Below are positions 1 through 64,000 of a stretch of DNA of 64,000 nt, in pieces. A program made the translations under genes and the position numbers. Source of the stretch: Acanthamoeba sp. SK_2022b (Eukaryota > Discosea > Longamoebia > Acanthamoebidae); NCBI GenBank assembly GCA_027943245.1, contig JANDJZ010000110.1, positions 1 through 64,000 on the forward strand. Direction: 5' to 3'. The notes beneath the pieces were generated by a model that saw only the letters and a list, made by a program, of their open reading frames with translations, had not been told where the DNA came from and searched no databases. How positions within the stretch are numbered: the first letter of the stretch is position 1; every line of letters starts with the position of its first letter.

Positions 1-983
1 TCCATGGTGGCGGCCAGCCGGGTGGCCCACTTGCCCAGCACGCCGCGCTTGGGCATGTGCGGCTGAACACGAACATAAACGACAGATACCGCTCAGCAAA
101 GCTGCAACATGTCTTCGCCACCAGTGAGGTGTGGGGGAGTACGTGAGGTCTGGTGGGGGCGTTGATCCTGGCCTTCTGGATCTTGTAGCTCATGGTGAGC
201 AGCATGTCGCGCTTGACCGTTTCGTGGAGCCTCGGGAACAGGAGCTCCTCCTCCTGCCTGAAGTGGGCCTCCGCGTTCTGTTGCTCACACGACGCCAATG
301 AGACACTGGGGGAAAGGGGCTGAGAAGGAGGGCTCGATACGTACGTCCATGATGAAGCGCATCTTGTCATCGAAGTACGGGTCCAGGGGCTTGATGTACA
401 TCACGTCGCTCATGGCTTGCTCTAGCTTCAGGTGTTGGCTTGGCGTGTAGGACGTAATACATGAAAGGAGGGTGGTGAGGAAAGCGCTGAAGAAGGTGAG
501 TGGGAGGGGCAGGTAGGCGGTACTCCAGATGCTCCCTCGTGAACGCTTCTCCGTCGAACAAGTAGCGCTGGGCCAGGGGGTACAGCAGCTTCTCCTGTTT
601 CGTTGACATGAGCGTCAAGTGTGCTGTGTTGGGGCGACTTCTCCTCTTCGCTTTTTACCTCGACGGCCATGTGTATGCATAGTTCCTTGATGATTTCATC
701 GGTGAGACGCTCCTTCCTCTCCAAGTCATCCTCATTCAGGTCTGCACTCAGGAGTCACTCTTGTTTGAGAGGAGAGTACTACTCGACATCAAGAGGCGAA
801 CGTACCACGAAAGAGAGCGAATTGCACACGCAGCGAGTCGTGGTCACGCTTGAGCAGGGTGAGCCCGTCCATCTCTGGAGAGTGGCACAAACACAAGCAT
901 TCATGTGAGCCGCACTTGCACTCATGACACTGAACAAGCTCGCCCCCTCACTCACCTGCCAGCAGAGGATTGCGCGGCGACAT
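1..983 (-). CDS. Hemerythrin-like HHE domain protein, 3'-partial
   Basis: Spliced minus-strand gene that runs off the left edge. The first exon begins at the ATG at 983 (MSPRNPLLA) and joins in phase to a block with TLLKRDHDSLRVQFALFR. Later blocks are DEIIKELCIHMAVE, KQEKLLYPLAQRYLFDGE, FTREHLEYRL, HLKLEQAMSDVMYI and HFRQEEELLFPRLHE. The spacing of H..., H...E and HFRQEEE matches the four-helix hemerythrin (HHE) cation-binding fold, where these His and Glu residues hold a di-iron centre that binds O2 or senses iron and oxygen. The tail after position 60 (KRGVLGKWATRL) is basic and continues outside the window. No signal peptide is seen, so it is probably cytosolic. Introns are short with GT-AG ends. 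The family assignment is firm; the physiological role (oxygen, NO or iron handling) is inference. Confidence 0.78.
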
Positions 984-1488
984 GGCATCGGCGCTCTTCC
1001 TTATGCCAAAGCTGGTCGTCATCTCGATACGACTTGTGAGTGGTGTGTGGGTGTGTGGAGTGTCCTGTCTTGTGCAAGCGGCTTTTGTTCTGTGTTCTTT
1101 GTTCTGTGTTCTGTTCTTCTGTTCCAAGCAAAGAGGGCGCTTAGACCTTTCAATCTCATCAAGGGACAGGTCTCTGTCGCTGTGTCTGCGCGCGCAGGAG
1201 GCGCGTTCCGCAGAAGGGGAAGAGGTGAACAGAGGCGAGCGATGGTGTGTCGTAGAGATTTACTTTGGGTCTGCCGGAAAGTGGGGAGCAGCCATCGGCA
1301 AGCTCCCCCACTCCTCCAAGCTCTTGACATGCGTTTGTTCACAACGGCGTGAAGCCTTGACCTTCAGCGCTCCCGGCTTCTTCGTAGAGTATGTACATGG
1401 AGGCTGGTAGCGAGAGCGTTGGCAGCTGAGGACATCTCTCTCTCTCTCTCGCTCGCTCCTACCTTTGTGTCTTGGTGGTTGTCTTGGT
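984..1488. other. Intergenic, no supported gene
   Basis: This stretch lies between two minus-strand genes. Open frames exist on both strands but show no domain, no splice-consistent continuation and no conserved-looking block. A CTCTCT-rich patch sits near 1436-1450. It presumably holds the promoter of the hemerythrin gene and the 3' flank of the MORN gene. Confidence 0.5.
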
Positions 1489-3144
1489 TCAGGCGAGGCC
1501 TCCGCCGCCGGCCTGCATCATCATCGGGGGCTGCTTCTGCGTGAGCTCGTCGTCGGAGCCGAGGTCGACCTTGTCAGCGTAGGACACGGTGGCGGGCTTG
1601 GCCCCGTCGATGTGGAGGCTGTCGAGCTGGACCGAGAGCTCGCCGTCGCTCCACCAACCGTGCACGGTCTCGCCGTCCTTGCTCACGTAGGTGCCCTTGC
1701 CGTGCGACTTGCCGTTCTTGCACTCGCCCTCGTAGTAGCTGCCCGATGCCCAAGTGTACTTGCCAAAGCCCTCCTGGCTGCCCTGGTGGAAGTCGCCTTC
1801 GTAGCTCTCGCCCTGGAGCAGATGAACCATTATCTTGTCAGCGCCTCGTCTCACCACTCTGGCATGCATGACCAAGGTCTATCGATCGTACCTCTGGCCA
1901 CGTGAACTTGCCCTTGCCGTGCTTCTTGCCGTGGCGCCACTCTCCCTCATACTTGCTTCCGTCCTTCCAGTAGTAGGTGCCTGTGGCGCATTCATTCACA
2001 GGGCCGATCAGCATCGGATGCGGCTCATCGCCTCTAGCCAGTCTCGTGAAGAAAACTGTACCCTTGCCATTGGGCTTTCCGTTGCGGTAGTCGCCCTCGT
2101 AGCGGTCTCCAAAGCTCCACACAAACACGCCCTTGCCGCAAGCTTTGGCGTCCTTCCACTCGCCCTCGTAGCGCGACCCACTAGAACAGGCAGAGCACAG
2201 AAGAGATGAGTCTTACTGGTGGCCGATACGAAAGCGGAGCGGAGATGCAGTCGTACCTGGGCCACGTCTTGGTCCCCTGTCCGTGCGCCTTGTTGGCCTT
2301 CCACTCGCCCGAGTGCTTGGTGCCGTTGCCAAAGTAGAGCGTGCCGCGGCCCTGCTTGACGTCCTCCTTCCACTCGCCCTCGTACTTGCACGGGCGGCCC
2401 ATGTCGTCGTACCAGGTGTAGGTGCCCTGGCCTTCCTTCTTGCCGTTCCTCCATTCGCCTTCGTACTTGCGGCCGTCGGGCCACGTCATCACGCCGGTGC
2501 CGTGGTACTTGCCTCGCTTCCACTCGCCCACGTAGAGCCGTCCCTGCGAGCCGGAAGATCAGTCGAGGTCAGTGCCTCTGTATCCTCTCTCACGCACACA
2601 AGAGCCAACAAGAACGCTATCCGTACGTCAGGCCAGCTGTAGGTGCCCTCTCCGTGGTACTTGCCGTTGCGCCACTCGCCCTCATATCGCCGGCCCTGTC
2701 GGGTCGTAAGTTCAGCATCGTCTCGCTGTGCAGACGAAAGAAAAAGACCCGAAGAAAGGCACATACATCAGCCCAGACGTAGACGCCCTGTCCGTGTCCC
2801 TTGTCGTTTCGCCATTCGCCCTTGTAGGTGTTGCCTACGGCCCAAGTGTAGGTGCCCTCGCCGTGAAACTTGCCGTCCTTGCACTCGCCATCGTAGCGAT
2901 CGCCCCTGGCATGGATCATGGTGCCACGACCGTGGGCCTGGCCTTCCTTCCACTTGCCCTCGTACCTGCAAACGAACTTTAGGGACCTGCACAGAGATAG
3001 CGGAGGTTCAAGTTACGTAGAGGTAGAGCCGTACCGAGTGCCATCCTTCCATCGCATGACGCCCCGGCCGTGCGGCTTGCCATTTCGGACCTTGCCTGAG
3101 TAGACACGTCCGTCGGGCATCTGGAGCTCCATATCGGCTTCCAT
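1489..3144 (-). CDS. MORN-repeat protein (about a dozen repeats)
   Basis: Start at the ATG at 3144 (MEADMELQMPDGRVYSG). Exons join cleanly in phase, for example the donor after GATGGCACTCG and the acceptor before GTACGAGGGC at 2969. Almost the whole protein is tandem MORN repeats of about 23 residues: YEGEWRNGKYHGEGTYSW, YKGEWRNDKGHGQGVYVW, YEGEWRHGKKHGKGKFTW, YEGDFHQGSQEGFGKYTW and others. One repeat carries an insertion (RLARGDEPHPMLIGPVNE). The C-terminus is non-repeat and ends in a Gln/Met/Gly-rich tail with stop at 1489. MORN arrays in other proteins bind phospholipid or act as rigid dimerising scaffolds at membranes, as in PIP5K and junctophilin. There is no kinase or other catalytic domain here, so a membrane or cortical scaffold is the likely role. 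Confidence 0.88.
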
Positions 3145-4170
3145 TTCACTGGAGTCGTGTGTGATTGTGTATGCGTGCAGCGTGGTGGTCGTGTAGTGCG
3201 AGTGGGATGGACAGTGGTGTAACTAACACTCAAGCCAACTCTTCAACAAAGAAGAACAAGAACCTATCCCTAGAAACCGGGGGCTAAACTTGCAAATCGT
3301 TTCGAGTAGAGAGAGAAGCAAAGAGTAGAGCAAGAGGTCGCTCGCTGTCGTTGATCGGGTCGCTGGAGGTTGGTGTAGTGCTTCGTTCAAACGGTCTGGT
3401 CTGATGAAGATTTAAACCTCAGTCCTTATGTTCTTGCGTGAGGTAGAGGCCACCAGGTCAAGCAAGCCTCGTCTTCCTGAGAAAATTGGGAGAGAGGCCA
3501 GCCTGCTCGCTGCCCATACGCTGGCATGCTCGGAGTTGCATGTCAAGAATTCCGGTTTTTACCCGGCACGTCAAGATCGAACGACGCCGGAGAGGAACGG
3601 GGCAGCATGTGGGCGGCAAGATGAGGAAAACTAGCGGAAAGTGGCCTGTAGGGAAACAGCCAGAATGAACTGGATCCGGTGGATCATGTTGGCCAATACG
3701 GTCGTGAGAGCTCGAGGGACGAGGCCAATCACTACACAGCATCTGAGTATCAGGCCAGCGCACAGGCTCACTTTCATCTTCGTGACTTTTCTGCCTCTTT
3801 TGCCACTTGCGCGGTGGCCAACTGTCCCTTTCGCTACCGCGAGGTTCGGGACTTTATCGGTGGGCGAGCATCCAACACGGCCCGAGCAGCTGCAGTAACG
3901 CGTGCCGCACGATCGAGGTTTCCTGCTCGGCTTGATTTGCGCCTTTGGACTCAAGGGCTGGGGCCTGGGTTCCTGCTCGAAAAGCGGTGAGGTCCTGCTA
4001 CCGATCTGAGCGCCTGTGCAATCCCACAACGTGGCCTGGTGCGTTTGGACGAGGCGCCCTCTGGCCTCCGAGAGCGGCGTCACGACGGCGTGCAGCGCTT
4101 GGCGGCGAAAAGGGCAACCCCAAAAAGAAATTCGAGTTTCCCCTCTTGCCAGAGCTCCCACCACCTCAAG
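3145..4170. other. Divergent intergenic region
   Basis: About 1 kb between the divergently transcribed MORN gene and the thioesterase gene, so it should hold both promoters. A 244-codon minus-strand frame (3631-4365) overlaps the first thioesterase exon and has no recognisable content, so it is not called. No repeat or structured RNA was noticed. Confidence 0.5.
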
Positions 4171-5020
4171 ATGAGCGCAACCCAGCACCAAGACTTTTAC
4201 TTCGTGGTGGATAAGATTGACGTGGTGCCTGAGCTCAAGGTATATTGCCAGTACACTACTTGCCTTATTTTTACATAGGCTCATGCGTCGTCCCCCCTCC
4301 CATTGTTGTTGCCCCGCAGGAAAGAGCGCAGCAGTACGCAAAGAACATACGCGACACCAATGCAAAGCACGTGGGCCAGATCTTGGGCATCCACTACACC
4401 AAGATCACCAAAGATTCAGTCGTAATGTTCCTGCAGCTCAACTTTCGAACAATCTGTTGCATTCATTCACCTACTTCTACCCCAAAACTGCAGGAAGCCA
4501 CCATGCCCGTGACAGATAGACACCACCAGGTCATCGGGCTTTTACACGGAGGCCTCAACGCCGCCCTCGTACGTCCACCCCCCTCCAGCCCACGTTAAGG
4601 TTCCCGGGTTTACGTCAAGTGGGCATACTCTGGTCTGGTAGGCCGAGGACGTGGCCAGCACGGCTGCTACTCTGCACGTCCCCGATATGGCCAAGCAGTT
4701 TGTCGTGGGCAGCAGCATCACGGCCAACCACATCCGCTCCGTCACCAGGTACCATCGCTCGGCCTGGCCACGCACACGTTCGCGCAATGACCGTCTTTGA
4801 CTCATCGCCGCCTCGTCTCGTCTCATCTATTCAACGCCCGTGCAGTGGGTTCGTGACTGCTACGGCGACGGTGCAGCACAAGGGCCGGAGGCAGCAGGTG
4901 TGGCAGGTCACCATCCGCAACGACAAGGGCGAGGTCGCGTGCGTGTCCTACTGCACGCTCGTCGTGCTCGACAAGAAGAGCGTGATCGGATCCGCGCAGA
5001 GGAGCAAGGCCAAGCTCTAA
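4171..5020 (+). CDS. PaaI/HGG-type hotdog-fold thioesterase
   Basis: Five exons join in phase from the ATG at 4171 (MSATQHQDFYFVVDKID) to the stop at 5020. Recognisable blocks: HVGQILGIHYTKITKDSV, then MPVTDRHHQVIGLLHGGL, then AEDVASTAATLHV, then QFVVGSSITANHIRSVTS, then FVTATATVQHKGRRQQVW and a final beta strand CVSYCTLVVLDK. The LLHGG motif followed by a helix with an acidic residue (AEDVAS) is the signature of the 4-hydroxybenzoyl-CoA thioesterase/PaaI group, which hydrolyses acyl-CoA esters as dimers or tetramers. The length (about 150-160 residues) is normal for a single hotdog domain. No targeting peptide is obvious. The natural acyl-CoA substrate cannot be told from sequence. Confidence 0.85.
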
Positions 5021-5248
5021 TGCCGAGCACTCCGCTCGACTACGATCATCGTTTTGCCTCAACAAGATTCTGGGTAGATCGAGGCTGTGTTGACAGTTTC
5101 TGTACATAGTTGGTGTAATACATTGTCCGCTACTGGTTGTTGGTTCATGTGGTACCACATAACGCTGTGTTGTCCTGCTGTGGCAGTGATTGGTCGACGT
5201 TTATTTCTTGGGCCAACCAGGCAGGGGCCGTGGTTTGTTCAACAAAAC

Positions 5249-6548
5249 ATGGAGAGGTCAAACGTACTCCTGGTTGTCCTGGTCTTGGTGGGCCTTGTAT
5301 TGGTCTTCTCTGGTTCGTTGGTCTCCATGTTCGTGAGGACAAGCCGTTTGAGTTGCGCTGAGTTTAGGCTTGTCGCTTAGCAGACGCCGCCACTGTCAGC
5401 TTCACCGCGTCCACCTCGGAGCTGCTAAACCCGGGTCGCGGATGGTACACGCAGCTCGATATGAACGTGCCTGGAGGCGATCCACTCTCCCCCGACGGTA
5501 CTATCCGCGCCTTACTCACCTCCCTTATTTTTGTCGCGAACTGCAGATAAATAAATAACTATTTATTTTATTATTGTTATTCTGTGTCAAACGAGTCTTA
5601 CAAAGATTTTAACTCCGATCGTATCCAAGAGCAGACCTGGTGGCGATCCGTGATGGTTCCCCGCTTCAATCGCTGGTGCTGCGCATCTACTGGCTGGTTG
5701 GCAACTCCTCCCTCAAGTTCAACGAAGGGTAGGCGCCGCAACGTCCACTCCTACTCAGCTGACAGAGCAAGCTAACCGTTGCACAATAGGGCGGCGTTGC
5801 CGCAGGAGTTCCTGACAACGATGTCCAACGACTTTGAGGCGATTCGCGAGGCCGGCATGAAAGCGATCCTAAGGTTCGGGTACACCTCCACCGCCCAGGC
5901 CGGGCCGCCCTACGGCGACGCCTCGCTCGATACCGCATCGGCTCACATCGCCCAGCTCTCCCCCATTCTCAAGGTTGCCCGCCTGCCTCCCCCAACCAAA
6001 ACCACAACATTCCTACTCACTCTCTGTGTGCGTGGTTAGGCCAATGCAGACGTGATCTTCACCATTCAGGCCGGCTTCATTGGAACCTGGGGCGAGTGGT
6101 ACTACACTGACTATTGTACGCATATAAAATTCTACCATATCACAGTATTCAGCGACGTCTTACTCACGTGGAACATGTCTCTTCCCGATGGGACATCACC
6201 ATGCGTATATCTGTGAATCCATAGATGGAGGAGTTGGGGACAGCGCCGTACGTTTCTGTTCTATTCGTTTGCTAATTTTAGTCATGATTTTGACATTTAA
6301 TTACATTTATTTATGTCTCATGCTCGCTCTCGCGTGAACTATGGCCAGAATCCGGAAAGGAGGACGCTGCTTGACCGACTGCTGGCGGCCACATCGCCGT
6401 CGACCCAGATCGCCGTGCGCACGCCGTTCTACAAGTACAAGCTGTTCAACCGTAACACGACCCTCTCCTCCACGGAGGCCTACTCAGGTTCCAACGTCGC
6501 CAGAATCGGTACGCACAACACTTCACATCACTGCTCGTTGCCGCATCG

Positions 6549-6639
<91 letters not shown>

Positions 6640-7929
6640 ATTCGCTAACGAACTGGGCGATATAGGCTTCCACAACGATTGCTTCCTGTCGTCAGCTGAC
6701 GACGTGGGCACCTATATCGATGTCGACTTTGAGTACCCCTACCTCGGCAACGGTTCGCCACCCCCTACGTGGCTTCCGTGCATGTGTTGCAGACAAGATA
6801 CAGACGCGCGCGTAGCATGACGGCTGATGATTGCGTGCGGTGTGCGGTGTCGTGACGGCAGAGACCCAGTACACGACAATGGGCGGTGAGACGTGCGCCA
6901 AGGTCACGCGCTCCAGCTGCTATACCGAGGACGGCGGCGCGGCCATGACCGAACTCGCCCGTACGCCTCCTTTCTATTTTTATTTTGGGATTGGCCGTTC
7001 GTTGTATTTTTTCTTATTATTTATGTTTGGTTGGCATTTTAAGGTTTCCACTGGAAGTACCTCAACCTGGGCTACAATGCGGACGTGATCTCAACATGGC
7101 AGACGGAGGGCTGCTTCGACGACATCACACAGCGCCTGGGCTACAGGCTCCTTCTCTCGCCCAGTGCCACCCATAGCTATACCAGCGCCGTTCGGCCTGG
7201 TATTCTCTCGCCCCCCCCCCCCAAAAACTGCACTTGTCCTCGACTGATCTTAGTGTCGTTTGTTGCTGCGTGTGGTCACAGGTCGGCGCTTCGATATGTC
7301 GCTGGTGATCGAGAACCAGGGCTTCTCGGCTCCGCTTCATCAGATCAACGTCTACCTCGTCCTCACCGCCAACTCGTACGGGCGCGCCTACCTCTCCTCC
7401 CGCACAATCACCTGACCTCAAATGCGATGGACAGGGTGGTGTCGGCCAAGCTCCCTGTCGACCCGCGCTTCTGGAACCCGGAGCAGTCGCCCTTCACCCT
7501 CACGTACTCCATCGGCATTGGCTCCAACGTTCCATCAGGTGACTCTGTCCCTCCCATCCTCTCTGTATTTTGTTTTATATTTATTTATCTATTTACGAAT
7601 CCATTGATTTTATATGCTTTACCCAAGGCAACTACTCGCTGGGCTTGCTGTTCGCCGACGCGTTGATGGCGTCGGCGCCATCCGACGCGCCCCTGCCCTT
7701 CTACGCCATCCAGCTGGCCAACCAGGGCACCTGGAACGCCAACACTGGCGTCAACGACCTGGGCGTCACCGTCGAGGTGTCGCCGTCGGCCCCCGACACG
7801 GGCGCCTACTCGGGCAGCCTGTGGATCGGCGCTCGCCCGAGCTCCGTGGACAGCGCTGGCAGCGTCGCCTTCCCCTCCTTCGCCGGCGCGCTGCTCCTAC
7901 TCGCCCTGCTCCCCTTCCTCCTGTTCTGA
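5249..7929 (+). CDS. Secreted DUF4874/DUF4832 protein with C-terminal anchor signal
   Basis: Start at the ATG at 5249. The first exon encodes a signal peptide (MERSNVLLVVLVLVGLVLVF) and splices in phase into TVSFTASTSELLNPGRGWYT. NPxRGWY is the hallmark start of the DUF4874 domain. Later blocks include GMKAILRFGYTS, DVIFTIQAGFIGTWGEWYYT, VRTPFYKYKLFN and FHNDCFLSSADDVGTYID, the last being the DUF4832 core. The C-terminal beta-sandwich-like part ends in SFAGALLLLALLPFLLF, a hydrophobic tail after a small-residue stretch, as in GPI-anchor signals. The family is mostly bacterial and has a TIM-barrel-like glycoside-hydrolase appearance, so a cell-surface carbohydrate-active role is inferred. About ten short introns; one holds a long AC repeat (6551-6638). 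Confidence 0.82.
6551..6638. repeat. (AC)n microsatellite, intronic
   Basis: An uninterrupted AC dinucleotide run of 88 bp inside an intron of the DUF4832 gene. Confidence 0.97.
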
Positions 7930-8094
7930 GCTCGTGTTCCCCTACCAGACGCAAGTGTTCAGGTGTGGTGTGTGCCATCACAAAGTAGGGGATGCGAGTG
8001 TGTAGCGTCGCCCGAGAATAATAAACGTTTACTACTCTCGAGAGATTATAAAGTAGAAGTTTTCACATATCAAGTGTCAAGTCGTAGCGGTTCG

Positions 8095-9953
8095 CTAGTC
8101 GCGGTACGAGTCGCCGCCGTCGTCAGAGGTCCACGGCTGGTAGGAGTCGTCCTGGAAGAAGTTGCTGCCATCGGAGGCCGCCAGCTGGTAGGGGTCTGCG
8201 TGGTAGTAGTTGGCACCGTCGTCAGAGGTCCACGGCTGATAGGGGGTTGCCTGGTGGTAGTTGCCACCGTCGTCAGAGGTCGACGGCTGGTTGAGGCCTG
8301 CCTGGCAGAAGTCGCTGCCGGCAAAGGCCGACGGCTGGTAGGGGCCTGCCTGTAACGAGTAGTCGACACCGTCGAGGGCCGCCGGCTGGCAGGGGCCTGC
8401 CTGGAACGAGTAGTCGACCATGTCGAGGGCCGCCGGCTGGTAGGGGTCTGCCTGGTAGTAGTTGCCACCGTCGTCAGAGGCCGCCGGCTGGAACGGGTGG
8501 GTCATGCTCGCGGCAGATCCGGGAAGGTAGCCGGGGGCTGCAGGCGGAGCGGCTGCGGCGGGATAGCCTGCGAAAGGCGGATAGGTTGGCTGCGGCTGCG
8601 GCGCGCCCTGAGGTTGCTGCAGGAGGCCGGGCGCGTCGAAGCGTTGCTGAGCCGGAGCCGGAGGACACGGCGACGGCCGATACGCGGGGGGGTTGGTCGC
8701 GCAGGGCTGTGCCGACGGGTGGGGCTGCTGCTGCTGTTGCGGGTGCCCCAAGTACGGAGTCCCAGCAGCGTGCTGCCCCTTTTCAATTATAATCTGACCA
8801 TTCCACAATCACACACGCGGGACAACAGCGGCTGTCGCGGTGAGGGTCTGCTGGTGTAGGGAGGTGCAGGCGTGTGGCGGGCGTACATTTTCAATAGGGG
8901 AGGGCGCGTCATGAGGCATAGGCCCTCCGAGCGCTCCAGAGTCATCGGCCGTGGGCGAGCCACGCCACAGCGAATCATCTGATGGACGTGACAGAGGTGA
9001 GCGCGAGTGTGGAGTGTGCAGTCGTCGTTGGCCGTGTGGTGGGGTGTACCTGAACCAACAAAATGCATCACTTCCACAACTCCCTCACCCTCGTGTTGAG
9101 GGGGGACAGCAGCTAGAAAAAGCTCTCGTAGTTGGTGACCACCTCGCTGGAGTATACGTTCAACGATCCCATTGAGCGACGTCGCCTTGATTCGTCCACC
9201 GAGACGACGCGAGCTCTTTCGATCTGACGTGAAAGGGTGAGTGAGGTGATTGGCCATTGTGGCTGCGCAGAAAAACAACGACGCTGGACGTGAGTAGTGC
9301 GCGCACCAGCCTTGCGCGGCGGACAGTGCCCGCCCCTCCTCTTCCTGCTGCCCCTGTGGCTGCCCAAGGCTTGCGGCGTCAGGAAGGATCCACGACAGTC
9401 CTGACCATTTGTCGAGGTGCCAAGAGGCGAGTTGAGATGAGATGACCGGCCAAGATCAATAAGCAGGCAAAGGGCGTAAGTACCTCACAAATGTTTTTGT
9501 TAACTCCACTACGTCCACTCGGTGCATGCTCTGATCCCTGTGCGCAACAACAAAATTCTTTGGTAAGGCCGCAATCTTGATTGAATCTTGAATGGGAAAT
9601 TTCAAAGAACGAAAACGACGCACAAAGGCGGGCGACGTACATCAACAAGAGAGTCGTCATCAGGTAGAGCTGCAACTTGGCGCCTAACTCGAACAGGGTC
9701 ACTTGGCTCAAGCTCCTGTTATAATGGGTCAGGCTGCAATCTCGAACGAAATCTTACGCGGGCAAGAACGAAAGCGTTGATAAAGGGGCGACATACATCG
9801 AGTATGGCCCACAATCTAAGATTAGAACTAATCTGACCACGTGCACGTGGCGCGTTCTGGATCGTAAAATGAGGTCAGGAGGCGTCGCTTCCCTCTCTCC
9901 TTTCTGTCTCTCTTGCGTAGGGGAGACGACTGTACCTCGCGAGAGGGTTGCAT
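8095..9953 (-). CDS. QALGGH-type C2H2-like zinc-finger protein with Gln/Pro and 17-residue repeats
   Basis: Reconstructed from in-phase exons on the minus strand: MQPSRE (start 9953), a block ending in WAILD, ELEPSDPVRVRRQVAALP, then NKNICE joining across an intron to DCRGSFLTPQALGSHRGS. This gives C-x2-C-x11-QALGSH, very like the plant Q-type zinc finger (CxxC...QALGGH). The usual second His (H-x3-H) is Arg here, with an HC pair following eight residues later. Next come a basic stretch, a possible helical block (SLNGIVERILQRGGHQLREL) and an acidic/proline exon. The last exon is Gln-rich and ends in about eight copies of a 17-residue unit such as AASDDGGNYYQADPYQP. Likely a nuclear DNA-binding or transcription factor. 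The exon chain is an inference resting on phase agreement; an alternative frame ends at 9113. Confidence 0.5.
8098..8510 (-). repeat. 51-bp coding tandem repeat (17 residues, about 8 units)
   Basis: Successive units read SDDGGNYYQADPYQP, LDMVDYSFQAGPCQP, LDGVDYSLQAGPYQP, TSDDGGNYHQATPYQP, TSDDGANYYHADPYQL and similar. Each unit is Asp/Gly/Tyr-rich and ends in QP. It is a degenerate in-frame array at the C-terminus of the zinc-finger gene. Confidence 0.85.
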
Positions 9954-10168
9954 CGGGTATGCTGCAGGTAAAGGGGTAGCGTTGGGGCTTGTGTGTTGCA
10001 AGTGAAGTGGACAACACAACTCTGCTCTGCGCTGAGCTTTTATGCGGTGAAACCTACACGGAGCGACCGTCCAGTACAGCGCCGACGGTGTCGACAAAAC
10101 CCACCACACGCAATCTCGGCGGATGGCACGAGGGAACAAAAGAGAGGGGGCAAGCTGGTCCCAGGCCC

Positions 10169-11173
10169 TCAGCCGAGGAATCGCTTGAAGAGGGAGTTGT
10201 GGTGGGCGTCGATGGAGTGGAAGGCGGCCATGACGGGGAAGACCAGCGAGTGGAGCCGGCCCCGCTTCTTGGGCTCGCCGCGCATCTCGCGCCGCCAGGC
10301 CTCGTCGGGCTGGTCGCTCTCGTCGACCGACGGGGCGCGCTCGAACGTCCAGCGCGTGCGCCACCACCGCACGAGGGCGGGCGACAGCCGACACTCGACG
10401 ACGCGCTGGCCGTGGGCGTCCACGCCGCGGTAGTAGCTGAAGAGGCGGGGCACGCCGTAGCGCCGCACGAGGGCCGCCTCCTCGTTGCGGTCGTTGAACA
10501 CCACGAACGAGGTGTAGAACGCGTTGAGCCAGCGGGTGAGCGGCGACGCGTAGTCGGCCGGCGCGAACTCGACCACGCGGGCCAGCGTCGCGTTGGTGCG
10601 CGCGTTGACGAGCGAGATGACCTGGCCGCGCGCGCTCTGCTCGAGCGTCGACGCCGACTGTTGCTGCTTGCTGTTGATGGCGGCCTTGTCGACGTGCGTC
10701 CACAGGCGGGTGGCCTTGGCCACGGTGGCGCCGTGCGGGTTGTGAAACTTGATCGTGGCGGCGAGGTCCTGGACGCCGTGCTGGTCGAGCCGGCCCAGGT
10801 GGTCGCCCGTGACGGCGTCCTGCAGGTCCCACGTGAGGCGGCCGCTCCCGGGCTGGCCCGGCTGTTGGCGCTGCAGCAGCGAGTCGAGGGTCAGCGACAC
10901 GGCCTCCTGCGCGACGAAGCGCCGCGGGAACACGGGGAGGCCGTCGGGCCCCTGCCTCAGGCTCTCGCGGCGCGCCGTGGCCTCGGCCGACTCGAAGACC
11001 GAGCCGCGGGCCATGGCGTCGGCGAACATGCGCAGCGCGGTGCCCATCAGGGAGCCGGCGAAGAAGGGCACCTCGGGCCCTCCGGTGCCGCGCGCACCTG
11101 GCCAGCGCGCTTGGGGATCAGGCGATGATGATGGCGGCCGGTGGTGGTGAGGTGGGGGGCGTGCCTGGGCCAT
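10169..11173 (-). CDS. Conserved-looking protein of unknown function
   Basis: A single long exon with strongly biased GC-rich coding usage and no internal stop. It opens with a His/Pro-rich low-complexity stretch, then GGPEVPFFAGSLMGTALRM. The body is mixed alpha/beta: TLDSLLQRQQPG, LTWDLQDAVTGDHLGRLDQ, AATIKFHNPHGATVAKATRL, VVEFAPADYASPLTRWLNAF, SFVVFNDRNEEAALVRRYG. A C-terminal segment AAFHSIDAHHNSLFKRFLG precedes the stop at 10169. I do not recognise the family; the strand pattern vaguely recalls tubby/LURP-one beta barrels, but that is a guess. The start is uncertain. The ATG at 11173 is the first in frame, but a good-looking exon in another frame (11118-11265) lies directly upstream, so the true N-terminus may be spliced from there or a base may be wrong. 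Confidence 0.5.
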   Translation of the reverse strand: MAQARPPPHHHRPPSSSPDPQARWPGARGTGGPEVPFFAGSLMGTALRMFADAMARGSVFESAEATARRESLRQGPDGLPVFPRRFVAQEAVSLTLDSLLQRQQPGQPGSGRLTWDLQDAVTGDHLGRLDQHGVQDLAATIKFHNPHGATVAKATRLWTHVDKAAINSKQQQSASTLEQSARGQVISLVNARTNATLARVVEFAPADYASPLTRWLNAFYTSFVVFNDRNEEAALVRRYGVPRLFSYYRGVDAHGQRVVECRLSPALVRWWRTRWTFERAPSVDESDQPDEAWRREMRGEPKKRGRLHSLVFPVMAAFHSIDAHHNSLFKRFLG

Positions 11174-11265
11174 GGCTGCCCCTGAACTTGTAGACGGTGC
11201 CAAAGGGCGTCGAATGCACCTCCCACGCGCCGCCGCTCTGCTTCATGCGCTCCATCTCCTGCACG
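11118..11265 (-). other. Possible upstream exon in a different frame
   Basis: After a good acceptor (the CCTGCAG-type context near 11262) the minus strand reads EMERMKQSGGAWEVHSTPFG followed by TVYKFRGSHGPGTPP, then stops at 11118. It overlaps the N-terminal frame of the 10169-11173 gene in another phase. Either it is the last exon of a separate small gene, or the first coding exon of the neighbour separated by a frame break. Confidence 0.3.
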
Positions 11266-11580
11266 CACACACGCACACGCATGCACCAAGCGAAGGCAGT
11301 CAAACGTCAGAGCAGCCGCGAGGGAACGGAGACGGTGGAAGATGAGGATGAACATGTGGAGGAGGAGGAGGAGGAGGAGAGGAAAAGCAGGAGTAGAGGA
11401 AGGCCCGTCGACGAAAGCCGCGTGCGGACGGGCTCCCGTCGAAGGGTTTATTGGCGTTGGTGCGAATGTGCGAGCCGCGCTCCCCTTCACTCCATTGGTC
11501 CTCGTTCGTTTGCCGAGCCGCTGTTGCTGATGAAGGTGATGATCATGAAGATGGATGAAGACGGGTGATGATGGTGGTGT

Positions 11581-13099
11581 TCAGAAGAAGATGATGGTGT
11601 CCGTATCGTAGAATCCCTTCCATCGCCTCCTGATCTCCTCCTTCTTCTTCTGCCATCTTCGCTCCTTTCGCTTGGCATCCGCCGCCTTCTGCTCGCGCGG
11701 GCTGGCCCCGCCATGCTGCCCGCTGCGGCCGTTGCCCTCCCGCTCTTGGCTCGTCTCGCCTGACGCAGCGCCCGCGTGTTTTCGGCCCCACTCGCCCCAG
11801 TAGTAGTCCCTCCTCGGACGACTACTCCTCCTCCTCCGTCGGGTCGACGCGCCCTCGCTCTTGGCCTGCTGGTGGCCGGCTTCCTCGCTTCGCTCTTCCC
11901 TCTTCCTCCCCCTACGCGGAGCGTCGCTTTCGCTCTTGCCGCTTCGCGCTTCGTTCTTTGTCTCTTTGCGTTCGCTCTTTTCTTTGCGTTCTTTCTGTCC
12001 GCCGCCGCCGCCTCGGCCCGAAGGGTTGGCGCCAAAGTCCCATTGGCTCTGGGCCGAGGCGCGGCGTCGCTTCTCCTCCATCTTCTTGCGTCGACGGTCG
12101 TCCCGCTTCTTGGTCTTTCTCTTGGTGCGGTGCATGCGCTCGTAGATGTCGTAGATGTCCTCGAAATCCACTTCTCCGTTTTCACACATGTGATACCATC
12201 TGGCCCTCATCTTCTTGTTCATCCTCTCAGCGATCTGCGCGCAGAGGTCACCAGCCGAGACGACGAGGAAGAGGAAGAGGAAGAGGAGGACGAGGTAGAG
12301 GTGGCCGAGGAAAAAGAGCGAAAGAGAAAGAGAGAAAGAACGAAGAGAGTAAACGAGGAGGAGGAGAATGAAAGGAATGAAAGGGCGAGTGTGAGGGTGA
12401 GGACGTACGTCGTTGAACATCTTCTCAAAGTCGTTGAAGATGTCGCTCCGCTGTTGGTACCACCGTGTGAAGTCCTCGTGACCCATGCCGTATCCGGCAA
12501 AGTCATCGGCGCGCCCACGTCCCGCACGGGCACCGCTCGCGCCGTAGTTGGCGTAGTCGGATTGATGCGTGTACGACGTGTATGTCGACGAGCTGACGCA
12601 CGTATGGACGTTACTTCGTGTGTGTGCGTGTGCGTGTGTCGTTGTGTGTTGGTGGACGCTCACCTGCTCGAGCGCGTTCGTCGCATGCCATCGTATTCTT
12701 GCCTCTTCTTGGTGTCCCTCAAAACCTGCAGGCAGCAAGGCGAGTGCAGTGAGTGTGCGATTGTCAGTGCGTGTCGGGGTTGATTGAAAGGGAGTGGGCC
12801 TCGCGGCCAGACCAGCGTCCCAGGACGTACCTCGTATGCGCTAGTCGCCTCCACAAACTTCTTCTGGGCGTTGGGGTTCTCCTTGTTCATGTCCGGATGA
12901 TACTCCTTGGCTTTCTGCGTGTTCCATGATATGACCGTGTGCGTGCGTCAGTCGTGATACGACTCACCAGGACACGCGCGCGCGCACACAGCTCGCTTTT
13001 CAAGGTTACCTTGTAGAACGCGGCTTTGATCTCCTCCTGCGTAGCGGCGTCCTTGATGCCGAGAATGTGGTACAGGTCTTTGGAGTACAGCTCGTGCAT
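11581..13099 (-). CDS. DnaJ/Hsp40 J-domain protein with charged tail
   Basis: The J-domain lies at the N-terminus: DLYHILGIKDAATQEEIKAA, then KAKEYHPDMNKENPNAQK with the HPD motif that stimulates Hsp70 ATPase, then FVEATSAYEVLRDTKKRQEY. A Gly/Arg and aromatic segment follows (DDFAGYGMGHEDFTRWYQQ), then RARWYHMCENGEVDFEDIYD, then a very basic/acidic low-complexity tail ending WKGFYDTDTIIFF (stop at 11581). There is no Cys-rich zinc region, so it is not a type I Hsp40. The ATG at 13099 is the simplest start. However, sequence upstream (to about 13400) can be read in phase through a donor near 13220 as an Arg/Ser-rich extension that could be a mitochondrial presequence. Exons join in phase at 13010, 12835, 12662 and 12411. 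Co-chaperone role is certain by family; the client is unknown. Confidence 0.85.
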
Positions 13100-13865
13100 G
13101 CTTGCTGTTCATGGGAGAAGTAGAGCGGCGCGCCACACACGCAAGAGAGAGAGAGAGACATACAGACAGACGCATGAGGGCTCAGCACGAGGAGGGCACG
13201 AGGCGGGCTGAGTGACCTACCATAGGATCGCGTGGTACAGCGCTCGGGCCCACTGGCGGTCGTGGGCCAGCCAGCCACCACAGCAGTACGAGCCCAGGCC
13301 ACCGAGGAGCCGAACGCGAGCAGAGAGGGACCTCGGCCGCTCGAAACGGAGGTGCGGGAGAAGGTGGGGCGGCCGTGGCGGTGTGGGTGAAGCCACGCAG
13401 CGGTGGAGGAGCATATGCCGCGCCGGGAGTGAGGCTGCGGCAGTGTGTAGGAATGACGGTCGAGCGCCTTGCCACCCGCTGGACGCAAGAAGGAGGAAGT
13501 GCCACCTCTGATGAAGATGAAAGCCCAAAACCGGAGTGAGTGCCATATTCGAAGAAAATCGTCGCGATGCAAAATGCAAGTTGGATTCAGACGAGAAAAT
13601 GGGTGAGTACGCAGAGGCATTTACGGCGAGCAGGCGGCCACGCATCGCATCCGTCGCCGCTCGCTTCATCCAACAAGAGGGTGCGGTGTTTGCCAGTGCA
13701 AGGACTAAAAAAGCATGAATTTTCTCTCTTTTTAATTTTATGAGGACACGTGACGTCAGCAAAGAAGGCGTGTGTACAAGGAGAAGAAGGGCGGTCTACG
13801 CGTAGAGGAAGAACGAGAAGTAAAGATATGAAGAGTAAAGAAGAGGAGGAGAAGAAGGAGAGGAT
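13100..13865. other. Mostly non-coding; possible N-terminal exon of the DnaJ gene
   Basis: On the minus strand around 13220-13400 there is a CpG-rich open stretch ending in a clean GTAGGT donor that could add a basic, Ser/Arg-rich leader to the J-domain protein. The remainder (13500-13865) is AT-richer and shows no supported gene. Confidence 0.35.
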
Positions 13866-16309
13866 TTACAACACCGGAGGAAGCTGATAATAGGACAGCA
13901 TGCCGTTCCTGGTAGTGTCGGCCAGACAGGTCAGCCTGACTCGAAGAAGGGCGGGGGAGACAGAAAGAGAGGGAACGCACGAATCGGTGAGGGCAAGGGC
14001 TGAGCTGTGCGAAAGGAACTCGCCCGAGGTCTTGTAGAACATGTTGTTGGGCAGTTGGGGCGGACACATGTTGTTGTGGCCCCTGTAGCGAGAGACACGC
14101 GTCAAACAGGGCAAAAGGGAGAGTGGGCTTGCGCATTCGAAAGCCATGGACTTTGAGGTGGTGGTGAGGGAGGAGGGGTACCAGAGCTGGAAGGTGCGGT
14201 CCTGCAGCTTCCACAGCGTGACCTCGGGGACGCCAAAGGTGGCGAATACGCCGCTGCCGCCATCCACCTTGATCTCGCCGATTTGGCGTTGGTAGGGGTC
14301 CTGCACGGCGCACCGTGTGCGCCCCATGATCAGTACAAACTCGCTCCCTCGAAGCGAGTGCACCAAGGCCATCTACCAATTGGGGAGAGCGATGACGACG
14401 TACCTGGAACGCGTGCGTGGTCCGTTGCATGCGCGTGTCGAACGAGTGGATCTGCCCGTCACCTGCAACCAATCACAGCCCCCCCCCCCCAACATAAACC
14501 GGTTCATAAATCCTATGAACAACGACTGCTACTACTATAACAAAAACAAGCGTAAGAGGCGGATCTCACGCACCGTAGCCGAGAAGGATGCTGTATTCAT
14601 CGCAATATGCGTGAGTGTAGAGCTCGGGCTTGGTGGTGTTGTAGAGCAGGGACTGGTGCGCCCGATCGCTGGCCGCGTGTACGCCTCCCGAGTCGGTGCG
14701 TATGTCGAAGATGTGCAGCGTGCCCGGGTCTGTGGTACACGAGGCCAGCCACGGGTCTGTGCACACACAGAGGTGAAGCGCAGGTGAGCAGCTCGTTTGT
14801 GTGTGCCTGTGGGGGGGGGGGGCAGCGTGGGAGCCGAGACGTACTGGTTGGGTGCCACCCGACGCTACCCACCACTTCCCCGCAGGGGTAGATGCTGTTC
14901 TCGCTGTGCTGCTGATCTGTGGTGATGTCTTCGCATAATCGACTGATGTCCGTCACTGTATGTTTCGATTCATGAGAGAAGTCACGTGACAGGCGTGTGT
15001 GTCATCTGTCTGTCAGTACTTGACCGCCACTCCGTCAGTGTGTTTACGAACGAAGCGATCTCAGAACGAACCAAACACAGATCCATCGAAGCCGCCGGAG
15101 AGCAACAGGTTGCGCTTCGCCGGGGACACGGCGATCTCCCTGATCAAGTCCTGTACATGAGAGGGGAGGGGCAGCAATGGACAAGGGGCGTGAGCTCTCC
15201 GCCAGGATCACCAGATGGACGCGTTCGGGACCTTATGAAAGGGAGGGAAGTTGATGGTGGCGAGGTCGGTGCGGGCGTGCTGCGGCAGGCGCATGAGAAT
15301 GAGCGTGCTGGCGATGGCCACGATCAGGAGCTGCTCGTCCACCCACTGTATATCTCGTACGTGCTGAAAAAGAAACAAAGCGACAGCAAGGCGACACGAC
15401 GGGTTAGGCGCAGCCAAACGCTGCGTGCGAGACGACAATGGCAGGAATTACGTTGCTAATGGGTTGAGTCCACACGTCGGGAGACCCGTTCCTGGTCATC
15501 AGCTTCCCCGTGTTGGGGTCCATGCGTCCGAATATCAGATAGTTGTTCTTGGACCTGCACGCGCGCCTCAACGGTCAGTGCGGTGTCTCACCCAAAGACT
15601 TACTTCGCCAACGGGAAGCCGTTCAGATGGTTGGGCGCAGTACCGTTGGGGATGCTGCTCTTCGGTGCCGCATATGAAGCGCCCGCTACCGTCTCGTGCA
15701 AAGGCTGGTCGTGACAGAGCTGGGATGATGGGCGCTGTCCCACAAGCACAGCATCAGCACTGATGACTCTACTCGCGTTGCATGGCTCAAGCGCTGCGAA
15801 GTCGCGTGAACCCCTTACCAGATGCGCCCAGGGCGATGTCGAACAGAGGGATCACTTCTCGTGGCCTGAACTGCATCCCGCCTCTCGAGCTCCCGTCGCC
15901 CTCGCCCATCATCAACTGTCCCCCCGCACCTAGCCAGCGCGAGGGCGACATGAATACACATCAGGGCATGAAGAAGAGCTTGTAAGGCGAACTGCGATCT
16001 TTTACCGGCGCTCATGCGCATACCGCCGAGTAGCGGTGTGTCAAAGTTGGGCATCGGCGTAGAAGGCAACGGGTAGAGCGAGGGCAGACTAGGGAGTCCT
16101 CCACCGCCACCGCCGCTACTCGACGAGGAAGTACTGCTGCTGGTTGATAAGAGGTGGGAGAGAGGATTTGTAGAGGCGCCTCCACCACCCGCGTCGGTTG
16201 TGTAGTAGTCGGGTTGTGAGGCCGCTGCCCACATTGACTCCATGTCGTCTTGCTGTTGCTGGGGAAGGGTCCCGGCCATGGACGGCAGGCTGAACGAGGA
16301 CGTGTCCAT
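13866..16309 (-). CDS. WD40-like beta-propeller protein
   Basis: Many short exons. The first (ATG at 16309) encodes MDTSSFSLPSMAGTL then a Gln/Ser/Gly-rich linker. After it come NNYLIFGRMDPNTGKLMTRN, VRDIQWVDEQLLIVAIASTL, LIREIAVSPAKRNLLLSGGF, CGEVVGSVGWHPTS, DPWLASCTTDPGTLHIFDIR, YCDEYSILLGYG, DGQIHSFDTRMQRTTHAFQ, VFATFGVPEVTLWKLQ, and the C-terminus MLSYYQLPPVL. Repeated 'hydrophobic-S/G-...-IFDIR / HSFDTR / TLWKLQ' endings are typical WD blades, at least five of them. Such propellers are protein-binding platforms; no catalytic motif is present. The subfamily was not recognised. A weaker alternative is two genes split at the low-complexity exon. Confidence 0.62.
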
Positions 16310-16801
16310 ACCTGCCACTCCACTTTCAGACACTCATACGGGCCTACCAAGACACCAACACGACACTGCCCAACCCCCCCCCCCCTTCTTTCGGCTCTGT
16401 TTTAAGTGAGCCCAGGAGGAACGCCTACCTGCACTTCACCTGAGGGCACCAGACGCCTCGCTTTTCGAGCTGGCTGTATTCAAATAAGCCACTGGGGCAC
16501 CTGCTCTCAGCTCTTGTTCTTGTTCTGTATGTCTTCTCTCTTCTCTTTCGAAAGGTTACCTCCTCAACCGCGGTCTCTTTTCGTGCGCACGAAAAGAGAC
16601 GTTTGGAGGCAGAGCTGGCCTTCTCGTTCAGCGCACACGCCCGCGAAAGCCGTCGGCTTTTCCTGCAGAGACCTCTTCCTGTCTGGCCCATTGATGGTCT
16701 ATGGAAAGGTAACAATTTATTAAAAATATTACAAGAATAATTTCATTTATAGGGGTAACAAAGAGAAACTAAGAGGAAAAGGAAAGAAAAAACAAATTTG
16801 C
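16310..16801. other. Intergenic, AT-rich near its right end
   Basis: Contains a C-homopolymer near 16375-16385 and an AT-rich patch at 16710-16800 that flanks the 3' end of the malonyl-CoA decarboxylase gene. Short open frames on both strands have no support. Confidence 0.5.
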
Positions 16802-18868
16802 CTACCCCCGATCGCGCAGAAGCACTTCAACGCTGGGCGAAACCTTGATAACGCCCTCCTTGTGGTAGGGGGAAGGAGCGGCGTCGGCGACACTCGTGTC
16901 AGCAGGGCTTGGGTACTTGTAGTTGGCCATCAGGCTGGCCGACTCGCTCAGCCGCAAGGGCGCCAGGTCGGCCATCCAGTTGATCCCGTGCACGTAGGCG
17001 CCGTTGCCCAAATGGAAGTTGGCCACCTGCAGTGACCCGCACATGTGTGAGACTGCACCGATGCCAGCCACCTCGTAGGCCGACTCAGAGGAAAGAAGAG
17101 ATGAGACTTGGCCCGTACACGATCGAGAGCTTGGATCGAGCCATCGGTCGCCCTCTCCGTGACGACGTAGTGAGCGCACAGGCGCAGCATGAGCGGCTGC
17201 AGGGTCTCGACTACGCGCTCGTTCTCGAACCACCGATGATTCTCCAATGCCTCCTGGAAACCGCCAATGATCGTGAGACGACCCACACACCGGTGTCTCG
17301 AGTTCATGGAGGGCTCGTACCATGAGAGCCTGCTGAGGCGGCACGGAGGCGGATATGCCGAGCTCCTTCGACACGACCTCGACCTTGGCCGGCAGCATCG
17401 CCTTGAGCCACGCTGCGGATAGGTTTGGTTAGCTCGACCAAGTGTTAGAAGCGATAGCACAACACAGTCGGCGGAGAGCACTCGCACCCTTACGCTCGGT
17501 GAGCGACGACTGGTTGGGGCTCGGTGCCGTGAGAGAGAGTCGCAGCCACGGCATAAAGCCGGGGATCGGGGAGAGCGTGCTGAACTCCGTGAGGCCTTGG
17601 AAAAACGGGAACAGGACTGAGCCCCTCCTTCCCGCTCTGATCAACTACAGGGGGAGAGCAATGTACCCGCGTATTGCTGATGAAGTTGGCGAGATGTCCA
17701 TTTGATGAGCTGGTGCGGCAGGTCGACGCCCTTGAGACCTAGGCGTGGGGCGGTGAGGCTACGAGCGAATGAAAGCGGCAGGTAAACCGAAGCGAGCCTT
17801 CATGATTCTATGAGAGAGGAGTGCAGCGCACCAGGTTGTGTGGTCACGATCGAATAGAAAATGGCCGCTTTCGCGTCTTCGGGGTTCAGCCTCTGGGCGT
17901 CGTCAAGGTAGATCTCCTGAAAACCAGGTGTCAGCCGCGACGCCGACAAACGGGGCAATGAAATGTGTTTGGGGGGGAGCTACTACCTTCATCGAGGTAG
18001 CTATCCTGGGCTCGAATGCGACGTTGATGTAAACGAGCGGTTCCTGCAACAGTATAGACGGCCAGTGACGACACGCCGCCCGGGCGGGTGAGTAATGCGT
18101 TGTGAAATCGAAAATTGAACGCCACTCACGAACGAGGGAGGGGATCACCTCGGAGAGCAATGGGTGAAAGAAGGCGTAGCATTTCCTGCCCTTCCCCAAC
18201 CGCGCCTTGAAGGCGTCGACGGAGGCCAACGGATGGACGCATTCGGTCTCCACCACCTTGTTGTTTGTTTCGTGTGAGCAGCGTTCGTCGGTATCGGGTC
18301 TCAGGTGGCCCGCGGTGTACCTTCTGGAGCACGGCCGGCGGTGACGTGCGCTCGATCTGCTTCAAGAGAAGCGAATGCGGGTCGAAGCGCTGGCTCAGCA
18401 CATCTCGCAGCTGGTCGGCGACGGCGCGCAGCTCGTCCCTCAGCGCTTGCTCGTTGGGATCGCGTATGCGCCTGATGGTTTGCTGCGCCGCGGGAGGGAG
18501 TCGCGCACGTTCAGCGCACACGCTCACGGCAGACACGCGCGAAAGGAGTGCAGAGAGCTCATACCATCAACGAGGCACGCAGAGTGATCAAGCTTCGCAG
18601 GCGCTCGCTCGGGTCCTTCGCTGCTTCCACGCACGCCTGCCTCCCAGCGTAACTACCATAAGCCTCAGCGGCAGCACTGCGCGCCAACGCTGAGGGGGGG
18701 GGAGAGAACCGAAGCCGAGGTGAGCTGGGGGTGGGTGACGCGTATCGACGCCAGCCGCTGCAGGCACGAAGCTTCCTCACTAGTGGTGCCGGCAGCGGCC
18801 TGGGTTGAAAAGGCTTCGCGCAGCCCAATCGAGCGCCGGCCCACCCACGCCCGGCACACCTTCCTCAT
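16802..18868 (-). CDS. MLYCD: Malonyl-CoA decarboxylase, mitochondrial
   Basis: Start at the ATG at 18868: MRKVCRAWVGRRSIGLREAF is an Arg-rich amphipathic mitochondrial presequence. The helical N-domain (DPNEQALRDELRAVADQLRD, FDPHSLLLKQIERTSPPAVL) is followed by catalytic-domain blocks typical of the family: CYAFFHPLL, EPLVYINVAFEP, AIFYSIVTTQPGLKGVDLP, FSTLSPIPGFMPWLRL, ENHRWFENERVVE, RLCAHYVV and VANFHLGNGAYVHGINWMAD, ending MANYKYPSP...LLRDRG. The Ser in the LSPIPGF block and the His in NFHxxNGA are the family's catalytic residues by established knowledge, and both are present. The enzyme turns malonyl-CoA into acetyl-CoA and CO2, relieving inhibition of fatty-acid import or clearing mitochondrial malonyl-CoA. 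There is no C-terminal SKL, so a peroxisomal form is not indicated. About ten short introns. Confidence 0.9.
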
Positions 18869-19292
18869 CGCACAACTTGGTTCTGGTGTTTGGGGCTTTT
18901 TGTTGTTTAGGAGAAAAGGAAGAAGAAATCAAGAAGAAATGCTGTCATGATGGACCCGGGTCGATGTCGAAATCTCGCGTGGTGTATCGGGAAGAGCGAG
19001 GGCGAAGCTGCGGCTCAGTTCCGGGGAGTGGGAGGGAACCTTATTCGAGGAGGAACGGTCCGCGGAGGTTGCGCCGTGTGCCATTTTTGATAGCACACTT
19101 TATCGCTTTCGTTCTTTTTGATTTAGGAGGCAAAGAAGGGGCTCAAGTTGAGCTGCCAGTGAAGGAAAAAGTGGATAGAGAGGACCGCGAGAGAGGGTAT
19201 TTGGATCGAAGGTTCACACGTTTAATCCAGGACCGGGAGATTGTTTCAAAGAAGGTCGTTTCCACCGATTTTGATCCGATCTTGCTGTAATT
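18869..19292. promoter_or_regulatory. Short divergent promoter region
   Basis: A 424-bp gap between the starts of the malonyl-CoA decarboxylase gene (minus) and the histidine kinase gene (plus). Both promoters must lie here. No clear TATA or other motif can be assigned by eye. An open frame across it (18805-19290) is not supported. Confidence 0.45.
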
Positions 19293-20585
19293 ATGGAGCA
19301 AACTGCGACGGAGGGACGACTTCACACAGACCTAGCCCCCATCCCATATGTATCGCCCGCCGTTTGGGCGATGATGGATCCTTCCTTGCTATCGCCCTCC
19401 CTCAGCGTCGAGGCGCTGGAGAACAACTTGAGGGTATGTGCCATCCATCCCGTAGCTGTCATCTCGCAACCTGCGTGAAATTCTTGTCCCAATAATTCGG
19501 TCATTTGTTCATTCTTTTTGCAAATTTGATTGGATTTTCTGTTGCCATTCACAACAGTTGCACGAAAGCTTTACTGTCTCTTCATTACAGTCCCCTTCAC
19601 TTTGTTTGAAACAGCAAATATTGATTGACCTTGCACCTCGCGCCGCTTCTACGCCAATGTAGCAAGTGCTGGCGGTCTTGTCGGCGGTGACGCAGCAGCT
19701 GCGACCAGACGAGCAGCTGTCGTTCGATGCCATCGTAGGGGGGCTGACCACGCCCGAGCTCCTCCACAACGGGCACAAGCGAGTGCAGGGCCTCGTGATC
19801 GAGTGTCTGCGCCAGGTCGTGCGCGTGTGTAAACTGGACAACTACGCCTTCGAACCGGCCCTACCCAGCTCGCCCAGCCCTCCCTCTTCTACCTCTACGA
19901 GCCCCCAAGTGACCGGCGGCGGCCACGTATGCCCCCCCCCCTCCATGCCTGTGCGTGCGCGCCTCCACTCCGGCTGACGTCAGCTGGGCAGCGGCGAGAT
20001 GAGGCACAGGAGGCCGACACCGAACGGATCGGCAAAGCCAAGGAGAAGGCGAGCGACGCGCGCGCAGCAAAGGACAAGGCCCTAGTGGTCGCGGGACGCA
20101 AGACGAACCACCGGAGGGAGCGACAACGGGCGCACTCCCGACTCAACACAGAGTTCTGGCTCTCGGCGCCCGGTGAGCTGGCGACCGTTATCAAGTGCGT
20201 CGCACCACAGGCCTCGATAATCATCGTGACAGAACGCGCTGACGCTTTGAGTCTTGACGCGTCGCAGGGAGAAGGACTGGTCACAGACACCGCTGGGCCC
20301 GATCTCGGAATGGCCGCTCCCGCTCAAGATCGCGCTCACCGTCTGCCTCTGGTCCCGCTTCTCAGTCGTACGTCTACGCGCTCTCTCCCCTTCAGGCTCT
20401 GGCCGGTGGCCGTTCCTGACACGCCATCCCCCATCCCCCTTTACCGCTTGCCGCGTGCTGTGTGGCTTGCCTGCATGTCAGGTCCTGTTCTGGGGACCAG
20501 AGTACAGGGTGATCTACAACGACGGCTATCGAGTAACAATGGGCGACAAGCACCCTGCGTATCTCGGTACGTTGCACGCTGGTGT

Positions 20586-20616
<31 letters not shown>

Positions 20617-20890
20617 TCCCTCTCCCTCTCCCTCTCCAATTGCGGTGGATGCTGAGCAGCCTCCGGGGATCGTTTGCACGCGCGCACAGGCACGCCCTAC
20701 TCGGTGTGCTGGAGCACCATCTGGGAGCAGCAGCGCCCATTGCTGGACGGCGTAACGCTGTCCAAGAAGGCCAACTGGATCGAGGACCAATTCAACTGCG
20801 TGGATCGCTACGGCTACCTCGAGGTGCCTACCCCGCCACAGGCGCTCGTTCTCTCTCGCGCGTCGAAGCGCGACTCTCGCTCACACACGA

Positions 20891-20958
<68 letters not shown>

Positions 20959-21863
20959 CACGCACCACATACGTATACACATATACACGATTGCAGGAGA
21001 CCTATTTCACATTTTCCTACAGCCCGCTGTTTCTCGAGGACAACTCGGTGGGCGGAATCTTTTGTTCCGTATCGGAAACCACGTCACGTGTCATTGGCGA
21101 ACGACAGCTGCGGTACGCACGCGCGAACCATTCGTCGTCGTCGCTTGGCTTCTGTCTTTCAATGTACTTGTTTTTATACCTATTTAATCAATTATTAATA
21201 TAAAAATGCGACGACGCAGAGCGCTGCGCGATCTGGCTGCTAGAGGAGCAGATGCAGAATCGGCCAAGGGCGCGCTACACATCACGGCCGAGGTCATCGC
21301 CTCCTCGGGCAAGTACGTTCAATTTCAGTTCACTGAACGCACATGTTCATGTTCGCTGATCAGGGCTAACTCGATTCTGGCCGTGTCGTGGCGCGTAGGT
21401 GGGACATTCCCTTTGCCAATCTCTACCTGCTCGACGAGGGCATGAAGTACGCCTTCCTGGAGGAGTTCGTCGGGCGGCAGGAGAAGGGCTCCGCGCTGTG
21501 CCCCGACATCGTCACGATCCCTCGGCTCCAGCAGTCGTACGTTCGCGCTGCTCGCAACACGCGCGCACGTGCGGCACCGACAAACAACCCGAGGCCGCGA
21601 GACCTCACGCGTCTCGGGCGTTTGACACAGGGACAGCGACGACGGCAGCGGCAGCAGCAGCACCGAGGACCGGGAGGAGGAGCAGGGCGGGTTCTGGAGC
21701 GCCTTGTTCCATCAGGTCGTCGCCACCCGCACCTCCCAGTTTCTCGACCTCACTCAGTTCGGCGACGACGTGCCGCCGTGCATCCTGGGAGGACCGGCCC
21801 AGGTACATTTTTTTTTTCTTTAAATTTTATTTAAATATTTTTTGTTTTTGTTGTCATTTTATA

Positions 21864-21931
<68 letters not shown>

Positions 21932-22547
21932 TGCTGTGCAGGTCGTGCGTTGTATTTCCTATGCTGTCGCAAACGGACGCGGACAAGGTGGTGGGAATCC
22001 TGGTAGCGGGCGTGAATCCGCGACACGACCTCGACGACAACTACCGGTACTCCCCCTCTGCGCCTGCGACGTTGAGACAGCGAAGCCGTGCGTGTGATGC
22101 CTCTATCTCACCACCGCCGTGGTGCCACTCTCGGGCCCGACCAGGATATTCTTCAACCTGTTCACCGGCCACGCCGCGTCGGCCGTGACCAACGCCATGG
22201 CCCGCGAGGAGGAGCGAAAGAGAGCAGAGGTGACCCCCCCCCCTCCCCTCCCTCCCCCGCTGGCTGGCTGGAACGAGAGCTCGCTTTTGGCTTGCTGCGC
22301 TGGTCGATCGCTCGCCCTCTAACCGCGCCGTTCGTTGTGGCATGGGCAGTCGCTGGCCGAGCTTGACCGAGCCAAGACCACGTTTTTCTCCAATATCTCT
22401 CACGAGTTCCGAACGCCCCTGACGCTCATGCTCGGTCCTCTCGAGGTAACGCTGGCCGGTCTCCCATTCTTTTCACCTCGCCTGTGTGCCCACCAACCAA
22501 ATTGTTTTTCATCTTCGTGGTTGTTCGGGTGATCGTCATCACCATCC

Positions 22548-22611
<64 letters not shown>

Positions 22612-25600
22612 CGCAGGATTTGATGGACAGTGCGGAGCTGCAAATAGAGAAGGAGCAGCTGACGCTCATACACCGTAACGCGCTGCGGCTGTACAAGCTC
22701 GTCAACTCGCTCCTCGATTTTTCCCGCATCGAAGCTGGCCGAGCGAGAGCGACTTTCGAGCCGGTCGACATCAGCGCCTTCACCCAGGACCTCGCCTCCA
22801 TTTTTCGCTCGGCCACCGAAAGGTAACGTGTCGTCGTGGTCTTCGTGGTCGTGGTTTTTGTGGTCGTGGTCTTCGTGGTCGTGAACTGAGCGTGATAACT
22901 CATGCAGGGCGGGCCTCAACCTGTTGGTGGACTGCTCGGAGTTGGAGCAACCCGTCTACGTGGACAAGGACATGTGGGAGAAGATCGTGCTCAACCTGCT
23001 CTCCAACGCGCTCAAGTTCACCATGCACGGCTACATCCGCATCAGCACCAAGGCCATCTCCGAGACGCACGCCGAGCTGGCGGTGCAGGACACGGGCATC
23101 GGCATTCCGGCCGAGGAGGTGCCCCTGCTGGGCAAGCGCTTCCATCGCGTCCAGACGCCCGGCGGCCGCTCACACGAGGGCACTGGCATAGGCACGTCGC
23201 CCGCGCCTCGGGGTGGGGAGGAGGGGAGAGGGAGAGAGGGAGGGTAGGGAGGCTTGCGTGATTGGCGCGCTGACGTTGTCCGTCGATTCCCTCCCGCGCC
23301 ACAGGTCTTGCCTTGGTCTTTGAGTTGGTGCGCCTGCACGGAGGCACCGTCTCCGTTGAAAGCAAACTCGGCAAGGGTATGCCTGCGTGTGCCGTGTATG
23401 CGTTTGGCCGGTTGCTGAGAGAGTCGCGCCATCGGTGTGTGGTGTGTGGACAGGCTCCACGTTCAAGGTGCGCCTGCCGTTCGGGACGCAGCACCTGCCG
23501 GCCAATCAGATCAAGCGCATCGTGCGCACGCTCCCGGCGTCCTTCTCCGCACACGAGCCTAAGTACAACGCGCCCCGCCACGTCGATGGCGGCGGCGGCC
23601 AGCACGCCGCGCCCTCGCCTCAAAGAGTTTTGTCGACACACGACGACAACGACTCGGCGCTGGCCGACGCCCGCAACTACTCCAAGACGGCCTCGTGGTG
23701 GCTGCCCTCCATTCCCATCGCGTCGTCGTCGTCATCCCACGGCAGCTCTTCCATGTCCTCCTCCTCTTCGTCATCGTCGTCGTCTGCCTCGTCCTCGCCG
23801 CCGTCGTCCTCGCCCGTGCGTTCGCTCTCGTCATCGCCGTCGTCGTCGTCGCCCGAGATGCCGTCGTCGCCGCGATCGCGCACGGCCTCCACCTTCAGCG
23901 TCCTCTCCGACAAACACGCCGGCAAGCGATCCAAGAAGGTGCGCGCTCGCATTCCATTCCACGCATTCCCCACTCCCCCACGCGCATGCTCACCGGTTGA
24001 GCTGGCCAATCAGAAATCAAAGGAGAAGGCGCGCGTCCTGCTCGTGGACGACAATTTTGATATGCGCGAGTACGTCGCGCGACTGCTGGGCACCAAGTAC
24101 GAAGTCGTCACCGCCGCCAACGGCTTGGACGCGCTGAGCGTGCTGCGATCTGGCCCGCACGCGGTGGACCTGGTGCTTACGGACGTGATGATGCCGTTCC
24201 TCGACGGCTTCGGCCTACTCAAAGAGCTTCGGTACGGGACACGACACGACACGACACGACACGACACGACACGACACGACACGACACGACACGACACACG
24301 TTGGTGAGGGTTGAGATGTGACGTGCGTGCGATAGATTGCGAGAGGAGACGCGCACGTTGCCGGTGATCATGTTGTCGGCGCGAGCCGGCGAGGAGGCCA
24401 GCGCCGAGGGCCTGGCCGAGGGCGCCGATGACTACCTCATCAAGCCCTTCACGGCGCGCGAGCTCCTGTCCCGCGTCGCGTCGCATCTCAAGCTGGCCCG
24501 CATGCGCATGGAGGCGGCCGACGTCGAGCGCTCGCTCCGCTTGGAGGTGGCCGAGGGCAAGGAGCGGCTCGAGCGCATCCTCGCCTCGATCCAGGACGCC
24601 TTCGTCTCGCTCGACGCCCGACTGCGCTACTCGTTCGTCAACGCCAACGCCGCCGTCCTGCTCGGCGCCAAGAAAGAGGGTAACTCGTGTGCTGTGCTGT
24701 GCTGTGCTGTGCTGTGCTGTGCTGTGCTGTGCTGTGCTGTGCTGTGCTGTGCTGTGCTGTGCTGTGCTGTGCTGTGCTGTGCTGTGCGTAAATGCGTGTG
24801 TTGATGGCGTGTGTTGTCTGTCGCCAGATATGGTGGGCCACAACGTGTGGCGATATATGGTCGACACGGACGACCGCGTGGTGCGACGCCACCTGGAGCG
24901 CGCGGTCAAGGAGAAGGTGGACGTCGTCTTTGACTACTACTACAACAGCCGAGACCGATGGTACCCCCCCCCCCGCGGTGCTGTCGTGTGCTGTCGTGTG
25001 GGCTCACCGACACGCGATGAAAACTACGCAGGTATGAGAGCAGGATATATCCGGGATCAGACGGCGGCGTCACGCTGTACACAATCGACGTCACCGCGCG
25101 TAAGAAGTCCGAGATACGCCTGGCTCTCCTCTCCCAGGTATTTTCCCCTCTCGCGCTGTCTGCCCGTCATTCCAAGCGAGCTGTGGGGCGCTCACCTCCA
25201 TGGCCTGGCGCGCGGATAGGTCGGTCGGCTGCTGTCGGCCAGCGTGGACAGTCATCTGCCCTCGCTCCTCTCCGGCGCCCTCAAGATCATCGCAGGTAAC
25301 GACAATGCCGACCGCGCGCCGCTATTATGGGGTCGCGCGCGCGCTCTCTCTCTTAACGCGAATGCGTTTGCCCCCCCCCCCTGCAGGCTCGGTGGTGGCG
25401 GACTGGTGCATTCTCGACGTGGTAGCCGAGAATAACGCCCTGCAGCGCATCGCCACGCCGCAGGCCGCCACCCAGCTCTGGCAGATGCACAAGCTCGCGC
25501 CCTCCGCCGAAGGTAAGCCCCCCAACACCTCAACGCCCCAATGCCGAGCTGACGACCGACGCGCGTTAGGCACAGACGAGAGCGGGAGGGGGAGCGGGAG

Positions 25601-25774
25601 CGGGGGCTACTTCAAGGAGCTGGAGCTGTGCAACGGGGAGCGCGTGGGGATCGAGTGCGGGCTGTCTCATCCCGACCACTTCCTGGTGGTCTACCTCGAG
25701 GGCCGCGGCAAGGTCTTTGGCTCCTGGCTCTTTGCGCGCAACCCTCTCCTCCAATCCGGCTTCCAGGTGCCCTG

Positions 25775-25838
<64 letters not shown>

Positions 25839-26251
25839 CGACTCATAACTTACGCTGGCTGTAGTATGAGGACATCGCGATGTGCGAGGAGTTGGCGCGG
25901 CGGGCGGCGATGGCGATCGACAACGCGCGGCTGTACCGGGAGGCCGAGCGGGCGAACCACGCCAAGGACCACTTCATCGCGGCCCTCTCCCACGAGCTTC
26001 GCACGCCGCTCACCCCCGCGCTCCTGCTCTCCGAGTCCCTCCTCGGTAGCATGCTCGCTCCCCCCCCCATTGACTCGCCGCAATCCCCCTCCTCTCCCTG
26101 TGGAATGCAATTCTGACGCGTATGCGTGTGCGGCAGGCGAGGGACTGCCGCCGCAGGCCGAAGAGAACGTGCGGATGATACACGAGTCTGTCGAGCTGGA
26201 AGTGCAGCTTATCGACGACCTGCTCGATCTCACCAAAATCTCACGGTAGCC

Positions 26252-26306
<55 letters not shown>

Positions 26307-28245
26307 ACTCACGCGCGGTGGGCCATGGTGATGATGATGGACTGATGAAGTGATTGGTGGAAACAGGAACAAGCTCGAGCTGCACCTGCAGGACGTGGCG
26401 GCGCACGAGCTGTTGGGCCGCACGCTGCAGATCGTGGGTCACGAGATCAAGCTCAAGAAGCTCAACGTGTCCACCGACATGGCCGCCGCCGACGATCGGC
26501 TCCTTGCCGACCCCGCACGGTTCGCCTCGCGCCCCGACCTCGTTCTTATTTGTGTCGACACCTCACTCACCTGCGCGCGCGCGCGTGTGTGCGCATGTGT
26601 GTGCGATGGCCCAACAGGTTGCAGCAGGTGTTTTGGAACATCGTGAAGAACGCGATCAAGTTCACCCCCGAGGGGGGCAGCATCACCGTCCGCACGCGCA
26701 ACTACGAGGCCGTCGACGACGACGCGATGCCGTCTGAAAAAGAAAAGAAAAAGAACGAGAAAATCCAGGAAATGCGGAAGCGCATCCACGGCGCCTGCGG
26801 CGGCAGCGGCGTGAAGGACAGGGAGAGGGAGGAGGCCCAGCCGCAGCAGGAGAGGCCGGGGTCGGCCAAGAGCCGGCTCATGTTATCCGTCGACATCGTG
26901 GACACGGGCATCGGCATCGAGAGCCACGTGTTGCCACACCTCTTCCGCGCCTTCGAGCAGGGCGACGCCTCCATCACCGTGCGCTTCGGCGGCCTAGGCC
27001 TCGGCCTCTCCATCTCTCGGTACACACACACACACACACGCACACACACGCCCCAACGTGTGGGAAATCGTCGCTCATGCGCGTTCGACGGTGAAACCAC
27101 AGATCGCTGGTGGAGATGCACAAGGGCACGCTGAGCGCGGCGAGCGAGGGCAAGGAGAGGGGCGCCACCTTTTCCGTTCACCTGCCCGTCGTACGCCTCC
27201 CACATCTCTCTCTTTCTCTCTTTGGTGTTCGGAGTTAATTCATCGGTCTTTTTTTAACTCCGAACGTCTCTCTGCGCAGAGCAAGGGCGGCAAGGCCCCG
27301 TCGCCGTCAACGGGCCACGGGACTATGGGAGGCAAGGGCTCGGCCGAGATCAAGCTGCTCACCCCGTCGCCGTCGCCGTCTCCCGTGCCGCCCGAGCTGG
27401 CCGAGAAGGAAGAGAGCGGCGGCAGCGAGCACAATGCCACGGCCGCCGCAGCGGCTGCAGGCGATGTCGACCAGCCTCCTTCATCCATCGACAGCGAGAC
27501 CTCCCCATCGGCGTCGTGGTCGTCGTTGCCCCACGTCATCCCGGCGTCCAGCTCCTTCTCGCCGCCCACCTCGCCTCGCTCTGGCCCACAGCCGCCACTC
27601 AACCTTAAGGTATCGTCTCGTCGTCGTCGTCGTCGTCGTCATCATGCCCATTCTCGTCTGACTAACGGCCATAATGATGGTGATGATGATGATGTGGGCT
27701 TGGGGGGGATCGCGCAACAGGTGTTGCTGGTGGAGGACAACAAGAGCACGCTGGTGATCATGTCGCGGCTGCTGAAGCAGAAGCTAGGGTATAACGTGGT
27801 CGTGGCCTCGTCGGTCGCCGACGCCCTGCGCGTGGCGGAGGAGGAGCGGGGCGAGTTCAACCTGGTCATCAGCGACATCGGCCTGCCCGACGGCACGGGA
27901 CTGCAGCTCATGACCGCCCTCAAGTCCAAGTACAACCTTAAGGTATGCCTGCGTGCTGTGTGTTGTGTGCGTGTGCGATGGCTGATGCTGTGCTGCGCTG
28001 GACAGGGCATTGCGCTGTCGGGCTACGGGATGGACGAGGACGTGCAGCGGAGCGCCGATGCGGGCTTCGAGCTGCACCTGACCAAGCCCGTCCACTTCTC
28101 GTCCCTCTGCTCGGCCATCCACGCCCTCTACCACCAGCAGACTCCCTCGCCCTCCACCAATGACACTATCGCCACCAGCAGACTCGACGTGACTCGTACA
28201 GTGGCCATGAGTGACCCCTCCCCCAAAGGTTATGTGGGAGAGTAA
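19293..28245 (+). CDS. Double hybrid sensor histidine kinase (two HK modules, two receiver domains)
   Basis: Roughly 2,000 residues from about 25 in-phase exons; start [20 protein letters not shown]. Order: N-terminal helical part; PAS-like sensor ([55 protein letters not shown]); GAF-like part (21230-22050); HisKA with H-box [14 protein letters not shown] (about 22385); HATPase with [17 protein letters not shown] and GTGIGL; Ser-rich linker (23700-23940); receiver [13 protein letters not shown] with phospho-Asp in LVLTDVMMP and Lys in LIKPF; PAS (about 24570-25130); GAF; second His[18 protein letters not shown]; second HATPase [27 protein letters not shown]; second linker; second receiver [15 protein letters not shown] with [11 protein letters not shown] and HLTKPVH. 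All phosphotransfer residues are intact. No membrane segment, so it should be a soluble multistep phosphorelay protein. The domain style is bacterial. Confidence 0.9.
20589..20637. repeat. (CCCTCT)n intronic repeat
   Basis: Eight near-perfect hexanucleotide copies in a histidine-kinase intron, pyrimidine-rich on the coding strand. Confidence 0.95.
20899..20957. repeat. (AC)n microsatellite, intronic
   Basis: AC run in the histidine-kinase intron just upstream of the exon encoding FTFSYSPLF. Confidence 0.96.
21866..21931. repeat. (AAT)n microsatellite, intronic
   Basis: Uninterrupted AAT trinucleotide run of about 22 copies in a histidine-kinase intron. Confidence 0.96.
22547..22611. repeat. 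(CAA)n microsatellite, intronic
   Basis: About 21 copies of CAA running into the acceptor ACGCAG before the first HisKA dimerisation exon. Confidence 0.96.
24235..24298. repeat. (ACACG)n pentanucleotide, intronic
   Basis: About 12 copies of ACACG starting a few bases after a GGTACGGG donor in the receiver-domain intron. Confidence 0.95.
24689..24786. repeat. (TGTGC)n pentanucleotide, intronic
   Basis: About 19 copies of TGTGC filling most of an intron inside the second PAS region of the histidine kinase. Confidence 0.95.
25781..25837. repeat. (GT)n microsatellite, intronic
   Basis: GT run of 57 bp in the intron between the second GAF blocks of the histidine kinase. Confidence 0.96.
26256..26305. 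repeat. (AC)n microsatellite, intronic
   Basis: AC run of 50 bp directly after the exon for LLDLTKISR in the histidine kinase. Confidence 0.96.
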
Positions 28246-29150
28246 AGTCTGCGTCATACTCGTAAATCATTGCGACAGATGGTGAAGTGGAACTCCTTGC
28301 TTAACCTGCAATCATTGTGCAACTCACTGTGATGGTGTCAATTCCGATGAGATAAGCGGCAAGCCCTTAGGGGTACTTGGCCAACATGGCCGCGAATTGA
28401 GGCATAGTCTCGATCTTCTCGTAGAGGCGTTCAGTGCGAGGAGCTGTGGACCGAGTTGGAAAGCTGCGTTGTCCGACTTGTGATCTACGTTGCCATGGTA
28501 GACCGGGTGGTCGTCCTGGAGCTGCAGAAACTTAATCGCGCACTGGGCAAACGGGACTCGAGAATTTCCCTCTACCCGACTCGAGTCTCTGTGACCAGCC
28601 CCAGTCGCAGGACAGCCCAGAAAAACAGGGAGGTTAAGTTCAAGTGTACGGGGTAAGCGATTTTATCGAGGTTAAGGCCAGTACACACAGAGCGAGAACC
28701 TGCGAGAACGCAGCCCCTCGCTATCCTTCCATAACGCCTTCTGCCTCGTCCTCTGCCTCTTCCTCGTCCTGCCTCGCGCCCGTCAGTGGGCCACCAGTCA
28801 GTGATTTGCCAAGTCGTTCGGTGGTTGAAGAGATGTAGCCAAGGACTGGTGCTGTCCAGAGGCAGGCTGATGCGGCGGGCCACGCTCCACCTGTCCCATC
28901 CCAAAGGCACATAGAAGCGCGCCTCACTCATCTCAAACCGGACAAAGCGCTGAGTCTGTGGACCTGGTCGCTGGCGCTGCCCAAAGCACACCTCAAGCCA
29001 TGGAAGATGCACACCGTCATGCACCAAGGTAAGAATCCACATGATTCTTGCCACCACAACATGCTTGTGCTGATCGCCTGGCGCAAGCAGCCTGACCGCC
29101 TGATCGTCCTTGAAGACGAATGCATCCTGTACACAAATAAATAAGGTTAA
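28246..29150. other. Intergenic, transition into CpG-poor block
   Basis: CpG frequency falls along this stretch. A minus-strand frame (28572-29171) carries a plausible coding-like piece (RIMWILTLVHDGVHLPWLEV, then EMSEARFYVPLGWDRWSVAR) about 28,840-29,110. The rest of it is Gly/Arg low complexity. It may be a remnant of an element or gene fragment; no family recognised. Confidence 0.35.
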
Positions 29151-30215
29151 CAAGTGTGTACACTTTACCAATCACAACCGCACCGTTGCACAGCTCCAGC
29201 CAGCGAGGGGAGAAGGGTGAGGCGCTGGAAGAGATCAAGTACAACAGCTGGAGCACCAAGGCCGCCAGTCCATTTGGCGAGCTTCTCTGGATGCAAAAGA
29301 GTAGCTAAGAGATCCAACAGAAGCAGCCCCACTTGGCAGACAAGAAGTAAGAAGAGGAAGAGCAACAGCAACAATGAGGATGAGGATGAGGACGATGGGA
29401 ATAGGAAGAAGACAAACAAGAAGAGCAATGACAGCAACACCAATGAAGAGTACAGTTTAGTTAGGAATAAGAAGAAGAAGAAGAAGCAGAGCAATGCAGA
29501 CAAGACCAATGAAGAGGAGAAGAAGATCAAGAACAAAAAGACCACAGCGCCCACCTCAGTTGTCAGGAGAGTCAAGGCTCCATCACCTATAGGCACATAT
29601 ATCTTCTCCTTGCTGTTATTGTGTAGTGTACTAACATCTTGTAGTACAGTGTCTGCAGAGTGTTGGGTGGTGGGCCTGCTCAAGAGTGACGTTGAGGAGC
29701 CTTACACCACAGCTTTGGTCAAGACCACCAATCCTTCAGTCATGAAGCTCATGGTGCATGACAACTTCTACAGGAAGGAGGGACTTTGCAACAAGGTTCT
29801 GGAGCAGCTGGAGGCCAACCACATGGAGTGGAGTGAGCCAACTGTCCATGAAGGCGCTCTTCCTTCTGTTTGAGGGGCAACAGAGGTGGACCACCGACAG
29901 CATGCCCATCTACTTGGGCCTCTGCTGATCCCAAGACAGGCCTCTGCCCACCTGGCCACCAGCCACCAAGTTTGCCCTCCAACCTTGCCAGCCACCTGGG
30001 TCACCTCCAACACGCTCAGAGTTACTGGTGTTCTTTAACCCAGTTTTTACTTGCTTTCTTTTGTACATAAACCAAATCTCAAGTTTATTTGTCTTTTTGT
30101 CTCAATCTCCTGGGCCACCCCATCCTCTTGGTTGCCTGTGTGTCACCATTGCTGGTGGCCACTTGAGGCAGCCGTGACCTCATGGTATTCATTGAGGCCC
30201 TACAACTTGCCAGGC

Positions 30216-30716
30216 TCAAGCAACTGAGTTGCTGTGAAAGTTAGGAGGTGGCTCAAGTCCCTCCAACCTTCTGTTTGCCCAGTGCGCCAGGGTCATCCTC
30301 ACAAACAGGATGTTGACATGGTCACCACCAGGATTGCGCTTGTATATCTCGTTCTTGAGGAACACCTCAACAGCCACAATGTCATCTGGGACCCCATCAA
30401 GTGAATATGATGTAGAGGAAGTTCTCAATGTTGTTGAGCTCTTGCAGGGACGCATGCTCTTGAGGATCTTTATCAGGTTGTCAAAGTGAGTCCACTTGCC
30501 ACGGCCCAGGAGACCATCACAACCAACGCTGTTGGGGTCTACATCAGGTTCCTCCATAGAGCCAGAGATGTCTACCAGAAAGATGAGCTGAAGGTTGTGG
30601 AGGTCAGACTCCTTCTCATCAAGGCCACTCCTCAGGAGGTTAGCTTCCTGATTTATCTGAGCTGGCTGGGTGGTCTCATATTGGCTGGGGTGGAAGGGGA
30701 AGGCTGGCTGGTTCAT
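30216..30716 (-). CDS. von Willebrand factor A-type domain ORF
   Basis: The open frame contains LQLIFLVDISGSMEEPDVDP, a textbook MIDAS first motif (D-x-S-x-S) that binds a divalent metal in vWA domains. It is followed by GKWTHFDNLIKILKSMRP, the usual helix after the MIDAS strand. Later it reads DIVAVEVFLKNEIYKRNPGG and VNILFVRMTLA. The full fold (about 180 residues with Thr and Asp in later MIDAS loops) is not visible, so the domain may be truncated or spliced. It sits in CpG-depleted DNA and may belong to a silenced element rather than a host gene. The frame itself is intact for 166 codons. Confidence 0.5.
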   Translation of the reverse strand: MNQPAFPFHPSQYETTQPAQINQEANLLRSGLDEKESDLHNLQLIFLVDISGSMEEPDVDPNSVGCDGLLGRGKWTHFDNLIKILKSMRPCKSSTTLRTSSTSYSLDGVPDDIVAVEVFLKNEIYKRNPGGDHVNILFVRMTLAHWANRRLEGLEPPPNFHSNSVA

Positions 30717-31878
30717 GACAAAGGCATGTCTTGCTTGATGTGGTCGGTGGCAAGGGCCTGTTCAGTCATATAAGGGCCCTATCCATTAGCTGAATAACAG
30801 GGCCCTCGTCAACTTTCCCACTTTCCCAACCATTCTCAAGTTGCTTAGGCCTCCATTGTAACACATGCCAGATTTTAATTTGGTGGTTACCACCCAAATA
30901 GTTTATTAGGAGCAAACTTTATAAGATGGGAAAGAGATTAAATTTTCTTAACATGACCATAAATAAGTTCATTGTACAGATCTCCTGGTGCACTGGGGAG
31001 ACAGAGATGGCTGGCATAAACACAAGGTGTAGATTAGCTTGTGCTTCGGTTTGGCTGGCTTGAGAGCAGATGTGTGGATGTGTAATTAAGCTTAAAGCAG
31101 GCCAGCTTTGGAGTTCCATGAAGAGGACTGTAGTTATTACACTTCTCTTTTCAGGAGAAGCCAGAGTTGTATAGGCCTGCAGAAGGGACTTGTAGAACTG
31201 GTAGCCTGTTCCCTCACATAGATTAGAAAATGAGAATTCAAGTGTTGATGGGGCATACTTGGTTGAACGACTTGAGGAAAAAGAGGTGTCCAAGATGGGC
31301 TCCTATAAAGATGATGTACAGAGCTGGCAGGAACAGCACATATGTGTATGGAAAAACAGTGGGTTAGCTGGTTGCATATGTATATGCAATGGAGATAGGT
31401 GAAAACTGAATGTAAAACAAAGCAAAGCTGACAATATCACCACATATGCGTATGCAATGACAACGTACCATTAAGTTGAACTCCTCCTTCAGTCTTGGAG
31501 CACATATTTGGTAAAGAGCCATTAACAGAAGCTGTGCAAATGTGTGAGCAGAGAGATCAGCCCACCCATCTCAATGGGATTTGTCATGAGCACTCCCATA
31601 GGCGTGAAAGGTTGGCTGAGATGTTGCAGAGCACTACATAGAATACTGACTTTGATCTGTTGTCATTGGGTGTTCTATGACTGGTTTGTGATGCTCAGCT
31701 GATGATGACATAGATTGCCAATTTACCCCTGCCATTTCTGACTCTCTGTTGAAATAGACTTCAGAAGACACCACTGAGAGGACCCCAGCACAAACAGTGC
31801 TAGATGCAGTAGCGCAACTTAACATGCCACTGATCTTGAACTAGCAATGCTGCAGCAAACACTGCCTGGCCATGTTTG

Positions 31879-31899
31879 TTTTTTTTTTTTTTTTTTTTT
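31879..31899. repeat. Poly(T) run
   Basis: A 21-base T homopolymer inside CpG-poor block 1; read on the minus strand it is an A tract of the kind found at retroposon ends. Confidence 0.9.
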
Positions 31900-32275
31900 C
31901 CCACTGCTGTTATATGAACTTGCAGGATATGATATCTCAGCATGTTGCAGGCTGCATCATGCCAATGGTTGAGGACAATTATGGATCACCAGCATTTAGG
32001 ACTGCCTCTGGTATTGTCCAATGGGAGCAAAGCAAGCACACTTATACATATACACTAGTAAAACATGGGTGGGCAGCATGGAATGGGTGGATAGTGACAA
32101 TGTCCTCCTTGCCCTGTGCAGCCAGTTGTTGTATGCCACAAACTCCTCTGCCATGGGAATCAAGTGCTGGGAAGTGCAAACCTAAAATCTTGGTTCACCA
32201 GACAGGAATACCGCACCAGATAAGAAAGGAAAAGGGAGAAGAAAAGTACAACGACAGATCAAAGAAGCGCAGAAG

Positions 32276-34734
32276 ATGCTGGAGCGCCTCTCCTTGACCA
32301 ACAATGCCGCCAAGTTCCCGCAGAAATGGTAAGCTGCCCAGGATTTTGCATTCGTGGCAAGGGCAGATCTCAAGACCACGTTGAATTCACAAGATGCAAA
32401 GGCCAACTACGGCCCCTTGTCGCTACTCGCTTTGATTGAATTCATGGCTCAGATTCTCTCATCCTGCCTTCAGTTCGATTCAGCTGAAGCTGGCCATCAA
32501 TCGACTACGGTTGCACCGCACGAAGAAGCTCGAGGAGGGCAACCGGCACAAGAAGGAGATCGCCGAGCTTCTCAAGGCCGACAAGGAACAGCTGGCACGC
32601 GTCAAGGTTGGCCGCCCTCTTTTCCTCGGCGTCAGTTGCGTGTAGGCTGATGTTGGGGGCGCGATCGCAGACGGTGTCGGTCATATTTGAGGACTACATG
32701 ATCGAGGCCCTCAACATGGTGGAGGTCTACTGCGAGACCATCATCTCGCGCGCCCAGCTCCTCTCCGCGCAGAAGTACTTCCGTGCCTCTGTCGTGCTGC
32801 CTGGCGGTGGCGTGACGCCGTGTTGTCCATGCGAGTCCACGTGTGCTTCGTTTCGTTGGCCTTCTAACGCTGTTTGGCGACGTCAGGTCCTGTCCTCCCG
32901 AGCTGACGGACGCCGTCTGCAACATCGTCTACTGCGCGCCCTACCTGGCCATGGAGGAGCTGACCAAGGTTGAACCTTGCTCACCATATGGCATTTTTTT
33001 AATTATTTAATTAATTTATATTTTTTTATTATTATTTGATTGATTTATCGATTGATTTATTTATGAATTGTCAGTTATCTCATTTTATGCTGCACACACA
33101 GTTGCGAAAGGCCTTCATCAAGCGCTACGGGAAGGACTTCCCGATCGACTGCGAACGCAACGGGCGCATCAACGAGAAGCTCATCGCGCGGCTGCAGCAC
33201 AACCCGCCTGACGAGGCCCTCATCAACTACTACCTCTCGGCCATCGCCAAGAAGCACAACATCGACTGGGAAGTGCCCGTACGTTCTTCGTCATGCTTTT
33301 TAAATTCATAAATTTGATTTGATTTAATTATTTATATTTAAACATGCGTGTGTGCAGGTGGGCACCCTCCCGACGTCCCTTCTCACGCCGCAGCCGAGCG
33401 CGCAGCCCCAGCAGCCGCAGTTCCCCACCTACGGCTACCCGCCCATGGGCGGCCAGCCCCAGCAGCCGCAGCCTCAGCAGCCGCCGCAGCACCAGCCGAC
33501 CTCGCCACCGCAGTCCCACCACGCCCCGCCCTCGGCCGTCTACTACTCTGGGCCCGGCCACTTCCCCGCCTCGCCCTCCTTCCCTCCCGCCCACTTCACC
33601 CAAGGTGCGCCCCTCAGCGAGTCCAGGGGTGGTTGTATGATGACGTCACACGATGTCGACACAATATCTCGAGCCGACCCTCACGAGCGTGTGTGTGGTG
33701 TTGTTGTTGTTTGTAGGCGGAGTGCAGCAGGGTGGCATGTCGCAGGGCACGAGCGCCATACCGAGCTCGGATTCGGTGGACGACCTCGAGGCCCGGTTCC
33801 GCGCGCTGTCGGGCCAGTCGGGCGGCGGCGGAGGCGGCAGCCCCAACCTGCAGTCGCTCCAGCACGGCGCCGTCGTACAGAACTCGCAGCCCATGCCCGA
33901 CTTCCTCGACGAGCTCGACTCGATGTGGAAGCAGTCGGCCTCGTCGGCGCGCGCCGTCGCGCCGGCCCTCGCCCGCGTGGACGCGGCCTTGGCCGAGCTC
34001 GACGCCTCGGCCCGGTCGGTCAGCGCCGGCAAGCTGCTCCCGCGCAGCGCCGTGCCGCTGAGCAACGGTAAGCTCTGCCCCCCCCCCACTCGCATGGCCA
34101 GCCGCGCGTGGCCGTGGCTTAGCAACGTGTTCGTGGCCGTGGCCGTGTGACGACAGATGAGGCGGCGGCAGCGCTGGCCGCGGCGGTGGAGGCCCTGCGG
34201 CAGGCCACGTCCGGGCTGTCCTCGGAGGCGGCCAACGGGCGGCCGATCGGCGACCGCGCCCTGGCGCTCGCGCAGGCCCTCGCCCGCCTGTCCGACCTTT
34301 CGGTCGAGGCCGCGGCTCAGCTTCAAGGCGCCGACGGCCAGGTACGCGCCCGCTCATCACCACAGCACGCATGGCTCCTCACTCACTTCTCCGTGTGCGC
34401 GCGTGCGTGTGCGTGTGCGGTCAAGGCAACCGCGCTGCGCGCGATTCGGGCGTCGCTGGAGTCGGGCCGCGTGCTGTTGGCTGCGGCTGAGGCCACGGGG
34501 GCCTCCCCGCAAGACCCCTCCCTGCGCGACCGGCTGGGCCAGGCCTCGGCCGGCGTCGCCGCCGCGGTCAAGTCCCTCTTTGGCATCCACCAACAGGCCA
34601 GACAGCAGCAGCAGCAGCAACCGACCCAGCAGGCCTCCACATCATCAACTGGTATCATGCACGCACGCACGCACGCACGCACGTTGCACGCAAGGAATGG
34701 CTCACACGTGAGTTGCCTTGTGTGTGTGTGTGTG

Positions 34735-34793
<59 letters not shown>

Positions 34794-35734
34794 GTGGTGA
34801 ATGATGGCAGCAGACGAGGCGGCGCGTGCGGAGATCACGAAGGCGGCGCAGGCGCTCATCGCGGCGGCCACGCAGCTGCACGAGGCCTCGACCAACGGTG
34901 GGGCGCGACGCAAGCCGCAGGGCCCGAAGACCGGCGGGTGGGAGGACCTGGCCTACGACCTGGGCGGCCTGCCGCCGGGTCTCATCCCGCCCGCGCAGCA
35001 CATCGCCGGCGCGGCGGGCGCCCTGCTGGCCGCTGCGGCTGACTGCCAGGCCGAGCGCGTGCAGGCCATGTCCGCGGGACCCCACTACCACTCGGACCCC
35101 GCGTGGACCAACGGCCTCGTGTCGGCCAGCCGGGCCGTCACCTCCACCACCTTCCACGCCCTCAGGTACGACCCAAAAATCAAAATAATAATATAATAAT
35201 ATTGAAATTAATTTTCAAAAAATAAAAACAGGCTGGCGGTGGGCGTGGGCAAGGGCGAGGTCGACGTGGCGACGCTGCAGGCGGCGCTCCGTGCGTCATC
35301 GGGAGCCAGCGCGCAGCTGGTGGCGGCCTCGCGCGCCAAGGCCGACCCCTCGAGCCGCGCTCTGCAGGGCCTGCTCAACGCCTCGCAGAGCCTCAATCAG
35401 GCAACCGCCCGGCTGGTGGAGGCAGCCACATCGCTCGGCCCCGCCACCAGTTCCCCCCAGTCGCGGGCATCGTCCGCCGACCGCGCTACACTCACGCAGA
35501 CCCAGGCCGAGGAGATAGAACAACGCGTGCGCAACCTTTTCTTTTTATTTATATTCTTGATTTATTTGATTGATTATTTTTTGGGTTGTGCTCTTCCGAA
35601 GAGAACACTCACACTGCTGGTGCACGTAGGCGCGTATCCTGCGCTTGGAAGCCGAGCTGGACAAAGCGCGCGGAGATCTTCACGGCATGCGCAAGCAACG
35701 CTACGAGGGCGGGGCTGGCGGCCGACCCTCCTAG
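32276..35734 (+). CDS. IST1 (ESCRT-III-like) domain fused to I/LWEQ (THATCH) actin-binding domain
   Basis: Exons join in phase throughout. The N-terminal IST1 domain reads LKLAINRLRLHRTKKLEEGN, FEDYMIEALNMVEVYCETII, PPELTDAVCNIVYCAPYLAM, LRKAFIKRYGKDFPIDCERN and DEALINYYLSAIAKKHNIDW. IST1 folds like ESCRT-III and regulates Vps4 at endosomes. A Pro/Gln linker (33,360-33,610) follows, then DELDSMWKQSASSARAV and Ala-rich helical bundles. From about 34,800 the C-terminus is an I/LWEQ module: EITKAAQALIAAATQLHEAS, WTNGLVSASRAVTSTT, QLVAASRAKADPSSRALQGL, NASQSLNQATARLVEAA and the closing helix ARILRLEAELDKARGDLHGM. This module binds F-actin in talin and HIP1/Sla2. About 800 residues, stop at 35734. 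The start is the first in-frame ATG after a boundary with CpG-poor DNA, so an upstream exon is possible. Confidence 0.85.
34719..34797. repeat. (GT)n microsatellite, intronic
   Basis: Nearly uninterrupted GT run in the intron just before the exon starting the I/LWEQ module. Confidence 0.95.
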
Positions 35735-35774
35735 GCTGTCCTTGGTGAAACGCGGAATGCGAGAGGCGTTTGTG

Positions 35775-36952
35775 TCAGCGACTGGAACATGTTTTGTGGG
35801 GCGACACCCCAGACAACAAATGGCAGGTGGTTGTACAGCATTTCATCACGCTGTCCTGGATCTTCAGTGCCAGCAGCCTCGCCTTCTCCGCGCGTAGCTC
35901 CTCCAACTGCCATAAAAGGTGCACAACGGATGAGTCTAATCTCAACCTGAAATGGTTAAAAAACAAGCCTAAAAATAAAATACAGAAATGGAAACAATAT
36001 CAATAAAAGAAAAGGGAAAAAAAGGAATTAGAACATAAGGGGCATACGCGTCTTTTGTTTTGTTCTTGGCGATCGCGAAGGAGGCGCAGCAGAGGCTGCG
36101 ACCCGTACTCGAGCAGCCGCGCCACCGACTTTTGGTGGACCGCGCCGCTGAAGACCTCCATGAGCGGATGCACACGGCCTCTGTCCAGTTGTGGCACGTT
36201 AGCCTAGGCCGCACACGACACACGACACACTACGAGAACACACGGCGTGCAGAGACGTGGCTCACCCGGGCGGAGGAGCGATGGCTTCATTGTAGGAGGC
36301 GCGGTCTTCTTGGCTGATGATCTGCTGAAGCTCGACCAGCTTGATGAGCGTGTTGGGCGCGTTGGCGTCGGGCGGCACCACCGTCAGCGGGATGTTGACC
36401 TGCTCGTAGCCCGTGGGGGACTGGCCGGTCCGTCGCTCGTCCGTGCTGGCCAGCTGACTGAGGTCGAGCGACTGGAAAGCGATCACTTGGATTCGCCCGT
36501 TCTGTGCGCCGCACACATCATCGCTCGTGAGATAACGCAACACGCACACGCACACGTGTGATGTGTTGCGGTGTGTGGCACACGACACACAACACAGATG
36601 CGAGTGGAGGAGGAGGAGGGCACCATTTCGGCGTCTGTGTTGAAGCAGGAGAAGATGAGCCCGATGAAGCCGCTGTCCATCATCTGGTACAGGGCTTGCG
36701 TCCGCACGTCTGACACGAACAGAGCATTAAATAAACTGTCGTGTCGCCATGATAGTTAAAAAGCGACTTAAAGAATTTAAACAAATATAAAATAAAATGC
36801 CATCGTGTGCACGCATGCACACGAGAGGAGAAGAATAAGAAAGAGGTTGCGCACCAAACGTGAAGGAGGATGCACGGTGATGTGGGTGCGAGTGGTACCA
36901 GCAGCCCAACCCGAATCTGCTTGCCCAAACTGCCGAGAGACGCTGTGTGGAG

Positions 36953-37047
<95 letters not shown>

Positions 37048-37523
37048 TGCGCATGCACACACAGATGCGCATGCACACCAATGCACACAGGTGCGTCAGG
37101 TAGTGAGCTCACCTGGAACGTACGCTCCGCAGCATTGGCGGGGAGAGGGGACGTGCCTCGGCCTCGGCTGTGGCGGCAGTGAGCTGTGCAGGCTCGATTT
37201 CCACTCGGTCCTTTCGCTTGTCCGACCTGCTCCAAAATAAATATTTACACACTCATATTATAAAAATAAAAAATACTTGTGTTTGGCTTACGCACCGGGT
37301 GAGCACGGACACATGCGAGACGAAGGCGATGGCGCCTCGTGCTGATTTCTTGTCGGGAGGGTGGAATCGCGTGAGCCAGATATAAGCAACGCGCAAGTCG
37401 AGGGGGTACCTTGATGTCGCCTAGAAGGAGACCCATGACCTCCTCTTTTTCAGTGGTCAAGGCATGAGACATGCACACCAGAAACGCTTCTGTGCTTACG
37501 AACACGCCCCTCAACCCGCTCAT
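35775..37523 (-). CDS. BRCC3: BRCC36-like JAMM/MPN+ deubiquitinase, frame anomalies at the catalytic motif
   Basis: Start at 37523: MSGLRGVFVSTEAFLVCMSH, EKEEVMGLLLGDIK with the conserved catalytic Glu of MPN+ domains. Next come SDKRKDRVEIEPAQLTAAT, WYHSHPH (the H-x-H of JAMM), DVRTQALYQMMDSGFIGLIF, IQVIAFQSLDLSQ and NIPLTVVPPDANAPNTLIKL. A C-terminal coiled coil follows (LLRDRQEQNK, LEELRAEKARLLALK) and the stop is at 35775. These match BRCC36, the K63-specific deubiquitinase of the BRISC and BRCA1-A complexes. Around 36,870-36,930 the conserved pieces (LGKQIRVG, WYHSHPH, ITVHP) lie in three successive frames. In the splice-consistent frame the residues after HSHPH are HRASSFTFD, losing the canonical Ser. 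This may be an assembly indel or real decay. The 3' end is 41 bp from that of the convergent IST1 gene. Confidence 0.8.
36955..37048. repeat. (AC)n followed by (AG)n, intronic
   Basis: An AC run of about 68 bp directly continued by an AG run of about 25 bp, inside the BRCC36-like gene just before the JAMM exon. Confidence 0.95.
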
Positions 37524-37778
37524 CTTATTGTATGCTTGCGCCTAATCTTGTGTTTTATTTCTTGGTTTGGTGCCTTGTTTTCTGTTGGGGAATGCTAAAC
37601 ATGATATCTCCTGGACTGTCGACACTCTAAGCACGCCGGCAGAAATTCGAGTAGCCTCTTTTCTCTTTCGTTTTTGTATGACACGTCATTCCTTTTTCAG
37701 AGTTTGCGGCAAAAAGGAAATACATACAAAATTGAGAGGAGTAATGAAAGTTACTGGTTTATGTGCAATGATACGTGA

Positions 37779-38640
37779 CTACCGGAGGGCCTTGCAGGGC
37801 TGTTGTGGGCAGCTCTCGACGGCCGAGCACTTCGTGCCGTCAAGGTCCATCGCTGCGGAGGTGCCAATTAGCCGCGTTGCCCAGTCCTCGAAGAAGAACG
37901 TTTTGCTGCTCTCCTCCTCCGTTGGCGTTGTTGGCTTGCAGTGACTGGTGCACGGCGCACCGGCAGAGTGGGTGGCGGGTAGCTCTTGGTACCAGTCGAG
38001 CTCGTCCATGAGAGAAACGGTTTCCATACGCATCGCGACTTGGTCCACGAGGCTGCTACTCGACTCGGCCTCATCCAAGTGCTGGTAGAAGTGAGGAAGA
38101 GGGTCGTGTCCATAGCCATAGGCGTAGAACATGCCGTTGAGCTCTCTGCCTAATCGCTCGATCTCTGCGTACGCCATCGATGGGACGGCCGTTGCGGCAG
38201 GTGGAAGTAGAGGAGGGGTGGTGGTAGGCGGCTGCAGAGGTGAAGAGACTACCGAAGGCAAGAAGTCGGGCGGGGAAAGAAGAGAAGGGACTGAAGTGGG
38301 CTCGGCGCGAGGGGTACAGGCGAACCCGTCAAGGTCGGACTGTACGTGCGTGCGGGCAGGTCACAGACGTGGTCGTCGATGGTAAGCGTTCGAGGGCGAG
38401 TCTAAGGAAACGCCAGGTACGCGTATGAGTGGTTGTGATGGCTGCGTTGCTGAACGGTGCTGGAAGAACGGACTCTGGCTCTCGGTGGGTACTTTTCTTG
38501 GGAGCGGCGTGGTGTGCTGTAAAGTGGAGGTGTACTGCCGCGTGTGTGGTGGGCGCGACACAATAGTGATTTTATGTCCGTGGTGCGGCTGGAACTGTTG
38601 TGGCTCCGTGTGCGCATTTCCCGTTTTCTGAGACTCCCGC
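37779..38640 (-). CDS. Low-complexity protein of unknown function
   Basis: The last exon (37779 to about 38,315) begins after a CGTACAG acceptor and reads Pro/Ser/Thr-rich sequence, then MAYAEIERLGRELNGMFYAY, DPLPHFYQHLDEAESSSSLV, RMETVSLMDELDWYQELPAT and a Cys-containing tail, with stop at 37779. An upstream frame (to about 38,640) is Gln/Pro/His-rich and could supply the N-terminus, but no reliable start or splice was fixed. No domain is recognised. The ordered part is acidic and aromatic, resembling a short linear interaction region such as a transactivation segment. Confidence is moderate for the last exon and low for the rest. Confidence 0.4.
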
Positions 38641-39180
38641 ACGTGCGTGCGTCACCCGAAGCAGGGCACGCCGCGTGTTGCGGGGTCCGCGCGTTCCGGC
38701 GGTTAAGTAGGAAATCTGGTCGATCGCGGAGGCGTTAAGGTGGCGCCCATCTAAGGTGGCGCCCATCTGCGGGACAACCAATCGCCATCGCCTCCAATTC
38801 GAATTGCGAAGTATGGCACATTTCTCCGGAATGCGGCGGTCTTTGACGACTGAAATCGCGGAGCGGTTGCCTCGGAAATATCCTCTTTCATTACTGCCGG
38901 CCAATAAGGGTAAAAAGGCCCGGACTTTTACGGGTCGACAATGTGCGAGATCGGCGGGAAAAGGTGGGAATCGACAACACTTTTCTCCCTGGTTGTTGTT
39001 TCTGGGTGGGGAGAAAAAGCCTGGCCAAGCACCTGCGCCGGGCTCGTTTTTCTGCGTGTGCGGCACTTCAAAAACGTTTGGGTTTACGGGATTCCGCCAC
39101 CAGCGTAGACCGAGAGCAAAACGAAAGAGAGACGGAGGGATAGCGGCGGACATGATGAACTGTAACACGCAACCCGTGCC
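38641..39180. other. Intergenic, CpG-rich
   Basis: Open frames run on both strands (38,756-39,184 plus; 38,572-39,168 minus) but neither shows domains or splice continuation. Includes a direct repeat GTGGCGCCCATCT (38,741 and 38,757, spacing 16). Likely the promoter region of the minus-strand gene to the left and the 3' flank of the gene to the right. Confidence 0.45.
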
Positions 39181-41718
39181 TTAAGTATTTGCACTGCCGC
39201 CCTCTAGCACGTCCACGTTGGCGAGATCGCGTAGGCGTTGCAGGTGGGCGGTAACGGCACGCAGCTTCTCGTTGAGCTTTTCCGCCTCCTGACGCAAGCG
39301 GCTGTTTTCGTCGGCCATGCTGACGAGCTTCCGCTTGAGCAGCACCTGCTGCTCTGCTTCCTCCTCCTCCCGTCGCCCAGCGTCCGCCTGGTTTTCAAAG
39401 CGCCGCCGTAGCTCTTCGTTCTCATCGCGCAATTTCTTGTTGTCAACCTCGAGCTTAGTTATCCTGATACGTTGGTTACAGTCCAATGGCTATCAGTCCA
39501 CGTGGACGCGAAAACGGGCAGCTTAACCTGCCACTCATCATCTATGCCACGCCGTGTCACGCACCGGAGAAGCAGCTTGGACTCCTCTTTGTCCATCGAG
39601 CCCCTGCCCCTGGCCTGGGGCGTGTGCTGCTGGTCCTTGCCACCGGCGCCACTGTCTACGGTTGCAGCCGACCGGTCGTCCGCATCGGCGTCCTGGTCCA
39701 GCGTCCGGACGTCAAGTTCCTTCTCGATCTTCAACTTCAGGGTCACCGCCTGCGACATCGCCCTATAATTGTGTCGACACGCCCGCACGCGCACGCGATG
39801 AAACACAGCGACACGCCGAACAGACAAGCACGCGGGCGGTACCTGGCGCGGAGGAGAACGTCCATGCCCTCCTTGCTGTCTGTGATTGTCCTCTTCCTGT
39901 TGCCGCCCGCCAGCGCAACGCTGCCTCCGATCCCGCTCCCGCCTTCTGGTCGTCGCCTGAAGCCGCCCAAGCCTGGACAAAGGCCCTCGGCGTGAACACC
40001 AAAAAAAAAGGGCTCGGGAAACTGGTGGCCGCTCAGCGGGCACGAGTGTGGCATACCTCCGCCTCCGGCTCGCGAAGTGGACGGTGAAGAAGGAGCCGTC
40101 GGGCCGGAGTGGAACGAGGAAAATGAAGAGGGCGACGAGGAGAGCGGTGGGTGGTTCGAAGAGGGAGGGGAGGAGGAGAGCGACGGCGAGAGCGATGCTG
40201 ATGATGAAGAAGAGGATGACCCCGAAGCGAGTGAAGGCAACCTCACCTCTGTGGTGAAGGCCGGGCCCTTGGCCAGGGTGATGGCTCGGGAGATCTCGCC
40301 GGCGAGCACCTTCACCACCACCAGCGCCGCCTCCATGTTCTTCGTGTTGCCTGCGCGGTCCATGACATGGGTAAACGGGAGTCAATCGCTTGCCTCGGCC
40401 GGGGCCAGTCCCATGTGGAAGAAGGGGCGTGCTGACCCGGATTGAAGTGGGCCACTTTGACGGCCTCGATCAGCTTGGGGGAAGTCGTCTTGATCTGATT
40501 GGCCACGTGGAGCAGCTCGTCCCTGTGCTTTGGGCTAGTCTCTGCGTACTGGTCCGTCGCGTGCGCAAAACAGAATAGGAGTCAGTTGTAGCCACCAGGG
40601 ATGAGTGTTCAGCCAAAAGGGAGAGGCGGGCTCACTCGATAGGCAATGTCGCTCAAGGTCTTGACCAGCTCGACGCAGCTTTGCGCAAATAACCGGGCCG
40701 CTTCTGTCACGATCAATGAAGCACTCAGCCATGTGAGCCACGTTGCAGACACATGCGCCCACACAAAGCAAAGCATCCAAGCCAGTAATCTTTAGAACAA
40801 AACCACACACCTATCATCTCGCTGTCGGTTCGTCGTGTTTTGCTGACCAGCATCTGCACACACAACATGCAATTGGGAACAGTGTCGGTCAGTGCATGAA
40901 GGTGTGGGATCGGTCGACGCAAGGAAGTGAGCGAGTGACCTTGGCCGAGGACGCGCAGTTCTTGCACGCGTGGCTCAGCACCTTCTGATCGACGTCCTCC
41001 TCGGCTGCAAAAAACGAGAGAGAACAAGGGTCAGAGCAGATCGTACACCACTCGCATCTCGACACAGGCACGAGAGCGAAGGCGAAAACCTTGCATGAGG
41101 TTGGCCGTGAGCTTGCCGATCTTGATGAGGGTGCGGATCATGACCTGCTTGGTCTCCGCAGTTTGACCAATCGCGGGCGCCTGGGCCAAGCTTTGGGCCA
41201 CCTCGCGTAACGCGTTGGCTTCGGCTTTGAGTTCGCGACCATAGTTGAAGATTGCCTCCCGCAGCCGATGCTCCTTTGTCGACGCTCCCACCGCCTCTGC
41301 AAGCGCCAGAACATTAAAGGCCGAAAGAACGAAAAGCGAACTCAACGAATAATAACAAAAATAATAAGGAGAAAAAAACAAACATGTTCTCACGAACCGT
41401 GGCTTTCATTATTTGAGTTGAACATAAGTGAACGTCGTGCCGTTTCCTTGCGTATTAGTTATTTTTATTGAATAAACAAGAAAGGGCCCAAGTACCGGCG
41501 GACTCAACAAGGAGGTCGGTGGCGTGGAGGAAGGATTCAAGGATGGGCAGAGACTCTCGGCCGAGTCCGGGCCCGCCCGCCCCGGACATCTCCACGAGGC
41601 GTTCGAGGCCGTCACTCAACGCGTTCGCCACCGATGATGATACATTATTTGTGGAGGACGCCGGGATCGAAGAAGAACATGAAGAAGTGGGAGAAGACGA
41701 CAGAGGCGTTGAGGCCAT
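39181..41718 (-). CDS. Talin-like helical-bundle protein with C-terminal coiled coil
   Basis: Start at the ATG at 41718 (MASTPLSSSPTSSCSSSIPA). Successive short exons encode amphipathic helices: NALSDGLERLVEMSG, LREAIFNYGRELKAEANALR, VMIRTLIKIGKLTANLMQ, KVLSHACKNCASSAK, CVELVKTLSDIAYR, DELLHVANQIKTTSPKLIEA, NMEAALVVVKVLAGEISRAI. Spacing and Ala/Val/Leu heptads resemble talin, vinculin or HIP1 rod bundles. A linker contains TLKLKIEKELDVRTLDQD and a Gly/Asp-rich stretch. The C-terminus is a long coiled coil (ITKLEVDNKKLRDENEELRR, LVSMADENSRLRQEAEKLNE) ending EGGSANT (stop at 39181). No FERM or actin-binding signature is visible. A cytoskeletal adaptor is inferred; the family call is tentative. 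Confidence 0.55.
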
Positions 41719-41785
41719 ACTTTTGATTGTTTATTGCTCATTCGTTTTTTTTGCAGTTCTTTTCCTCGTGCCGTTTTAACTTTCA

Positions 41786-42034
41786 TTAAGGAGGCGGCGT
41801 TCCCCGCCAATCGCAACACGGCACCCCTTGGCTAAACATCTCTACTCTCTGTTTGGTCTGAAGTCCGCTAGAGGCGAGCTGCCACACTCTCGCCGTGCCA
41901 TCAGCGCAGTCATCGCGGTGGGGTGTGTGGGCCGCGGTGACGAGGCCGAGCGTTCCGTTATTGTCGACGGATCGAAATTCGGTGGTATGCTCGGGGGACA
42001 TTCGGGCGAAGGCACGCTGGCAGTCATCTCCCAC
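41786..42034 (-). pseudogene. Possible WD40 fragment
   Basis: The minus frame ends in DDCADGTARVWQLASSG followed by QRVEMFSQGVPCCDWRG and a stop at 41786. DGTARVWQL is a typical last strand of a WD blade. No upstream exons completing a propeller were found between 42,034 and the plus-strand gene at 42,189. It is either a remnant or the tail of a gene I could not assemble. Confidence 0.25.
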
Positions 42035-42188
42035 GATGATGCACGCTCGGTGTGGGAACTGCCTGGAAAAAGGACTGGCCTAACCGATCCATAACCAAAC
42101 TAAGCGCTGCTCCATCTACTAAACTTCCAAGACAACATCACCAATATTCAACAAACCAATCACCTTGAGCAAGGTTGCCTTGTGGAAC

Positions 42189-42989
42189 ATGTCCGAAGAG
42201 GAGGCGATGCTGCAGCGGGAGAGAGTCAGCCCCGTTCGCAACAGGTCGCGGGAGCAGATAGAACAGAAGCTTGCGGAGGGGGACACATCGGCACCTCAGG
42301 ATGATCGATCCACTTTGCCCGACAAACCTAGGCGAGTGGACGACGAGATACGACGAAAGACTGTGGACAGGGTCACCTACCTCAAAGACGTACTTCTTGC
42401 AAGAACCAAAGCAAACTTCATTGAACGCACATGAACATATGTTGTTCGTTGCGTGATGTTACAGATGTCGTCCAATCTTCAGACAACTAGGCTGGCTGAA
42501 CTGGACCGGGAGTGGACGGTCCATCGGATGGTGTCACTCGTGGTCGCCCTGGTGTCGGCCGGAGGTCTGTTTGGGGGCTGGTGGCTCAGCTACCACTCGT
42601 GCTATCTCATTGCACTGGTCTCCTGCATCGTCCTCCTCCAGCACGCCATCACCGGCTGGTCTCCGCTCGTCCCCCTGCTGCGCGTTCTGGTACTTGCTCT
42701 TAAGTCGTTCCCTGTGGGCGAGCGAGCCTCTGCGCTCACCACGCCATCCACTTTCTTGTACGGCGCAGGGAGTGCGCACGGAAAAGGAGGTAAATGCCGA
42801 GCGGCTGGGACTGCGCCTTGCTCGCGGCGACTTTGCCCGGGTGAGCCAAAGTCGAGCCGACGAGATCGTGGCCAGAGACCTCAGGTAAAACGCCGATGCC
42901 CTCTTCTTGTGCTGGCTACCGTCCTCGTACCCAATCTCACTCACACTCCCTCTATGATGTCCTTGCGTAGCGCGGTCTCTGCCATGTAA
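42189..42989 (+). CDS. DUF2892 (YgaP-like) two-pass membrane protein
   Basis: Start at the ATG at 42189 (MSEEEAMLQRERVSPVRNRS). A charged N-terminal segment ends RKTVDRVTYLKD, then an intron, then ELDREWTVHRMVSLVVALVS, a first membrane helix with GGLFGGWWLSYH, and a second, LIALVSCIVLLQHAITGWSP. It continues LVPLLRVL joined in phase to GVRTEKEVNAERLGLRLARG. The DRxxxxxR start, the H..xGW.P motif and the LR.LG.RT..E closing segment are those of the bacterial DUF2892 membrane domain. The last short exon ends AVSAM at 42989. Function is unknown; in bacteria the domain is often fused to rhodanese or stands alone. Bacterial ancestry followed by intron gain is inferred. Confidence 0.75.
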
Positions 42990-43261
42990 CCTGCCGGAGA
43001 GGCATCGCCATCCATCCACCCCTTTCATTAAAGAGTCATACTCGGCTCATTGGCAGAAGGCCAGAAGTCAATCTTCATCACAACCTTACAGAAGTTTGGA
43101 CTCCGCAGCGTGATCCGTGTTTGATTCTTGGCTCAGTTCATGCCGCCATGTGCCTGTTCATGTATTGTTCGCTGGGGCACAGGACTTCTGCGGACGCGTG
43201 CCGTTGTTGATGAACCACCTGTGGCGATGGCGGGGCCGTGAGTGGAGCTGCCACGAACAAG
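42990..43261. other. Short convergent intergenic region
   Basis: 272 bp between the 3' ends of two convergent genes; no feature seen. Confidence 0.4.
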
Positions 43262-45718
43262 TCAATGCAGTGTGGGACCACCGAACCTGACAAACGAGCT
43301 CGCCCTGTCCAGGTCGGCCGCGACGGGCCCCATGAATGTGATGGTCCGCTTGGACAGGTCGACCTTGGTGTAGACGTCGAACTTGGACCTGAAGACGGAC
43401 AGGTTGAGCCTATGGACCGCTGCGGTCTCGACCGGCGTGAACTCGATCTTCTTCGTGAACGTCTTGTGCGCAGTCAGGCCGGCCGCGTCTGCGAGGCGCC
43501 ACCGCTGGCACAGATGGAGTGGACGCGCTCCAGGCAGTCGCGCACGTCGTCAGTAAAGCCGACCACCCTGAGCTGCTTCGCGTTCCAGTCAGCCGCCACG
43601 GCCACGTCAAACTCCTTCTCCAGCGCGGGGAGGTCGAGCGGCCGCGCGGCGTCGAGGACTGGCGAGCGATCGCCCACCAGAAGCGTGCGGATGCGGTTGG
43701 GCTCCAGCGCCAGCTGGTTCACCTCCTGGGGATTGGTGCCCACGAAGTGCAGGACCAGCGGCTGGGAGTCCTCCTCCGGATCGTCGACGTGCACGGCCGT
43801 CGTGGCGCCGCGCCAGAAGAGGGACTTGAGCTTGTGCTTGAAGCGCGTGCGGAAGAGGGCCTCCTCCTTGAGAAACCTGAACTGCATCCGTTTCCTCACG
43901 ACGGTGGCCAGGTGTGCGCGGAGCTTCTTCCAGGCCGCGTCGACGCTCTCCGGGGATTGGCCGACGAGCCGGACGAACGCCACCTTGAGTCTCGAGGGCG
44001 ACGGCGACGCAGAGAGGGCAGGCGTGGCCGGGGGAGGCGAAGACGCCTTCGTCGAGGTATAGACCCAGAAGGCGGTGATGGCGACCGAATGCGCCTTCTC
44101 GATGACTCTGAGCGCGGGCTTCCCCTCCTTTTTCATGGTGAGGTGATTGACCACAGCTGCGTCTTCCAGCTGCTCGGTCCGGTCGAGACGTGCATCGAAG
44201 AAGCTCAACTGTTGATCACCGACACACAAGAATGGCCCAATCAGATCGTATGCGAGTGTGTGTGGCGAGTGGCTTGTCTAATACCGTGACGCCATCGACG
44301 CACTTGCTCTGCAATGAGAGTAGCTTGCTAAATAGAGACTCGGTGCCAATCTCCACGGTGGCCACGTCCACCGGCGTGATCCACGACCGCCCCACCAGCT
44401 GCGTTAACGGACGTGCGGGTCAAACCAAACTCAAGCTCAGCCAATCAGAGGAAGGAGGCCAGCAAACTTGTTGCATCAACGTGGAAATGGAGCGTCGCTT
44501 GCGAGGCTTTGAAGGAACGTAGGCACTGCCGCCGGCAAGCAGTCGGGCTTACCTGCCATGGCGCCGCTCCTTATACCAACCCGCCAGCAGGGCATCTCGC
44601 CCATAAACGGGTACACGTTGATCTGCTCGATGCCCACACTCCACACTTGAATACAACTCTCCCCCGCCCACACTCTCGCCACATTGACACTCATATAATG
44701 AGGGAATGGAGCAACGCAAAGAATTGCCGTTGTGTGTTACGGTCCGGCTGGCCGTGAGCGCAGGGACACTCGGAGAGACCTTGTAGCGGACATAGGCCCT
44801 GTACCGGACAACTGCGATAAACTTGGCCTCGATGCTCAACTGGGTGCGGACCAGCTCGGTCACCTGCTCGGTCGACATGCCGTCCGGCAGCGGCGACAGC
44901 GCGACCACGCTCCATTCGTCGGCGGAGGTCGAGGCACTCGGTTGGGGGACAACCGTGCTTGCTGCTGCCACCACTGCCATCGTCGGTTTTACCTCCGACT
45001 GCTGCGTTGTCTTTAACTCTGATGAAGGCTGGGAGACCGCGCGGCTCACGACGGGCTTTGGCAGCTGCTGGTCTTGCTGATGGCTCGCCGCGGCATCATG
45101 GTGGCCACCATCTCCGGCGGTGCAGACAACGGCAGGCGATACGGGCACCGGTGGCGACACATCCAGATGCTTTTTCTGGAGCAGCTGCGCTTTCGCTCCC
45201 GCGCTGCTCAGATGGACGAATGCGAATCGCTGCTTGTCGAAGTGGACCAGCTCCTCGATTATGCCCTGATCGGCGAGGTGGCGCGTCACGATCGACCGCA
45301 CGCTCTCCGTTGACAGATCAACCGATGAGTTGTGCTGCTCGATCACTTCCCAATGAGTCGTACCTGTCTCGGACACACACGGAGAATGAGTGAATGACTA
45401 AATCAAATCAATTTTTGGTTGCCGGCGGGAGCGGGTTACTCTTGTGGTGGTAACTGTAAGCATGGTGTAAAAGCTGGCAGCGATGATGGGTGAGCCCTCC
45501 AGCCGCAAGTTACGGGCATCGCCCCGCGCAGCACCGTGGTTATTCCACAGCTTGCCCAGGTTCTGAAGCAGGAGGCGGACGTCGTGCGAGGCCACCTCCG
45601 CCGCCCCTAGCTGAGCTACTAAAGCAAGCAAATGACAACGCAGTTCAGTCTCCAGGAGAGAGAAGAAGTCATCCAGCGACACCGCTGCGGCGCCCCCTGC
45701 TGCACCCACAAGCTCCAT
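43262..45718 (-). CDS. Multidomain RRM/KH-like putative nucleic-acid-binding protein
   Basis: The ATG at 45718 (MELVGAAGGAAAVSLDDFFS) opens a helical N-domain (LLQNLGKLWNNHG). Next comes an RRM-like block (IVTRHLADQGIIEELVHFDK, RFAFVHLSSAGAKAQLLQKK, similar to an RNP1 strand), a Gln/Pro/Val linker and a second RRM-like block (EWSVVALSPLPDGMSTEQVT, FIAVVRYRAYVRYK). Then follow several alpha/beta blocks resembling KH modules: RLKVAFVRLVGQSPESVDAA, LEKEFDVAVAADWNAKQLRV, VHRLNLSVFRSKFDVYTKVD, and the C-terminus at 43262. Near 43,490 the reading frame shifts between GFTDDVRDCLERVHSICASG and KTFTKKIEFTPVETAA without a plausible intron, so a single-base error or real frameshift is likely. The architecture recalls RRM-KH proteins of the PARP14 kind but no catalytic domain is seen. 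Domain calls are by pattern only. Confidence 0.5.
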
Positions 45719-47564
45719 CCACAGTACAAGTTTGAACTTCGTTTGTGGTTGGGTTACCCTTGCAACTTCGGTGGTGTCGTCCTGGACACACCTCCGTACG
45801 GGCCAGTAGTTATTACAACATCCAATTAAATTTTTCAGCACTGGGTTGCGTCTGACGTTGTCAGAGAGGATGTCAAGTGCTCACAAAATCCTACATAGAG
45901 ATGGGCATCCTGTCTATGGACAGGCAAACAGCCAAAACTCAAGCCTCATGCCATGGCCATGTCATCTTGCAATGGTAAGTAACAAGTACTTGTGGTATCT
46001 GGATCTTTTCATTCACTACAAAGTTGGTACCTACCTCTACCTGTATTGCCACCACTAAGGGCACCCTGACACAATGGTCACAAGAGCCTCCAACATGAGC
46101 TCATGTGATGGGGCATCTTGTAGATGTGGAATCCATTTGCTCACAAGGATTTAGCTCTGGTGTACAGCAAGAACATGTACTTCACCCTGCTGCAGAGATA
46201 GTGCTTATCTCTCAGCACACAACTTTGGTTTTGCTGACAAACTCTTGTGCACTAAATCTAGATGATCTGGTTCTCCTCGATTTTTTAACCTTTTATCATG
46301 TTTACTTCTACATGCTCAAACACTTATCAAATTCATCTTTGTTGGTTGAACAACCTGGTACTCCTGGAGGGACCTGTTCTCCCAATGAACAAGCACCAGC
46401 ATGATATTCAAAGCCACCAACTAGAGCCTGAGATCATCACTGGGGTTTCATCTATGAGGGCCTGCTCACAATGAGCACCGCCTTGACAGCCTATGAAGTA
46501 GCAGCTGGAACCAATGTTGTCTCAGGCTCCTCATTGTCTGCTGTGCATCCCAATGAAGTGTTGGAGCTGGTGTGCTGTGCTTAGACCTTTGGAGTACTGG
46601 GCCTTGCTGAGCATGTGCACAAGGAGATGCAGTGGGAGATGCTCAAGGAGGGGCATGTGGAGAAGGCCATCGTGTACCTCTATCACCTGCACATCCACGC
46701 ACAGCACCAGGCCACCAAGGCCCAATCGCTTTGGGCCTTTGTGGTGGACCTGATAGCACACAACTTTGAGCATTTCATGTTGTCATTCTTCTTCAACGTG
46801 CTCCCATTCATGCTCTTCCATCACATCATCCACCACCTGTATGTAGTCCTCCATCTTGTCTTGCCTCACTCAATTTGGCTCTCACACTCCTCACCTTGCC
46901 ATGTGCAGCAAGCTCACAGTGCAGCAGGGGAAAGAGGCAGTGGTGTGGGACACTGTATGCAAGTACTGCATCATGGTCATGCTGACACTCTCAGTGCAAG
47001 CAAAGGCTGATCTGGTTTCTGCTGTTTGTCTCTTGCCTTCCTCTCTTTCTCCTTGTGTTGTTATGATGGTGTGGCTCTGCACCAGGTATGAGATCCTTGT
47101 GGGTTTGAATTGCAGAATTATTAAAAATGTGATATGCTAAATTGGGACTTGCTCTGCACCCTTCCACAATTCCCAAACGATCCCAAACCCAAATAAAGCA
47201 TGTCACATTTGAATTGGTGTTGGTCATTTTAGAATGGTATGAACCATGGAGATGTTGTGATGCTGGAGTGTGTTGTGAGTGAGGCTCAGATGGAGCGTGG
47301 GCCCATAACCTGTTGGAAGGTGTTGGAAGGTGAATGGTTGAAGTTATATGAAAGTCCACAAGGGTGAACAAAACCAAGATTTGTCCTCAAATCTAATTTC
47401 TCTTCTCTTTCTACATACAATAAACTACTTCTCAATGGTCTTCTACTCTTTACAACTGGTTTGTGGACTAGAGTTATTGTTACAACTCCAATAGCCCTTT
47501 GGGTCAAGTACATCTTTGGCTGTGGTGGGCAAACCGCAAGGCCACCCCAATTTTTTTTTCCTGA

Positions 47565-48063
47565 TGGCAGGTGATGGACAGCTGGAGGCAGAGGATTGTG
47601 ACTTGGTGTTGCTGGACATCATCAACAAGTGGCTTGGCCAGTGTGGCAGCACCAGCACACCAAGTGACAAGCTCAAGGCCATGCGCAGCAAGGCCGAGAG
47701 CAGGACAAACCATGACTACCTGCTCAACAAGTTCATGAAGCTGGCCAGAGGCGTCCCACCTTGTATGTGGCCCCACCATCACACTTCAAGGCAGCAGTGG
47801 CTGTTGTGGCGTGGCACAGGGTCTGACAGACTGCGTGCGTGATGGACAGGCTTGCCGTACATGCAGGTGCAGGACAACTGGGTCAAGGTGAGCAAGACGT
47901 TGAACAAGGCCAACTTCAAGGCATGGTGGCTGCAAGAGGAGCCCAAGGTGCTCAAGGAGGTGCGGAGCATGTTCAAGAGTGACAAAGAGCGCAAGCATGC
48001 CATCACCAAGCTGGAGCGCTTCTGGGAGGGCATCAAGAAGAGCGTGCAGAGCAAAGATGCCTG
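47565..48063 (+). CDS. Unknown two-exon ORF in CpG-depleted DNA
   Basis: The first part follows a TGGCAG acceptor and reads EAEDCDLVLLDIINKWLGQC, DKLKAMRSKAESRTNHDYLL, NKFMKLARG. A GTATGT donor (47,764) and a CATGCAG acceptor (about 47,865) join it to VQDNWVKVSKTLNKANFKAW, then LKEVRSMFKSDKERKHAITK and LERFWEGIKKSVQSKDA with stop at 48063. Helical and Lys-rich, no family recognised. Codons avoid CpG like the surrounding DNA, so it may be an element-encoded or silenced gene. The 5' part (possibly 46,615-47,010 with LYHLHIHAQHQATKAQ) is not linked with confidence. Confidence 0.3.
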
Positions 48064-49559
48064 ATGTGGCAAGGGCAAGGAGCGCATCTGATGGGAGGGC
48101 CCTCAACCATCCTCACTAAAATATTGACTGTTGTGATGATCCCACCCAGCCCTTCTTGATCTTTTGTGATCTCACCACTGATAAGCCTGATGATGGTGCT
48201 ATTATAGCAGTGTCTGGTGAAAAAGGAAGTGTTTGGCTAGGCTTGGTGAAGTGCACCACAAGGGCATGAATCTTCCTCCTGGTTAGAGGAAGATGATCAT
48301 GGGTCCTTCCACCTGGAGCCTGATAGTCAGCTTGTGGCCATTACCTATGGAGTATTCAGGCGCCATGATGTGGGACTCAGGCCCCAGCTGCCTTACCACC
48401 CTTGACTTGCAGCTCTGATCATTACAGGGGAGTTATGCAGCATCAATATCCTTGCAGTTGACCCACGTGTTGTACCACTTCATGAAGCCCTTGAAATGGA
48501 GTAGGTACTGGCGCCATCCATCCTGGAGCAGGTCATCAAGGATGGCCTCAATCTCTAGCTCCTTGATGCCATCCTGCTGCTCAGTCGCACCAGCAAGTTG
48601 GCCAGAAAATTCGCTGCACATAGACCTTTTGTGTGTCACATGTTGGCTTGCTGCACTACTGCCACAAGCTTGCCAAGTAGCTGTGCATGTGGTATGGGCC
48701 TGTCCAGGGCTTTGCCAGTTTGAATCTCCATCCCTGAGGAAGCTGGCTGATGTTATGCAGGACCTTGTTGCTGGCCTTGTTGCATGGCTCATTGTGGCCT
48801 TGGCTGTAGTGTCATTGGTTAGAAACGCATTATCAATTGAGAGGTCCAGTCATTTTAAAATTGATTTTGTATTCTATTGTAGGGCAAATCCAAATAGCTC
48901 CTCAAAATAGGTTTTAACTCCAAATCTCCCATTTTGCAAAGATAAAAATTACTTTTGGTGAAAAATGCCAACTCATTTTTTGGGAAAATCCAAAGATAAC
49001 AAGTGATTTTTATTGCATATCAAAAAAATGTCAACTTATAAATCCAGCATAACCCATGTTACAATACATACTGTGGCCACTTCTCCAACAGTAACAACAA
49101 GTATCACTTATAGGACTGCCAGGGCATTGAGTTGGCAGTAGATGACGTCATGAAGCACAAGCTGTTTTTTAGACATGTGGAGGTCACTGCAGTAATGGTG
49201 GTTACCAAAAGATGTTGTAGTTAGAAGCAGTCAACAAGGTCAGTCATCCAGCCCCCATCCCTTACTCAGTGATGAGCATCAAGATTTCATGAATTCTGCA
49301 GCAGCTAGTAACTGGTGAATGAGTATAAATCACAAACATAACACCTAGAAGAATCATGACAGCTGTCTACTCATATGCTGCTGCTGCGTGCACATAGAAC
49401 TCAATGTCATGCATGTGCAGGTGAGAGCTGCTTCATTGATGGCATGATATCAAGGTTTTGCCAGTGCACCACACACACACACACACTTGCTTGCAACCAA
49501 AGTCCACATGTGCAGTGTTCATGCAGCTCCTCTTCACCACACATCACAACCTGCCGTCT

Positions 49560-50480
49560 GGTCCTGTATGAGCATGTGGTGCTGATGGCCTTCTTGGGGT
49601 TTATGCTTGCCATACCATTGCATGTGTGGATGCAATGCTCATGCACCTCTGTCACCACAAAAATGCCTGCCATCTGGTCAAGTGTGGGCAAGTGATGTTG
49701 ATGGTCTTCTTGCCATTTCTCTCTGCTCTACCATCGTGTATGCGGTGCTCATGCACCACCTTTACCATAAAAATGCTTGCTATCTGGTCATATATGAGCA
49801 TGTGATGTTGATGGTCTTCTTGGCATTTCTCTCTGCTCTGCCATCATGAACATGAATGAAATGCTCATTCCTTCACCACAAAAATGCCTGCCATCTGGAC
49901 ATGTATGCATAAACAATGTGCACCTCTGTCACCACAAAAATGCCTGCCATCTGGTCAAGTGTGGGCATGTGATGTTGATGGTCTTCTTGGCGTTCCTCTC
50001 TGCAAAACTATCTCATATGCATACCCTCTGCCATGCCATGCACCTCCTTCACCACAAAAATGCCCACCATCTGGCATGTATGCATGCCATTGCTCATGCA
50101 CCTGCTTCACCACAAAAATGCCTGCCATCTGATCAAGTGGGCATGTGATGTTGTTGGTCTTCTTTGCATTTCTCTGCTACCATCATGTATGCGTACATAG
50201 TGCTCATGCACCACCTTTACCATAAAAATGCTTGCTATCTGGTCATATATGAGCATGTGATGTTGATGGTCTTCTTGGCATTTCTCTCTGCTACCATCAT
50301 GTATGCGTACCAAGTACCATTATGTACACGTACGCAATGCTCATGCACCACAAAAAAGCCTGCAATTTGGTCATGTGATGTTGGCGGTCTTCATGACATT
50401 TAAGCTTGCTATACCATCATGTATGCATATGTGATGCTTATGCACCTTCATTCCCACAATTATACCTTCTATGTTGTCAT
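49560..50480. repeat. Degenerate minisatellite, unit about 110 bp
   Basis: The anchor ACCA(C/T)AAAAATGC recurs at about 49,655, 49,765, 49,876, 49,932, 50,052, 50,110, 50,220 and 50,347. Spacing is near 110 bp with two half-unit steps of about 57 bp. Units share GCATGTGATGTTGATGGTCT followed by TCTTGGCATTTCTCTCTGCT and a CATCATGTATGCGTAC stretch. It lies inside CpG-depleted block 2. Confidence 0.85.
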
Positions 50481-50859
50481 GTTTGGGCATGTGTTGTGGG
50501 TGATCATGGTGCCATTTTGGCTTGCAACCATCACAAAAGTATGCACATGCTCTTTGCTTTGCACCATGTTCACCAGCATTGCCTTAATGTTGTAATCCCA
50601 TCCATGGGCACTGGGTGACAACACAGCCTTGCCAATTTAAGCTTTACTCCCAAGCCTGTTGCCTGAGACCACTGTCCAGGCACAGCCTTGGCATGACATC
50701 GTCCTGCTCATACATAGTCCTAATGCACCTCTGCACACATAGATGACAGTGCATCCAATTCATCATCTGGGTACTGCATTGGCACAATGAGAAACACACT
50801 CAAACTCAATATCTTCCATTTTTAAGTTGTTTTTTCATTGTGTATGCATATGCAGTCTT

Positions 50860-51010
50860 GGGTGTTGTTGTGGTGTTGTGGTGTTGTGGTGGTAGTGATG
50901 TGGTGGTGTTGTGGTTATGGTATGGTGGTGATGTGGTGTTGTGATGCTGTTGTTAGGATGTTGTGATGCTGTGATGCTGTGATGGTGTGATGATGTGGGT
51001 GGTGGCTAAA
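50860..51010. repeat. GTT/GTG-rich low-complexity tract
   Basis: Irregular tandem GTGTTGTG, GTGATG and GTGGTG words, purine/T-rich on the plus strand. Confidence 0.85.
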
Positions 51011-52028
51011 GCTGGTTAATTCACCAGATAGCACTGCATTACTGGAAATGAGTGCACAAAAAAACGCCAGTCATTTTCGACCTCTCATTTGATAATAGAG
51101 GAGGTTATTGGTGCAGGACATGACCTTTGTCCAGTGTGGACTCACAGTCGTTTGCAGGAGTAGACCTACCAGGTACTCACTTGAATGGTCATGCGGATTG
51201 GTGTAGCAGGCCTCGTCATTGATCCTTTGGATGGTATTGCTGTTGGCAGGTTGGGCACGTAGCTACCCAATGCTTGATCTGTGAGTACATGCATGGCCAC
51301 CAGTAGTGGACACACAGATGCTCCCTTGTCAACCTCCATCTGGCCACTCTTGAGAGCAATATGCTTAGCCTCTTTGTCCTTGGGCAGCTTTTGACTTTTG
51401 AGCACAAAATCACATTTAACTCTTCGTCCTTGCGCTGTTGGACCTTGAAGCAGTTGCTGGCAGGTGCCAAAGACATGGAGATGACTTGTGGGGGGGGGGT
51501 GGCCGCATGTGGAATGTGGAATGGAGAGGTGTTCACTGGGTTAGTGCAAGTGGGGGTTGACCAGGTAGCAGGAGTGGACAGCAGACTTGGCCATGACTTT
51601 GTTCCAGCAACCTGAGAAGCAGGCCATTCTCTAGACTGTGTCCTTCCCCAGACCAGCCTGCCATGTGGGCACACTGAAATCACCCTGGAGCCATCAACCT
51701 TCACCACCTTCATCTTCTGCCTTCCTCTTCTTAAGTTGAGCAAGAAACAACAAGACCAACAGTAAACTGGTTTGAGAGAAGTGTTGAAGAGCTGTTTGCT
51801 GTCCTTCAGCAGAAGTGCTTGCAGAGTGTTGATGGTGGCAATAGTGATAGTTGGGGCATGGATGAAGCCAGACAATTGGCAATGTGGGACAGCTTACCTG
51901 TTGCTTGGTGGGCAGTTGCCAGAGTTGTTGGAGATGCAGTCCATGAGCATGCTGAATGTGTTCACCAAAGATTGATTTATTCCTCAAATTGCTCATGCTG
52001 CCACTGCTCCACCAAGAAATTCTTTAAC

Positions 52029-52111
52029 GTTGGGGAGGGACCTACAAGGGACCCAAGTGGCGCTTTTGGCTGGAGTAGGCCACTTGGTTCCCTTGTAGGT
52101 CCCTCCCCAAC
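52029..52111. repeat. Near-perfect inverted repeat (33-bp arms, 17-bp loop)
   Basis: The left arm 52,029-52,061 begins GTTGGGGAGGGACCTACAAG. The right arm 52,079-52,111 is its reverse complement with a single mismatch (ACCC against AACC). The loop is 52,062-52,078. A transcript would form a very stable hairpin; it could also be a small MITE-like element or a footprint of one. It lies 70 bp upstream of the SAM-domain ORF at the edge of the CpG-poor block. Confidence 0.92.
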
Positions 52112-52179
52112 TTTCCAGCATATTTCCCAAGTGTGGAGAAACCTCCAGGCCAAAGCAAATCACAACAAACAGGTTTCTT

Positions 52180-52978
52180 ATGGAAGTTGAAGTCAATGAG
52201 GAGGTCCAGCAATGGGCAGCAGCAGCAGGGGTTAGTGACTTGCTCCCAAAGTTGTGTGAAGAGGGCTTCACCACAATGCCATCAGTAAGATGCATCCAGA
52301 TGCACGACCTAGCAGCAATTGGTATCACCAAGCATGGTGATCACTATCACCTTCTTTTGGCAGTCCAGCAAGCCATTGCCGAGGCAGGTCTGTGCACTCA
52401 GCCTTCTTTTCCCAATACTGATGCAAAAGCAGGGGGGCAACAAATAACCTTGAATGTTGGCCAGACTTCAGCCCCCAGCCTGCAGCGGCCGATTGGATGA
52501 GGCAGCCGTTGGTGAGGAATTGGTGTCATATGGCAACTGCAAGCCAGATGTGGTGGGCTACCTGGCCAGAAAGCCGTGGTGCGTCTTCTACATCATGCTG
52601 GTGGGCGACGTCAAGGCCCAACACCAGGTGAACAAAGATAGCTTTGACGCTTCTGAAAAGGGCCATCCAATTCTTCCAGCTCAAGAGACTCGATCTAAGT
52701 TTGGCTGAGTTGCAGTGGACTGAGGGACTGGTGCTTCACCTGCACGATGAGGGTGACAAGTGGCTGCTGGGGCTCCTGCAGGACCCCAAAGTGCATCAGC
52801 TTCTGGCTGACATTGTCATTGGTCAGGAGCTGGTGGTCATGGACCACCTCCTCAGCATTGGAGGATCTTCTGTTGTGTACAGCGGCTTATATCAAGGTAC
52901 AATTGTTACAGGGCTTCGGACTTGTATACACTCCCTTGGTTCTTGTCTCACTCCAGAAACGTTCACGCGTATTGGGCC

Positions 52979-53072
<94 letters not shown>

Positions 53073-53937
53073 AAACAGGCGCCCAAGTGGTGGTAAAGCG
53101 ATTCAACTCGACGCACAAGCTGGACCACCTTCAACAAGAAGCCTCCGTCTTGCGCAGGATTGAAAGTGTGATGCCCCGCGTGCCCCAGCTGATCGCCTGC
53201 GACGAGTCGAGTCTCGTGCTTCTGTTGCAGCCTGTGGGAGTTCAGTTCGCCTCCAGGGTGTCTCATTTCACCCAGTGCAAGGTTCTTGTCCCCCCCAACA
53301 TTGAAACCTTGCAGGCTGATCGTACGTGCGCAAACATACATACGAAATTTTATGCGCAGACCAATCCGATGGTGGTGGCCACGGCAGATGATTTCTGTCA
53401 GCTGGTGGACATTCTCCAGACCGTGCACAGCCAGCACAACTTGGTTCACCGCGATGTGCGACTTCCCAACTTTTTCAGAGACCAAGAGTCCGGCATGGTA
53501 TCCCCTCCACTCCACCACCACCACCACCACCCCATCAACCACGAGCGACCAATCAACACTTCTTCTACTGACGCGAGCTGCCAAACAATCCAACACAGGT
53601 GTTTCTGAACGATTGGGGCTGTGCGGTGGAGAAGGCGAGGAAGGTGCACTTCTCGGGGGCACTGCAGCACGCTCCGCTTCGTGTGCTCGAACGGCGGAAG
53701 GAGCGACGCCTCTACAAGCCTCTGTTTAGTGACGATCTGGAGATGCTTGTACGGAGCGTCTTCCACAGTTTTTCGATGACCACCTTCGAGACGATTCGCC
53801 TGCAAGAAGACGAGAGCCAGATCATCAACTTTTGGAGGCACCATCTGGCACCCTCCATCTGGTCTGACATGCTCGCCGCTGCCCAACGTGAGGACTACGA
53901 TGACCTCAAGATCCGCATCCGCAACCTCCTTGCTTGA
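52180..53937 (+). pseudogene. SAM + endonuclease-like + protein kinase gene, Crinkler-like, with frame breaks
   Basis: The first segment (ATG at 52180) is a SAM domain: VQQWAAAAGVSDLLPKLCEE, MHDLAAIGI. A second frame holds KPDVVGYLARKPWC then MLVGDVKAQ, a PD...(E/D)xK pattern of restriction-endonuclease-like folds. A third frame holds IQFFQLKRLDLSLAEL and then the kinase: Gly-rich loop SIGGSSVVYSG, beta-3 Lys in VVVKRFN after an intron with (CAA)n, helix-C Glu in HLQQEAS, catalytic loop LVHRDVRLPNFF, metal-binding FLNDWG, and a C-lobe ending at 53937. SAM, nuclease and kinase parts lie in three different frames with no convincing introns between 52,480 and 52,680, so the gene is probably broken or misassembled. 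The nuclease-plus-kinase order is that of CRN (Crinkler-type) effectors described in many eukaryotes. The kinase part keeps all key residues. The family link is by pattern, not search. Confidence 0.55.
52979..53072. repeat. (CAA)n microsatellite, intronic
   Basis: About 31 copies of CAA in the kinase intron (donor at 52,897, acceptor at about 53,078), coinciding with the change from CpG-poor to CpG-normal DNA. Confidence 0.96.
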
Positions 53938-53999
53938 GGCCACACGACAAGCAACGATCCCCTGTTTTTCTCTCTCTCTCTCTCTTCCTTGCACAGCCT

Positions 54000-56025
54000 T
54001 TTCGAAAACATGTACATGTTTCAGTGTACTTGATCTTGGCGCCGAGCATGGCGAGGAGGTCGACCTTCTCCGTGGACACGTTGTCGGGCAGGTAGAGCTC
54101 GCCCTCCTATCCGCCCGCGCTCCCCGTACTAGTGCTGACGGTGGTCGTTGGGCGCTGTCGGTGCAGCACGGCGGGCCTGCAGTTGAGCGCCTCGATGAGT
54201 GCGGCCAGTCCGTGCAAGGCGCTACCTCCCCTGAAGTGCCCAAGCCGACGAGGAGCACACGCTCGCTCGCACGCACGCACACACGCACACACACACAACC
54301 ACGCCGGGCACAGCAGTGTTGCTCGGTCGACTACCACTCGATGGCCATCCACACGACTGGCGCGACCAGAAGCCGCCAACGGTACCGAGAGATACATGTT
54401 GCGCAGGTCCTTGACCCATCAAGATAAGGCAGCCCCAACGCCACACCGAGACTCGGGGAAGAGGCGAGGGGCAAGGCTTACTGGAAGTCTTCCACATTTG
54501 GTCACTTGGTGATCTGGGCGAGGAGGAGGCCTCGGGAGATGGGGAAGTTCTTGAGCGTGACAAATGGTGTGAGACGGCTTCGCACGCCCTCGTGTGATAT
54601 GGTGTGAGTGTGATGAGTGAGGAGGCCCACGAACCGCTTTGAGAACGCCAAGCAGACGGTCAACCACCTCTCCGTCTTTTAGACTCACGTAGTGGATGTT
54701 GTCCGCCTGCACACTGGCGCACAGATGGTCACGGAGCGGAAAAAGCGGAAATCGCGGACAGTCGCTGGCTGCTGCGGCTCACCGGGACTAAGGTCGGTGT
54801 CTAATTCGGTGACGATAACCACCGGTTGTGCAGGCAGCTGCTGGTCCGGTGCTAAAAAGAAGAAGAGGGTGGTGAGGAGAAAGCAGCAGGCCACGATGCA
54901 CCGAGGCCCCCAAGCCCGCACGGAACGGTTTTGCGTGGTGGAAGAATTAAATAACGATCTAAATAACTAAATAAAATTATAAAACAAGAATAAAAACAAG
55001 AATAAAAACAAAGATATAAAAACGAGAGACAGAGTCGGACCAGGTAGGCTGATCAGTCCGAAGCAGATGTAGTTGATGGAGGACCCGACCATCGTCACCA
55101 ACAGAGTCGGCGTGAAGTGCTCCGGCTTCTTCATCGCCGTCTCTGCCGGGATAATCTAGCATGACACAGACAGACAGAAGTAGGAGAGTGGCCGGTCAGC
55201 GAGCCCATGAAGGGAGAAAGGAAGGGAGATGGGCGTACCACTCCGATTCCCTCGAAGGCGATGGACATGCCGAACATCACCGCAGCAGTTCTGTGGTGAC
55301 GCGACACGATCGATTAATGCACGCATTGAGGCGATTGAAGGCGAGAGAATAAGATGCGGGGGGGGGGATACTCGGGCACTATCCACCAGTCGAAGGCGAA
55401 GGGGTCCTTCTTGCAGTGGGGTACGGCCGGGTGGTCGCCGCCCCACTTGTCGGCCATCTGGATGAAGGCCGCGATGAGGATGACTATGCTCGTCAAAATG
55501 GCCACGTTAGCAAACGTCGCCGCGAACGACATGTGCTTCAGCCTGTTCCACGACATCGTTGTGTGTGTGTGTGTGTGTGGAATAGCGGGTGTGAGCGAGG
55601 CTGCAGCCCATCGAGTGGGTGGTGATCACGGAGACAAATGACATCACCAATAGGCTCGTCTGTGGCCCACCCACCAAGTTATATAAGAGCTGAGTGGTAA
55701 GCATTGTGAACGCACGCACCAAAAGGACTCACCAGAAGGCCGCCCGTAGGGCAGGATGCCGCTGCCCAAGTACACCTTCACCAGACTCACCAGCGTTTGC
55801 GTCGTCCTGTGTTGCGAGCGCAAATGCAGGCGTATGAGTGTGCAGTGCGCACATGGCTGCGCTACTCGCAAGATGTGATGGACGAGCAATGCAAGGGGAG
55901 TGTGGAGGAAGGACGCCATACGTCACAATGCGCTGGCGTCCTTCGTTTACAAAATGGTCGCCAAGCTCTCCATCCTCGCTCACCTCGCTCACTTCACTAT
56001 ACGCGTGCACATGGTGCCGATGCAA
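54000..56025 (-). CDS. Amino acid/auxin permease-type (AAAP/SLC36-38) transporter
   Basis: Minus-strand exons with membrane helices. An N-terminal acidic segment (SEVSEDGELGDHFVNEGRQR) precedes TTQTLVSLVKVYLGSGILPY, the family's first-helix signature with GSGILP. Next are LLVMSFVSVITTHSMGCSLA, MSFAATFANVAILTSIVILI (followed by AAFIQMADKWG), TAAVMFGMSIAFEGIGV with the conserved F.FEGIG motif, IPAETAMKKPEHFTPTLLVT with MVGSSINYICFG, and TPFVTLKNFPISRGLLLAQI. Downstream pieces (LRNMYLS, GGSALHGLAALIEALNC, PDNVSTEKVDLLAMLGAKIK) are consistent with the last helices but their joins are uncertain. The family exports or imports amino acids with protons at plasma or lysosomal membranes. The 5' start and 3' stop are unresolved; the 3' end abuts or overlaps the convergent kinase gene at 53,937. 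Confidence 0.62.
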
Positions 56026-56549
56026 CTTCTACACAAGTGACAAATAAATAGTGACTATATATTAAATAAATGAACACCAAGTTCTTTATAATATATTTAT
56101 TTCCTTATTTGTTTTAACCTTAAAATCAAATTAAAGATGGCTGCATTCAGGCTCTCTGCACAGCAGATCACACGTGAGGCAATGGGGTGAGCGTGCGGCA
56201 GATAGCGCACTTGGCATGATGTTGGAAAGTTTACACTTTATTCACACCCCACCCTACCTAGACGCTCTCTTGAAGAGCATCAAACAGATGCCCAGATATC
56301 TGGCCCTGACATCATTTTGACTTCAAGAGATGTCTTTGTGATCTATATTGATAAAAGATTGTCAATTTGAGTTAGCTCTGTTTAATCGATTTAGGTCACA
56401 GCATTATGATTTCATCAAACAATCCCCTGCACCTTGGTGGCAGCTGTTGCAGGAGAGGCGTGTGAGGAGGAACTAGGCTGTGAGGAGAAACTAAATCTAG
56501 AGGCAGAATCAGAAGATGAAGAGGAGGAGAGCATCATCTTGGGCTGAAG
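56026..56549. other. AT-rich flank and start of CpG-depleted block 3
   Basis: 56,040-56,130 is AT-rich. From about 56,140 CpG becomes rare. A minus frame (56,415-56,651) is Ser-rich and unrecognised. No terminal inverted repeat was identified. Confidence 0.4.
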
Positions 56550-57480
56550 ATGGTAACCACCACTCAGGCAAATGAAATGACTATGGTGTTCACCAACTTT
56601 GGCTTCAACAAGCTCATGGGCTTGTGGCAAATCAGGGCAGATGCAATGCAAATGGCCTGGAGTGGGTGTGGGTGGAAGAGCATTTTATTTTCTGCTCTAT
56701 CACTACAAGCATGGAAGAGGCCATTGCTGGTGAGTTCCTGAGTGTGTGGGCGCCAACTCAGCTCTCCAAAGCAGCGGTATGTTCATCTCTTCAATCTTTG
56801 TTGTCCTGCCTAATTCACATCTATTTCAGGTGCAGCATGCATTGGCAAAGGCCAAAGAAACCTACACCCAATCTGGTCATCTTCTACACAAAGGCTGAGC
56901 AGGGTGGGTGTGATAACTTCCATGAAGCTGCGCTCATCACTGACTGCACTGTGCAGCAGTGCAACTGTCCAGTTGGCAGGCATGGTACACATCTTTCTTC
57001 AATTTATTACAATTCACAGAGATTTGTTATAAATTGGTATCTGGGTGCAGGGGAAGCAAAGCTGATGTACTCTGGGAAGCACAAGCTCTACTGCCTGAGA
57101 TCAGAAGTCAGCCATGCACCAAAGTCAGGTGTGGTGATGAGGATAAGCAGCAGCCATCCTGGAGCATGCCACGACTTCAAAATCTACTGGCAGAATGTCC
57201 ATGGTGGAACAAGAAGCTTTGGAAGACACCAGAGGAGAGGGAGCAGACAGGCAATCACCCCTACTGGCTACAGCTCGCAGACAAGGGCTACCAAGGTGCC
57301 CAGCATCTCCCTCATGTACGCATGGTAATGCCACACAAGCCTGCCCCACAGCAGTGCTTGACCAGCATGCAAATCACCAAGAACTGCTGCATTGCGCTGG
57401 CCCACATTATTGCTGAGAACTTCTATGGCTGCCTCAAGCTCATCTGGGGGATAATGTGGAATTGGTGGCATGGAGACTGA
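56550..57480 (+). mobile_element. Decayed DDE transposase (DDE_Tnp_4 / Harbinger-ISL2EU type)
   Basis: Conserved pieces in order but in changing frames: ANGLEWVWVEEHFIFCSI; AALITDCTVQQCNCPVGR (first catalytic Asp); YSGKHKLYCLRSEVSHAPKS (the 'y.gKhk.h..K' strand); SSHPGACHDFKIY (PGs.HD..i); LQLADKGYQGAQHL (second Asp in laDkGYqG); and IIAENFYGCLKLIWGIM (Glu in vEn.fg.lK). These are the DDE_Tnp_4 family landmarks. Frame changes near 57,050 and 57,280 and low CpG show that it is inactive. About 3 CpG were counted in 56,641-56,940. No terminal repeats or target-site duplication were found by eye. Confidence 0.65.
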
Positions 57481-58242
57481 GTTTGCTATGCCACCACCTT
57501 TGGCAACTGTGTTACTACCACATCCTCAGTGGAAATCCTCTCCAGTGCAAAGAAATCTGCTGGTATTGTGCACACCAGATGAAGCTGCAATGTGAAGAGG
57601 AAGCATAGCACAGCAAACAACAGCAACAACTTGTGGCATACTGTGCAAACCACAGACGCTGCCTAGGTCTACCCTCTCTCTCTTCCTCCTCCTCTCCTCA
57701 CTAACCACCATGTCTTGTGGCACTCAAATCTTTTTCAATTTTACTCTGTCCTTTCATAAAATCTCTGTCCTTTCAAATAAACTGTGTTTCAATGAGGAGT
57801 GCTTTGCTTGGCTGGTGGAATCTGCTCCCTTGGGAAACGGCTCATGTTTTATCACAGAAGCCAGGCTGTGTGTGACACCCTCTGAAACAGAGGTGTTGAG
57901 GAGATCTGGAGCTTTGTGTTCCATGATTCTCTCTTGGTCCCCAAGTGGGGATCTGACAAGCCTGCCTTGTCACTTTGGAGAGAGCAGGCGAGAGCCTTAT
58001 GCAGGCAAACAGACTGAGATTGAATAAATGCATTGGCTTTAACTGCCAGCATCTGGACCTTTGGATATGATGCAAGCCAAACAACACTCTTCTCAATTGA
58101 CACGAACAGAGACCTCAACACCTGACTGCTGTGGTGGAATCCACCCAAGTCTTGAGATGGCTGTGCAAACTCTCTTTTTGACATGTGGCTCTTTTGCACG
58201 AGATAGCCAAGATGACCTTTGTTCTCATTGAATCTTCGTGTC
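57481..58242. other. Rest of CpG-depleted block 3
   Basis: No conserved ORF. An open plus frame (57,710-58,027) and overlapping minus frames (57,842-58,199) have no recognisable content. The block ends near 58,200 where CpG-containing coding sequence resumes. Confidence 0.4.
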
Positions 58243-59093
58243 TTAGTCTTCCTCTTCCTCCTCTTCCTCTGCGCGCTGGGCAGCTTCCTCCTCCTCTTTC
58301 GTGCTGGCTGCTTTACCTGGCCGGGAGGTCAATTCAATAGGCAGTGGATGTGTGACCAGAGATGCCCACACAGACTCGTCGGCCCCCACACAAAGCACTC
58401 GTCCTATGAAAGTGGCCTGCGATTGCCGGTACGAGTCCTCGTAGGGCACCACATATCGGTGGTGGTCGGTGTAGAAGGCGTCGGACTGGGGCTCGGACAT
58501 AAAATAGTCGGCGTCACACACGGTGAGGTCCTGTTGCACGTCTCTCAAGCTGAACTGCCCTGTGCCTGTGCAAAAGGAAAGGTGAACCTTGTAAGTCGAT
58601 CTCATGTGTGTGATGTGGTGCGCTGTCATACACAACATCTCTTCGAAAGCATCAATGTAGAAGAAGACTTCAAACTCGACGCGGCTCTTGAAGCGGAATC
58701 CTTCCTGAAAGAAGAACGTGGCCTTGCCCGCTTCCACATCAACACTGCTCCTGGCAGCTGTGACTTCATGTGGTGAGCGGATGGGCTTGGGAAAGCCATC
58801 CGCCTATTTGGTAACTATGGTTAACAGAGCAGGGGCGATGAATGCAAAGAAGTATGGGTGATGCGTACCTTCAACACACCAGCTCCCGAGCCTTCAATCT
58901 CAAAAGGAGGAATCCTACACTTTACCACCTTCTTCTCAATCTCAGCTCTGAGAGCATCTCCTCTCTTCCGCCTGACTTTGAAGTTGGTGAGAGGGCACAC
59001 CACTTGGAACTCGACCACCTCAAAGCCAGCGTGGTCAAAAGCACGTATGTTGGCCAGGGGCATGACTTCATTGAGGAACGTCGCGGTGTCTGC
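58243..59093 (-). CDS. Protein of unknown function, acidic tail; 5' end unresolved
   Basis: An exon starting after a GTGCAG acceptor at 59,093 reads TATFLNEVMPLANIRAFDHA, then GFEVVEFQVVCPLTNFKVRR and VVKCRIPPFEIEGSGAGVLK. Further exons give ATFFFQEGFRFKSRVEFEVF (then FYIDAFEEML), HMRSTYKVHLSFCTGTGQFS and FIGRVLCVGADESVWASLV, then a Glu-rich C-terminus (EEEEAAQRAEEEEEEED, stop at 58243). Alternating strands suggest a beta-rich domain. I do not recognise it. An N-terminal exon may lie at 59,235-59,300 (LFQKLHEALRTCDKHGR). A Tyr/Asp-rich segment (DAFYTDHHRYVVPYEDSYRQ) stands out. Confidence 0.5.
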
Positions 59094-59331
59094 ACGCAGT
59101 GGGTGAGCGTGGCAGAGCAAAAACGATACTTCACAAGGCATCGCAGGCGGTCGCACGGACCAGAGGCTGTCTCGCTCATGGCCAGAGATTTTTTCAATGT
59201 TTTTATGTTTTTTTCCTCTCTTTTTCAATAAAGCCGTCCGTGCTTGTCGCAAGTTCGGAGAGCTTCATGCAGCTTCTGGAACAACGTGCACTGCAAACGT
59301 AACAACTCATGGACACACGGTTGGGGAGCGC

Positions 59332-61346
59332 CTAGTGGTGGGCGGGAAGGGTGCGGGTGATGTCGGCGAGGGAGTCTAGGATGAAGGCCGGGCTATAGGC
59401 AAAGTGGTGGAGCTCGGCCGGGCTGGTGACGCCGGAGAGCACCAGCACGGTGTCGATCTCTGACTCCACGCCGGCGATGATGTCCGTGTCCATCCTGTTC
59501 ACGCACACCGCTCGTTCAACCATGCCCGGGCGCGTGTTATGCGGGCAAGCACGTGCGTGGGTGGCCGCCTACCTGTCACCAATGATCACTGTCTCTTGCC
59601 GATGGCAGCCGAGTCGACTCAAGGCCAGCCTCATGATCAAGGGATTGGGTTTGCCCACAAAGTAGGCGTCCACGCCTGTCGCCTGCCAAGAGAGAGAGAG
59701 AGAGAGATGCGTGGGTGCGTGTGGGTAAATTCCACCGCTTAAAGGGACGAGTGTGGATGCCCAACCAGGACGATGGGCGCCACGAGGGTGCCGCAGGCCG
59801 GCAGGAACCCGGTGACCGACTTGTCCAACAGATCACCTGCCCGTGTTGTGGCGTAAAATTGAGCAACAGAACACAGCGAGCGGCGGAGGTCGTGGACAGG
59901 GAGTGATACAGTTGGTTCCGATCAACTTGGCTCCGTTTCTGATGCGTTAAAATAAATAGAAATAGAAATAGAAACCAGATGAATGAGTTGAGGACAAGGA
60001 GCACGACATCGATGGAGGCAGAAGGTAGCGTTGTAAAGAGAGAGATGAGAAATGATCTACCGGACGAGATTGATGGCCTTCTCCATGCGGTCGATGTTGT
60101 AGTTCTTGGTCTCACCCACGACCACGTAGTCTGGCCTGATGTCGGTGATCGTGTAGCCTGGTGCAACCCCCCCCCCCACAACCCAACGCGTGGCTCAAAC
60201 TCAACTGTGAGAAGCCACACATTACAAGACGCGGAATGCGGCACACCGCCTGAGGAGGGAGGGGGAGAGAGGGAGAGAGAGAACAGTGCATGCCTTCGTT
60301 GTAGAGAGCGTTCAGGATGCCGGCATCGCCGATGACGTAGGCCGTGCCGTGCGGCTTCTGTTTGCTCAGAAAATTGGCCGTCGAGAGCGCGCTGGTATAG
60401 AAGTTCTTCTCCTCCACCTGCGCACACGCGCAAAACGTGTCATAACTTGTGGCCACGTGTGTACATATGTATCGTGCATGTGTGCGTGTGCGCGTGTGCG
60501 CGTGTGCGTGCTGTGTGCGCCATGAAGTACGTGGATGCCGAAGCTGGACAGCTTGTACTTGAGGTCCTTGGGCGTCTTGTCGCTGCTGTTGGTCAGGAAG
60601 AGGAAATCCTTGCCCTCCTTCTGCAGCCACGCCACCATTTCCTTGGCTCCGGGGATCAGCTTGTTCTCGTGGTACACCACGCCGTCCTGCAGCCCGCGCG
60701 ACGCAAACAACGCGAGGCCCACCGCGGGTCACTTTCGAGACCAGGAATAAGGGGTGAGTTGTGTGTGCGGACCATGTCGATGATGAAGCCCTTCTTGTTG
60801 CGGATGTGCTCTGCCTGCGCGGCGATGGTGGACTCGATCACCGCGCTCGTGAGCTCCGCCGCGCCCTGCCTTCTCGCCACCTGGCACCCCGCACGCACAC
60901 ATGCGGGCAACGAGTCAGCAACGGTGAGTTGGACAGAGTGTTCGAGAGGAGGAGGAGGAGGAGGAGATGTCACGTACGAGCTCGCCGGCTGTCGGGTGGT
61001 GCGGACGCCCAGTGGCAGAGGTGGCGGTGCTGCCGGTGGGTGCGAGCACGGCCGCGGTAGAGGAGAACGAGGACGAGGGCGCGGCGAACGAGGCCGGTGT
61101 CACCCGCTGCGGCGACGCACTGCGCTGGCCTGTCAGACGCTTCAGCCGCCGATACGACAGCACGTGAAGCGCCCTGTGCCATATTTTGATTTGTTATCAT
61201 TAGATTTTTATTAATAATATATTATTGTGCGAATAAAAGGGCGAATTAAATTCAACTTAATCTTATTGTGCGCACCTGCTCGAGGAGGGCGCCACAGACC
61301 GGGCATGAATGGGCGTAACACGACACAAGACGCGCCCCTTCAACAT
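59332..61346 (-). CDS. NagD/PNPP-type HAD-IIA phosphatase, mitochondrial-type presequence
   Basis: Start at the ATG at 61346: MLKGRVLCRVTPIHARSVAP splices in phase into SYRRLKRLTGQRSASPQRVT, an Arg/Ser-rich leader of mitochondrial type. The catalytic part: IRNKKGFIIDM joins DGVVYHENKLIPG, giving motif I DxDGV. DFLFLTNSSDKTPKDLKYKL carries motif II. A cap region contains NFLSKQKPHGTAYVIGDAG and DYVVVGETKNYNIDRMEKAI. YFVGKPNPLIMRLALSRLG (motif III Lys) and VIIGDRMDTDIIAGVESEID (motif IV) close the fold, ending ADITRTLPAHH at 59332. All HAD motifs are intact. The family dephosphorylates small phosphometabolites (nucleotides, 2-phosphoglycolate, p-nitrophenyl phosphate). It lies divergent to a nagB homologue, 322 bp away. 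The substrate is not known from sequence. Confidence 0.85.
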
Positions 61347-61668
61347 CGTGGCCTCGGTCGTTGCGGCAGAAATCACAACACAGAGCACACGGAGAAAATC
61401 TCTTTTCCTTCCTTCAGGCCGGCACGAGAACACACGCCAAGGTATTACAACCGGTCGCTGCAGGCTTCTTCCGCTCATCTTTGATCATCAGTGCCTGTGT
61501 TTGGGTGGTCCCCGCTCGAAGGTGGACAGATTAAACACTCAAATTTCTGGATTAGGATTTTTGTTTAAGCTCAATCTCTCCCTGCCGCAGCAGCTGCAGA
61601 AGATTGAATGCAACCAGCTCACTTGATGTTGGCCTTTTCCTCGCTTGGCAAAGCAGATCAACCACAGA
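61347..61668. promoter_or_regulatory. Divergent promoter region between HAD phosphatase and nagB homologue
   Basis: 322 bp separate the two start codons. A moderately AT-rich patch lies near 61,530-61,580. No defined motif was recognised. Confidence 0.45.
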
Positions 61669-63085
61669 ATGCGTCTGGTAATCGCGGAAGACGGAGCAGG
61701 AGCGGCCCGGTGGGTGGCGGCCCATGTCAAGCGCCGCATTCTCGAGTTCGCGCCCACCGCCGAGCGGCCGTTCGTGCTGGGCCTCCCCACCGGCAGCTCG
61801 CCCATCGCCACCTACAAGGCACTCTTCCTCTTTCGTTTTTTCCTTTCACTCTTTTTTAATTAATTTATTTTTATTTATTTATTTATTTATTTTCGAGGCT
61901 CACCAGTAGCGTTGCAGATCTTGGTCGAGTATGTGAAGAGCGGGGAGCTGTCGTTCAAGCACGTGGTCACCTTCAACATGGACGAGTACGTCGGTATGCA
62001 ACTCGTCTGGCTGGGAATGGCGGGTTCGCTTTCCTTGGTGGCCAGTACTGACGCACGCGCCCGTGGCTGCGATCGCGCCAACAGGTCTCCCGCGCGACCA
62101 CTCCGAGTCCTACTGGACCTTCATGCATCGCAACCTGTTCGACCACATCGATATCTCCAAGGAGAACATCAACATCCTCAACGGCAACGCCGCTGATCTC
62201 GTACGAAACTTGCCTCCTTCTTCGGTGGGGCCTCCTGCCAGTGACACCTGTCATCTCACGTTGCCCCTTCTGCGCATAGGAGGCAGAGTGCAAGGCTTAC
62301 GAAGCCAAGATCGCCAGCTACGGAGGAATCCATCTCTTCCTCGCCGGCATCGGCACCGACGGTAGCGCTTCATTACTTGTTCATTATTTTATTTTCAATA
62401 ACAACGATAGCAACGAGTTCGAAGTGCCTTGCGAGCGTGTCTCACTATGCGCGGTGTTACTCGTGGTCATTGCTGCAGGCCACATCGCCTTCAACGAACC
62501 GGGATCTTCGCTCGCCTCGCGCACACGTGCGGTGGTATGGATGACAACTGCACGCTCCAGCTCCAGCTCGGTCAAATGACCACTGCTCACTTGTGTGCGT
62601 GCTTGTTAGACGCTGGCCTATGAGACGATCGTGTCCAACTCGCGCTTCTTTGGCAACGACGTCACGCAGGTGCCCAAGCGCGCTGTGACCGTTGGTGTGG
62701 GCACCGTCATGGTACGGACCGCTCGGCGCCTGTCTGGTGGCTGAGACGCACTCAGCTGAATCGTGCGTCGGACATTGGGGGCTGTTCCGTTGTAGGACGC
62801 CAAGGAGGTGGTGATCATCATCACCGGCGTGTCCAAGGCCATCGCCCTTCAGCAAGTCGTCGAGGGCGCCATGAGCCACCAGTGGACGGCTTCCGCCATC
62901 CAGATGCATCCCAACGGCATCATCGTGGTCGACGAAGACGCCACCAACGAGCTCAAGGTCCTTGCCCTCCCTTCTCTCCGAGTTGTGTAGTGGCCGTTCT
63001 TCTCACGCGACCGATTGACCGATGGCATGAGCAGGTCAAGACCGTCAAGTATTGGAAGGGCGTTGAGCAGACCGAAAGCCTCTGA
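61669..63085 (+). CDS. nagB: Glucosamine-6-phosphate deaminase
   Basis: Start at the ATG at 61669: [20 protein letters not shown]. Exons in order give [16 protein letters not shown] (sugar-phosphate binding loop), [10 protein letters not shown] with [20 protein letters not shown] (the NMDEY...HS.S catalytic block), [28 protein letters not shown] with SSLASRTR (the [12 protein letters not shown] block including catalytic Asp/His), [40 protein letters not shown] and the C-terminus ending EQTESL (stop at 63085). The enzyme converts glucosamine-6-phosphate to fructose-6-phosphate and ammonia, allowing amino-sugar use. Length (about 265 residues) and all catalytic residues are normal. Short introns; the sixth exon boundary is near 62,482. 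Confidence 0.93.
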
Positions 63086-63456
63086 GACCAATAAATTAAA
63101 ATTCAATTTTAAATGGATTTTTTCATCAAAATTCTTTCCATTCTTTATGGCGTATTCGGACGGAATGTTTGACAGGCCAAGGACATAAAACCCACGGGGG
63201 CGACCTACGCCCAAGCGTTGGAGCAACACCCACTTGGTCGTCCGGGGCACCCAGCTTGCACCTCAGTTATTGGAGCTCCCCAGGAGAAGGAAGAAGTAGG
63301 AGTAGGAGAGGACGAGACGTTGTTTTCACGCCCCCCTCCCGTATTAGAGTTAGTTCCACTTTTAGGTCACGCGAGAAGACGCGGAGGAATAAGAAGAAGC
63401 TAGCTGAAGTGTGTACGAGTATATAGAAAGATTAGAGCTTCAGGGAGGAGAAGAAG
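63086..63456. other. Intergenic
   Basis: 371 bp. Begins AT-rich (3' flank of nagB, with a possible AATAAA at 63,090-63,095) and becomes GA-rich just before the next start codon. No gene supported. Confidence 0.5.
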
Positions 63457-64000
63457 ATGGCGAATAGGAAGTTCAACTACAACTCGTTCGTGAAGCAGAC
63501 GAACACACTACACTCCAACCTCACGGATTCGCAAGAACGGAAGCGAAACGAGAGCGGAGACGAGGCAGGCAGCCCATCCAGCGGTTCATCGCCGGCGTCA
63601 CTTTCCCCATCGACCTCGTCATCTACTGTCGACACTCGGCACATCCCCGCCCCCTCTCAAGTCAAAGCCGCTGCTCCTCACACCAGGTCTCCCTCTCGTC
63701 GCTCTCTGCCCCCCCCCCCTCCTCTGTCGCTTTCGTTTTCTCGCTTTCGTTCTTTCTGTGCCTTCGCTTTCGCTCTTTGCAGCTGTCGCTCGCTGGTGGG
63801 CTAACGGTCGTGTTGGTCACTCTTCTCTCTATCTCTATTTCTATCTCTCTGCGATCGCCTATTGCTGCCCTGCACGCGCGTGTAGCAGACCGGCCGTGAA
63901 GAAGCCGCCGCCGCTCGGCAATGCGGCAGCAAAGGACATGAAGCGACTGGTGGGCACGGTGAAGGCCGGCGGGCGAGTGGGCAAGATGCTCGAGATGCTG
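63457..64000 (+). CDS. 5' part of an unknown protein, runs off the right edge
   Basis: Start at the ATG at 63457: MANRKFNYNSFVKQTNTLHS then a Ser/Pro-rich disordered stretch (SPSSGSSPASLSPSTSSSTV). A donor at about 63,687 (CACCAG then GTCTCC) and a TGTAGCAG acceptor at about 63,889 join in phase to RPAVKKPPPLGNAAAKDMKR and LVGTVKAGGRVGKMLEML, open to the window edge. The start is favoured by a good purine context after GAAG. Family unknown; the helical basic block after the linker may begin a folded domain. Confidence 0.5.

What the first reader, a model, noticed from the sequence alone, without database searches (positions are those of the whole stretch)
32276..35734. IST1 (ESCRT-III-like) domain fused in one gene to a talin/HIP1-type I/LWEQ (THATCH) actin-binding domain
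Seen: an uninterrupted in-phase exon chain from LKLAINRLRLHRTKK (IST1) through a Pro/Gln linker and Ala-rich bundles to WTNGLVSASRAVTSTT and QLVAASRAKADPSSRALQGL (I/LWEQ). Known: IST1 recruits Vps4 and remodels membranes; I/LWEQ modules bind F-actin and are otherwise attached to FERM (talin) or ANTH (HIP1/Sla2). Inference: a single protein that ties ESCRT-III-type membrane remodelling to cortical actin, useful in macropinosome, contractile-vacuole or phagosome dynamics. I know of no described IST1-THATCH fusion.
Basis: partly seen in the sequence, partly recalled or inferred. Interest (0 to 1): 0.88.

Follow-up and report, generated by a model that had tools for sequence, protein, structure and literature searches.

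The report
ESCRT protein fused to talin tail
An Acanthamoeba-like amoeba encodes one protein that joins a membrane-remodelling IST1 head to the actin-gripping tail of talin, so it could let actin pull directly on membrane-cutting machinery, though this has not been tested.

Summary
The fusion is real. Twelve exons (32276-35734, + strand), all introns GT-AG with matching phases, encode 770 aa: an IST1 core (Pfam E 1.6e-44), a Pro/Gln linker, a talin-type rod bundle (Talin_IBS2B, E 6.2e-7) and a complete I/LWEQ (THATCH) domain (E 1.9e-29). Five other proteins show the same order: Neff ACA1_197490, a metagenome protein, two Trinity products and an N-terminally incomplete Stereomyxa record. Two merged neighbours are therefore very unlikely. 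(2) The linker keeps a motif spaced like the MIT-binding helix of human IST1 in 6 of 6 members, though direct matching was not significant. (3) The head groups with two filactin-like heads, apart from three canonical IST1s; filactin is a described Dictyostelium IST1-actin hybrid. So this looks like a second way amoebae wired IST1 to actin. Ten searches of open papers found no description. The mechanism, a force-coupled IST1 passing actin pull to ESCRT-III-coated necks, is inference; no binding, localisation or knockout data were seen.

The parts
32276..35734 (+). whole coding span, 12 exons: 32276-32328, 32474-32606, 32671-32774, 32887-32968, 33102-33278, 33358-33604, 33717-34067, 34157-34341, 34426-34651, 34811-35165, 35232-35526, 35630-35734; 770 aa
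   Evidence: GC contrast; homologues
32481..33266 (+). IST1 (ESCRT-III-like) core, aa 21-179, split over exons 2-5
33267..33775 (+). Pro/Gln/Gly-rich linker, aa 180-285, containing the 112-bp intron 33605-33716
   Evidence: the corresponding stretch of P0002 has pLDDT under 50
33776..33808 (+). MIM-like motif VDDLEARFRAL, aa 286-296, spaced like the MIT-binding helix of human IST1
   Evidence: pattern in 6 of 6 fusion proteins and 0 of 2 filactin-like ones; residue spacing; human peptide seen; no significant direct match
33908..33928 (+). conserved acidic motif DELDSMW, aa 330-336, function unknown
   Evidence: pattern in 6 of 6 fusion proteins
34168..34584 (+). talin-type rod bundle (Talin_IBS2B, aa 387-497)
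35086..35707 (+). I/LWEQ (THATCH) domain with C-terminal dimerisation-type helix, aa 612-762
   Evidence: Pfam PF01608 E 1.9e-29; alignments to talin-1 R13-DD and Sla2

Best explanation
SHOWN: one gene of an Acanthamoeba-like amoeba encodes an IST1 core, a linker with a MIM-like motif, a talin-type rod bundle and a THATCH domain of F-actin-binding type ending in a dimerisation-type helix; five other proteins have the same order. INFERRED: it is a force-coupled IST1. The head joins ESCRT-III (CHMP1-type) coats on membrane tubes or necks. The MIM-like helix recruits MIT-domain ATPases (VPS4 or a spastin-like enzyme). The THATCH tail, dimeric by its end helix, grips F-actin through a short talin-type rod that acts as a mechanical spacer. 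Actin flow then pulls on the coated membrane. Human CHMP1B-IST1 coats sever tubes when extensional force is applied and not by coating alone (PMC9303997, abstract), so such a tether could supply the trigger for scission, or hold ESCRT-III at actin-rich membrane.
Confidence: 0.45

Rival explanations
1. Passive adaptor: the IST1 head only docks on ESCRT-III or other partners, and the tail merely positions the complex at actin-rich membrane. No force is transmitted and there is no role in scission.
For: The rod is short, one bundle above cut-off in the window, so little mechanical travel; the linker is long and of very low confidence in the model.
Against: Rod bundle and end helix are kept across relatives, and P0003, P0004 and P0016 have extra length between rod and THATCH, which fits load-bearing at least as well.
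Confidence: 0.3
2. Actin regulator that no longer acts in ESCRT: a filactin-like role in actin rods or the nucleus, with the IST1 head serving as a polymerising or dimerising module.
For: The head groups with two filactin-like heads, 100/99, apart from three canonical IST1s; Dictyostelium filactin is in intranuclear actin rods (passages).
Against: The fusion keeps a MIM-like motif whose pattern is absent from P0014 and P0015; filactin itself meets spastin at the spindle (passages).
Confidence: 0.17
3. Annotation artefact: two neighbouring genes, an IST1 and a talin-like gene, read as one.
For: No RNA reads from this strain; an internal Met lies early in exon 7, near the start of the second half; the linker intron has no in-frame stop.
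Against: In-phase splice chain; same order in five other proteins, down to 37% identity over 64% of the query, two with Trinity names; linker motifs conserved on both sides of the supposed break.
Confidence: 0.02

Closest known systems
Filactin (Dictyostelium; and filactin-like P0014, P0015 from metagenomes)
   Same: IST1-type domain tied in one chain to the actin system; heads of P0014/P0015 are 52-54% identical to the window head and group with it
   Different: The other half is actin itself, after cold-shock/OB-type repeats in P0014; no talin rod or THATCH; MIM-like pattern absent from P0014 and P0015. That P0014/P0015 are filactins is inferred from architecture; they were not aligned with the Dictyostelium protein
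Talin
   Same: Talin_IBS2B-type rod bundle followed by I/LWEQ and the end helix, as in this genome's talin C242; THATCH groups with it
   Different: No FERM match; IST1 and linker instead; far shorter rod
HIP1/Sla2
   Same: Ends in a THATCH domain; similar fold
   Different: No ANTH match in the fusion; its THATCH lies outside the group of three insect HIP1 rows
Canonical IST1 (human; locus C501 of this genome)
   Same: IST1 core; MIM-type helix after a long linker
   Different: The C501 protein stops after the MIM; the fusion goes on into a talin-type tail; window head only 33-36% identical to the three canonical heads compared

Membership tests
IST1 (ESCRT-III-like) | Ist1 profile above curated cut-off | tested here: met
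   152.1 bits against 33.6, profile 3-164 of 164
IST1 (ESCRT-III-like) | IST1 core fold | tested here: met
IST1 (ESCRT-III-like) | MIT-interacting motif (MIM) | tested here: inconclusive
   pattern in 6 of 6 with the spacing of human IST1, but no significant sequence match
IST1 (ESCRT-III-like) | copolymerises with CHMP1 | not testable with these tools
   needs purified proteins
Talin | FERM head | tested here: not met
   no FERM family among the 4 families of the Pfam scan at E 0.01; the N-terminus is IST1
Talin | talin rod bundle plus C-terminal I/LWEQ | tested here: met
   Talin_IBS2B 29.8 bits against 27; I_LWEQ 103.1 against 27.5
Talin | binds F-actin | not testable with these tools
   only aligned to the talin-1 chain of the F-actin complex 9az6
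HIP1/Sla2 | ANTH head | tested here: not met
   no ANTH among the 4 families
HIP1/Sla2 | THATCH groups with HIP1 | tested here: not met
   three insect HIP1 rows split off at 100/100; 15 rows; the row from C87:127.9 kb that I labelled HIP-like falls elsewhere
Filactin | IST1 head of the filactin-like class | tested here: met
   fusion plus P0014/P0015 heads 100/99 against 3 canonical; no plant or fungal IST1 and no Dictyostelium filactin in the tree
Filactin | actin domain | tested here: not met
   no actin family among the 4 families

The most novel reading that the evidence does not exclude
Some amoebae built an ESCRT-III subunit with its own actin clutch: actin flow, transmitted through a talin-type rod, supplies the pulling force that IST1-CHMP1 coats need to cut membrane, and the IST1 head is a cassette that amoebae have coupled to actin at least twice, once by adding actin itself (filactin) and once by adding a talin tail.
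Probability: 0.25. Interest if true: 0.87.

Novelty: new variant of a known kind. Interest (0 to 1): 0.62.

Why it matters
ESCRT-III and actin meet at many membrane sites (recalled), but I know of no protein described as joining an ESCRT-III subunit to an F-actin-binding tail in one chain (recall plus the 10 paper searches listed in the report). Here such a chain exists, is kept in relatives, and could be tested in isolation: does actin pull trigger IST1-CHMP1 scission? With filactin it suggests that one class of IST1 head in amoebae has been wired to actin more than once.

Tried and rejected
First splice model (785 aa) used a downstream donor for exon 3; rejected after comparison with homologues. 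Searches were run with that version; Pfam was repeated on the corrected 770 aa, the protein search and the whole-protein comparison with solved structures were not.

HIP1 origin of the tail: rejected on the tree, with caveats: 15 rows; the talin rows do not form one group (3 changes) and the HIP rows need 2; C766, a long branch, falls inside the fusion side, and my HIP-like label for C87:127.9 kb rests on my reading of its exons. P0001 (lacks most of the domain as annotated), P0006 and P0012 were left out. Fold and sequence alone do not separate talin from Sla2/HIP1: Foldseek's best match is Sla2 (E 1.0e-6), and by sequence talin-1 and Sla2 score close (9e-11 and 8.1e-10).

Head tree: the tool warned of long branches (CAN_acanth, CAN_rosetta). 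The fusion rows alone hold together only at 69/78 (76% of 200 bootstraps).

Filactin in this genome: a search with P0014 (60 candidates, 43 scored) listed 47 matches; the one in the IST1 part is the window gene (33102-33266), the others lie in the actin part, so no filactin was seen. The same list does not show the C501 IST1 either, so it is not sensitive for IST1 heads.

ANTH in the genome: nothing rang, also not in controls, so no conclusion about a HIP1 homologue.

Protein searches have limits: one search missed P0004 and P0016, one search missed P0001, P0002 and P0016, one search missed P0002. The distribution is a lower bound. The organisms of P0002, P0003 and P0004 are not named in the output.

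Full report
WHAT IS THERE. The nearest named relative of this gene is Acanthamoeba castellanii Neff ACA1_197490 (84% identity over 86% of the query), so I call the source Acanthamoeba-like. The final model has 12 exons, 11 GT-AG introns with matching phases, and 770 aa. Seven of the 11 introns carry an in-frame stop if retained; introns 3, 6, 8 and 11 do not, and intron 6 is the one in the linker. So stops alone would not prove the model. Exon GC 0.706 and GC3 0.895 against intron GC 0.476 support it, and homologues agree with the exon ends.

DOMAINS. Pfam on the 770 aa: Ist1 aa 21-179 (E 1.6e-44), Talin_IBS2B 387-497 (6.2e-7; 29.8 bits, cut-off 27), I_LWEQ 612-762 (1.9e-29, full profile), TLN1-like_RS below cut-off (0.0092). 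Against solved structures (with the 785-aa version) the head hits human IST1 (best E 6.8e-20), the tail talin-1 R13-DD from the F-actin complex 9az6 (9e-11) and Sla2 (8.1e-10). The alignments show the conserved Trp block, the stretch SRAKAD opposite CKVKAD of talin-1, and the end helix.

ONE GENE, NOT TWO. Three protein searches listed 3, 11 and 6 proteins. Ist1 and I_LWEQ occur together in 3 of 3, 2 of 11 and 4 of 6 of these rows; these are five different proteins: P0001 (Neff), P0002 (JGI), P0003 and P0004 (EukProt, Trinity names) and P0016 (EukProt, MMETSP record naming Stereomyxa; its start is missing). The other rows are talin or talin-like pieces (P0005-P0008), insect HIP1 (P0010-P0013), a choanoflagellate IST1-methyltransferase prediction (P0009) and two filactin-like proteins (P0014, P0015). 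The Neff model P0001 lacks most of the I/LWEQ core that is present in the window, P0002, P0003, P0004 and P0016; I take this for an annotation error but did not see Neff DNA.

ORIGIN OF THE HEAD. In an 11-row tree of IST1 heads the fusions plus the filactin-like P0014/P0015 are separated at 100/99 from human, choanoflagellate and the genome's own second IST1, C501. The fusion rows alone hold together only at 69/78, so whether filactin-like heads branch inside or beside them is open. The window head is 52-54% identical to the filactin-like heads and 33-36% to the canonical ones. Passages of PMC8932920 describe Dictyostelium filactin as a hybrid of an actin-like and an IST1-like domain that meets spastin at the mitotic spindle; passages of PMC5225641 place it in intranuclear actin rods and call it known only from Dictyostelium; a passage of PMC4758236 reports it in Physarum.

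THE LINKER MOTIFS. Six of six fusion proteins have the pattern D-x-L-x-x-R-[FLM]-x-[AE]-L in a linker that otherwise hardly aligns; the two filactin-like proteins do not. In 20,000 shuffles of each of six linkers it arose 0 or 1 times, but I wrote the pattern after seeing the sequences. PMC9477494 (passages) lists F352, L355, F359 and L362 of human IST1 as the residues in the spastin MIT groove; V286, L289, F293 and L296 here have the same spacing. The genome's canonical IST1 ends in a motif whose three best PDB matches are IST1 MIM peptides, E 0.051 to 0.16. The window motif matched no PDB chain; the Stereomyxa version had one match, the yeast Vps2 (Did4) peptide of 2v6x, E 1.3. A longer linker piece of the window gave only matches I judge unrelated. 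In the P0002 model a helix (239-249) falls on the motif, but at pLDDT under 50. So the motif is a good lead, not a proof. A second motif, DE[LV]D-x-[LM]W, is also in 6 of 6 and unexplained.

HOW IT MAY WORK. Human CHMP1B-IST1 coats constrict tubes but sever them only when extended by force (abstract, PMC9303997). Amoebal talin-A transmits pN forces (passages, PMC12686525). A chain with an IST1 head and talin-type tail is therefore suited to feed actin pull into an ESCRT-III coat. MIT-domain loci and a VPS4-type locus (C158, MIT and Vps4_C within about 1.9 kb) exist in the genome. Against this, large IST1 structures in human cells surround integrin clusters lacking actin (passages, PMC10200693). 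All steps beyond the domain order are inference. A passive adaptor or a filactin-like actin role remain possible.

NOVELTY. Ten paper searches gave no paper that, by its listing or the passages I saw, describes the fusion; among them IST1 with LWEQ (0 papers), ACA1_197490 (0), IST1 with Acanthamoeba (2, listing only), and talin with ESCRT and Acanthamoeba (1, listing only). The library holds open-licence papers only. The protein itself is in public databases with its Pfam domains. I rate it a new variant of a known kind, the known kind being IST1 hybrids with the actin system such as filactin.

Noticed in passing
P0014 and P0015: Filactin-like proteins from metagenomes: IST1 head, cold-shock/OB-type repeats and a full actin domain. 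The repeats are not mentioned in the filactin passages I read.
   Followed up: partly
G000:C501, L013 minus strand about 3295-4857: A separate canonical IST1 gene ending in a MIM-type helix (FDELSARFEALKRNL, then stop).
   Followed up: partly
G000:C530, L016:114-2573 minus strand: A further talin-type tail (IBS2B and I_LWEQ) followed by a long Pro-rich extension in the same open frame; its upstream exons were not examined.
   Followed up: partly
G000:C766, L017 minus strand about 2054-4534: I/LWEQ exons lying downstream of an open frame with weak PH-domain matches (below cut-off); may be another unusual I/LWEQ protein or two genes.
   Followed up: no
window 36262-37541, minus strand: Convergent gene with a JAB/MPN match and a weak BRCC36_C match (both below cut-off): probably a BRCC36-type deubiquitinase; its end was not mapped.
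   Followed up: partly
window 33908-33928: Motif DELDSMW, whose pattern is in 6 of 6 fusion proteins between the MIM-like motif and the rod; no function found.
   Followed up: partly
P0001 (A. castellanii Neff ACA1_197490): The annotated Neff protein lacks most of the I/LWEQ core that the window and other relatives have, probably an annotation error.
   Followed up: no
window 30216-30761, minus strand: Open frame with a FLVDISGSM stretch that recalls a von Willebrand A-type metal site (recalled); no Pfam match.
   Followed up: no
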